NCBI GenBank assembly: GCA_963924555.1
Contig: OZ004597.1
Span: forward strand, 1,116,001 to 1,180,000
From: Crambe crambe
Taxonomy: Eukaryota > Porifera > Demospongiae > Poecilosclerida > Crambeidae
Reading direction: 5' to 3'
Length of the DNA: 64,000 nt
Shown here: positions 1 through 64,000 of the stretch, piece by piece
Layout: each line of letters starts with the position of its first letter
How positions within the stretch are numbered: position 1 is the first letter of the stretch
Program-made: the position numbers and the translations under genes
Notes under the pieces: generated by a model
Seen by the model: the letters and a program-made list of their open reading frames with translations, nothing else
The model's database searches: none
Told to the model about the DNA's origin: nothing

Positions 1-1902
1 CTCCGTCTGGTTATGGCTGGATTGAGACAGTTGGGTTTGCAGCTGCTTGATGTTCTGTTGTTGCTGCTTGAAAGTGATCTTCAAGTCCACATATTTGCTC
101 TCAGATAAAGACAGTTGCTGCTGAAGCTCTGCCACTTTCTGTCTCAGTTGAAGGTCTCCATCAAACTGCTGGTATTATAAACTTAACAAGGACTCTAATT
201 CGTTATTTATGGCACTCACAAGGTCTTGCTTTCGAAGACCATCTCCTTTTTGTGTTTGAAGTGATATTTGCTTCCATGTGGAATCATAAAGTTCTGCTTG
301 GAATTTCTCTTCAGATTTCTCTCTGAGTATTTTGTTCTCTTCCTTTAATGAAGATATTCCCTCAGTTTCTGCCTTGAGCTGAGCCTCCCATTTGGCAAGT
401 TTGTTCTGAGTTGACTGAAGTTGTAGTTCATATTCCATTTTCTCTCTAGCAGTGGATGAATAAACCAATTTAGATACAATAGCAACAATGACTCACTTTT
501 GGACTTTCTCCTGGACCATCAAATCAAATTGAGCCTTCCTTTGTTTCTCTCTGTTCTCAAGCTGTTCAGTCATTGCAGTGACTTTTTCCCTTTCTAGAGC
601 AACTAGTCTTTTGTCCAGCTCTGTCTGTCTCATAAATTCTCCTTCCTTCACCTTTAGATTATTCAACTGCTCAAGCAAACTTTGACGCTGAGAATAAATC
701 CCTGATTCTAATTCCTGGAATTATACATAGATCAAGCTATGGATACTTTCTATGAATAAATCTATAGATACCTGTTCCTTCATGCGATATCTTTCCATCA
801 CTCGCTGTTCTGATTTCCTCGTCTCTTCTAATCTCAGCTGGTAATTCCGGTGCATTTCATCCTTCTCCTTTGAGAGTTCTCTTTGATACTTTTCCCTTTC
901 TTCCTCCCTCACCTTTGTCAGCTCTCTTGTTCTGTAAAGCATCATTTCTGCTTCAAACTGTCTCTTGTAGCGAGTCTCCAAATCAGATTGAAAGGATGCA
1001 AGTCTGTCCTCAAGTGAAGCCTGACTCTTTTGAGATTCTTGTTCAGCTTTGTAAGCATATGACTGATCCAGAGCCTCCAGCCTGTCAGCTATCAATATTA
1101 CAATTATGATCATTCCCACTTTCCTCCAAAATGCAGTATTTGATCTTATCATCATACCAATCGATTTTGTTGGTGGAGGTGATTGGTGACTGGCTGGTGG
1201 TTCCAATGAAACTTGGGGAGGAGCAGCTGGTGAGGGTGTACTAAGTTGAGGAACACCGACATCATGAATTTCACTTTCACTCAAGGCCTTAAGTAAGCCT
1301 TCTAGGAAGTTATCTGAATCAAATTTTAAAAAAAACAACAAACAAAACAATAACAAAAAACATCAAATATTATATTCTTCCTTACAGGGTCAACTCAACT
1401 TACTATGTTGAGAATCAAGGAGTTTGTAGAGCTTGGAAGATGGAGGAACTCGTAAGAAATTGAGCAAATCTTCACACGAAAAGAGCTGAAGATATTTAAA
1501 ATTCAGCTCATCTGATCATGTGTGACAGCTAGCATCCTTACCTTGTCTATACTGATTCCAGATTCTGGTAGGAATACAGAGAGACTGTATTCATGACCTG
1601 TACTCTTTAGGTATTCAGCCACTATGCTGGCAGTCACTTGACTACTCATGCTTTTATTTCTGTCTCCAGATGCTGAAGGCAGAGAATTAAATACTGAGCC
1701 CTCTGTCTTGTGCAACTCTGTGGCAAGCCTCTTTCTCAACTGTGACTGTGTGTATAGCACAAATGAAAGTGGATCTTAGAGTCATAATCTGTAGAGCTCT
1801 TACTTTCAGTGAGTCCAAGATCCCTCTTCCTTGAAGAGAATGGTAAAGATGGGCTCTGAAATCTTTACTCGACATCCCACCATTAGAAATATCAGCCATC
1901 AT
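1..1902 (-). CDS. OFD1: OFD1 centriole/centriolar-satellite protein, N-terminal part (cut by left edge)
   Basis: OFD1 sits at the distal end of centrioles and in centriolar satellites and is needed for basal-body docking and ciliogenesis. The start is the double Met at 1902/1899 (MMADISNGGMSSKDFRAHLY). The first exon leads into a RGILDSLK motif, as in vertebrate OFD1, and the next exon (about 1543-1750) holds the LisH domain with its hallmark EYLKSTGHEYSLSVFLPESG. A following exon (about 1400-1510) continues with an LLNFLRVPPSSKLYKLLD-type segment. Downstream exons (about 770-1340, 480-720, 180-450, 1-170) encode long charged coiled coil (for example EKYQRELSKEKDEMHRNYQL), as in the family. 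The C-terminal half lies outside the window. The gene is head-to-head with OST4, 207 bp between start codons. Identification rests on the LisH plus coiled-coil order; exon junctions inside the coiled coil are less certain. Confidence 0.85.
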
Positions 1903-2109
1903 TCACTTAGAGAGCTGGTCAACCACCCTAACAACTTTGAGTATTGCTGATAAACAAACCTGATTTCCCGCAATTTTTTTTCAAAAGCTGTGTCGTTTCT
2001 AAATAAAGCCCACCGTATATACAAGACAACGTGGTGAAAGAGTTGCAGGTATTATAAGAACACAGATATATGTATAAAGGTTATAAAAGTATGCTCTATA
2101 TATGCAGGC

Positions 2110-2223
2110 ATGATTTCAGATGTGCAACTGGCTATTTTCGCTAATATCCTTGGAGTGACACTTTTCCTATTGGTAGTTCTCTTTCATTATGTCACTGCCA
2201 ACAACCCCAGGAACAGAGAGTAA
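2110..2223 (+). CDS. OST4: OST4 oligosaccharyltransferase subunit, 37-residue microprotein
   Basis: This single-exon open frame encodes [20 protein letters not shown] and 17 further residues, ending NNPRNRE before a TAA at 2221-2223. It matches the human OST4 pattern ([16 protein letters not shown]...) almost residue for residue and has the same length. OST4 is a one-helix ER membrane protein that stabilises the STT3-containing oligosaccharyltransferase complex in N-glycosylation. Residues 6-28 form the hydrophobic transmembrane helix, and a short basic/acidic tail follows. The gene lies in the spacer between OFD1 (divergent) and LIAS (convergent, 162 bp away). At 114 nt it is easily missed by length-filtered gene finders. 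Confidence 0.95.
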
Positions 2224-2385
2224 GTTTTACTCCATTCTTCATAGACCTATATCACAAATAATTGTATACAGGTCTTGATAAGAAAGTGCCATGTTTCATT
2301 TATCTAATCCAACAGAACAAACACCAACTTTGATTTGATAAAAGAAAGGAACAATAAAAAGAATTCTGTGCTGAAATTTTGTTGC

Positions 2386-3945
2386 TTATGATTCACGTGT
2401 CTCAGTGGTTTCTTTAGTTCTTTTCTTGAGTATGTTCTTAATAAAGAATTCACCAGCTTTGTACGAGGATCTCACCAGAGGTCCACTGGCTGTGTAAGCA
2501 AATCCCAGCTGATTCCCAACTGTCTCCCAGAACTTAAACTTTTCAGGAGTTACATACTCTTTCACCTAGAATGATTTTGTAATAGATTAAGGCTTGTACT
2601 CTGTTATTATTAGGTTTAAGTTTACCTTTAAGTGCCACTTTGTAGGTTGCATGTACTGTCCGAGGGTGACACAGTCGACTCCAGCACCGTGTAAATCTTG
2701 GATATTACATAATATACTAAAGTCGATCCACTGGATGCATTAATGGTTAAAACCTGTGAGAGCTTGAAGGACTTGCTGGTCAGTTTCCCCACAGCCCAGC
2801 ATGATGGAGCTCTTAGTGACCATACCAGGCACCGATTTCTTAGCCTGCTCTAGAACAGAGAGACTCTGCTTGTAGCCAGCCCTGGGATCACGGACCAACC
2901 TAATGCATACACAAATCCTTATTCAGCCTGCGTACAGGTAATCAACCATTAGTGTGTTCACCATTGCAAGTCCTCTACTGTCTCTATGTTGTGTGCATAC
3001 ACATCCAGTCCAGACTTGACTACTCGGTCAACTAGTGTCAAGTTGCCTGCAAAGTCAGGTGTGAGGCACTCTACCAAAATGGAAGGACTCCTATAAAAGC
3101 ACACACATTGATAAAACATCTTCCAGTCTTTTACACCTACCTCTTCTTGATTTCTCTTACAGTTTGTGCAAAATGCTCAGACCCGCCATCTGATAAATCT
3201 TGAAGGGATCAACTTCAAATTATTATTATTGCAAGCACACAATTCTCGATCTCACCATCTCTATCCACTGATGTTATCACAATGTAATCCAGCCCCCAGG
3301 CTGATATGGCCTCACCAGTGTTCGCTGGTTCTAGGGGGTCAGGAGGGGGTGGAGCTCGGGAAGTCTTGACTGAGCAGAAACGACATCCTCTAGTGCATTG
3401 GTCCCCAAGAATCATGATGGTAGCAGTGGCTGTCTTGCTCTCACCTCCTCCCCAACACTCCCCAATGTTGGGACACTTAGCTTCCTCGCACACCTGTCAT
3501 TTGTCATATTCATGCTAATTATGACAAAATAGATACCCATGGTGGACTCACTGTGTTTAGTTTGAGCTTCCTCAAGTCTTTCTGTATCCTGCTAAAGTTC
3601 TTTCCACAGGGGATGTCTGTCTTGAGCCACTCTGGCAGTCTTAACCTATAAAATATATTAGATATAGCTAGCTAGACAGACCTCTTACTCACCTCTGTCC
3701 CTTCTTCCTCACGAGATGGTCAGGAGTCTGAGGTGCATAGCCAGCCACAAACTCAGTAAAACCAGGTCCATGAGCCAATCTATCCCTCTGCTCTTGATTT
3801 AAAGTACTCTTAAATCGAATCAAAGCAGCTGGAGATGATACCAGGTGAGGAGTAGTCTTTTGGGAATGATGCAATAATCAGAGCATGGCTCAAAAAGACT
3901 GTTTAGTAAACTGACCTGAGATAGGACACGGCTACTTCCTATCAT
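2386..3945 (-). CDS. LIAS: Lipoyl synthase, mitochondrial
   Basis: LIAS is a radical-SAM enzyme that inserts two sulfurs into octanoyl groups on lipoyl-dependent proteins (PDH, KGDH, GCSH) in mitochondria. Exon 1 (3916-3945) encodes [10 protein letters not shown] and joins in phase 0 to an exon whose first residues are [19 protein letters not shown], giving a short basic/hydroxylated presequence. The auxiliary cluster motif [12 protein letters not shown] (C-x4-C-x5-C) and the radical-SAM motif CTRGCRFC (C-x3-C-x2-C) are both present in the exon around 3215-3493. The C-terminus carries the family signature [18 protein letters not shown] and ends TTETRES at the TAA 2386-2388. Other exons lie near 2880-3100 and 2640-2860. 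The gene is head-to-head with CCDC103, 161 bp apart. Confidence 0.95.
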
Positions 3946-4106
3946 GGTGAGTTTAGATACTCCCAGTTAGCAATATATTGTGATCTTTCCTCGGGAGTCA
4001 ATAACACATCGCTAGCTGTACACAGCTGTCAGGTTGTTGGTGTGCATTATTTAGCAATAGTATAAGGAGGCGTGGCCTTGAAGCCGTCCACATAGTATAG
4101 TAGAGT

Positions 4107-5017
4107 ATGGCTCAAAACCATGCACACATTAATATAGATAAACTGGAGAAAGAGTTAGCTTCTGCATTGGAAGCAGATAGGAGATATTCTAGAGAAAATG
4201 ATGCCAAGTTTAGAGCTGTACACCAGAAAGTGGCAACATATGAGGAGTTCAGGTAGTGGTCCCACCCCCCTCCCCCTCCCCCTCCAAAAATCAATGATTC
4301 ATCATTATTCAGGGACATAGTGAAAGCTTCTCATTTAACTCCTTTGGACCATGATGACATCATTGGTCGTAAAGGAAGGAACCAACCATGGAACCCAATT
4401 GCATCTGATCCCTATAAGGGGGATGGTGCTTCAGATCACCATGACACCACTACTACTACCCTAGATGAACCACTAGCTACACCACACAATGCACAAGATT
4501 TTATGAAGAAATGGAGAAAAATAAAAGCATCAACAGAAAAACAGTACCAGTAAGTAAAAAGATTCAGTAAAGACCTTTGAATAATAATTCTAATTATCAG
4601 ATTACTGCTTCATACCGGAGGAAAACACTTGTATACTCTGTTTAAAGTTGAAATAAGGTAACTATTATTATAAACAGCTGGTTTTTTATTTGGTGATAAT
4701 AGTATGGGTTTACTGGGCGAGTTTCTACTAGTCCTGAACCAACATTTTGTGGATGGAGATAGAGATGGTGTATTAGAAATCCTTGGAGAATTGAGCAAGA
4801 GCTCCAGATTTAATCTATCACTGACTTTTCTTGGAATGGCTGAAAAGAAAGCAGTAAGAATTTTAGGTACACTGTATCATCTCCCCTGCATCTTTTTTCC
4901 ATTGTTGCTTTTTAGACTAAGCAACTACTAGAGAAGTTGAGAATGAATCAAGAAGACCCTGTGAACAATAAAGCTATTTTGGAGGAATTAGCAAGGTTGT
5001 ATGCTGTTGAGATATGA
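4107..5017 (+). CDS. CCDC103: CCDC103 dynein-arm assembly/anchoring protein
   Basis: CCDC103 is a small axonemal protein required for attachment of outer dynein arms; loss causes primary ciliary dyskinesia in humans. Exon 1 (4107 to about 4253) encodes an N-terminal helix ([20 protein letters not shown]) followed by [15 protein letters not shown], matching human LRAVEQRVASYEEFR. Exon 2 continues [18 protein letters not shown] against human GIVLASHLKPLE. A later exon encodes the RPAP3-C-like helical region ([43 protein letters not shown]). The last exon ends [10 protein letters not shown] at TGA 5015-5017, against human ELLELYQVD. The predicted length is about 230 residues, close to the human 242. 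The introns are short. Confidence 0.93.
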
Positions 5018-5575
5018 ATTGACAAGAAAAGTCACAACCTTATTATGGTATGATATCACTTAAATTATTCATTTGTGTACACCCGATAGCACTGGGTGCA
5101 CTATTTTTGTGATTATTGCATTATGTCATCATTACATAATGGGAATGTCTGTCTGATGGTTGATAAATAGTAACACAGTGTTGTTAACATGCTGTAAACA
5201 ATAAAGTTATCATTGAGTGGGGATGTAGCTACCTACGACTATTGACCTTTCAGATCATCAATAAGCCTGAGACAAAACCAGCCTTAATAAAAAGACGGTC
5301 ATGTGCACCTGTGCTTTATCCGTTCTTTCTTTGCTAGTGATATGTCACTGGTGGGACTCCTCTGCCAGAGTGCATAGTTATCATTTGAGTGGGATGTATA
5401 ATAGCTACAGGCTATTGTCCTTTCAGACATTTTAACAAGCCTGAAACACTATTGAGACAGCATTCCATAGCCTATTAGTACTACTTGTTATGTAGTAGTT
5501 ATCATTACAGAGAAAGGGTACTGCAGTCCTAGTTATTGTGTGGTACATATAAACACTCAGGATAGGTCCTGAAGG
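5018..5575. repeat. Convergent intergenic gap with a diverged ~75-bp direct repeat
   Basis: This 558-bp spacer separates the 3' ends of CCDC103 and the minus-strand gene at 5576-6309. It holds two imperfect direct copies of a ~75-bp segment, at about 5205-5279 and 5376-5449. Both begin AGTTATCATT-GAGTGGG-ATGTA and share CTATTG(A/T)CCTTTCAGA and AA(T/C)AAGCCTGA(G/A)ACA. The copies are about 95 bp apart and clearly diverged. They look like remnants of a dispersed element or a local duplication. I see no coding potential or RNA gene in the spacer. Confidence 0.6.
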
Positions 5576-6309
5576 TCACTTTTCACTGATGGGAGGTAAT
5601 TTTCTGTCTCCATCTCCAGATTCTCTGCCATTGCCTTGCATCAATAATGATTCTTTCATTTGGTCATTAAGTACACCTCTTTTCTTAGTGGATAGAGACT
5701 TCACATCATTAGACCCATCTCTCTTGGTCTCATGCAAGAGCATCCTTTTTACCAATGCATCATCCTCTTTGATGGGAGGTAATTTCAAAGATGGGTTTGT
5801 GAAATCGGTGGTATACCATGTTGTGGTATAATGTGGGCTAATGTAGATATTCCTCTCAGTGGCAGGAACTATTCCACTTGCAGCCTTGACAAATCCCTTG
5901 CTGCAACCATGGCGCGTTCTTGAAGCACACTTCAAAAGTGAATCAAACTGTGGGGTTTGGAAGTCATGATGAGTCATGGAGGAGAGGCAGACAGTTTGTG
6001 GCTTTGGTTTTGTTCCCTTTATTAAATCATTAGGTGCCGCTGATGGAAGGAATCCTATTATAATAACCTGGTCGTTTATTATATGAATTCACTACCTATC
6101 TCACATACTAGAGTTTCCATGGAAATCCATTTGGTATGTAGTGGCATATAGATGCTTATCTAGTTCAAGTAAAGATGCTTCACATGCTCTGATGGAAGCA
6201 AGCACTTCACTGGTTCCCAAAGATGGATGCTGGATAAAAAACAAAGTAGATCTACTATGGTTTGAATTATGACATCAATAAACTGTACCTGGGTTGGGTT
6301 AAAATCCAT
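5576..6309 (-). CDS. Unrecognised 211-residue protein, possibly cilia-associated
   Basis: Three exons join cleanly. Exon 1 (6289-6309) encodes MDFNPTQ. Exon 2 (about 6112-6234) encodes HPSLGTSEVLASIRACEASL and a DKHLYATTYQMDFHGNS segment. Exon 3 (about 5576-6056) starts FLPSAAPNDLIKGTKPKP and ends DRKLPPISEK. The protein is soluble, with no signal peptide or membrane helix, and short proline motifs recur (LKLPPIKEDDAL, RKLPPISEK). A stretch PHYTTTWYTTDFTNPSLKLP is reminiscent of small microtubule-inner or sperm-tail proteins, but I cannot assign a family. It is tail-to-tail with CCDC103 and head-to-head (218 bp) with the first ABC transporter. The ciliary role is only a guess from style and neighbourhood. 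Confidence 0.7.
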
Positions 6310-6367
6310 GTCAGTTATATAAACAGAGTGATATGTCAGAGGTGTAAGAAAAAGGTAACGAGTTCAT

Positions 6368-6378
6368 TGCGCATGCTC
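6368..6378 (+). promoter_or_regulatory. NRF1-like motif TGCGCATGCTC
   Basis: The sequence TGCGCATGCTC lies between the divergent start codons of the 5576-6309 gene and the first ABC transporter. It matches most of the palindromic NRF1 consensus YGCGCAYGCGCR. The same 11-mer occurs in reverse orientation in the Hsp110/PLK4 spacer. Function is inferred. Confidence 0.4.
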
Positions 6379-6459
6379 AAATGTGGTTATGAAAAGGAGG
6401 CGTGATCCGATCGCGCCACGATCTGTGCAGTGCAGTTTAATATTTGCAGCTGCCTGGAC

Positions 6460-6466
6460 TATAAAA
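6460..6466 (+). promoter_or_regulatory. TATA box for the first ABCB gene
   Basis: TATAAAA followed by AGG sits 62-68 bp upstream of the ATG at 6528, so initiation would fall near 6490 with a 5'UTR of about 35-40 nt. It is the clearest TATA element I noticed in the window; most other genes here lack an obvious one. Confidence 0.55.
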
Positions 6467-6527
6467 AGGCAAGTGCAGCATAGAGCTAGAGCCCTTTTCA
6501 TTCTCGAGATATAGAGCTAGAGGCAAA

Positions 6528-9500
6528 ATGAACTCTGAAGACCAAGAATTGAAAACAGTACCATTCCCATCCGATGCCTCTACCTCCCTCGATAAGAAGT
6601 GAGGACTTCAGCTAGCTATCAATCCCGTTTCTTGCCTGCCAGTAGGCTAGGCCAACCATTAGCCACTAGCTATGAACAAAGTATTGCAAATTCCTCTCAC
6701 AACCACTTCGTGTAGTTGTCAATAATGAACTACATACCAATGATTTTACAATAGAGATAAGGGTAAAGATGAAAAGGAGAAGAAGCAAAAAGTATCACCA
6801 ACCAACATTATAACCTTGGTGAGTTTTATAGTAGTAATAATACCTTTGGCTTCAGTTGTAATGTTCATATATTATTAATCCTAGTTTCGTTATGCCTCTT
6901 GTTTTGATATCCTCATGATGCTACTTGGAACGGTGGCTGCCATCGCTCATGGAACTGCCCTCCCTTTGCTCATGCTCTATTTCGGAGATCTGACAGACAA
7001 CTTTATCAACCAGGAAGCCTCATCTGCTTTAGCTCGTGACATCTCCAATGTGACCGGGATGGCCATCAACTGCAGTTCTGTGTTTAATTTTCCTGTCAAT
7101 AACACTTTCATTATCCGAGATACGGACATCATGTCCATCCTGCAGTTTAATTCCCGTCTGAATAACCCAAAGTGCCTGCTCGGTGATACCTTTTTTGAAG
7201 CAATCAATATCAATGTTTATATCTTTCTGGGGATAGCTCTCGGGGTGCTTATCGGAGCCATGTTGGAGATTTCCACTTTCCAGGTAGCAGCTGAGCGTCA
7301 AGTGTACAAGATCAGACTGAAGTACTACAGGTCTCTCGTGCGACAAAATATTGCTTGGTTTGATGAGAATCCTACAGGCGAACTCGTCAACAGACTCTCT
7401 GAGTAAGTAACTCATGCTTGAGTAAGGGATGCTATCATAATTCTCCCGCACTTGAGTAAGGGGTTCTGTAACTTCTGTCATGTTTTTCTTTCTCTGTTTT
7501 TCTTTCTCCTGCTCCCTTGCAGTGATATTGAAAAAATTTATGCTGGAATTGGAGATAAACTTGCCATCTTCATTCAATGGATGACTACTTTCTTTGCTGG
7601 ATTTGCTGTGGCCTTCTCCCAAGACTGGAGACTGACACTCCTCCTGGTTGCCTTCACACCTTTCATGGCCATCAGTGGAGCAGCGCTTGCCAAAATCACA
7701 TCTGCCTTCACCAGTCAGGAGCAGAATGAGTATGCCTCAGCTGGAGCTGTGGCTGAAGAGGTTCTGTCTTCCATTAGAACAGTCTATGCCTTTGGAGGTG
7801 AAGCTAAGGAGTGCATGAAGTAAGTTGGCATAACAGTAAAAAAATAACATTCATCATGTTATGTTTGGTCAAACGTCATGCCATAAACAATGTATACTTA
7901 CATTAAGCTGGTCAAATAATTTGTATCACATGACTGATTCCTTTTTTAGATATGACGAGAAACTGAAGCTAGCACGTCGTCTAAGTGGAAAGAAAGGATT
8001 CACTGTTGGCGTAACTCTTGGCAGTATTTTCTTCTTCCTTTTTGCAGTGTATAGCGTCGCTTTCTGGTTCGGTGCATACCTGATTGCAGAACATGGTGCA
8101 CAGGGTGGAAAGATCTTTGCTGTTTTCTTTTCCGTGATCATTGGAGCTCTTTCCCTCGGACAAGCTGCTCCCAACCTTGAGAATTTGGTGACAGCAGCAG
8201 GTGCTGCGACCGTTGTGTATAAGACTATTGATAGGACCCCACCCATTGATTCTTCATCAGATAAAGGACTTAAACCCGAGAAACTTGACCCCACTATTGA
8301 ATTAAAAGATGTCAGCTTCACTTATCCAACTAGGCCAGAAGTAGAGGTAAGCCATAAACAATTACACCATGTGACTATCATGTGATGTAGTATAATTTGA
8401 ATTGATGCTGCAGGTGGTGCACGAGGTGAACCTAAAGGTGGCAGTTGGCCAGACAGTTGCTTTGGTGGGACCTTCAGGCTGTGGCAAGAGCACAGTTGTC
8501 CAACTCATTCAGAGGTTCTATGATGCAGCAAGTGGAGAGGTAAAAATAAAAAAATAAAAAAATAAAAAATAAAAAAATGAAGGAGGAAAATAATATGTAG
8601 GTGCTGGTGGGTGGAATGAATGTGAAGGAATTGAATTTGAAGTGGCTGCGTAGTCAGATTGGAGTGGTGTCCCAGGAACCTGTCCTCTTTGACACTACCA
8701 TTGCTGAGAATATCCGCTATGGGAGGGAGGACGCCACTATGGAGGACATTATAGAGGCAGCCAAGAATGCCAATGCTCACAACTTCATTTCCAAGCTACC
8801 AGATGGGTATGACACAGACGTGGGAGAAGGGGGCACACAACTGAGTGGAGGCCAGAAGCAGCGGATAGCTATTGCCCGGGCCTTGGTTTCCAATCCCCGT
8901 ATTCTACTATTGGACGAAGCCACTTCTGCCCTGGACACAGAGAGTGAAGCTATTGTGCAGGAGGCACTGGACAAGGCCAGGAAAGGACGTACCACCATTG
9001 TCATTGCTCACCGCCTCTCCACCATCCAGACTGCTGATCTGATTGCAGCCATAGATGGAGGTAGGGTAGTCGAAATGGGTTCTCATGAGCAACTAATGGA
9101 TAAGAAAGGACTCTACTTTGACCTAGTCACTGCTCAGGTATAAGAGATTATTTTCCAACTCGCAAAAGCACCCCATCGATCAATTTTTTTTTTTTTTCAT
9201 TTTAGTCATTTGGGACTGATGAGTTATTTACTGGAACGAAATCACTTGGTCGTCTCTGCTCAGGGGTATCAGATGGGGATGCAGACATCCAAAGAGAGCA
9301 ATCCAAACATGATTACCAGCAGCAGGCTTCAGTTGATCCCTCAGGAAAGAAGACGAAGAAGATATCCGAAAAACAACAGGAGAAATGGGACAAGGACATT
9401 CCTGAAGTTTCTCTGAGGCGTGTCCTGGCCACAAACACCAAAGAGTGGTGGATCATTGCTCTTGGAGTGTTAGGTGCTGCTGTTAATGGGACCCTCTACC

Positions 9501-11498
9501 CTCTTTTTTCCATTTTCTTTGGTGAAATAGTCCGTATATTTTCACTGGAGCCCAGCAAGGTTCTTGCTGCCGTCCATGTGTGGGCTGGTCTATTCCTAGT
9601 CCTTGGAGTTGTATCTGGTATTGGAATATTTTTGAAGGTAATAATGATGATCTCTAACATTACAATTCATTCATCCACTTTATCTTCTTTTCTTAGAATT
9701 TTTGCTTCACTATATCTGGTGACTATCTGACCACTCGTCTTCGCTCTCGTCTTTTCAAGGCTTTCCTCCGTCAGGAGATTGGTTGGTATGATGATGAGAG
9801 GAACTCTACTGGTGCCCTCACCACCAGATTAGCACATGACGCAGGACAAGTTCAGGGGGTGAGGAACTGTTATTGTGATTTTCCTTAAAATCTAGGCCAC
9901 CCCTTTAATCAAAACAATTAAGGGTATCTGACAGTACTAAAGTACTCTGTACTCTTTTTCTTCTTTTGGTTAGGCCACTGGAAGTCGTGTTGGAACACTG
10001 ATTGAGACGTTTATAGCGATGATTTTTGCCCTTGTGGTCGCACTGGCCTACTCCTGGCTACTCACCCTGGTTATCCTGGGGCTAGTCCCTGTAATTATGA
10101 TTGCTGGTGCCTTTGAGACAACCATTTTTACTCATCATGCTAAGAGAGTCAAGGAGAATTTGGAGAAGGCTGGGAAATTGGCTGTGGAGTCCATCGAAAA
10201 TATCCGCACCGTGGCCTCACTTACAGTCGAAGAGAAATTCTATGAGATGTACACTGCTGAAGTCACTAGGCCTTACAAATCTTCAATTGCAATCCACCCT
10301 CCTATATATGGGCTTACATATGCCTTCTCTCAGGCCACCATTTTCCTGATGTATGCTGTTGTCTTCCGGTTCGGTGCTTTCCTTGTCACCCAAGACCCCA
10401 GCTCCATCCTTTATGTCAGCTACTTTGATGTCTTCCGTGTCTTTATGGCCATCATCTTTGGAGCTTTCTCAATAGGACAAGCCTCTGCCTTTGCCCCCAA
10501 TTATACCAAAGCCAAGATTTCGGCCAATCGTATTTTTGCCATGATCGACCGTGAACCAGAAATTGATAACTACTCTGAAGAGGGACAGAAACTTGTAAGT
10601 AATGTGATTATGACATCATTTTACTCAATCCATGTTTGTGCTTTAAAAAATAATTATTATTTGTAGGATAAAGTTGCTGGAAGAGTGTTAGTTGATGAAG
10701 TCTACTTTTCCTATCCTTCTCGTCCTAAAGTTCCAGTATTACAGGGTCTCTCCATTGAGCTGAAGCCAGGAAAAACCCTGGCTCTAGTGGGTCCCAGTGG
10801 GTGTGGCAAAAGCACAGTGGTGTCACTACTTGAGAGGTTTTATAATCCTAAAGATGGAAGCTTGAAACTTGAGGGTGTTGAACTGAAGGATCTCAACTTG
10901 CACTGGCTGCGATCTCAGATAGGCATTGTGTCCCAGGAACCTGTCCTCTTTGATGCCAGCATTGGTGATAACATCCGCTATGGGGCTCTATTTAGGGAAG
11001 TGTCGGAAGATGAAGTGATAAGTGCAGCCAAAGCAGCCAATATCCACAGCTTCATTGAGACACTTCCTCAGGTGGGTTGTCTTATATTCCTGTGCAAACA
11101 ACTTACATATGTATTTAAAATTTGTGACTCCACAGGGATACCGCACCAATGCAGGTGCAAAGGGCACTCAGTTGAGTGGCGGTCAGAAGCAACGGATAGC
11201 AATTGCCAGGGCTCTCATTAGGGACCCCAAAATACTACTGCTGGATGAGGCCACCTCTGCCCTGGATCCAGAGAGTGAGAAAGTGGTGCAGGAGGCACTG
11301 GACAAGGCCAGGGAGGGACGTACCACTATCGTCATTGCTCACCGTCTCTCTACCATATTCAACTCGGATATGATAGCCGTGATCAAGGAAGGTGAAGTCA
11401 TAGAGTCTGGAACACACTCTGAGCTTTTGACCAAGCAGGGACTGTACTACAAACTGAACCGATTTCAAATGGTGCAAGCAGAAGGAGATACCTTGTGA
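6528..11498 (+). CDS. ABCB1: ABC subfamily B full transporter (P-glycoprotein-like), copy 1
   Basis: This is a full transporter with TMD1-NBD1-TMD2-NBD2. Proteins of this type export hydrophobic drugs, lipids or xenobiotics across the plasma membrane. Exon 1 starts [16 protein letters not shown], and TMD1 opens with [23 protein letters not shown]1 has Walker [11 protein letters not shown]-loop VVSQEPVLF, signature LSGGQKQR, Walker [13 protein letters not shown] with catalytic Glu, and H-loop [12 protein letters not shown]2 repeats all of these ([28 protein letters not shown]), so both ATP sites look competent. A charged linker joins the halves around 9200-9420. The gene ends at TGA 11496-11498. 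It is in tandem with a second copy 387 bp downstream, and the ATPase exons of the two are nearly identical. Orthology within ABCB1/4/5/11 cannot be resolved by eye. Confidence 0.93.
8541..8577 (+). repeat. A-rich (TAAAAAA)n-like tract in an ABCB intron
   Basis: A short TAAAAATAAAAAAATAAAAAA tract fills most of the small intron that splits NBD1 of the first transporter, just after the Walker A exon. The equivalent intron of the second copy (14485-14576) has an unrelated T/G-rich filling, so the introns have diverged although the flanking exons have not. Confidence 0.75.
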
Positions 11499-11884
11499 AT
11501 AATTTGGATAAAAGAAGTATCCAACAATCAAACCTTATTTATAACTGATTGTCTGATTAACAAATGAACTATTTATCCTATCTTCATACCCACTCACTCT
11601 ATATGGACTCCATTGATTATACCAATTCATCTGTTGATCATTAGAATTCTAGACACGTTATTTTATATGTAGTACATCATCTTGCCAATAGACATCATTT
11701 TCGTGCCAACATTGTGTTTGATCTCAATTGACTTGAATTGCTATATAGATTGAAGTGCGTATTTTACATTGTTCCCACTTGTGTGTCGTCACATGTACAG
11801 TGTTCTTATAAGCTGTTAAAATAAAATACACTGCCACTGGGTACGCTAAGTTGCAACTGTGATAAAATTTTCAATGCTGAGAGT
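11499..11884 (+). other. Spacer between the two ABCB copies, with poly(A) signal
   Basis: This AT-rich spacer holds the 3'UTR of the upstream transporter and the upstream region of the downstream one. An AATAAA signal occurs at about 11820-11825. I see no open frame, RNA gene or clear TATA element for the second copy. Confidence 0.5.
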
Positions 11885-14800
11885 ATGAATTCCAACCAGT
11901 CGTCAAGCACCAGATCTTCAAGAGGAGATCGTCCCAAATTATCTTCACATTCCTACAGGGAAGCTGTTTCAGGAGGTTCTCTCGATCTCTTGTCTAAATA
12001 CAGGTCAGTAAACTAACATGATTGTATAGTAATTGTGAATTTGTGTTTGCACGCATGCGCGGGTTACTCAGGAAAGGTCGTGAAACAGAAGTAGAAATGG
12101 CTGCGAAAACTGAATCTGAAGATACCTCAAGGCCGCGTCCAGTGTCCTTCTTTAAACTTGTAAGTTCGCAGTAGCAAACAAGTCAACAAACAAGTCGGAT
12201 AGATATATAGCCTAGTTGGGATCATATGGGTGGGGCATTAGCTAATATGGAGCAAAAAATCCAAAACGGTTGGAGCTCTTAATCTGTGTACCTACATACA
12301 TTAGCTAGTGCAGCACTACTATTTCCCCCTGCAGTTTCGTTACTCAACATGCCTGGATGTGGTTCTCATGATTATTGGAACGCTTGCCTCCTTTCTTCAT
12401 GGCGCTGCTTTTCCAGTTGCCATGTTCATCTTTGGAGACATCACCAATGCCTTCATCAACCGTGAAGCAACCAACACACCACTTTCAGTGGCCCCCTGCC
12501 CCATTGATCCCCCTGCATTGGGGACCCTCTTAGTATCCAATTTTAGCCAATTCATTGGAACCCCCAGAAGCTGCAGCAATGTCTACACTTTTTCCAGCCC
12601 CTTCACCAATTTAACCTGCTCAAACTTCACACTCCAAGATGTCTTACGTTTATCAGTTGGTGGCGAAACTAACTGTCTCACCAATGATCTCTTTATCGAT
12701 GAGATCAACAGACTAGTCTACATCTTCATTGGAATAGCAGTGGCCGCTTTTTTGTGTGGGGTGTTTCAGGTCTGGTTTTATGGATTTGCCGCTGAACGGC
12801 AGGTCTTTAAGATCAGGCTCCAGTACTATGGTGCTGTTCTGAGCCAGGAACTCACTTGGTTTGATTCGAACCCTACAGGAAGCCTTTCTTCTACTTTATC
12901 AAAGTAAGTCATTTCTATTTCTTTTTGTTAAAAAGATTGTTGTTGTTGTTGTTGTTGTTGTTGTTTTATAAACAATTTGGTGATGAACACCAGGACAGTC
13001 AACTAATATTAAGGCTGCCCTACGCAATGTGATAATAATGTGTTAATCACATACTTTATAGCCACATAATCAAATTGTTATTGGTAATGTGGCATATAAC
13101 CCCATCATTTCTATTTCTAAACCAAGAAATGATTATACCACAAGGCCAAATTGTCACCCTCTGTCCCTCCTCCTGCAGAGGTGTGGAGAGCATCCATGCA
13201 GCCATAGGGGACAACATTGGCATCCTGATTCAGTGGGTCTCCACGTTTCTGTCGGCCATCATTATAGGACTTGTGCGAGAGTGGCGATTGGCACTCCTCC
13301 TGCTGGCTGTTATCCCTTTTATGGTTCTTGCAGGCTACGCCGTTGCAAAAGTAAGTAATTGTGTCAAGTGACAGTAAAAGAAGCATACCATGTAATATTA
13401 CGCTGTTGCAAAGGTCAGTAAGTAATCTGTGTCAAGTGATAGTAAAAGAATCATTGTGTAATATTACACACTGATTCCTTTAGTGGTAACTTTTGAGTGG
13501 GCTCCTCTAAAAGGCTGTAGACAATCATTAATGCTTCTGTTATTATGTACACACGGTAGGTGGGAGGATTTTTCTCCAGCTTGGAACAAAAATATTATGC
13601 CTCAGCAGACGGCGTGGCACAGGAAGTGCTGACCTCCATCAGGACTGTCCAGGCCTTCGGCGGGGAAAGTAGAGAAAAGGAGAGGTAAGTGAGTCCACCA
13701 TGGCACTTTCTACCTCCAAATATGGAAGACAGAAATTCTACTGATATACTTATGCATTTTCTTAGGTACAACCATTTCCTCAAAGACTCTAAGAAATATG
13801 GTGTTTACAAAGGTTTGGCAGTTGGCACTAGCATTGGTTCTGTATACTTTCTCATCTTTATGGTGTATTCAGTTTCTTTTTGGTGGGTTTCTCAAAAAAG
13901 CATCCATTCCATCCATATCACCCTTTCTTCTTGACCTTCAATCTCTCCAGGTTTGGGGCTTATCTGGTATCTGAGGAACTTTCCCAAGTTGGCGATATCA
14001 TCACTGTTTTTTTCTCCATCCTAATTGGAGCATTCTACATCGGCCAGGCTGGACCCAACCTTCAAAAGATAGCCGAGGCTCAGGGAGCAGCTGGCATCAT
14101 TTATGATACCATTGATAGGGTAAATATTATTTCCTCAATCCTTTAGTATTGTATTCATCATTATTAACTTGCAGCAACCACTCATCAATTTTAATGCTGA
14201 TTCTGGCATTATACCGGAAGAATTTGAGCCCACAGTAGAATTGAAAGCAGTTAACTTCAATTTTCCCTCAAGACCTGATGTTCAGGTAATACCATCTAAT
14301 ATTAAATCATGATCACCAACATTATAGTTGGTCACATGAGCATCACATGACTTTCAGGTACTAAATAATCTCAGCCTGAAGGTGAGCACTGGCCAGAAAC
14401 TGGCACTGGTTGGGTCCAGTGGAAGTGGGAAGAGTTCTGTTGTCAAGATGATTCAGAGGTTGTATGATGTGGATTCAGGCGAGGTATGCATCATTGTGTT
14501 GTTTATTTTGTTGTTGTTTTTTTGTTTTGTTGTTGTTTTTTGTTTTGTTTTTTATTCTTCCAACTCTTCTCTCTAGGTATTGGTGGGCGGGGTGAATGTG
14601 AAGGAATTGAATTTGAAGTGGTTGCGTAGTCAGATTGGAGTGGTGTCCCAGGAACCTGTCCTCTTTGGTACTACCATTGCTGAGAATATCCGCTATGGGA
14701 AGGAGGATGCCACTATGGAGGACATTATAGAGGCAGCCAAGAATGCCAATGCTCACAACTTCATCTCCTCACTACCTGAGGGCTACGATACTCACGTGGG

Positions 14801-17800
14801 AGAAAGGGGAACACAACTGAGTGGAGGTCAGAAGCAGCGGATAGCCATTGCCAGGGCCCTTGTGCGAGACCCAAAGATACTCCTTCTGGATGAGGCCACT
14901 TCTGCCCTGGACACACGGAGTGAGAAAGTGGTGCAGGAAGCACTTGATACTGCATGCAGTGGCAGAACCACCATTATCATTGCACACCGACTCTCCACCA
15001 TAAAAGATGCCAACTTCATATGTTCTCTCGACAAAGGAACGCTGAGTGAGCAAGGCACTCATGAAGAACTGATGAAGAAAGAGGGCATTTATTACGACTT
15101 AGTCACTGCCCAGACTTACGTGAATGCCTCACCAAAGAAAAAGCGTCATTTTCGATCAAAGTCCATCTCAAGAGCCAGTTCAGTGAGGCTCAGAAGCAGT
15201 TCAGTGAGAGATGAGAGGAAGAGAGGTTTGAGGGGATCCATCTCTAGGCTGTCTCGCTCCATAAGTGTAGTGCAGAGACAGTCCTCAATGCATAAAACTG
15301 CTTCAAAGCGTGTTGCAGCTTCCGCCCCAGCATCTCGGGCAAGCCAGGAAAGATCTGATAATAGTGGGGATCACAGTGATGTGGACTTGGAGATTGAGAA
15401 CAGCTTTTCTACGCATGACTACTCGTTAGCTCATGAGGAGAGGGAGGAGGAGGAGGTGGTGAATGAGGAAGAGGAAAAGAAGCTTCCATCAGTTTCTCTC
15501 CTACGCCTGCTTCGTTTGGACATTGGAATGATGTGTATAAGGGTGGTGGGCTGTCTTGCAGCCTTGCTCAATGGAGCCCTCTTTCCTACATTTGCCATCA
15601 TTTTTGGTGAAGTGTTGAATGTCTTTGCTCGGCCGCCCAATGAAATTCTGGATGGCATCCACCCATTTGCTGCAGGTTTTCTTGCTATCGGCATTGCTTC
15701 AGCTCTTGCTACTTTTTTGAAGGTAAGAAGAAAGGAGTCAGTATAGCATGATCATAACATCTCCCTCCATCTCCCTCCCCCTCTCCCTTTCTCTCTACTC
15801 CTCTTTTCTCAAGTTTGTGTGTTTCAGTATCTCAGGAACCAGCCTCTCTATAGTCATTCGCTCCCTCTTGTTCAAGTCCCTCCTTCGACAAGAGATAGGT
15901 TGGTACGATAAAGAAGAAAATGCCACCAGTGCGCTCTTGACAAAACTGACAGTGGATGCTGGGCTCGTCCAAGGGGTGAGTTTGTGTTTGCTCCTTTTGA
16001 GTGCAGAGGTCAATGCCTCGTTTTTGCTTTTGTTTTTTGTCGTTTTTTTTCCTCACTAGGCTGTTGGTATTCGCATCGGGTCATTGCTGGAGTCTCTCAT
16101 GGCTCTCTTATTTTCAGTGGCAATAGCTTTTGGGTACTCTTGGTTAACAGCTTTGGTGATCCTTGGATTCATGCCCATCCTTATCTTCGGTGCTATTTTA
16201 CACTTCGCTGTTGCAATTGGCAACACTAAACGATCCCTGGAGGCACTCAAGGACTCGACTGAAGTGAGTGAAAAGTCAAGTCAACCTCAATTATTAATAA
16301 TTACCTTGTTACTTATTTTGTTACTAATAATTACCTTGTTACTTGTTTTAGTTGGCTGCTGAAAGTATCGATAATATCTCAATTGTGTCTGCATTTGGTC
16401 TGGAAGATCACTACTACAATACTTTTAAGACCTTAGTCACAGCGCCATATAGGTGAGTTTTTTTTTGTTTTTGTTTTTGTTTTTTTTTGTTTTGTTTTGT
16501 TTTTGTTTGTTGTTGTTTTTTGTTTTGTTTTGTTTTGTTTTTGTTTGTTGTTGTTTTTTGTTTTGTTTTTGTTTGTTGTTGTTTTTTGTTTTGTTTTGTT
16601 TTGTTTTTGTTTGTTGTTGTTTTTTGTTTTGTTTTGTTTTTCTTGCTTATTGTATTAAATAATGTGAAAATGGCCGTTGCCCTGATCATCACAGGAGAGC
16701 TCTATGGTTGACCGGTCTCTTTGGGATCACTTATGCTTTCTCTCAGGCCATTGTCTTTTTCGGTTACATCATCACATTCCGTTTCGGTGCATTTCAAGTC
16801 ACTCGACTCACAAATGATATTGCATTCACTGAATTTGAGAACGTGTATCGTGTATTTGCTGCCATTATCTTTGCTTCCATTGGCATTGGTTCTGTGAGTT
16901 CCTTTGCTCCTGATGCCAAGAAGGCTCAAAATGCAGCAAGGAGTGTATTTGCCATTATCGACAGACCCTCGTTGATAGATGGAACATCAGATGAAGGAGT
17001 GACACCAGATGTTTGTAATGGAAAGATAGAGTTTTATAATGTCCAGTTCTCTTACCCTGCTCGACCAGGGGTAAAAGTCCTGAATAAGTTTGGATTGAAA
17101 GCTACATCCATTGAGAAAAAGACACTAGCTCTTGTCGGAGAAAGTGGCTCAGGAAAAAGCACTATCATGATGCTTGTATCAAGATTCTATGACCCCTCAG
17201 CTGGAGCTGTGACTCTAGATGGAGTGAATCTCACAGACATCAACTTGCGCTGGCTGCGATCTCAGATAGGCATTGTGTCCCAGGAACCTGTCCTCTTTGA
17301 TGCCAGCATTGGCGATAACATCCGCTATGGGGCTCTATTTAGGGAAGTGTCGGAAGAGGAAGTGATAAGTGCAGCCAAAGCAGCCAATATCCACAGCTTC
17401 ATTGAGACCCTTCCTCAGGTGGGTTGTCTTATATTCCTGTGCAAACAACTTACATATGTATTTAAAATTTGTGACTCCACAGGGATACCGCACCAATGCG
17501 GGTGCAAAGGGCACTCAGTTGAGTGGAGGCCAGAAGCAACGGATAGCAATTGCCAGGGCTCTCATTAGGGACCCCAAAATACTGCTGCTGGATGAGGCCA
17601 CCTCTGCTCTGGACACAGAGAGTGAGAAAGTGGTGCAAGAGGCACTAGACAAGGCCAGGGAGGGACGTACCACCATCGTCATTGCTCACCGTCTCTCCAC
17701 CATCCAGAATGCTGATCTGATTGGAGTGCTGGACAAGGGGAAAGTGGCAGAGATAGGCAAGCACTCCGACTTGATAACCGAAGTCAGAGGACTCTACTAC

Positions 17801-17899
17801 AAGCTGGTGTACTGCCAGAACAAGGGCTGGAGGAGTGATTCAACTGTATCATATCTTAGTCCTCCAGAGTCTAGCAAGCCTGAATCAACCACACTATAA
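11885..17899 (+). CDS. ABCB1: ABC subfamily B full transporter (P-glycoprotein-like), copy 2
   Basis: This is the tandem paralogue of the gene at 6528-11498. Exon 1 (11885 to about 12002) encodes a Ser-rich [20 protein letters not shown]. Exon 2 starts at about 12073 and ends VSFFKL, and the next exon opens TMD1 with [23 protein letters not shown]1 has Walker [10 protein letters not shown], signature LSGGQKQR and Walker [13 protein letters not shown]. The inter-domain linker (about 15115-15480) is longer than in copy 1, rich in Arg/Ser (for example [17 protein letters not shown]), and ends in an acidic [16 protein letters not shown] run, which suggests phospho-regulation. NBD2 has [17 protein letters not shown] and [11 protein letters not shown]. 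The first extracellular loop (about 12460-12690) is Cys-rich with several N-x-S/T sites. The gene ends at TAA 17897-17899. Confidence 0.92.
12937..12963 (+). repeat. (TTG)n microsatellite in ABCB copy 2 intron
   Basis: Nine uninterrupted TTG units lie about 30 bp after the splice donor at 12905, within the intron of the second transporter. Confidence 0.9.
13336..13476 (+). repeat. Tandem duplication of an exon end with its splice donor
   Basis: Two adjacent copies (about 13336-13399 and 13400-13476) share ACGC(C/T)GTTGCAAA(A/G)GT, GTGTCAAGTGA(C/T)AGTAAAAGAA and TGTAATATTAC. The first copy is the true exon end of ABCB copy 2 (GYAVAK followed by GTAAGT). The second repeats the last codons plus a GTCAGTAAGT donor inside the intron. 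Confidence 0.8.
16456..16640 (+). repeat. T/G-rich minisatellite in ABCB copy 2 intron
   Basis: About 185 bp of TTTTG/TTTGTTGTTG repeats form four imperfect longer units, each a run of TTTTG followed by TTTTTGTTTGTTGTTG. The units differ mainly in the number of TTTTG pentamers. Long open frames here on both strands are repeat artefacts. Confidence 0.85.
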
Positions 17900-17999
17900 A
17901 GTTGTACTCACTTGAATCAAAGCCATGAATTTTCAACTATTAATTTTTTTAAATACACAATGAATCATAAAAAGTTTGATCTCTTTTTTTCTTGTAACT

Positions 18000-19924
18000 T
18001 TAATGACCATAAGTCAGTTTTTCATACTTGGTTTTGCGAAGGTGATGCAACTGTACAAGGTTGATGAACAAAAGGCATAATAACATGTGTTAAACTGTTT
18101 TAGTACAAAACTCACTTTTCTCAATTGCTTGTACTTTTGAATGAAATCTGTAACTGGTACTTTGTCTTCAAGGAAATCTTCTGCAAATATCTGCAGAACA
18201 CACAACAGTAATACTAGCTAGAGTATAAGGTGTGCAGCACTTTTATACCTCCGATTCTGTATCTGCTTCATTTACCAATATTTTCAGTTGAGACATTACA
18301 GTCCTCTGCTGATAGCGCTGAAATAATTAGTCATTTCAATTAGTATGATGCACAGTCCAATGACTAACCTCTATTAGCTGCCGCTGCTCGTTCAGCTTCT
18401 TCTCGTGCTCCTCCTTGAGAGCCTCCATTTGAAGAAACTGCAACACACATTCCATTCAAGGACCCCTCCTGAGACCACACCCACCTTCTCCTGTAGTTGG
18501 GTCCAGCCTTCCTGTATCTCTGGCTCATGGTTCAGGCTGATCCCTAATAGATATAAGTATATTATCATTATGCTGGTTGGTTTGTAAACATCTCCACCTG
18601 CTAGGTCCTCATTATCCTGTAATTGATGTTCCCTGTCGACCTGGACCTTCTTAATCTGTGGAGAATAGGGCATTGATGACAATGAGAACCCAAGTGGGAA
18701 AATACTCTCACCACATCCAGTTGTGATATAAACTCATCCACTAAGACTGTTCCCTCTGTGTCACTTAGATATCTCTGGAGTTCCTCAGTGCTAAAAAACG
18801 AGATTCACTCATGCACTTACCCCTAGTCTGACTCACCTCATTTTCCCAACCTCTTCAAACTTCTCAGGAAGAGGGGGACACTTGTATCTTGTTGCATCAT
18901 CAGAGGGCTGGAGTGGGAACAGGAAATGATGTACAGGATGTCATGTGACAGTGGGTGCGTAATCATGTGACAGTGGGTGTGTATGCATAATCAATCATGT
19001 GATAGAGGGTTGTGTGCATAATCAATACAGGATGTCATGTGACAGAGGGTAATCAATACAGGATGTCATGTGACAGAGGGTGTATGTACCAGACTTGGGG
19101 CCGATCTCCTATTGGATCTGTTGATGGGAGAGTCAGGAGCTGCTACAGTTGTGCTGGTCTGGGGGACAGAACTATAAGTATAAGTGGAGAAATTGTTGGA
19201 CATGACTGGAGACACGACTGTCGGGGGATGATAGGCCTGGGGGACACCTCCAATGGGGTAGGGTGTAGGGTTTCCCAGGAGGACCTGAGGAGGGTGTTCC
19301 TTAAACTCCTTGATCACTTGTTCAATGCCACGACCAAGTTTGGAGTGAATATTGAACTATGTGTCAAAGTAATATAAACATCTTCTAGCTATTGTTCGTG
19401 TCTATAGCCCTCAACTTACATTCTTGAGGAGAGGACTTCCATCAACTAACATCTATTTCAGTGAGAACAGAAAGGTGGAAAGGTTGATTTTCAGGGTGGG
19501 GGGTGGGGATACATTACCTGGTCATTCACCCATGGGTGACTGATGGGAGGAATTACAGATACTACTGGGCCAACATGTGGAAACCGTGGTGGTAAGGAGC
19601 TAGAGTCGGGGCACGATGAAGGGAGGGGAGAACAAAGTAACACAAGCTAATAATGATAGAATTGTCACCTTACATGTTGAGTATTAGTGTGATGTCATTT
19701 GTGGTCGTTGTAACTGAGTACTTCTCATCTCTTGTGATCTCCACTACCCTAAAACCATGACATATCTGACTATTAACCATGGCTATTTTCATCAATACTT
19801 CATACCCTGGAATCTGCTCTCTCAGAGATTCAATCTGCTTGTGTCTCTGCTTACTCAAGTTGTTGGGAGAGTGTTGCTGCGGCTGGCTGGGATTAGAACT
19901 AGTACGACTGCCAAACCACGACAT
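18000..19924 (-). CDS. VPS37A: VPS37A, ESCRT-I subunit
   Basis: VPS37A is part of ESCRT-I (with TSG101, VPS28 and MVB12) and sorts ubiquitinated cargo into multivesicular bodies. The start at 19924 gives MSWFGSRTSSNPSQPQQHSP, close in style to human VPS37A (MSW...). Exons 1-3 encode a UEV-like domain that includes an IPPISHPWVNDQ segment, matching the human VYPPIRHHLMD region. A Pro/Ser/Thr-rich linker follows (about 19100-19310). The Mod(r)/VPS37 coiled-coil region lies in exons at about 18050-18950. The last two exons read AEDFLEDKVPVTDFIQKYKQ and then LHHLRKTKYEKL, matching human AEDFLEGKMEIDDF and RRAKEEKL. Stop is TAA 18000-18002. Start codons of this gene and CWH43 are only 106 bp apart. 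Confidence 0.9.
18926..19085 (+). repeat. Imperfect ~31-bp minisatellite in a VPS37A intron
   Basis: Several head-to-tail copies of a unit containing CAGGATGTCATGTGACAGAGGGT lie here. The best copies are at about 19026-19050 and 19057-19081, with degenerate copies (ATCATGTGACAGTGGGTG, ATCATGTGATAGAGGGT) upstream from about 18926. The array is confined to the intron. Confidence 0.8.
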
Positions 19925-20030
19925 TCTGAAATACTCCTGGTCTGTTTTTTTTATCGACTCAGCATTTCACGTTCAGTTTTTATAATTGATGACCCTTTAC
20001 CTATCTTCCAAATTGGAGCGGGTGTGCACT

Positions 20031-23000
20031 ATGTCTAGGTCTGCAGATAAAGAGGAGAAAATTTTCTCTCTGAGTCCAATCCACGAAGAAGATTCGAAAG
20101 CAATGGAAGCCACTAGTGCAGCACCTACGAGAAAGCGACGTCCAGCTTCAAGCAAAGATGTGCCTAAGGAAAGTGAAGGTCAGTCCTTGGAGTATCGCCA
20201 CAGAGCTCAGAGTGTGATCGAGAGCAAGGCGCTGGATGAGCTGGAGTCAGAAGTCTTTGAGAGTGGTCTCTACGAGAATGTGAACATCTCTGTGGGGAGC
20301 AGCCCTAGCGTGATGGCAGCGGAAGTGTTGTACAGTAAGTAAAAAAAATTAATATAATAATGATATCATTGCAACTAGCTTCTGCATTCTAGCTCAATAA
20401 CTGCCTTTATTATTCAGGTTATTTATGGTGGAGTGTGCTACAGTCCTTACCTGCAGTTGTCTGGTTTTATCCACTCTGTGCTATGGAAATTAGCGGATTT
20501 GAAAGTGTGGCCCTGCTTTGGCTCTCCCCCATCCTCTTGGGGGTGGGGCTGTTCCGTAGGTGTGTCTCCTCCCCACTTGGACTGATGTTTGTGCGGGCCC
20601 TAACAATGATAGGTGTTGCTTCATATCAAGCCCCAACGACTCTCTCTCGTCTCCTGATCCTTGCGGTTGGAAACATGTTCGCCATGCTAACACTAGCAGG
20701 CTCTTGGTGGGACAAATCAAAGTTAGACAGGTTAGCGTGTATAAAAATTAGTCACTTGTTGCCAGCCAATTAGTAACTATTATTACAGGCATCGTCATAT
20801 TTATCTTCACATGCTGGGTTATTTGCTTTTCTTGGCCATTCGTGTTTGGGGCTCGTCTTTTAACTTCATCTTTATGAGTCACACTTACAACAACATGGCC
20901 TCAATCGTTGGTCTCCTCCTCTCCATTTTCTTGTACGTCAAAGATGACCGGACGCCTGTAGTGAGCACACCTCCACCTGACGACAAAAACAAAGCTGGTC
21001 GGTATCCTGGACTGATTTCAATGGCAATTGGCTTTGGGGGTCTTTTGTACCTTACTCAACTTCTCTATGGAGAAGTATCTGTGGTGACAAGGTGGGCAGT
21101 GGCCCCATATCCCGATCATGGACCCAATCCACATCCCTGGGGGTGAGTAAGATAGAACTGCTCATTGTTTATTTCTCCACTATCAATACCATAGTAACAT
21201 GGTAATGATGATATATTTTTCTTGATGTCCTCCATTTGTGTAGCATGGTGACCATGTTAGCTGCAACTGTGGGGGTGATCTTATTCGGCCACCAGACTGA
21301 CCTCCTCACTTCATGGATGTGGACCATAGTGGGTGTGGTCTTCTCTATGATCCTCTACTTCATGTGTTCATACACCGCATTCTTTGGTGGCATCATCTTA
21401 GGGGTCTACACGTTCTCTCTCTGGCCTCTTTTGGCTAAACGATCTGCCAATTTCCCGCCACATAAGATCATCCCATTGTCTATGGTGGTAGTCATCTTCT
21501 ACATGCTCCTGAGTGCCTGGGTGGTGGCATACAACTTTGTCCCTGGTGGAACTCTGACCAGGGAACGTTCTGATGTCATGTTGGTCATGCTGGTGCTCTC
21601 GTGTGGATTAGCATCTCGTAATTCTTCCTCCTCTCAACTCCAGCCAAAACATGAAAACCAGCCAAACCAGCTGCAGTTGACCAAGAAGCAGTCAAAGATT
21701 ACCCTTTTTGGGCGAGTCTTTCGACGACTATCCACTGTTGCTGAAGAGGCTGAGGGAGATGAGGCTGTGATGGACAACACACCAAATCCATTGGATACAC
21801 ACCAACTACTGCTCAAACAAGTCTCTGAAGCTGAAGAGAAGGAGACACAGAAATTTCATAGCAAGATTCTCAAAGGTGAGACTGATGTAGCTTCTAGAGT
21901 ACTATGAGTAAAACCCTGTCAATCCCTTTATAGCTTCTTTGATGATTCTGTTGCTGGCCTTGTTCGGTTTCATGTATAGGATTCAAGGTCCCATTCCTCC
22001 TCCTCAGAAAGTGAGTCTTCAAAAAAGCTGCATAGAGAGCAATATTGATGTTTCTATTTGATGATGACAATAGGAGCAACCTAATGTTATCAGTGCTGGG
22101 ATCTGGGCCTTTCACTTTGGCTATGATAACACTGGGTGGCCCAGTATGGAGAAGGCTGCTCAACTCATAGAGAATACAGGCAAGTGGAAGGACAGCTACT
22201 TAGGTTTATAGCTGTAATCTGAGATTGCAGCTGGCTCTTTTCATGTAAAAATTTCTGCACATTATCCACCAAATTATAAGGACATGTCCGTCCCTTTGGT
22301 TACTCTATAGCCTACAAGTTTTAACATTTTACATGTGATGTTAAAGCATACATGCAATTGTTCACTTGTAACAACACAGGTGTCTGACTTGACACAGGTG
22401 TCTTTTCAGACCTACATGTAACACAGTAGATTACAATTATGATTGGGCCCTGTGTAAAGTTAATTTTTGTTTCCATTATCAGAAGTTGATGTTATTGGTC
22501 TGTTGGAGACAGATGCAGCCCGTCCATACATAGGGAACCATGATATAGCCTCATGGTTGAGTGAGAGACTTCACATGTACGTGGACTATGGTCCTGGTAC
22601 AGACAAGCATACATGGGGGTGAGTCAAACAGATACATGAGACTTCTTGTCAACACGTTGTGGCCATTACTCTCATTCAGAACTATGGTGCTCTCAAAATA
22701 CCCTATCCTCAAGTCAGAGCATCACATGCTACCTTCTCCAGAAGGTTGGCCTTCTATGATAGTAAGGCCTGATTGGGGGCCTGTTGCTTGGTCAGCACAT
22801 GTATCAGCTATTCATAGTCATTCTTACATGTCTAGGTGAGATTGCTCCTGCCATTCTGGCCACAATGAACATCTCTGGCAACCTCATCAACTTCTACATT
22901 GTTCACTTTGGAAATGATGTGTGAGTGTATGGGATCATTGTTTAAGGGTCAATAATAATGATTTACAATTTTCATCTTTCTAGTGATGAGTTAGACAGAA

Positions 23001-23596
23001 AGCTGCAAGCAGAGAAGTCAGCGGAGATCCTAGCAAACTCCACCTATCCAGTGATAATGCTGAGTTACATCACTAATCCCCCAGGCAGTAGAGATTATAA
23101 GAGGATTGTGAACCATGGGAGAGTCAAGGTACATTCTTTATGCATCCTCTGGTTTTAACTTTCTTTTTGTTTCGATAAGGACATAGATTCAGAGGACTGG
23201 CACAGATGGTGCGAGTACATTTTCTACCGTGATGTCATCAAGTGAGTAAAAGAAGAGGGAGGGGTTTCTGGCATGGGCAGTGGGTAATTTAACTCTTGTC
23301 AGGTTGGGCTATGCTCGTGTTTCCAATGGTGGACTGAGTGATACTGAAGTACAAATAGGCAAGTTCTTGATAAAAAGTGACCCAAAGCAACCAGACAACA
23401 CAGTCATGACACAGAATCCAAATGAAGTCCAAGAATGGATCCGCTTCCCCAAAATGTAACTACTTTTCATTCTCATTCCAAATGTTTTTTTAAACTCGTG
23501 CCTTTCTCAAGGTTTGGCGAACTTTTTCATGGCCACTACGGAGACCAATCACGTCATCACTTCCATATGAGTACACCCAAATATTTCACAACTTGA
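20031..23596 (+). CDS. CWH43: CWH43/PGAP2-interacting protein (GPI-anchor lipid remodelling)
   Basis: CWH43 family proteins act in the ER/Golgi on the lipid part of GPI anchors. They consist of a polytopic N-terminal part (PGAP2-interacting) and a C-terminal endonuclease/exonuclease/phosphatase-like domain. I start at [16 protein letters not shown] (20031); an in-frame ATG at 19986 is possible. A ~100-residue charged cytosolic leader precedes multiple membrane helices (20420-21610). A Q/K-rich loop follows, then a further helix ([17 protein letters not shown]). The EEP-like domain contains [51 protein letters not shown] and [15 protein letters not shown]. It ends with the family tail [11 protein letters not shown] before TGA 23594-23596. 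All domain pieces follow human PGAP2IP order. Confidence 0.93.
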
Positions 23597-24138
23597 TTGT
23601 ATTTGAACACTTTGATAACAACACTGTAGCCTATTAAATATTCATAAAACTTTTAGATTTCCTTTGCAATAAATGAGTGCCAGTGCTGGAATACGCTCTC
23701 TAGTGTAATTAACAATAAACCACAAGAATAGGAAAAGAAAAGGGAAAAGAAAAGGGAAAAAAAAAGGAGCGAAGATGATTACACTTGAATATCACACAAC
23801 AACAAAACACTAGCAAAAACTACAATGCATCAGATTATGGTCACAAAATATCCACTAATCGATAATAAATGAGGCCATGGTAATTGATAAACCCATTAGG
23901 AAAATAAAAGTACAATATTAATTATCATATGCTCAAGATTAATAGAGTCCCAGTGAAACTTAAACCAGTAAGGTTAAGAGCTCTAGTATATTCATACACA
24001 AAATAAAATGGACAGACAAGAATTATGATGAAATCTTAGTTCACAATGGGATAGGAGAAGATTACAATACACCACAAATACACCACAATTATAACAAAAA
24101 AATGGACGAGGTAATCTCAAATGATTCTGTTTTGCAGC
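23597..24138. other. Convergent 3' spacer between CWH43 and LARP1
   Basis: This 542-bp AT-rich spacer carries an AATAAA at about 23671-23676 suited to the CWH43 transcript, and a purine-only tract (AAAAGAAAAGGGAAAAGAAA type) around 23728-23768. No open frame or RNA gene is apparent; most of it is probably 3'UTR of the two genes. Confidence 0.5.
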
Positions 24139-27100
24139 CTAAGAAGTACTAGAGGTTACCAATTTTCTTGATTGGTGGGTATGATGTGTGTCTTGTTTTG
24201 TCCCTGAGGTTATAGTACCAAGGTCAGAGGATGCAGCACCTGTATGCTGGCTGGATCCACCAGACTTCAAAGATGCTTGCTATTTTTTAAAAGAATGATA
24301 GGAATTCTTTTATAAATAAACCCTTTCCCTAACTCTCAATGCAACATACATGTATTCTGAAGTCTTCTAGTGTCTTGAATTTGGATAATCGCTTAGTAAG
24401 CTCCTGATCAATAGTAAAAACCTTCTTTCCCTGGGGAAAAATATTTTCACCACAAATGAACTCTTACACATTGTAAGGTTTTGCACTATAATTATTACCT
24501 TATAATACTTAAGAAAGGCCCAAAATTTTTCTAATCCATACAGATAACCATTATCATGATCCCTGAGTGTTTCCTCCTGGAAATCTTTGAAAATATCCTC
24601 TCTAAACTTCTTCTCCAACCCATAGCTGTAAAAGCGGAAAAGGCACTCGAGTCCATACCTGTATCCCTGGCAAGCATCCTCTAATGCCAGGCTCCTAAAC
24701 TCATCGTACATTTTCCTGAAAGATTGAAAAATAAGTAAGATTTAAAATCCTCCAAAATGAAAAAAAGCAGTTGTATCACCTATTAAAGTGTGCTCGTAGG
24801 AAAAAGGACCAGAATCGGAAAAGGGTATTCATTTCCTGTGACTCCCCTATGCCTTTATTCCTGCGATCTGGATAACGGATGTCATCATGGTATTAAACAA
24901 TAAATACTGGGCCATCATAGTATTCAGGTGGGGAGAACCCATTATCATTATTATGTCTGCATCATGACTATGAGAAAGAATACACAAAAAAAAGGGTTTT
25001 TATCCCTTCAACTCTTTTCAACTCTCAAGGTGCAGGATATCCCTGGGTAATGACTTCAGAACAAAGCCCTCACACTATCGGAATAGGATCACTCTTCCAT
25101 AGCAGCAACACATGCACACAAGTTAAGAGGTGTGGCATGCTGACGTAAGCTATGGCATATTAACACCACCACCTTAATAGCTTTAGCTCCAACATAAGTA
25201 CTACTGCTCACCCCTGATACAGTTGTGCCTGTATTTGTGGTAGAGTTGCTGCTGGAAACCATTGGCCTTGAGCAGGGAGTGGGAAGGATGTTGAAAGTTG
25301 GGGATGGAATGGGCAGCAGGTGATGAGGACTCTAAACCACCAGGACTAAACAACATCGAAAAAAGGGAAACTCTCTCACACCACTCATGTATGTATTACA
25401 TTCTGATGCCACCAACCTGGAAGCAGCTGGAGGAACAGAGGAGCCAGAGGAAAGAGTGCGGGATGCTTGATTGGACATGACCCAACCTACATGCCCCTCC
25501 ACTGGTGGATTTTGACTGTATTTGGTCTTCTGCTTAGGAGGATACTGATACATACAATTACGCATATTTATCGTGAGGGGGGGGAGGGAAGTGGTCGATA
25601 TATTGCTCACCTTGGATGGAGACTCTTGCTTATTAAGAACAGGGTAGAAACGGGCACGCTTTTCAGGTCTGTCTGCCTTCTTTTTTCTTTGGTGCGGTGA
25701 GCCTTTGGCAGGAGATGTAGAGGAACCTTTGGAAGGAGATCTGTCTCCTTCCTTGTCCCTGGGACGCCCTCTCTGTCCAACATCTTGCAGCGGTCTTCTA
25801 GGAGGCTGATCCGATCTTGAAGAAGCGGGCGGAGTTCCCTCCTCCTGCTCAAGGGGACCGAACATAAGGTCATCCTGGTCTTCTAGCCCTCTCTGAGAAT
25901 CAAACTCTGCTTTCGAAATGACGTCAAGTTTACAATAAGAGTCCTAAAAGAAAAAGCAATACTTGGTCCAATAGCATCAACATTAATGTAAATCCACTCA
26001 CTTTTTGAGATGAATATGAATAATCTGAATCTTTATCCAGTAGGTCCTGCAGGGAATACAAAGTCAATCTAAAGCACTTGATGCTAGAAACTTGGGGGAG
26101 AGATGTTAATTTTGGTTGTATGAAGGGATTATCTCAGATAGCGCAAAAAGCACAGCATTTGGATCATCAGTGAGCATAAGTTGCTCAGAAACACGGACCA
26201 ATAGGCTAATTCATCACTGTTATAATCCCATCTAACTCGAGCCACATACCCTGATCCTACCAACCTGTTCGTAAAAGTACAGCCCATCATTAATGGCCTG
26301 AGCAATATCTGCCGTCAGTTTGCTGCGGCTCTGGTACTGTCCAGTCCTGTCCCCTCCGGGATGCTTCCGAAAAGAGGGCGGGGTCTGTGTCACGATTATT
26401 ATCTTCTGGATCTCTTGATCATCCATCTCATCTTCTGATGTGTCCGACCTAACAGAAATAGTAGCTAACAAGCGAGTACCTTAAAACTATTATAAAGAGT
26501 ACGCTTACCCAGCCACGGGATCAGAGAAGTTATACTTTTTCCCACCAAAGTCATCGAACTGAAAATCAAGTTCCTCTGTCTCTGGATCACATGAACTCTC
26601 CTCTGTACCCTTGTTGCCTGAAGCCTATTACATTGGGAGGCAAGGGGGAGAATGAATCAGGGGTTGCCAATTTTCCTCTACAACTACCTTGGTGTCCCCA
26701 CGAGCTGCCTTCTTCTTCCTCTGGACTGCCACCCAGTCTTTGTCCTTTGGGCTGTCCTTGGTTCCCCCACTGGGAGGTGACGGCTCCAATGCCCTAGGGG
26801 GCAAGTCAGTGGACTCTGAACCTGTCTCAGGCTTATTCAGTTCACCAGAAGCACCATGGATTGAAGATGGCTCTGATTCATAACCACTGGTCTGCAATCA
26901 ATGAACAGGTAAGCCATAATTACAATAATTTTCAATTCACTATAACCAAGTACCCCCATGACACAAGATATCTTTAATGAAATACTCACCATGACGCTGT
27001 CAGAGGCTTCACTTGGAGTCACGGAAGAAGGCAAACCTTCTCCAGCTATGCTGCCGTCCCTACTTCCACCTCCAGGTGGAATGTAAGCAGCAGGACTGCT

Positions 27101-29655
27101 GGATCCCTCTTGAGCTGCGACCACCCAATGGAACCAGCCCTCCCGCTGCCTCAGTTTTTCCTTATTCACATCCAACTCTACCAATGAACTACCCAGCAAT
27201 GACTAAGAAAGCAAGAAGACAGTGATAATGATATTTCCTGAAGGAAAAAAGAAACACCACTCACTTCTCTGATAAGGGAAATATTTTGGGTCAGAGCTCG
27301 AACACGATTAAAACGGCCGATGACGTCAAGAGACACAAAACCTTCTCCATCCATCTGCAGGCAAAAATCATAATCGCAATATCACTTGTTAGTACTAATA
27401 ACCCATTCTGCTCACCTGTCCCCTCAAAAAGAAATCTTTCTGGAGATTTTCATCACTGAAGTAATACTCTCTGAGTAGGGACACAATATCATTATTAATC
27501 TGCACCTCAAACCTGGACTGTCTTACATTTGTTTCCTGATATAGTCCTGCAGTGTGCCTTCATCTACTGGTAAGATGGGACTGTTATAGTATATTGGAGT
27601 AGAGTAGGGAGGGTAATACACCCCAGGATAGTACTGAATTGCTGCTGCCTGTTGTTGCTGTTGTTGTTGTTGTTGTGGCTGTTGTTGTTGTTGTTGTTGC
27701 TGTTGTTGTTGCTGCTGCTGATATAAATAGCTAGTCCCTTGCCCTGTGAGTATATTCCATTTAGGAACCAATCCAATTAATTGCTAGGTCTCACCATGTC
27801 CTCCACCTGTCGCTGGAGAGGGGTAGCGCCAATTTCGTCCTCTTCCACCTCTATTTCCACGCCCTCCATAACCACGGTTACTCCCATCATACATGGTGCC
27901 ACCATAAGTAGCGCCAGTGGGGATGCTTCCACCTTCCACTCCAGAAAAGTCCTGCCCATGGGGTTGATTTGCATAACGAGGTGGCACGTTATAATGATCT
28001 CCTCTTCTGTACGACTTGTCCTCCCTTCCTTCTCTCTCTTTATCACGATCGTGGGCTCTGTAGTAGTGCTGGTAACGTCTGTCTCCACGGTAATGGTCCT
28101 GGTAATTGTCCCTATCCCTGTAAGTGTGGCCATCTTTGTGATCTCTGTTGCCACCATTTCCTCCTCCAGTCCGGTCAAGCCGGTCACGGTGGACTCTGTT
28201 ATCATGATCCCGATGACGATCTCGGTGATGAGATCCCTTGGAGGGAGGTGGTCGAGCTGGTGGGGGATCCAAGCTCAGAGGAACCCATTTCTGTTTATTG
28301 GCACCTATAAAAAAAAGTCTATTGAAACAAGGGGAACCATAAGAATGTAAACAAAGACAAACCTTTCTTCTTTCCAGCCAATTTCTGTTGCTCCAGATCT
28401 GAGAGTTCGTTTGCCGCCATCCCTTCACCTCCACCCCCTTTCTTGTCCACTACTGGCCTCTCCTGCTGAGCAGACTCCTCCAAAAGTTGCAGAGAAGCAG
28501 ACAATGGAGGTGGTTCTGTGCTGAGCGGGGAAGGAGCACCACCACCTGATGCTTTCTCTGGAGGAGACTTCCCCTCTTCTCGTTTAGCTTTCTGAGTCAT
28601 TTCTCCCAAGGCAGGCCAGCTACCAGACGTGGATACACCATCATGTACCTAATCAAAACACCCACGAGGTCTAATCCAGGTTATCATTTGACCTCTTCTC
28701 TCTCTATTTAGTAAGCTAGCTTGAATGCATCATGTTTATATAAATACACAACCACACAAAGATAAAGGGAAGGACTGACTTTTACTTGGCAAAACTGATA
28801 CGGTGGACTGGCAGCAGAGAGGGTATTATAAGCAACTGTGCAGGAAGTCAAAGCATCACATAGCTAATACAATAGAGAAAAGTATCAAACTCTCTACACA
28901 GTCAAGCCATTGAACGTGGTTAGGATGAATAGGGAACACTGGCAGCCATTACTTCCACCATAGCAGTATATACTCTCCTTTATAAGGACCACTTAGTTCT
29001 ACAGGACTCATGTGATCATGTGACTTGGATATGTCAATAGCCATAGATTAAGAAGTACATTGTATTGTGTACATATCTTGAGTTCTATGGCTATGATACA
29101 CATCAACTCTTACTCTATGTACACATCTGCTGGAAAGTTGCTCGTTCTCCTAACAAGTACTACCAACACACACCACATACACAACCATACCTCATCCCGG
29201 GGTATTCTGATGCTTTTGCTGGAAGAATCGTCTTTTGTCGGAGAATCAATACCAACCTTATTGCCACCCTCAGGTGGCACGTTTACAGCCTTCTTGGTAC
29301 CCCCACTAGACGATGTAGGAGAAGGATTCTTGTGCCATGGGTTCACTTTGCTCTTCTGTTGCTGCTGCTGAGATTGTGGTTTAGATTGGATACTTGTAGG
29401 GTCCTTTGAAGTAGGAGAATTCTTCACATCGTTCTTCTTGGGTGAGGTAGGCACATTATTGCCAGAAGCTACTTTGAGATGTGCTGGGGGAACTGTAGGG
29501 GCTTCATTACTACTATTCTTTATTGTGGTTCTATCTTTTGAAGTAGTGGGTAGGTGTCCTGATTGCTTATCGACCGTCATTTTCTCGTTACTTGTATTTG
29601 TACTTGATGTATCAGTATCTATTGTCGTCAAATGTTCTGTCTTGACACTGGCCAT
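24139..29655 (-). CDS. LARP1: LARP1, La-related RNA-binding protein
   Basis: LARP1 binds the cap and 5'TOP motif of ribosomal-protein mRNAs and represses them downstream of mTORC1. Exon 1 (29191-29655) encodes a Ser/Thr/Pro-rich, low-complexity N-terminus from [16 protein letters not shown]; its donor joins DE to [12 protein letters not shown]. Exons at 27780-28600 are Arg/Asp/Gly-rich ([34 protein letters not shown]). A poly-Q tract follows, then the La motif ([41 protein letters not shown]). Acidic/Ser-rich exons come next. The C-terminal DM15 repeats are at 24360-24850: [20 protein letters not shown], then [22 protein letters not shown]15 is the cap/TOP-binding module that distinguishes LARP1 from other La proteins. 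Stop is TAG 24139-24141. Start codons of LARP1 and IFT81 are 480 bp apart. Confidence 0.93.
27650..27720 (-). repeat. CAA/CAG trinucleotide tract encoding poly-Gln in LARP1
   Basis: On the minus strand this codes for about 24 Gln residues interrupted once by Pro, directly upstream of AAAIQYYPG and the La motif. Both CAA and CAG codons are used, so it is an impure repeat. Confidence 0.92.
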
Positions 29656-30007
29656 ATTACAGAAAGAACTTCATGAAGACATGCTGTACTAAGTACTTGA
29701 TTCTAGTCCCAGCACCTTACACTGAAAATGAATCCTATATCTCGAGTTTAGGGTGAATTTACTGTTGTGAGAAATCGAGCAGCTGCTTCTCGGAAACCTC
29801 GTGGACGTTGCAGATTCTATTTATCGAGCACCTTCAGAACAGACGTCCCAGACGTACTTAGGGCTCTGTAAGCAGACACTTTAAGATTGAAAGAAACCCT
29901 AATACAGTATCTTTCCTATTTCTCCCTCACACACAACTCACAGACGGCACCAAAAGTAGGCAGCGTTCGGTCCTACCACCACAGACGCTGCAAGCACATG
30001 TTCTGAC

Positions 30008-30051
30008 TGCGCATGTGGCTGATGTAACTACCACTATACTGAGCGTGCGCA
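30008..30051 (+). promoter_or_regulatory. Two NRF1-like cores in the LARP1/IFT81 spacer
   Basis: TGCGCATGTGG (30008-30018) and GCGTGCGCA (30043-30051) are inverted relative to each other, about 85-120 bp upstream of the IFT81 ATG. Both match half or more of the NRF1 palindrome. The rest of the spacer (29656-30134) shows no open frame or RNA gene. Confidence 0.4.
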
Positions 30052-30134
30052 ATAGTACCTTGATCACCAAGGCAACCAGAGCTTATCAAGACCATTTCTC
30101 GAACTCACCTCCTTGAAACTGACCGATAAAAGAG

Positions 30135-32180
30135 ATGACCCAGCAAATTCGTTTCGTGGTAGATAAATTAAATGCGCCTCCCTTCTCCCACAAGTTCAAT
30201 TTGGTGTCATTTGACGCTCTAGATGCCTTTAGCTTATTGCAGCTGCTTAATGATGTCCTAGGCGAAATAAGCCCAGAAAATAAGATTGATCTACGCGGAG
30301 AGCAACCAGAGCAAACAGCACTCAGAATCTTTAACTTCCTCAGAGTATTGAAGTACAAACCTCCTAAGTCTGACCAAGGTGGTTTGAATGCATTCCGTCA
30401 AGGACTGCTGCAGGGAGACAAAGCTATCACTTACGCTCTCCTCCAATGGCTTTTGGAGAGGCTTCCAGATTTGAAGAAACGAGCTTATTTAGCTCGATTT
30501 CTGACAAAGATTGAAGTGCCTGCGGAGTTTCAGCAGGATGATCAGTTTGTTGAGATGATTACTACTCAATCAGAATTAGTGGAACAATTTAAAGAGCTTC
30601 ATAAAACCATCGAAACCCAACGTGCCTCTAAGTTCAGTGTTGCCGAAGTAAGGAAGGATATTGCCTCAATGGAAGATGAGCAGGCACAGCTGGAAAAGCG
30701 TATTGAACGATTGAAACAAAAGGCCGCGTCTGTACCAAATGCTTCCAGCATGTTAGAGGCAGCACAAAAATTGCGCAAGGAAAAGGATCGTTCACTTGAA
30801 TTGGAGGAACAGAGGGTTGAACAAAACGATTTACTCTACCATATTCAACAAAAAGTTGAACTGGCAAAAAAGGAGTATGAAGAAGTAGAGAAATCCATAG
30901 TAGGTCTCACTCCAGAGAAAGTGATTCAGCAACTCAAAGAAGAAAACAAACTGAAGAAAATATTGACACAAGAGACACTCCCAAAGAAGATAGACATCCA
31001 GCGCAAGGAGTGCATTGAACTTGAAAAGGTTTTAGCAGAACCTGTATTCAGTCCAGCTGATCTGGATGGCATCAGGCAGCAAATAGATGATGTCAATAGA
31101 GAGCTGACTAAACTAACAGAAAAAAAGAGGCCAAGAAATGATCCGGAGTATGATAAACTAGTGCTATTCAGACAACAGGCATCCATTATTGGTCGGAAGA
31201 AGGAAGCAGCTGCTGAAAACTACCAACAGTTATTGGACGAAGTGGCAGTTGTGGAGAAGGAATTGCAGTCCAAAAGAGATGAGCTGAAGGAATCTGGTGG
31301 TGGGTTAGTTTTACGTGAGGATGAGTTCAAACGTTATGTGGCAAAACTTCGGACCATGAACAATGAGTTCAAGGAAAAGAAGAATGAATTATCTACCCTG
31401 ACTGCTGAGTGTGGAGTCTTGACTCGCACAGAGGAAATATTGAAATCCAGATGTGATAATGTCCAAGAATTGATGGAGGCTTTGGAGAGGAAGAAAGGTG
31501 TCCATGGTTATCGTGCAACACAAGAAGCTATAGAAGATGCATCTGCTGCTAAGAGTGAAGCGGATGAGGAGACTGGAAAGAAACTGATTGACTTGACTGA
31601 GGCTATCAAAGAACTGAATAAGAAGATTGAAAGCAAGAAGGCTTTCCTAGCACCTCTCATCAAAGATGTGCGACCTCTGAGGCAGCAGCACCAGGAACTA
31701 CAAGGCGAACATGCTGAGAAGAAGCTGACATACGATGGAGTGGCTATTGGGCTCCAGACTCAAAGGGCAGCACTGGAAAGAGAAGTGCGCGCTTACTGGG
31801 AGGAGACTATCGCTGAAGAAGGTCGCTACCACTACATTCAGTGCATGCTTGAATCCCTGAAGTGGCAACAGGAGAAAGTAGCAGCTGAAATGCGTGCTTA
31901 TGTCAGCTCTGACACCGCAGAACAGAAGAAATCCCTTCGTGATCAGTATACACGTAAAATCCAGGAGGCCGAGAACCTTGGAAAGGGACTTCGAGATAAG
32001 CAAAAGGAGCTCAAGGAAAGTCACACCAGTTCATTGAATCAAGTCAAAATGTGGAAAGATCTTAAAAAGTTATTACAGGTGAAGAAGGAGTGCTTTGCAC
32101 AAGGGCAGCGAGAAAAGACCCAGGCCAAAGCTGCTGAACGAAAGATGATAGCGGAGGAGAACAGACTGGTCATCACTTAA
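30135..32180 (+). CDS. IFT81: IFT81, intraflagellar transport complex B (intronless)
   Basis: IFT81 pairs with IFT74 in the IFT-B core and binds tubulin for delivery to growing cilia. The 681-residue frame is uninterrupted from ATG 30135 to TAA 32178-32180, about the length of human IFT81 (676). Residues 1-120 form the calponin-homology-like tubulin-binding head (FVVDKLNAPPFSHKFNLVSF, LQLLNDVLGEISPENKIDLR, RIFNFLRVLKYKPP). The remainder is coiled coil, with the conserved MITTQSELVEQFKELHKT entry and a basic C-terminus. There are no introns, in sharp contrast to every other long gene in the window. The frame is intact and codon use looks like the neighbours, so I regard it as functional. Confidence 0.96.
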   Translation: MTQQIRFVVDKLNAPPFSHKFNLVSFDALDAFSLLQLLNDVLGEISPENKIDLRGEQPEQTALRIFNFLRVLKYKPPKSDQGGLNAFRQGLLQGDKAITYALLQWLLERLPDLKKRAYLARFLTKIEVPAEFQQDDQFVEMITTQSELVEQFKELHKTIETQRASKFSVAEVRKDIASMEDEQAQLEKRIERLKQKAASVPNASSMLEAAQKLRKEKDRSLELEEQRVEQNDLLYHIQQKVELAKKEYEEVEKSIVGLTPEKVIQQLKEENKLKKILTQETLPKKIDIQRKECIELEKVLAEPVFSPADLDGIRQQIDDVNRELTKLTEKKRPRNDPEYDKLVLFRQQASIIGRKKEAAAENYQQLLDEVAVVEKELQSKRDELKESGGGLVLREDEFKRYVAKLRTMNNEFKEKKNELSTLTAECGVLTRTEEILKSRCDNVQELMEALERKKGVHGYRATQEAIEDASAAKSEADEETGKKLIDLTEAIKELNKKIESKKAFLAPLIKDVRPLRQQHQELQGEHAEKKLTYDGVAIGLQTQRAALEREVRAYWEETIAEEGRYHYIQCMLESLKWQQEKVAAEMRAYVSSDTAEQKKSLRDQYTRKIQEAENLGKGLRDKQKELKESHTSSLNQVKMWKDLKKLLQVKKECFAQGQREKTQAKAAERKMIAEENRLVIT

Positions 32181-32418
32181 CTGTCTTATCCTATCCAGAC
32201 TTACTAGCTCTATTGCTGTCTGATATTAATATCATACTGTAACAATGATTACACAATTATAATTATTACTGTTCATCAAGCAAACCGTTGCTGCCTGGAA
32301 ACCAGTCCCCTTGATACTGGGTAACTCTCAGCTGATGATGGTTCTTCTTTCCTATGATCAATTTTTGAGTGGAATAATTTTTTTTTTTTTTTTTTTTTTT
32401 TAATAAGTAGCTATAAAC

Positions 32419-35180
32419 TCACTTTTTCTTACTGCTTATAAATGCTTTTCGGGGAGCTTTGGGCTTCCCAGAAGAGGAGGAGCTAGAGAGTGACTCTCTA
32501 TGACCATCCAGTGTATGAACTTCAACTGAACTCACAGGATATGGATAGGTCAGATATGCTGAGGCTGTGTCGTAGCTCGGTAACTGGTAACAGGTAATCA
32601 TAAAAAGTAAGCAGAATTAACTAAGACTTAATTTGTACCATAGTTCTAGTGACAGGCTCTGGAGTCTTTTGTTTCTTCATATTATTTCCTGCATATGCTA
32701 CACCAGGCTATAGCAAAAAATGATAAATTGATCTTCATCAATGATACAGTATCTAGCCATGCTTGCTTACCATATACCAGTCTCCAGTCTCTTCATGCCA
32801 TTGAACATGCTGTTCTAACTGTTCCTGGTACTCCTTTGGAATATAACTATCGATCACTAGTGTCTGAAGTTTTACTTCTTTGTTTAATTCACGTATCATT
32901 GTTAGCATGTCTTCATTTTCACGCTGAGCCTCTGCTTTCATGTCTGCAATCTGAGTAAGAAAATGAAGATAAGATCAAAATATCCTTAATTCTCATTCAC
33001 ACCTCTTCTTTCGTTTGCTGGAACTTTTTCCACACTTCCTTTAGTAAGCGTGTTTTCCCTGCAGCTTCTTCCTGCAAAGTAGCATACTTTTCTTCTATAT
33101 CCAACTTCTCTGCTTCTTTCTGCTGTAGCTGCTGCCTCAGCTTATCCTCCTTCTTTTTCCGCTTCTCCAATTCTCTGGCAGAGGATTCCAGCAATTTTTC
33201 CTGTTCCTCGGCCTGCTCCAGAAGGTTGACTCCGCCTTGAATCACCTGATCATGATATAAATACATGCCATGCCACCCTCTCCTTTCATAACATTCTATA
33301 ATACCTGTGAATTCAAGGAATTTAACTTATTCTCCAACTCAAAATGTTGTTCTTGAGCTCTCTGGAGTTCTAACTCCCTTTGCTTTAGCTCTTCCTGTGC
33401 TTGCTTTTTCTCTCCTTCTGCCAAGTCCTTAGTTTCCATCAATTTCAACCTCTCTTGTTCTATCTCTGCCCTTATGGCAGCAGCAATTTGTGGAGAAACA
33501 GTGGAATCCACTACAAATAATTCATACTACTGCATTGCATTTCCCATTCTTAAGTTATAGCTACCTCTCTTTAAAAGCCTCCTGGACTTTGACATGGATC
33601 TTGACATGCTTTCACTTTCATCCCCACTACTTTCACTGCCTTCAAATAAAATAATGCTTTAGCATATGTGCTGCTGAAAAAAAAAATCTCCACACCTTCT
33701 TCTTCCTCCAGCAACCTTTTCAATTCGTTGATTTCCTTCTGGAACTCACGAAGCATAGCATCTTTTGGGTCTTCATTGATGTGGGCCTTGTTCTTGATAT
33801 TCTTGGCACGACTTGCATACCTAAGAAAAAGTAATGATGATTTTTTTTTTGAATGAATGAATAGTGTTATGAAACTTACCGAAGTGTACCAAGTGTTTCA
33901 TCAGTGTTATAGTCTGCAGGACCTATATTTGCAATCATGATAGTTTTTGAGTTTCCTCCCAGTGAATCCTGGAGGAGACGAGTGAGCTTGGAGTTTCGAT
34001 AGGGAACATGAGTACTGCGGCCATCCACCAATGCAGTGATGACGTTGATGAGAGTAGAGAGAGAGAGATTGATTTTCACAGCCTCTTTGAAACGCTCACC
34101 CTGTGCTTTGGTTTTCGACTGTCGTTCAGATCCCTAGATAAGATATATTAACAGAAGTCATGGAACTAACTAAGTTCTCAAGTTCTTACAGCGAGATCAA
34201 CTAAATGAAGTTTTCCCATGCGGACATGATGTCGGTTATCAGCTCCCAGATCACTCCGTTCAATGGTGATGGTAAAAATAACATGAGAACGAGAAGACCG
34301 TTCATTCATATCTGTCTGACCAAATTTTCCTGAGAGATATAGCCTATCAACACATTTCTTATAGTTAGCTATGTTTTTAGAACACACTCTTTTCATTGCC
34401 AATGGAAGTAAGCTTGTCCATTTCATCAGCATTCTTGACCACAAAGGAAGAGATATCCTTAACGAAGACTCCTATATCAGGCCTCTCTCTGATCTCTAGT
34501 TTCCGCTGGGGGGTCTTGGAAAGAAGATCCCGAACTTCTTCATTGTACAGTTCAAGGTAATCCACTCGAACAAGGAACCTAAGAAACACCATAAGTTGAG
34601 AATTCTACAAAAAAAAAAGTGTTCCACAAGAAAGGATTTACTCACTGCACATCTCCTTCACACTTTGCTATGTGTCCAAAGATATGAGCAAACGAGTTTG
34701 GGATGATGCCTCGTTTCTCCGGCACACTTCTTTCCCCTTCCATTGTGTAAGTCTTGCCTGTTCCAGTCTGCCCATAAGCAAATATAGTACCTGCTCATGA
34801 GTGCAAACGACATTACATCGCATTGATTGGAATAAGACTGGCACACCATTATATCCCTCCAGAACAAATTCCACTATAGGTCTTGCTGTCTCGTTGTACA
34901 CATCCACTTGGCTAGTCTCACCGCCAAAGACTGTATCAAATGTGAAGATTTTTTCCTTCTCCCCACTTTGACTTTTTGGAGTAGACACTGATACTTGACC
35001 TGAAAGACGGTCCACTCTCACCACTGATTTGTTTCCACTCCTTTTTTCTTTTTCAGACAGGGGGCGGCAACGTACAGCCACTCGAACATTGTCATCTATT
35101 CCTTTTACTCCTGTATCCTTTGAACAAAGTGAAAATAATGGATACACTATGTATCAATATGTTGGATAACTTACAGCCAT
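32419..35180 (-). CDS. KIF3A: KIF3A, kinesin-2 motor subunit
   Basis: KIF3A is a motor subunit of heterotrimeric kinesin-2, which drives anterograde IFT. Exon 1 (35175-35180) encodes only MA. The next exon starts [21 protein letters not shown] 56-nt intron (34791-34846) separates VEFVLEGYN from [18 protein letters not shown], the P-loop. Further motor motifs are [13 protein letters not shown] (switch I), [10 protein letters not shown] (switch II) and [20 protein letters not shown]. The neck and stalk carry [20 protein letters not shown] and [19 protein letters not shown]; the tail has [19 protein letters not shown] and [10 protein letters not shown], which specify KIF3A rather than KIF3B/C. 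Stop lies at 32419-32421 after KAFISSKKK. Start codons of this gene and the small gene at 35327 are 147 bp apart. Confidence 0.94.
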
Positions 35181-35326
35181 GTATGATGTAGGAGACGTTC
35201 AGGCTTGGAGTAGTAGACCATTAGCTCTAGTCAAGATGTTTATTGCTGTGGCAACCATTCTATTTAATGCCCATTTCCTGAATTTCAGGGAGATCCGGCC
35301 GGGAGGAGAAACAATTGCTCTGTATA

Positions 35327-35690
35327 ATGATGTCACAGGAAAGATCGATAAATTTTTCTTCTGGCTCTGAGGGTGCTAGTTCCAGTACAAGTCAGCAAGG
35401 CAAGGCTCTTGATGAAGACTTAAGCTACAGTTTAGATGAAGTGAGTCTAGTGCATTAAGTTCAGTTCAGTAACTGGTCAATCTTTATAATTATTGTGATT
35501 TTTCTCTTTGTACTGACAGCTTGCAACCTCAGTGACTGAGCTCACTCATACTCTCTCTCCATTGGTGCAACAAGCCCAAGAACTCACATCTCTTGTCAAT
35601 CAACATCTCCATGTCTTAGACCGTATGGTAGAGTCAATATCTGAGGCCAGCAGGGCTGAAGGGAGTGAGTGGGAGAATCCCCATCGCTAA
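35327..35690 (+). CDS. Unrecognised small helical protein (~92 residues)
   Basis: Two exons. The first starts MMSQERSINFSSGSEGASSS (second Met at 35330) and ends SYSLDE at a GTGAG donor. The second, after an acceptor at about 35519, encodes LATSVTELTHTLSPLVQQAQ, a continued amphipathic heptad segment through LDRMVESISEAS, and stops after ENPHR (TAA 35688-35690). A Ser-rich disordered head and one coiled-coil helix resemble small subunits of BLOC-1/BORC or kinetochore complexes, but I cannot assign it. It is divergent from KIF3A and lies 98 bp before TMEM184C. Confidence 0.6.
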
Positions 35691-35788
35691 CTCAGACCTT
35701 TATCAATAACACTCGTAGATACATTATTATCGATACGGAAACTGAGTATCCAAACAGTTTAGTTTATATTCACAATCGGAAACCTGAA

Positions 35789-37654
35789 ATGATAGCAATG
35801 AAAAGTAATCGAAGGGTGTTGTGTCAGGATTGTAAGTGTATCCGACTGTCCTGCTGGTCCCACTGGAGGGGCTGGTGTAAGCGAGTGGTTGCAGGTGTGT
35901 ACCTGGTCCTGGCATCTGTGTTTCTCTCCCTGATGATTTATCAAATAGTAAGGTCGCAACCCAACCGTGCCAAACACGCTGCCTGGTTTGTGGCCGGTGT
36001 GTGCGTTTTACTGACTCTCCCTGTGTTCCTAGCCGGATTGCTACAACATATCATCAACTACACCAGGCCAAACCTTCAGAAACACATCATCAGGTGGGTC
36101 TTAGTACTCTCATGTACTCTACAAGTCTCACATTAAAAAAAAAAACATTCTGGAGGACCACTCTTTGGTAGGCTTGCAATGGATGAATAGTGAATACACA
36201 GAAACATGAATTTTTTTTTTTGATGTTATGTGCTAGCAAAGAGGGATGTCATTTGTGTTACTTGTTACAATACATGCAGGATATTGTGGATTGTGCCTTT
36301 CTATTCATTAAATAGTGTGAGTGATGATGAATCAGTGTGTTGGATTACGAGTTCACAGTTTATGTTACTCAGTTTTTAGCCATCTCCTTCCCAAAAGCTG
36401 CCATCTATTTGGACACTCTGCGAGAGTGTTACGAGGCATATGTCTTATACAGCTTTCTCTGCTACCTCTCTAACTTCCTGACATCAGAGTATGATAATCT
36501 GATAACAGAACTGGAGAGCCGTCCTGGTATCAGGTGCATCCCTTGTTGCTGCTTCCCTCCGTGGCCCAAGGGAGCTGTGTTTTTACGGCGGTGTAGGGTC
36601 GGGGTACTTCAATACATTATCATCCGTGTACTTGTGACAGCTGTTTCCCTGTATGTTTTAAGTATTGTGTGTTGAGACAACTTCATAATCATCCTCTTGG
36701 TTTCTGTTTCAGCATTACTCAGGTTTTACAATTATATGAGAGAGGTATGTTATCACCGAAGAATGCGTGGATCTACCTCAGTGTAATCAGTGCAATTTCC
36801 CAAGCCGTTGCACTCAACTGTCTCATCCACTTCTACAGAGGAACCAAAGATCTGCTCAAACCCCTCCATCCCGTTGGAAAATTCTTATCCATCAAGGCTA
36901 TTATTTTTGCCATGTTTTGGTAAGGGAGAACCTAGCTTTGTGTTCCCATTAGACTTCCCCTATATTATGCATACTCAGGCAATCTCTGATCATTGCCATC
37001 ATAGTCAAGACTCGTGCCATCCCTGAATCTTGGAAGAACTATGATTTGCAAGAGCAACTCATCAACTATGTTGTTGTTCTAGAAATGTTCCTCTTTGCAA
37101 TTGCTCACTACTTCATCTTTTCCCACAAACCTTACATCGACCCAGCAGCAGCTGAAGTACCTTTCATATCTGCCTGCTTAAGAATGTTTGATGTACGTGA
37201 TATCGCTAGAGATGTCAAGGAATATTTTGTGGACCCCATCTCACGACCAACCACCAGGAATGAGACCAGCAAAGATGAGAGCACAGAAAATTCTCCTCTC
37301 TTGAAGGATCAGCATGCAAGTAACACTCTTGCAGTTCAGAATGACAGGACTGGAATGTTTGAGCCCAGTTATGATGTGTTGATGTACCAGGACCTGGACA
37401 ATGGTATCACCTATGGCTCTAGGAGGGAAATGATAGCCAATGCTTGCAAATTGATCAATTACGTGGAAGGGGGTGAAGTTTCTGACCAGAGCAGATCACC
37501 TTCCCCCCACACAGTTATAGGTAATGACGGAAAACCACCATCCAGCTATTTGTCTCTTCCAAGCAATAGTGAGAAAGATTTATCACTACCCAATGTAAAC
37601 ATCAAACCATCACCTCCCACTGGTAGCACAGGCAATAGTACTCCCAAGGTTTAG
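35789..37654 (+). CDS. TMEM184C: TMEM184C, seven-helix OST-alpha family protein
   Basis: TMEM184/OST-alpha proteins are polytopic membrane proteins; TMEM184C function is poorly known. I start at MIAMKSNRRVLCQDCKCIRL (35789); in-frame ATGs at 35669 and 35798 are alternatives. Exon 1 has two hydrophobic helices and LQHIINYTRPNLQKHIIR. A 5' splice after FYSLNS and acceptor before FLAISFPKAAIYLDTLRECY gives an alignment to human [20 protein letters not shown] without gaps. Later exons carry CCCFPPWPKGAVFLRRCRVG, LQYIIIRVLV, PVGKFLSIKAIIF and EMFLFAIAHYFIFSHKPY. The cytosolic tail is Ser/Pro-rich and ends NSTPKV at 37654. The order and spacing match TMEM184C throughout. Confidence 0.92.
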
Positions 37655-37819
37655 GCTTTTTTTCCTTTTTTTCCTTTTTTTCATGAAAATCAATAAATAA
37701 TGCTAGTTTTATTGGCACCATGTTAAAATTAACAATGCTAGCTTATCATCATCAGCACCAAGTACTCTATATTTTAAAATTTTCACAGCAGCTGCAGCAG
37801 TTGAATGAACAATAATGAT

Positions 37820-41349
<3,530 letters not shown>

Positions 41350-41458
41350 CTACCTGCGACAATAAATTAAAACTCCAAGTACCCTCATAGATAAATCTTC
41401 ACCGGTCAATGCATACAAAAATTTCTTAGATTTGAAATAAAACGCGTACCTCCAGTAA

Positions 41459-41478
41459 CTTCTAGTAACTTCTAGAAT
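41459..41478 (-). promoter_or_regulatory. Heat-shock element in the Hsp110/PLK4 spacer
   Basis: CTTCT-AGTAA-CTTCT-AGAAT gives four contiguous 5-bp HSF1 units alternating nTTCn and nGAAn, three perfect and one (AGTAA) with a mismatch. The palindromic core TTCTAGAA is at 41470-41477. It sits about 130 bp upstream of the Hsp110 ATG and 270 bp upstream of PLK4. Heat regulation of Hsp110 genes is well established; an effect on PLK4 is only possible by position. Confidence 0.75.
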
Positions 41479-41550
41479 TCGGGAAACTGGAAAGGTGATG
41501 ATACACGATTGATGCACGATCGAGTGGGCGGGTATAGCCACATGGGTTGT

Positions 41551-41561
41551 GAGCATGCGCA
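41551..41561 (-). promoter_or_regulatory. NRF1-like motif, reverse orientation
   Basis: GAGCATGCGCA is the reverse complement of the TGCGCATGCTC found at 6368-6378. It lies between the heat-shock element and PLK4. Confidence 0.4.
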
Positions 41562-41746
41562 GATACAAATTTTAATATGAACTTTGACCCCTTCGTTTGA
41601 ATCGGCAGCGGGATGGCGTGGAAAAAGTTTAGATAATCGTTGTTGATAAAGTATCCACAGACAAGTTCAACAAGTATTTTTCTTGGTTGGAGAGGAAGCG
41701 ATACAGCCACTAGGTATTCCTTCACAAAGTATGATGGTGATGTAGA

Positions 41747-44700
41747 ATGGCCACTTCATTCGGTGACTCCATAGAGGTGTGTTAATTATCAGCTGGTCTA
41801 TCTTGCTAATGAATACGCTTTAATACTTCATCATCAGAACTATGAAGTTCTCGACTTGGTGGGGAAGGGGGGCTTTGCAAGTGTTTATAGAGCTATATCC
41901 AAGTGTAACAGGCAAGAAGTGGCTATTAAAAAGGTAAAACTAATAAACGCACCCATTAGAATTGCATATTATAACTCTGTTGTTACTACTAGATTGATAG
42001 GAAGTTGATGCAGGCTCGTAATATGGTGCCTCGTGTCAAGAATGAAACAAACATTCACATACAGTTGAAACATGCATCAGTGTTGGAGCTGTACAACTGC
42101 TTTGAAGATGAAAATTACGTCTACTTGGTTTTGGAACTATGCCACAATGGGGAACTCAACAGATTCCTTAAGACCAGGAAGAAGAAATTGACGGAAGCTG
42201 AAGGTGAGGTGTGATCGGTCAGCAGCACATAATGACTTTAATTAATGGTCACTTATTATTGAAAAAAAGCACGAAAGATTTTTCGCCAAGTTGTGGATGG
42301 TCTGCTCTATCTTCACTCTCATATGATCGTGCATAGAGATCTGAGTCTCTCTAATATCATGCTCACTAAATCCATGGATGCTGTGAGTCAAGCACTGTGG
42401 AGGAATTAAGCATCTCATTGGTTTGTTGTTGTATTTGTTTGTTGTTTGGTGGATATAGAAAATAGGAGATTTTGGTCTAGCCATTCAACTTAAAGCTGAA
42501 GATGAGAAACACTATACGATGTGTGGCACACCCAACTACATTGCACCGTAAGCTCCTACCTACCCCCCCCCCCAACCTCTAAACCTGTTTTCCCCATCAT
42601 TGCAATACCCTTAAAATCCTCTTCATCCCTTATTCTTCTGTTATCTCACCCTTTGCCCCCCTTAATCAAGCCCCCTTATTGAGATGTCTGCTCTGTTGTA
42701 CAGAGAAGTGGCTGGACTGGGGCCTCATGGACTGGAGTCTGATATCTGGTCCCTGGGCTGCATGCTGTACACACTACTCGTGGGCCGCCCTCCATTTGAT
42801 GTAAGTATCAAGAAAGACTTATAAAGTAGACTTAATATAAGAATTCCTTTGAGAATTGCACATAGTCAGCGTGCAGGCAGGGAATGACTGAAAAATTATG
42901 ATTTGATACACAGACCGATGGAGTCAAGAGTACCCTGAATCGCGTAAAATTAGCAGATTTTGAACTGCCAAGGTAAATTTTTTGACTCTAGTTGTAACTT
43001 TTAGCCACAGCTTCATACACTGTAGTGAACTATCACAAGAGGCCCAAGATATCATCACTTTGATGCTACGAAAGGTAGGATAATCAACTTTATATTGGTT
43101 TGCTGCAAAGTAGTGTCAACCTTCCTTTCTGCTTTATAGCAACCAGTTGAACGATTGAAGCTCTCTCAGATACTAAATCACCCATTCATGGCTGAGCAAT
43201 CTCAGTTCCGTGAGATGCAAGTGCAGCGCAAGCACCACCTAATTAGAGGGGTTATCCCCACTTCCCTGGCCTCTCTGGACAGTGGACATGCCACTCAGTA
43301 CACCACATCCTCTTCAAACAACACTCTACAAGGGAGGCGTGGTCCCTTGAGAGCCACGATGAGACCAAAGGGGGTTCCACAGCACCTCCAATCCACTCTT
43401 TCCTCTGTGTCAAGCGAGAGAACTTCTAATGTCTCAACGATGCATAGAAGTCCCCAGTATCACTCTCTAACCTCCTCCTCCCATCCTTCTCTCAAGTCCG
43501 AAACACAGGAACAAGGTGTCTTCTCCAATCGGAGAGCTCACAGTGTTGAGGCATTGTTGGATTTGAAAGTAGATAGTATTGATCAGGGAAAGGAGAATGG
43601 CTATTTTGATCATGGCGGTCAACCTCATCCTCCTCCATCGCCACAACACTGGAAAGACAAGCAACAGTTGGACACTATCAAGGACAAAGAGAATCCTCGC
43701 TCCAATGCCATCAGGGATAAGGAGAACCCTCGTTCCAATGCCATCAGGGACAAGGAGAACCCTTACTCCCACAAGACTACCATCAGTTCAGACAGGCAGA
43801 GCCACCATAGAAGTATCAAGCCCTTTCAGGATATCACAAACAAACAGAAAGTGGCAGAGTCTTCTCATCCCACGTCCAAGATTTCACAAGTCGAGAAGAA
43901 GCAACCAGGTTCTGTAAAGGAGCAAGTGTCCCCTCTGAATGCAGCTCGCCTCCGTCCAATTCAACAGGAAACACGAAGTGCAATGGTGAGTTATGACTTT
44001 CATCCCTCCCCTTTTATCATTGTTGTAATACAGGTCAGTATTACCCCAAATGCCAAGGTGTGCCTCAAGTTCCTGACCTCCCATAGTCACCACCACACCT
44101 TCAGGCATTCTAATAAGAGTAACAGTGAGGCCGCTTCATCTTCATCTACAGACAACATCAGTGAAATCATTCAAATCTCAACCAATGGAATGGATGTGAG
44201 CACCTGCTTGTACTTAATTCTATTGCTACATACATTTTATGTTACCTGCCAGATTGAGTTATTTCGGCCTCTCAAGTTGTCTCGAACCCAACACAATGCC
44301 TCAGCAGAGTATGATGGCTTCTACCTGCATGCTTGCTACACCTATCATGACCTTCCTAGTCGCTACTGGAGAAAGTACCAGTATGCCTGCCAGTTTGTCA
44401 GTCTGGTCCGCTCAAAGACTCCAAAGGTCACATTGTATACCGACCAGGCAAAGTGCATGTACATGGAGAATGGACCAGAGCCAGATTATGAAGTCTGCTT
44501 TTACAATGGTAAAGGAGTTGTAATTGTGTTGTTGTTGTTGTTGTTGTTATTGGTTGCTATTTTATCTAGGAGCAAAGATTCACCAATCATCAAGTGGAAC
44601 ACGCTGTATTCAACCCAATGGAGAAACCTATCCACTGGATCCTGGCAGTGACGTACCTGAGGTCATGGTCTCGTCCGTTGAGCATGCTCAGGAATGCCTT

Positions 44701-45551
44701 CGTCAGTGCAAGATCATTGAAGTAGCCCACACTAATATGGAGAATGGACAGAACCACTTCCCTCTTATAGCTGGAAGAAAACCACCTTTAACTTCTCCTC
44801 CTCCTAGTGCAAGTACAAAGCAACAAATAACTGCAATGAATGATTCCACCAGAAACAACTCTTTGAATGCTGTTGGTCATTTGCACCAGACCTCCCCCTC
44901 ACAGGCAGAGTTCCCCAGCCACATAAAGGTGCGGTAGCTATGACTCACTCACAATTAACTCTTAATTATGTCTTGCCACAAGTTAATCAGCACATGGAGG
45001 TGTTTAGAGACCACAATCATCTCTTTTTTTTAGATGCCCTCCTATCAATCCACACCTTCAGAGTCCTGTGTCCAAGGGGGGTCTATGCGGGGCAGTGTTT
45101 TAGCTCATGGGAGCAAGAATAAGTCGACTCATAGCGCATCCACTCAGAGTGCCAGTGGCCAGACCAGTCAGAATTTGGAAATAGCAGGAGCACTGAAGAC
45201 TATACATGTGGGAAAATGCAAAGCCTCACAGGTCAGTCTTTGTCTCTTGTTCAGCCAACTTTTATCAGCTCTGAATTTACTTCCTTTAGTTTGATTCTGG
45301 TGAAGTATGGTTGGAGTATAATGATGGCTCTCAGCTGAAGTTACTACCTTCTAGAACCAAATGCTTCAAATATATTGACCTCTGTGGAAAAGAGACTTTG
45401 TAAGTTGCTACAGTTTATCATCAATGACTGCAGTCAGCAAAGTCCTCATTGTATTAGGTTTGGAATAAATGACAAAGTCCCAGAGAGCATCAAGCCTAAA
45501 CTCATTCATTTACCAGAGGTAATGAACTGTTTTGTATCCCAATCCACATAG
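41747..45551 (+). CDS. PLK4: PLK4, polo-like kinase 4, centriole duplication kinase
   Basis: PLK4 starts centriole assembly and is limited by self-triggered degradation. Exon 1 encodes [10 protein letters not shown] (human MATCIGEKIE), then [19 protein letters not shown] with the Gly loop, VAIKK (catalytic Lys), [12 protein letters not shown] (catalytic loop), [11 protein letters not shown] (DFG) and [11 protein letters not shown] (activation/P+1 loop). Just after the kinase domain lies [13 protein letters not shown], the beta-TrCP phosphodegron also found in vertebrate PLK4. The linker carries four KEN boxes. The cryptic polo boxes start near 44030, and polo box 3 ([31 protein letters not shown]) is at 45290-45520. 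I end at TAG 45549-45551, reading through an in-frame GTAATG, because the resulting tail aligns with the human C-terminus. Splicing there to about 45670 is the alternative. Confidence 0.93.
43683..43775 (+). repeat. 33-bp tandem repeat encoding KEN boxes in the PLK4 linker
   Basis: Two full units of [11 protein letters not shown] (43683-43715, 43716-43748) and a partial third, DKENPYSHK (43749-43775), lie head to tail. The nucleotide copies differ at only a few third positions. Each contains DKENP, a textbook KEN box with the favoured upstream acidic residue and downstream Pro. A fourth KEN (GKENG, codons at 43590-43598) is upstream. Confidence 0.93.
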
Positions 45552-45797
45552 CATCTTCATACAAAATTTCACTGCTAACAGAATCTGATGTATGTATAAT
45601 GCATAAAGTAGTTTTATAAACCTTTTCTGAGTTTTTTTTAATCATCACTTGTGTTGGGGGGCGTCGCTAGAGAATGCAAAGGAGGGAGGTACCAGGAAGG
45701 ACTCCTAGACTCTCTTGGGAAATGTGTTTTGTATACAAAAATATACACAAAAACAACTACTTATGAATAATTATGTTCACACTAAAAGAATTATTAT

Positions 45798-48700
45798 TCA
45801 AAGATTGAGCTTAACAAATGTTGAATCTGTCTCAAATGACAGTGCAGGATTGGCTAGAATAGGGGTCACCTTGTTCACACCTTCATTTTCACTTTGTAGT
45901 TGTAGCACTGTCTCTAAGTTCTTGGCCCTGTCAGATACCTCTTTCCTGAGAGCATCTAAACTTGATAGCAGGGCCAGACGTTCTGAATCTCGAGCTTCAG
46001 CAAGCAAACTAAAGGACAGATCGCTTGGCAACGACTCTTTCAAAAGCTTCAACACCAAATTCAAATGTGGTACAGACCTATAGCATTGCAAGTGTTCACA
46101 TTATGATGAATACTGTGACCTTTCCTTACCTGTGAAGAATGCTGACAAGTGCTGTCTCTCCTTGAAGTTTGACATGAAGTCCAGTTCCCCTGAGTGTGCC
46201 CAGGACTTTGTGGTTGTGCCGGTTGGAGGATGCCAAGTGTTGGCTTGGAGTGCCGGACACCTGAACAGCATGTTTAGACAAGGGGAGCCTTGTTCTCATC
46301 ATGCTAGGTAGCCTTGAAATATGTGTGTACTGAGCGCTCACATGAATCTATTCAAAACAATAGTTGCATGCTGTAACTGAATTCCATTCATATTATTACC
46401 TTAGTAAGCAAAGAAGTGCCAAGCAAACAGGCCAAGTCCTGTGTTTCTTTAGTGACAAATTCACCATCACCGGACATGCTGAGATGACCTAAGAATGTGA
46501 ATTGAATGGTTGATGAGATGGAACACCACCCCCTAGTGTCACTGTTAATACCGTTCCAAATATCAAGACAGGATTCATCAATGCTTAGATCTCCACTATG
46601 GAGTAGTCTCATATCCATCTTGACTTGAGTAATCTCTCCTGCCACCAATTCTCCTGCACTTCCCTCCTCCTTCCACATGCCGACAATGGTTGTCTCCTGA
46701 CCTGGGACCCTCAGGTCAGTAGTGGTTATCACCAAACAGACAGCAGCACCTGGACGTAGTGGCTTTCTCTCACATTCTTCCTCCCAGCCTTCATCTTTGC
46801 TCTCCAGAGCTGTCAAGAGCACTTCTAGTCTCCGTCGTTTTTCAGGGGGGCCATTTGAGTTACATGCCGAAAAAAATGTTTGAAGTACTTGGGAATCAGC
46901 TGTAGAATCACTCCACAAAACTCGACAAGAACCAACTGCAATTAGTGGATCACCAGAAAGGACAAAACATGCCCCCATATCAGTCAACACCCTATAGTCA
47001 TTTTTTAATATAAAATTATAAAAGAATTCTTTTTCTCACTTCTTTGAGCAGTTTTTTGCCTTGAGTGCCACTACCCATTCTCCTGATTTACCAATCCTCT
47101 GCCACACTTTCATAACTTCCAGAGCCGGTGGTTCTCTTCCTCCTCTTGCCATCTCCACATCACTACTTCCAGCAGCACTGCTACCAAATTCTGCCACTTT
47201 GCCGGGAATCAGACAGATCAGGCTCTTAATATCGAAGGGAGAAAGAAAAATTTATAATCTGAGTTGAATTACAATGGAAAACTTGCCAGGTCAGCATTAA
47301 TGGGAGGAGATTTAGTCTTTCTTCCAATGCTTCCCATGAATTTTAAGCTTCTGGTTAACAATTCATGCTTATACTGCTGGCATATTTCATACTGAGTGAG
47401 ATGTGCTTCTGAAGTCTATTTTTGAAGAAGAGAAGAGCACAGCTCTAGTATATGAATAGAGAAAGAAAGTTTAACATACATGCTTCTTCAATTGGAGGGC
47501 TTTTAAAATGCTCAGTAAAGAATCAGGGCAGTGAATCTCCTCCTCAACCATTGTCCCTTCATCCTAGTCACATGATCAGGATACTGTCAGGGGTGGATCA
47601 AGTAGTTATCATTTTATACTCGTACTTCATTGGTCAGGTGATGATCAGTGCCCGAATAGTCCAGCAGATCTGTCAAACAAAACTTTCCAGAGTCCACTGA
47701 AGGAAGTATAAAACAATAATAACATCAAAACATCAAAAAGCACTTGTACCTCCATCAATCAACATCAGAATTTGATTGCGGCCAAGTTCAGCAAAATCTC
47801 CAGTTGCACATGCTGACACATCACTCCAAGTTCCCCTATCCTGAATATCACTCATTCACACCAAGCACTCAAAAATGAACAACCATGCATGAGGATAACC
47901 TTTGAACCATCCACAGTGATTTCATAAGTAGATACCTCCCCACTCTGTGACATCACTGCTAATGCTACGCTATCCCCCTGTGTCTGCAAAAAAAAAATCA
48001 AAAAATCCAGGGAGTAACTTACTCCTTTCCACCTCACCTGCATGGCCACAACATGCTGAGGAGTGAAGTGAATTGGGATGGCATGTCTCAATGCTCCTTC
48101 TTCAATAATGACCACTTGTTGGAGCTCAGTGCCCACAATGAATACTGTCTTCTCCAGCATGGCTCCACTGGTTCCATCAATACAGAAGTGTCTGTGAGAG
48201 GCAATGCAGGTTGCAATGCAGCCATAATGGCTGGGAATCAAATCTGGGATTTGCACTGCCTCAGCTCCAAAAGGGATCAAATCCAGGGGTAGGTTGCCTT
48301 GTACCTTCACTTTCAAACACATCCACTCTTTTGCTCCAAACTCCTGCATATACTTGGTCTTTTTGAGTAGCAGTTTGATCAGGAGAAAGAAAGATTGAGG
48401 GGGAATATCCTCCTCAGCACAATAACACCACATTCTTTCTACCTTGTTCAGCTCGAGATCTGTTGCAATTGTCTGAAGATCAATAAACGTCTGGCTATAT
48501 TTTGGTCCACACACTATATGAATGTTTGTTCCTTCAGTCCAGATCACGACAGGTCCATCCATCAAATGATACACATTATCCATGTCATCAGGAATTGCTG
48601 ATTTGGGTGATTCAAATTTCAACCCACATTCTTTAAAACTTCCATCGCTGGATTCATACACAAGCAACTCATGGAGGATGGAGTCTTGCTGTTGAGCAGA

Positions 48701-48931
48701 ATAAGGTGCATGTGTTACTAGTAAATGAGGGACTCTGCAACCTCTCTGTGCATCCACTATGCACTTGCAGCATAAGTACTTGCTGCATTTAGTGGGGAGA
48801 GGTTGAGTAATTGATTTCAAGTAATTAAGACTGCTTTCTTGCGTTCGGGCTAGTTCTTTTGTGGTAACATTCACATTCTTTTTGTCCACTACAATCAGTT
48901 TCCCCAGCCACTCACAAAATGAGAACTCCAT
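45798..48931 (-). CDS. FANCB: FANCB, Fanconi anaemia core complex subunit
   Basis: FANCB forms the catalytic module of the Fanconi core complex with FANCL and FAAP100, and this module monoubiquitinates FANCD2 for crosslink repair. I start at MEFSFCEWLGKLIVVD (48931); an in-frame ATG at 48958 is possible. Matches to human FANCB in order are: KYLCCKCIVDAQRGCRVPHL (human IMCCNCVSDFRTGINLPYI), LMDGPVVIWTEG (LNGPLILW), GDFAELGRNQILMLIDGG (DFIGSGTEQVLLLF), KFCLTDLLDYSG (SFKITDLGKINY) and KVWQRIGKSGEWVVALKA (KIWYRVIDDSLVVGVKT). The C-terminal half, including an acidic EECERKPLRPGAAVCLV segment and a helical end KEVSDRAKNLETVLQLQ, is less conserved. Stop is at 45798-45800. The gene is divergent from MOSPD2 (147 bp). 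Similarity is moderate but colinear. Confidence 0.8.
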
Positions 48932-49078
48932 GCTTATAATTGGTATCGGTCGTCGCACTCATAAACTAGTCACGTCACATGACTGACTGCACGTGATTAA
49001 TGCGTCCAGGCGCTAGGCCGGTTTTGCACTTTGTACCCAGACCTTGTAGGAGCTCAACATTAGGAGTATTAAGTCATC

Positions 49079-52000
49079 ATGGCATTGGCTGCCTGCAAGC
49101 TATCAGCGGAGGTAAGGCAAGGATGAGCACGCAGATGGTGTATTATTTTGATGTGCAACACATGCAGGAGGTGCACCGGTGTGCAAGAAGATTACAAGAG
49201 AACTTCTTGCGAGTTCATTCAGGTACCACGCCAGCTTTAGTGAAGAGAGACTGTAGGGAGGGAAGGGGGAGGGGGTAGACTAGTCAATACATCCATATAA
49301 TGCACACCCACTTGCACCCCTCAGGGAACATGGATATGGATCCTAGAGACATTGCTACAGTGCGGAATTCCATCTCTTATGTAGAGAAATTTGCTCGTCA
49401 CAACAAAGGGGACATGGATGCTGCTTTGCATCATATGGTCAGTTGTAGCAATATCCATCCAATACGGCTTTTTACTCGACTCCATAGTATATAAAGATTC
49501 TCCACTGTTGATATGCAATAATCACCACTAATTGCACAATATTCGGGTGCAAATCATTGTGTTAATGATATTTGATTGCAATGATACTACCAAGTGAAAG
49601 ATTGAGATGGGCATTGCCTGTTGTACAGAGTGCAGACTTTGTACTCTACTATTACTAGTTACTCCAATACTAACTTCTCCGGTACTAATTTCATGTGACT
49701 ACCCTTTCTCCTTTCCAGGTTGAATGTCTGACATGGCGGAAGGAATTCGGGGTCAATGGTAAGGTCACAGCAGTGCCACTCCCCTCTTGTAATATCAACT
49801 TCCTCCCTTCTATCCCCTCCCTGTACCTTCTCCCCCTGGCCCTTCCCCTTTTCCCCCTAATATCCCTTTACCAGATATCAAGTATGAGGATATAGATGAA
49901 TCTCTGTGGAAGACAGGAATGGCCATGAACCGTGGATTCGACATCAACGGTCATAATGTTGTCATCCTCAACATCAGCAAACACAGAAAAGACAGCAAGA
50001 AAACACCCATGCTTCACAAATGGATCGTCTTCTGTTATGAGATGCATGTACGTGACCCATAAGTATCAATATCCACCAACAAATTTGTTTCTAACAACTA
50101 GTGAGGTTTTGTATACAAACTCTAAATGAGAAGAGGGAATTGGGAGTACAGCTTTATAGCAGATTAATAGACAATCACATGGTCTCCTTCTTATCAATAT
50201 AGCAAAAAGTGTACCCCAAGAACAGAATGTGTATGATATTTGACATGGCTGGAGCTGGACTCTCCAACATGGACATGGAACTAGTCAGATTCATCATCAA
50301 CTGTTTCAAAATCTACTTTCCAGATCTGCTGGAGTGGCTCTTGGTCTACAACATGCCATGGGTGCTGCAAGGTGAGTCATGTGACATCACCTTATTAATA
50401 TGGATGGAGGTAGTGTATTTCCTATGCTATGGGTGGCAATTTTCATAATAGAAACATGATAGTTATTCTTTTTGTGCAGCTGCTTGGAAAATAGTGCAGT
50501 CATGGATGTCAGAAGGTGGAGTTGCCAAAGTCAGGTGAGTATTGTATATCATCATCATCATCGTTTGTTGGTGCAATGACGACAATAACTTGGTTGTCAT
50601 AGTGGCAGATTGCTAATTAATGTGACACCATTACTGTAAGCCATTACTTGAATCAACCAACCCACTGACAGCAAAATTGTCTGGTTTCATCAAGCCATTG
50701 AGCTGTGAGTGGTGATGATTTAAAAAAGATTTTAGAAGGAGGTGTCTTTCTTTCAGTGCTGTGTTTGATTTCCATTGATACTGCATGTTTAGCAGGCCGC
50801 CTTTGAACATGCCCCCTTTGAACATGCCCCCTATTCAAGCAGTTGTATTACCACTGCCAACACACTGATGAGAGCCTATGGATAGAGAAGAAACACACTG
50901 ACTACAATAATGAATGAGTGATTTGTCTATAGCACATGTTGTAGTTGTTATAAACCTATACACTCTTGCCTCAATAGAGATAGTATATTATTAGATTACT
51001 GAGGAGAATACTAACTTGGGGCACTGTATCAATAGGTTTGTGACTCCTGAGAATATCCAAGATTACATCCCTGCTGACAATCTTTTGAAGAAGTTTGGGG
51101 GTAATGACCCATGGGAGTACGTGTATGAAGTAGAGAAGAAAATTATGCTGAAACAGATTCGGGAGGTGGCAGGGGAGACCCAGCCCAAGGCCACACCTGC
51201 AGTAACCAATCACGATCACTGGAGCGACGACGATGATATGAGGGATATTCTTGAAGAGGACGAAACAGAGGACCAAGATGGAGATAGTGGAGATGGTGCA
51301 CAGAGTGTTCCAAGCATTGGGCCAGAAGAGGAGAGTTTAAAACAAGTTCGATTTTCATCTGGGCTCCCTCCGTCCAGACAGAGTCGTTATGGGGCAGATG
51401 ATGAGGAGTTTTACAGCATCTCTGTCGCCTCTCCTGAGCAAGCTTCCTTGAAGAAAGGATCTGCTACAGCCTCAGGGTTCAGACGAAGACAGGTCACGAA
51501 GCTGATGAGCTTGCAGGAGAGTCCTCGGGGAGGAATTCCTGCCACCAGGGATAAGGAAATGAACGGGAGTTTACCAGTTTCCAGAAGTCCACGAAGATCA
51601 GTTGATATGGCAGAGGGAGTGACAACAGTTGGAGATGTGCTCCTTAGGTAATGATTATTACGGGTGGGTGTGTCAAGAGGGGTGTGGCCAAAGTTGTGTA
51701 TTTATATCACTGTAGTCCAGCACATGAACTTGTATTTTCTGGAAAGAAGGACAGTGACGCCCTTTGCACACTTACTCTAAAGAATCTCTCTGATTATACT
51801 GTAGCTTATAAAGTGAGCTATTGACAACTCCACTAATAATTGGATTCTTATCGTGTGCAAATCTCTCTTAGATTAAGACCACAGCACCTACACGTTACAA
51901 GGTACGGCCGAATCTGGCCCTAATAGACTCAAAATCAATTGCGAAAGTTCAGGTGATGTTGTCAGGTTAGTTCTTTCCTTCTAATAAGTTTGGAGTTTCT

Positions 52001-52583
52001 TCATGCATGATTATATTGATGCACTGTGAAGGTTCCGACATTAAGCCACTGCAGGACAAGTTTTTGGTCCAGACTCACACCTTTGGCAGTCAGCAGAGCG
52101 TGCCTCAAATGTCTCAACTGACCTCTTACTGGAAGTCGTTGCCTTCCTCAGCCATCAGAGAACACAGGTATTTCCTTAGGAGGGTGTGGCCTGGAGTAAG
52201 AAAGCGGTAACGTAACATGGTGTTTACGCAATATTTTAGGATGCGATGCAGGTTGGTTTCACAGAACCCAGACAGTCCTGCTCATCAAAAGGCTGCTGCA
52301 CAGAATCAGAACCTGGGAGCGGCGAGAGGAACAAAGTTGGCTAGTAAGGGGCTTGTTCTAAATGAGGTTGAACTCGCTAATCCTGGAGAGAACTTGGAAC
52401 AGAAGGTATGAAAATGGCCCCTTTTTCTCGGCCACTGACTGTGATGATAATCTTTCAATTTAGGTTCAGAAGTTGCTTGTAGCCCACACCAAACTGTCCA
52501 CTAACATGACACGTCTTCAGAGACTGAATTATTTCATTATTGTTTTATTGCTTGTTCTGCTAATAACGGTCTATTTCTATTGA
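49079..52583 (+). CDS. MOSPD2: MOSPD2, ER membrane-contact-site tether
   Basis: MOSPD2 is an ER tail-anchored protein with a CRAL-TRIO (Sec14-like) domain and an MSP domain that binds FFAT motifs on other organelles. Exon 1 encodes MALAACKLSAE, then EVHRCARRLQENFLRVHSG. The CRAL-TRIO part includes LTWRKEFGVN, GFDINGHNVVILNISKH, RMCMIFDMAGAGLSNMDMEL, VRFIINCFKIYFPDLLEWLL and FVTPENIQDYIPADNLLKKF. The last two match human VRFIINCFKVYYPKYL and the NEVQDYVSVEYL region. An acidic/Ser linker precedes the MSP domain (PAHELVFSGKKDSDALCTLT, IKTTAPTRYKVRPNLALID). A single C-terminal helix (YFIIVLLLVLLITVYFY) ends at TGA 52581-52583. The intron at about 50535-51034 is the largest and holds a short GAACATGCCCCCTTT duplication. 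Confidence 0.92.
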
Positions 52584-52732
52584 TACTTGCTTCCTTGTTT
52601 TGTACAAAAATTAATGAGCATATCTCATCAGTATATTTAATGTGAGATCGATCATACACCTATTAAAGCCACACCTGCCACTAGCTTTTTTGGAAAGGTG
52701 GTAAAAAAAGGTGGTTTGCCAAGCCACATCAG

Positions 52733-52740
52733 TATGCGCA
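52733..52740 (+). promoter_or_regulatory. NRF1-like half-site upstream of the triple-CARD gene
   Basis: TATGCGCA lies 58 bp before the ATG at 52798, in the 214-bp spacer after MOSPD2. It is only a half-site and the weakest of the set. Confidence 0.25.
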
Positions 52741-52797
52741 GATCGATTCGGAAAGGGACAGGTGCTAATACACGTGGAGCCGGAGTTACTTGATGTC

Positions 52798-55700
52798 ATG
52801 GCAGGTTAGTGAACTGTTTTCACACACGTGCAAGCTACCGTTAAAAAGTAAACACAATGGAATGTAGAACTCCAGCACCAAATAACCACAATTCTAAGTT
52901 TTGTACACTAGCTATTAGCTGAAATTCTGTTGCTGCATTTTGCTAGCAGCTGGCTGCTGTGTAAACAATAGTATGATACCATTCTCCAGCGTCCCATCAT
53001 CAGCTGTTCAGCGTGGAGGAGCTGAGGGAACACCATGTGAAGCTGATGCAGCTCATTCACCTCCCCACCCTACTCCCTTTCCTCAAAGAAAGAGAGCTCC
53101 TTTCACCAGATGACCTGAAGCATGTGTCCGATACCAAACACTTTGGTACGATTGAACGTACAGGTTTTCTTCTTCACTCCTTGTACAAGAAAGATCAGAA
53201 GACTATCAATGACTTCATCAACTGTTTAAGGGAAGATAAGGACCACCCAGGGCACCAGGAGATTCTATCACTCCTGGAAGGAGGACTGCCCGATCTTCCT
53301 TCTCGCTCACCTCTCTTTGACATATTGGACTCCAGGCTGGATGTGATAGTGGAGCAAATTAACTTCACCACGTTTCTAAATACCCTCACGAACTCTGGAG
53401 CCATCCGAGTGACGTCATTCTTGGACTTGGTGAATCCCGACCGTCGTGTGAAAGAGAACCTTGAACGTCTCATCCGTGTATTGGAAGAGAAAGGCAACAT
53501 TGGTTTCATCGACTTTCTGACCTGTCTCAGGACAGATGCGACTCCAGGTCACGAGGACCTCTTTAAAATATTGTTCACAGAGGGTAAGTAAAAGAACAGG
53601 ATGGAGCTAGGTGAAGGGGTGGTATTACTTCTTTATTAATTGACCCTTATAGTTCAGAAGTTTTTTAAGGAGGACCCAAGACGTGATGAAATCCCTTCAA
53701 GTGATAAAATAGAATTACTACAACTAGAAACTCGTGGAAAAGTTTTGGAGAAAGAAGTTGTCCAACGTTTCAAGATAAACTTTGCAGAGCTTCGGGCTGG
53801 TCTGAACGGTCCTGCTTTACTCTCTGACCTGCAGAAACACCACGTTCTCTCAAAGGAGGAAGCAGCTGCACTGATAGACCTGAGGCGCGATCGCAAGCAA
53901 TGCAACTTGAAGCTCTTGGAAATTGTGGAGATAAAACCGCCATTTTGGGTGGTCAAGTTTGCCGAATGCTTGAAAGAAAGCCCTGAACACAAGCTATTAT
54001 CAGAGTTGCTTCTCCCACCACCTCCTATTGGTGAGTTGAATAGCTCTGGACAGGAGAAGTAGATGAATAACTTCTTTCATGTCTATAGCAACTGCCAAGG
54101 AGGAGCTGAAAGAAGGGTCCATTACTCATCTGAATGGTACGAGTATCCATACAAGGAATGAACGTATTGTTTACTCTTAGCTAAAGAATGTGCAAAATGT
54201 TACTGGACAACTCCTTTGGCATGTAGTTAGCACTTTAATTAGTTAATAAGTTGGACATCAGTTGTGGTCTGTGGAATTTGAACTCTAGATAAGGTTTTGG
54301 TGATGGTGCATATGGAGAAGTACGTTGAGGTAGATGAAGACTATCAGATAAGGGAGTACAGACCCGATGACTTCATCTCTTCAAGAGATAGCATGAGAAA
54401 CCTCAGACAAAATCGGTTTGTCAATTCTTAGGATTCTTGCACGCAGGTTAAAAACAAATTTTAACGTGTTATGCATTTCCTTCTCAAGTAAAATGTTGCG
54501 GAATCATTTTGCTCAGTCGAATTTCAAGATAATAGACTTGAAGTTGAATGTTAACATGGGAGAAGAGCAGGAAGAGAATGTGAAGGAATCAAAGCAGATG
54601 GCACAAATCCTATCCAATGCTTTCCGAGCTCAAGTGGCCTCAAAGTGCTCCCCAGAAGCTATTATTTTCATATACATTACTGGGGTTCAATTTCCATGGG
54701 AGGTGAGTGTTATGTCGTCTATGCCTAATGGTTTATAAAGAACATGATGTTGAGGTTATGTCTTCACACTCTTTTCCAGGTCCCCAGTTCAAATGGGTCA
54801 GCTCCTGTAAGTTATGTTCCTAATTACGTCGTCACCTTTGCCTCTCCCTAGTCATAATTTTTGTCTCTGTTGTTATAGAAACGGAAGTACTTTAGTGGTG
54901 CTATACTGCTAGAGGGAGCCTCCACAATCAGCCGAAAAGAGGTGTGTCTCCAGATCACATGACTCTTGTGACAGATCACATGTTTTTCTTTCGCATGACT
55001 TTTCCCTACATACTCAGGTGGACTGCCTCAAAGCGCGTGACCTTCTCCGTTGGTTGGAGCAGCTGCCCACTGCCCATGTGACATTCCTCATAGACACCGA
55101 GCAAAATTTCGTTGCAAAATTTGGAAAGCAACGTCAACCAGAAGTGGTGGACATCTTGGAGGACCCTTGGAGCCAGCTCACTGACTTAAACTCGTCGACA
55201 GTTGTCTATTACTTGCGTCCGGATATCCGGGCCATGGCCCAGCTGAGAAGCAAAGATGAGAAACTGGCGACGGGTATGCTTACAGAGTGTTTCAACTTTG
55301 CCCTTCTGCACTGTTTCGTGCGAAAGAGCGAAGGACAGGAAGCGAGTCTCTGTCATCGAAGGTTTTACGAAGCCATTTCTTTCTTCTGGCATAGGAGAGG
55401 TAGACAGCATAAGATCTTCCTTCCAGCTGCCAGGGTAAGTCCTGTTGCTCGGCTGTATATTCCATGTGGTTATACTGTCTCTGTGTCTGTGTCTCCCAGG
55501 GAGACTTGAGTCGAGAGTTCCTGGGGAAAGGAGTGTTTCCTTATCAACAGGTCTTCAGAGTGGACTTGGTCAGAAGTAACAAAAAGAAGGATATATTTAA
55601 TCTGGAAAAACTCCATGTGAGATTAGATCAAAATACTAACCAGCAGGATGGTTTAGTTTTGAGTTTCATTCCAGATCCAAACTGGGACCATGGCTGGAAT

Positions 55701-58306
55701 CAGTTATGGTGATGAAATGGAGGTATTCCATTTGTTGCGTCCTGGAGTACGAGTGAGGGCCACAGTGATGCAATCCCAGCCGTTGTCTTGCCAACTGGAG
55801 ATAAAAAATGAGGAAGCAAAGAAGAAACTGGCACGAGCTGTCACCGACATCTATCAAGTAAGAAAGCAGTAGCTATTAAGATAACACTCACACACATCAA
55901 AGTTGACTTCCATCCCATGACTACAATTACTATTAAAAGGATGGAGAGATTTTGTCAAAAGATGGTTCCACTGAGTTTCTATTTGCTGTTAATCTTCTTG
56001 CTCTTCATGAGAGAGTGTCTGTGAACACTCTGGAGCTCAGTGAGAGTGAGTTGTCGTTTCCAGAGGAGATATCTTTACGACTACACATCCTTCTCTTCAG
56101 ATCCCTCTCTTTTTGACTCAATATGATTGTTATCCACAGGTGAAAATGCCACCATTAAGATGTATGTGGAGAAGAAGTCACCTCGATTGTCGTTTGTCTC
56201 AAGAGGAATGTACGTTTGAAGACCGCTCCAATGTGGTGAATATTGTTTTATGGATGAGTGATTTCGTCTGCCCCAGGGCAAAATTGATTGTGCGAAGGAG
56301 CGGGGACCTTTACTATGTGGATGACAAGGATGGTGATGTGAAAGATCAAGTTAAAGTGAAGAAAGTGAACTTGATTCTGACTTTCCTTGGTAAGTAGGAA
56401 AGAGCTAGGTCTACTTATGACTCTAACCCTTCCTCTTTCAATGTCAGAAATGATAGCATGGTATAAATATGTCAAGAGTTTGAAGTCTACAATAAAACCT
56501 CCATGGAATCATTTTAATTGTTATTTGACTGCTGGTGAGTTACAAAGAAGGTCAAACCATCTTTTATTTCGTTCATTTATTCCCTGATAGAGAAACCATT
56601 GCTACACACAGCTGTTCCATTATGTAATGAATTCAACATCAAGTGGTCTAGTTTCGAAGGAGTTGAACCCATGTCCAAAGGTCATGGAGCTATCTTACAG
56701 ATACCCGACTCCCAAAAGTTTTGGACCCCCAGTCCTCCAGCAAGAGACCCTCACCCTTGCCTAGAGGTGGAATTCAAGGGGAATCATGTGATAACTGCAA
56801 TAGAGCTCAAAGGTATGAATTGGCAAAGTCCACAGAAAACTGAAAGGGTGTACTTGATTTCTTGATTTGTTCTCCTCCTCAGGCGATTATCGTGAGGAGA
56901 AGAAATATATGAAACGTGCAGACATCTACCATCAGAAAGATGTGTTCAACAGTCTAGTGGAAGGCCCCAGCAAGGAACACTTGTCCAGGACTCAGATCTT
57001 TAGCCATGATGAAGTCGTCCAGTTTGTTACCATGACACCTGTTACCATGGCGGAGGATGATTTCAATATCAAGTTTAAACTAACCCGTAGGACTTTGTCT
57101 GGAGCTAAGGGTGCTCCAAGTAAGTTTATTTGTTTGTTTATTTGTTTGTTTGTTTATCAAAAGAAAAAATCTTGCATTAGGGGAAATAGAAGGGCTGACG
57201 ATAGTGAATTGGGCTTTTCATGAACAGCTTGGAACTGGCTGGAAGTTTTCCCCTAGTCCAGACGAGAATGGAGTGATTAAACTGGGTAGTTCTGGCTTCA
57301 GCTGGATCAGCTGGTCTGGGAGGTCTCAAGACCCGATGACGTTGGATCTCGGAGTATCAGGTGTCAAACTAGAGAAAATTGAGTTTACGTGTAAGTTGGT
57401 ATATGATCTATACTTGTTTGCATTTACCCTGTCCATTATTCTAGCCCTTACTGAGACGAACTACCTCAGTAAATTTTTCCTTCGGTTGCAAACTTTCTGG
57501 AAGAAAGAGGACTTTCCAGAGATTAGAGCAGTTTGGCCATTCAAACACGAGTTTCCTCGGCCGTTGGTGATATCAAACATTCAACTGTGGCCAACTGCTG
57601 GAGGTAGAGGTCATCAGAGTGACATTGACATCAAAGTGCAGCTCCAACTCTATGGAAATAAGCATGGTTAGTTAGTCTTTGAAAATGTTGCATGATTATC
57701 ATGTGATTTCCACATGACTGTAGAAAAACCCATTGAAGTTGAGGAAGGGGAAATCCTATCATTTCACTTCAATAATTACACTCAACATGACCTATTTGTC
57801 TACATCTTCTGCCTGGAAGAAACTGGTGAGTTGCATGGATGTCCAGCTTGCGATACTTTTATTGTGGTGGTACGTATTTGCAGGAAATGTCAAGTTTGTG
57901 ATGATGGACACTGCAGATCCGATTGAGCAAGGAAAAATCTCCACAATGAAGAAGCTGATTCAGACTTATATCCCAGAAGGTAGCTGGTCTATATCACTTT
58001 CACTTAATATCCTCTTCCCTTTAGGTTACAGTCCTGAGCTTGGGCGGATCAAGGACATTTACAAAGTTTTCATATGCCAGCGCAAGATGTACATGGAGCC
58101 CTTTATGCAGCGTGGTCTCAGCCATTACCACCACCCTTGCTGTTACGCTGTCTCTTCCTTTGGACCGCAAGTAAGTGAACCGGACAGCAGGGGAAGCTGC
58201 ATTTTGATTTGTGTGCACGTGTTTTCTGTAGGAGGTGAGAAAGGAGGAATGGTATGACTTCACCTTCGAGGTGATTGTAAAGAAGTCTAGTACCAGCAGG
58301 AGATAG
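52798..58306 (+). CDS. Triple-CARD protein with degenerate caspase-like domain (~1300 residues)
   Basis: Exon 1 (52798-52804) encodes MA and joins at 52990 to SHHQLFSVEELREHHVKLMQ. Three CARD-like six-helix units follow: about residues 10-95 (LLSPDDLKHVSDTKHFGTIE, INDFINCLRED), 105-195 (NPDRRVKENLERLIRVLEEK, FIDFLTCLRTD) and 215-310 (VVQRFKINFAELRAGLNGPA, KFAECLKESPEH). Residues about 385-640 resemble a peptidase C14 fold: strand TNFNVLCISFS, strand SNFKIIDLKLNVN, strand EAIIFIYITGVQF, then LLRWLEQLPTAHVTFLIDTE. The usual SGHG and D-A/T-C-x-S-G catalytic loops read YITGV and DTEQNF, so it is probably inactive. C-terminal beta-rich parts include EEGEILSFHFNNYTQHDLFV and KDIYKVFICQRKMYME, resembling the beta domain attached to many caspase-like proteins. 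The gene ends VIVKKSSTSRR at TAG 58304-58306. The exon at 55019-55434 has an ambiguous 3' part. A scaffold role in death or immune signalling is inferred. Confidence 0.75.
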
Positions 58307-58456
58307 CAAAAACAAACATTGACTATCATAATCACGGCCACACTGTTCTATTGTAAATTTTAGCATGATAAAAAAAATTAAAAAAATTAATGATCTTAAT
58401 TTTGCAGTCTTGACGATATCTACCCATTAAGGGGTCAAAGGTCACGGTGTGTAAAG

Positions 58457-58772
58457 ATGTCTGCCCATAGGTCGGGTATGAGATTTGATGAATCTGAAGC
58501 TCAAGCTCAGTGGATGGACTATGAGAACTTTGACGAGGTACCTTTACATTATTACTTACAGTATTTTCACCGATTTAAAACCATTGCGTAGGCTGGAGGC
58601 TTATCAATATCTGCTGACTTGGCCCAGAACGACAGAGCAGTTCATGTGGATTTCTTCAATGGTAAGGACTATCTAGATGGAATAGCATGAGAACTAGTAG
58701 CTCCCCCTTCATAAACTTACTCATATTCTTACAGACTTTGATGATATTTTTGATGACGAAAAGCTGGACTAG
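58457..58772 (+). CDS. COPS9: COPS9 (CSN acidic protein), COP9 signalosome subunit
   Basis: COPS9 is the small ninth subunit of the COP9 signalosome, which removes NEDD8 from cullins. Three exons (58457-58537, 58592-58660, 58735-58772) encode about 62 residues. The core FDEAGGLSISADLAQNDRAV, followed by HVDFFNDFDDIFDDEKLD, matches human [20 protein letters not shown] and HADFFNDFEDLFDDDDIQ. The acidic Phe/Asp-rich tail is the defining feature. The N-terminal MSAHRSGMRFDESEAQAQWM differs from the vertebrate head. The gene starts 151 bp after the triple-CARD gene and is tail-to-tail with MOB4. Confidence 0.95.
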
Positions 58773-58977
58773 GTAAAGATCAACTTACAACTAACTGAAA
58801 GATGGACATTTTTGAGTGTGCATTACTCAAGCACGTCTCTTTTTGGACGATAAAGCATTGTAATCAACAAGAAAACATTTCTATAAACTATTATTCACAT
58901 AAAAAAAACTTGATTTTGGCAGTGAATGTTTATCATAATAAAGTCTTTGTTGATAAAACTAATGGGAATAAAATTGC

Positions 58978-59711
58978 CTAGTCTTGAGATTCCTTTTCCT
59001 GGTCCATAGGGACTATCAGGTTCTCTTGGGACATCAATTCATACTTTATTACAAAACGAGTGAACCTTCTACAAAGGTGAGTTTCCTTCTCAAACTCATC
59101 AAAGAGTGTGCGGTGGTGGAAGTAAGCATGAGAGAAGATGCGATACACACGTCTAGCCACTGAGCCCAAGCGTTGCATGGAGCTTTCCTTGATGTCAAAG
59201 CGACTTGGAAAGTGTTTTGTGCTATTGAGAAGAGAAGCAGCTCCATGGAGGGTGTGCAGGGTATAGTCCAATGCTGAACATTTCTTCGGGTCTTTGTGAG
59301 CAGCACACAGGAAAATCCACTGTTCTGTGGCCGTCATCTGTACACAGACTTTGGGATCACACTCGTCCTGTAGTCTAACTGCAATGGAATTCAGTTGATT
59401 GCAGAACTGACGCATGTGTTCATACTTCCAACAGTCATCATTGTTCTGGCTGCTTGGTGGTGTCAGTATAGCCTCCACATTTGAAGGATCCTTGCGAATC
59501 ATTTGTTGAATATGTTGCTGGACTGGGGGAAGATCATTAGGGTAACAACAGAAAACTAAGTTTTTCCTACTGTATACATACCGTCCAGAGTACTATCCAT
59601 TTCTGAATAGTCCTGGTCTGGCCAACTGTACATGTCAGCAATCTTCGAACCAGGCCTGTTGCGTCTGATTATTTTGTCTTCCGCCTGCTGATTCTCACTT
59701 AGAGTAGCCAT
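58978..59711 (-). CDS. MOB4: MOB4 (phocein), STRIPAK component
   Basis: MOB4 is the Mob-family member of the STRIPAK phosphatase-kinase complex with striatins and GCK-III kinases. Exon 1 starts [20 protein letters not shown] (59711) and contains [20 protein letters not shown], matching human [20 protein letters not shown]. A short intron (about 59528-59582) follows. The main exon has [20 protein letters not shown], the Mob core [20 protein letters not shown], and [20 protein letters not shown] with the zinc-binding His pair. The stop is at 58978-58980 after EKESQD. The length, about 225 residues, equals human MOB4. It is co-oriented with INTU, whose stop codon lies 123 bp upstream. Confidence 0.95.
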
Positions 59712-59833
59712 TTTTCTGGCTTTCAAATTTCTCTCTAATTAACCGAAACTGGATGTTTTTTATGATGTCGACCTTTTCCAAATAATAATCATACAGTATG
59801 TAATGAGATTGAATGGTGAAGTAATGAATTATG

Positions 59834-62800
59834 CTAATACTGTCCAGACCAGCCAAACAATAACTTGAAAGCCATTTCTATCATGTTTTGAGAAGCATTC
59901 TCTTGACAGCATATGTATAGTTCCCTATTGATTTTTCGAAAATAACGCCTGAAAGATAACAATAAGAATGATTACAGACCGGCCGTATTTATAATTCATA
60001 CTTCCACATTTACCCAATGATCCAGTAGCAGAGTGGAGTTTTGTGGGAGAGTGTACCACACTCTATTAACACCCCTTGTTCTATGACAGAACTAGATCGA
60101 GGAACGAAAGGAGATGGGATTTGCTTGGATTTCTCCCGGTCCCCCAATTCCTCCTCACTGTCCCAATCCTCTGAATCAGCATCAGACTCTGAGTCACTTT
60201 CCACCACACTACCCTCCTCGCCATGGTCCCTTCCACCTCGCAATTGGTCTCTCAAGCTAGAGCAAGTGTGCTGGAAGCAGAGCAAAAGTTTAGCATGGAT
60301 CTCTCCAAGGGACAATGGGGGGTGGGTGGGGCAGAGCATCAGACCACAACCAGGTTCCAAGTTGATAAAATGGAATAATAGATTCTCAAACCCTGGAGTT
60401 AGCCTATAAAGAAACATAAAATTTATACAAGTATAGCCCGCATAGTGGAAAGGGAAGGCACAGAGGTAGGAGAACTGGTAATCAATCACTGAATGGATAA
60501 TATCTCTTGAAGAGTTTTACTCCTATAAGGGTCTAGGTTAATGCTCCATTAACCAGGAATATGAGAATGAAACATTCCATCAACCATAAGGAGAAATGAT
60601 AACAAAGACAGATTTGTCCCCTCAAAGGAAGTAGATAGATAATTATTATACACTCACATGTAAGCAGGTTGGGATGTTCTTCTAGTAGTGCTCTTGGTAA
60701 AGAGTTCAGCGCTACTATTTGCATGCAACTGATGTTTTTGCTTCCTCTGCCGGAAACTTGTCTTGAGGTGGAGCATACTATGAGACCTAACATGACCAGA
60801 ACTCTTCTGGATGCTTCCTGCAGCATTGTCTTCATCATCTGAGTCTGAACCTGCCTCAAAGCTGAGTTTTCTTGCAGAGTTGAATCTAGGGAAGACAGGA
60901 TCTGAGAGTTTCCTCACTCTATTGGAGGTAATGGGACTGCTGTGGTAGGAGCGGGAAGAAGAGAGCTGTCTATTTGAACGAGCAAGGTGAGATGCTAAAG
61001 CTACATCAGCAGACAGGAGGCTTGGGAGTGGAGTGTTTTGTCCTAGATCTGGATTAAAGAGGTCCTGCATCCTTAGCTCATAGAGCAAGGAACGTCCCTT
61101 GCTGACATACATAGGATCCAGACTAGGACAACGACTATTGTCACTTTGGTGAGAGATAAGCTGCATTAGCATACACAGCAGCGTCTGATCCATTCCAATC
61201 ACCAGCAAAAACATTCTTATTGGTTGATTGATCATGTGATACACTGGATCACTCTCCTTCCCTAAGCTTGAAACTGATGACAGAAAAACCTGTAGAAAAT
61301 AGAAGTTTATATTGCTAGAAAGGATCCCTAATAACAGAAATTTTAACATGTACAGTATGACTCTACCTCATTCCAGACAACTATTTGTGAGACTCCTTCC
61401 GTGGCTGTCAGTTCCAGCAGCCTATAAGCATGGCAGAACAAGGCTACCTCTCTCAGGTCACTGGAAGAGAGGTGGCTGCAGGCCAAGGCCCCTCTGTGCA
61501 TGAGGCAGGAGCCTGTCATCAGGAATGGCCTCTGAAACTGCAGTATTTCGGGACGGCTACTGTGGTCTGTACCTTCTAGGTCGCTAAGAATCACATCTAA
61601 CTGAACCTACAGGATATGGGTGGGTGGAGTCATAATATCGAGAAAAAAATTTCAAACATGAACTATACAGATCTTCATTAAAAAAAAAATAAATTATTTT
61701 TCACAATGAAAAATCTTGATGGCAAACTTACAACTACATCTGTTGGGAGGTTGAGTCGAGGGATGGTTGGCACTCCCAGAAGAGAGGAGGAAGGAGTTAG
61801 AACAGTCTCAGAAAGGATCATGTCGAAAATGAGGTCCAGAAGATGTTGGACTGTGGCATGGTGACTGCTATCAGTGAAGGCACTAGTTGATATAACATTC
61901 AGAGATCAAAATAATCCACTCCCAAGTCAACACGATTTGTGACGTTTGAAGAGACTTACTTATGTATTGTTCCAAATAGCAATTTTACAACTGCATCCAC
62001 ACTCTGGAGAAGCAGCTGCAACTGGTATTGAGTGACACTGAGGGAGAAGGAGAGGTTGGGGAGGGGAAGAGGTTGGGGGGTCTAGCAGTCCCATTGGGAT
62101 GATGAACACTAAGAACTTACAGTTGTGCAGGAAGAGCTAGTAGAAGCATTTCCTTCCCTTGTTGGGAACAACTGAGATGAATTAGTTGATCCTTCAATAC
62201 TATGCTGGAGCTATGATCATAGCACATAACAGTGTAACTACATCTGTTTGGACCAAGTTTTTAGTATTACTTGCAAGCGGACGGAGAACCGGTCATAGTG
62301 GCTAGAACATCGCTAAGAGTGAGAAATACACCTCTCAATTTCATCAGCTCTTCGAAACTCTCCTTAATTTCACCATCCTCGTCCTCAAGCAGTATTGGAT
62401 ACCGAAATAGAATGTCCTGAATGATGATAACCATTTCAATTCCACACTGATATTCATTATTTTCATCAACTTTTTTTTTTCCAAACTGTATAATTGGATA
62501 AAGTTACCTTTTCTGGAGGATCACCTTCTTCAGTATCTAGAGTGAAGTAAAGGAGCATGTGGAGATGTCTGTGCTGTTTCCTTGGGTCAGGTCTTGGAGT
62601 TCCCCTTCCACCCATCACTAGTCTCACCAGTCCACCGGAGGAGAGCCCACATGGAGGAGGGGAGGAAGCAGGGGAGTGGTCCCAGGGAGAGCCAGAAGAA
62701 GAATGGGCCCTCTTGATCAGTAAGTGGACCCTGCTTGAAAGGGTTGCCAGGACTGAGTCTATGTTGTCCATATTGACTGTATGTTGGTTGACAGATAAGA

Positions 62801-64000
62801 TGGTGTCACCTGCATTGGGAGAGGAGAGGGGACAAGCAAAACCAACCAATACATTCCCTCCGTAAAATTTACTATGAGTATCTTACCAGATTTCAATGAA
62901 GTGGAAGCTGCAGGGTAACCAGGAATAACCGCCCTGATGACTACTGGATAGGAGATGTTTGATGGAGGTGGGTAGTGACTCTTGAAGGAAAACTGTAAGG
63001 ACATCAATGAACCAAACTTCTTTTTACCAAGGGATCGAGTAGGAACAATGCCCAGCTTCTCCAGTGAACAAGGCACTCCCAGCTGGAACTGGGAGAGGTC
63101 TATTTCAACCTTTTGTGAATAATTCGTGAAGAGGCCACTAGTGGACGGAGGGAGGGGAGTCCCATGGGAACCGAACTGAGACCCCTGGGGGATTTTTGGT
63201 GCAGGAGGCAGGTCAGGGAAAGACATCGAGTGAAAGCTGCTATGAAGTTGATCCAAGTCTGTAAGAAGTGGAAAAGGAGAGGTCAGCATATCACATAATC
63301 CTTTTCATATGATTCATTTTCCACCCAATAGAATCCACCCTCTACCCCACCCAACAAAACTCACTAGATAAACTCCCACTTTGCAAATGCTGCTGCTTTT
63401 TGCCATGCCTCTTTCCCTTACTCATCACTTTCTGCAATCTAGTCCGCAGTGATGGTGACTTATCGGACTGGAAAGGGCTGATCCTTGGAGAGGATGCTCC
63501 ATTCTCTAAAACTCGAGGGGAGTCAGGCAACTGCAGACTGTTTGATAAGCTACTAGAGAAAAACAAAGCAAGAAGATCTTGTTATAGTCTTATTAATTAA
63601 GGGGAGGGGGGACGGTACCTCTCAGCCAGAGGGGACGCAGGGAAGATATCAGATATGGATGGATTGGAAGAGAGACTGGAACTGCTGCTACTTGGCACTA
63701 AGTGAGAGTGTGAGGGAGCATTAGGCTCTACATAGAACACTGAACCAGTCACTGGGTCCGTCTTCTCTGACCATGCATCATCATCAACACTACATACAGC
63801 AATAGTTAATACATACACACTATATTCTGTACTGACTCACTTGTAGTTAAACTTTGTAGGACTAGATAGGAATGGAGTATCAAGGAGAGGAGAGAGAGGA
63901 TGTGGTACTTGCGTGACAGACTGACAGTGGTCTGAGATGCTATTAACATTTGGAAGGGAAGCAGACAGTGGATTGGACTTCCTGATCCTACCATGTGCCA
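59834..64000 (-). CDS. INTU: INTU (inturned), planar cell polarity effector, cut by right edge
   Basis: Inturned belongs to the CPLANE complex (with FUZ and WDPCP), which recruits IFT-A and remodels the apical cytoskeleton for ciliogenesis. The 5' end lies outside the window. Exons visible at the right encode a Ser/Pro-rich segment and NVDDDAWSEKTDPVTGSVFY, matching the human DDLEPEWLD...NGELFYLEL region. The PDZ domain is at about 62750-63240 (PVVIRAVIPGYPAASTSLKS, AGDTILSVNQHTVNMDNIDS). The longin/Mon1-like middle is at 61300-62460 (CHAYRLLELTATEGVSQIVV, matching human [20 protein letters not shown]). The C-terminal longin is at 59834-60420 (FENLLFHFINLEPGCGLMLC, GVLIECGTLSHKTPLCYWII). The last exon, GRYFRKINRELYICCQENAS to AFKLLFGWSGQY, closes at TAG 59834-59836, matching human ELYVCFHDS and AFKLFFGLTL. 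Confidence 0.92.

Follow-up and report, generated by a model that had tools for sequence, protein, structure and literature searches.

A predicted Crambe crambe protein with three CARDs and a caspase-like (C14) core lacking both catalytic residues

We identified in Crambe crambe a gene whose predicted product places three CARDs before a peptidase C14 core, in which both the catalytic His and the catalytic Cys are replaced. The gene lies within a window of 64,000 nucleotides (the whole stretch of DNA that was analysed, to which all positions refer). We propose, with a probability of about one half, that the protein functions as a cytosolic pseudo-caspase scaffold, which, judging by the genome search, is encoded in single copy.

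We assembled the exons manually and then checked the result with a script. The boundaries given in the first-pass annotation coincide with the start and the stop codon of a single splice-consistent gene model of 23 exons, and all of its 22 introns (45-185 nt) are of the GT..AG kind. The predicted CDS of 3837 nt has no internal stop, keeps its reading frame across 22 of 22 junctions and yields 1278 aa; the two alternative frames of this CDS contain 77 and 81 stops. Intron 5 was set to 54420-54516 (97 nt), since this choice keeps the frame and fits better to the other introns than the alternative, 31 nt before exon 6. Within this sequence-based model, there was no sign of a split of the locus into separate genes. 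A MYEOV2/COPS9 gene follows downstream from 58457, and a MOB gene is a further neighbour of the locus. The coordinates of all features are collected in the table.

Table. Features of the triple-CARD gene in the window
Feature	Position	Strand	Evidence
Whole gene	52798..58306	+	23 exons, 1278 aa; 22 GT..AG introns
CARD 1, exon 2	53019..53249	+	Pfam PF00619 aa 13-89; 26.6 bits genome scan; 38.0 bits own-genome profile
CARD 2, exon 2	53307..53567	+	25.1 bits own-genome profile, 0/500 shuffles; Pfam alone E 0.11
CARD 3, exon 3	53736..54011	+	Pfam alone E 5.4e-4, 20.4 bits (below 23.9 cut-off); 26.2 bits own-genome profile, 0/500 shuffles
Caspase-like (C14) domain, exons 4-9, aa about 343-617	54136..55434	+	Core significant, flanks by eye only
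b3-a3-b4 core of C14 match, aa 431-506	54649..55101	+	hhalign 35.3, probability 84% (aa 431-505 alone), 0/200 shuffles
Val443, place of catalytic His (YITGV for YSGHG)	54685..54687	+	hhalign alignments
Glu506, place of catalytic Cys (DTE for DxC)	55099..55101	+	hhalign alignments
Region without match, exons 10-15 (beta-rich by eye)	55500..56534	+	No Pfam match at E up to 10
F5/8 type C (discoidin-like) domain, weak	56707..57046	+	PF00754 E 1.2e-4, 22.6 bits, cut-off 28.2
C-terminal region, exons 18-23 (beta-rich by eye)	57181..58306	+	No match

All three N-terminal units belong to the CARD family (PF00619). For the entire protein, Pfam gave a match with an E value of 5.5e-10, with CARD 1 above the Pfam cut-off and CARD 2 and CARD 3 alone below it. 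The genome scan for CARD listed CARD 1 and, with 19.7 bits, CARD 3, while CARD 2 was unlisted. A profile built on 20 CARDs from elsewhere in this genome matched each of the three units, and none of 500 shuffles reached the score of the respective unit (best shuffles 11.7, 4.6 and 5.5 for CARD 1, 2 and 3). The Pfam match and the own-genome profile together bear out the three tandem CARD-like units that had been noticed from the letters of the DNA. The AF2 model of exon 2 consists of 6+6 helices at low confidence (pLDDT 45), and a Foldseek search with it returned 40 rows, mostly CARDs or CARD-based designs, none of them with an E value <0.001.

To profile the middle domain against peptidase C14, bacterial and archaeal genomes were scanned once, which provided 119 confirmed loci; 80 of these were kept. 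From the sponge genome, one of 20 own loci (L004) was left out due to stops and 6 further own open frames were added; 26 of the 46 C14 matches in this genome came without a locus, and some of these were fetched. From the resulting set (80 bacterial, 25 own), 3 sequences were dropped as they had no SGHG pattern and 102 passed, and similarity reduction left a wide profile of 66 sequences (48 bacterial and 18 own-genome). In hhalign, this profile aligned to the domain with a score of 36.1, or 37.3 after realignment (probability 67%). The latter score was reached neither by any of 300 shuffles (best 24.0) nor by any of 156 other open frames (best 21.7), which were left from 243 after 87 had been set aside as C14 (>30 bits). 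By eye, the control frames include NTPase-like pieces. The match persisted with the 48 bacterial sequences only (35.7) and with 23 bacterial sequences after removal of most cyanobacteria (35.5), in both cases with 0/300 shuffles reaching the score. With hmmsearch, the domain obtained 11.0 bits (best of 500 shuffles 5.2) and in a second run 9.8 bits (best of 300 shuffles 2.4); one of the 156 control frames scored 16.7 bits here, above the 9.8-11.0 bits of the domain, and none came near it in hhalign.

Piecewise alignment limits the significance of the match to the b3-a3-b4 core, aa 431-506, since the flanks score like shuffles (123/200 reach the part before b3 and 40/200 the part after b4). Assignment of this core to peptidase C14 (clan CD caspase fold) is thus statistically supported at the sequence level. 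The caspase fold proposed in the first-pass annotation holds for the core, but outside of it the complete fold from b1 to b6 is a tentative reading by eye. Strands and helices seen by eye on both sides of the core are in line with the order of a C14 fold; on the same reading the start of the domain lies near aa 343 and not near 385, as had been assumed. Neither Pfam (at E up to 10) nor a phmmer search of PDB sequences gave a caspase match to the domain. When exon 9 alone was modelled by AF2, the low-confidence model ran from helix to strand to helix and then through strands and helices to a final strand, a succession that would be compatible with a caspase; among the matches listed by Foldseek and VIA for this model, whose pLDDT of 44 is too poor to carry meaning, there was no caspase.

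A profile of own-genome C14 sequences did not match the domain (142/300 shuffles reached its hhalign score and 9/300 its hmmsearch score), and a subset of these sequences gave no clear signal either (8/313 reached the score). Because the wide, mostly bacterial profile matches whereas the own-genome profile does not, the core appears to resemble the SGHG (orthocaspase/metacaspase) kind of C14, which is in line with the metacaspase-like body suggested before.

The hhalign alignment extends from SPEAIIFIYITGV to FLIDTE and covers the SGHG strand-loop, the intervening helix and the DxC strand-loop. In the alignment to the C14 profile, YITGV occupies the SGHG position and DTEQNF the DxC position, exactly as first noted, and Gly442 and Asp504 are retained beside the replaced His and Cys. 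A conserved dyad elsewhere in the domain would have spoken against a dead caspase; all 12 His and Cys residues of the domain were checked, and no His/Cys pair terminates strands b3 and b4. Judged by its sequence, the domain thus does not appear to be an active C14 peptidase, which carries a His after b3 and a Cys after b4.

The C-terminal half had been described as a series of long beta-rich domains. Of this description, a discoidin-like module may stand, for which the evidence is the F5/8 type C match around aa 882-971 in the final model, below the curated cut-off (22.6 vs 28.2 bits); for the remainder, the beta-rich character is an impression by eye. A genome scan with PF00754 gave 5 matches, none inside the triple-CARD gene, and no discoidin structure was among the PDB matches (phmmer) of the F5/8C part. 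A second discoidin-like copy was seen by eye in exons 18-19. Exons 10-11 and 20-22 may be similar to what lies C-terminal to C14 in some caspase-like proteins of fungi and bacteria; no such region was found in 13 of the 80 bacterial open frames and four proteins that were inspected.

The genome comprises 143 Mb in 119 contigs. Searching it with the whole protein gave 21 rows, of which 17 represent the gene itself, 3 other CARD places and 1 a presumed chance match, and no second copy of the gene was found. There are at least 46 C14 and at least 34 CARD matches (two of the latter are the triple-CARD gene), which may include exons of partners; both counts are lower bounds, and CARDs may escape a search that goes exon by exon. 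No further gene was found to combine CARD and C14, and the nearest pair of C14 and CARD matches is 43 kb apart. CARDs and QACRG-type caspases were also seen in the gene content of this genome. The presumed chance match (L041, E 0.02) is one of the pseudo-caspase piece, at a place that is repeat-rich by eye. Likewise, a tblastn search for plasmid relatives of the domain gave 521 records with <60% identity; those among the matches listed have E values of 3 to 4, lie in unrelated genes and were taken as chance. Of 12 stretches of viral contigs that fit a pattern none encodes a relative. Dead caspases and sponge proteins with multiple Death-like domains are already known, but a search of open papers brought up no description of the layout with three CARDs and a dead C14 domain, which agrees with the initial impression that no animal protein of this layout had been reported.

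In the simplest working model the protein would act as a platform: the CARDs bring partners together, the dead C14 domain pairs with partner proteins or retains them, and the C-terminus senses or restrains. The three N-terminal CARDs may attract other proteins with CARDs or form polymers together with these. Since both catalytic residues are lost, the C14 domain would be unable to cut; it probably provides a surface for dimerisation or docking instead, which up- or downregulates partner caspases or adaptors, comparable to the tuning by cFLIP with its DEDs. The long C-terminal region, which may include a discoidin-like module, probably detects a ligand or keeps the protein inactive. No membrane span is apparent (no 19-residue stretch exceeds 1.4 on the Kyte-Doolittle scale), therefore the protein is probably cytosolic. 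As a more tentative extension, the protein might be an animal pseudo-orthocaspase, in which a dead C14 domain of the SGHG kind, three CARDs and a discoidin-like sensor form an inflammasome-like platform within one protein. We know of no counterpart to such a one-protein platform with a dead C14 domain. If true, dead caspase scaffolds would have arisen more than once and from a different C14 branch, and a search for partners of the protein would be a tractable way to study how CARD signalling originated, in what may be an early-branching animal.

If the middle domain were another alpha/beta (Rossmann-like) domain, the protein would be an adaptor made of three CARDs and a body of unknown kind, and the restriction of the match to one 75-residue core with unmatched flanks, the lack of Pfam and PDB matches for the domain and the poor AF2 model of exon 9 would speak for this reading. 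We consider this possible but doubtful, since the C14 match of the core clearly exceeds those of shuffles and of the control frames, including the NTPase-like pieces, and since precisely the loops of the active site are the two that align. A dominant-negative decoy in the manner of cFLIP-short or ICEBERG would also have three CARDs and a dead C14 core: its CARDs would fill the sites at which an active CARD caspase or inflammasome is recruited and so block it, while the pseudo-caspase body is dispensable. However, a CARD caspase to be blocked is not evident, because no other gene combining CARD and C14 was detected, even if an exon-wise search can miss one; moreover, the long C-terminal region would be superfluous, so that a mere decoy seems unlikely.

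Misjoining of two or more adjacent genes might be considered, as the gene model derives from the DNA sequence and exons 5 and 6 can be joined in at least two ways, but it is improbable in view of a frame that continues over every junction and of a next gene that is recognisable as MYEOV2/COPS9. Loss of the active-site residues and the failure to find a second copy in the genome search would be expected for a decaying pseudogene of an active caspase as well, yet 1278 aa that are open across 22 intact introns make decay highly improbable. We favour the scaffold over these explanations.

The best-known pseudocaspases, cFLIP and caspase-12, are found in vertebrates. Cellular FLIP in its long form (cFLIP-long) combines two DEDs with a body that closely resembles caspase-8, while caspase-12 has one CARD and is a close relative of active inflammatory caspases. 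In contrast to the C. crambe protein with its three CARDs and putative SGHG-type C14 core, cFLIP-long has no long C-terminal region. Both cFLIP and caspase-12 are treated as pseudocaspases in the source cited here; cFLIP-long shares with our protein the placing of recruitment domains ahead of a caspase-like domain that lacks catalytic residues, and caspase-12 is proposed to tune inflammatory caspases (PMC11121540). In bacterial pseudo-orthocaspases, the His-Cys pair of the p20 domain is replaced as well, most often by Tyr and Ser, and the domain schemes presented in the parts of that study used here contain no CARDs (PMC6426788), whereas we find Val and Glu in an animal genome.

Within C. crambe, L043 and L044 were found with the triple-CARD protein as query; they have related CARDs and a helical-looking part, but no C14 region, and Pfam sees only CARD in the two. 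In the sponge Amphimedon, 1-3 N-terminal Death-like domains precede variable C-termini, possibly including caspases, and the sections of this work relied on here describe no inactive caspase in sponges (PMC8195603). The triple-CARD protein is similar in this arrangement and differs from these Death-like/TRADD-N proteins in having no TRADD-N match in Pfam. Discoidin-fold lectin-like modules have been proposed as intracellular sensors in the same context (PMC8195603).

Searching the Crambe crambe genome with the triple-CARD protein also matched other CARD loci, L043 and L044, whose long open frames contain a helical-looking region preceded by one or two CARD-like units; in the two frames submitted to Pfam, CARD was the sole match. 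At two loci with proteins of the caspase-type peptidase family C14 (L045 and L046), four open frames carry SGHG and DCC motifs, three of these frames adjoin one another, and the C-terminal regions of the four proteins look alike by eye.

Features flanking the triple-CARD gene (window positions) and open frames at other loci (positions within each locus)
Feature	Position	Strand	Remark
Apparent final exon, upstream gene	52464-52583	+	hydrophobic tail LNYFIIVLLLVLLITVYFY at end
MYEOV2/COPS9 small gene	58457-58772	+	PF15004, E 3e-11
Mob1/phocein family gene	58978-59502	-	PF03637, E 5e-36
Open frame, Intu_longin_2 match	60654-61349	-	PF19032, E 0.003, below threshold
Long CARD-like open frame	L043:6130-7725		
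Long CARD-like open frame	L044:143-1543		
Long CARD-like open frame	L044:4944-6452		
Long C14 open frame	L045:1426-3066		
Long C14 open frame	L046:1096-2574		
Long C14 open frame	L046:5331-6725		
Long C14 open frame	L046:6836-8257		

Downstream, the MYEOV2/COPS9 gene follows the stop codon of the triple-CARD gene after a gap of ∼150 nt and comprises ∼3 exons, with junctions set by eye. The product of the upstream gene apparently ends in a hydrophobic tail like that of a tail-anchored protein.
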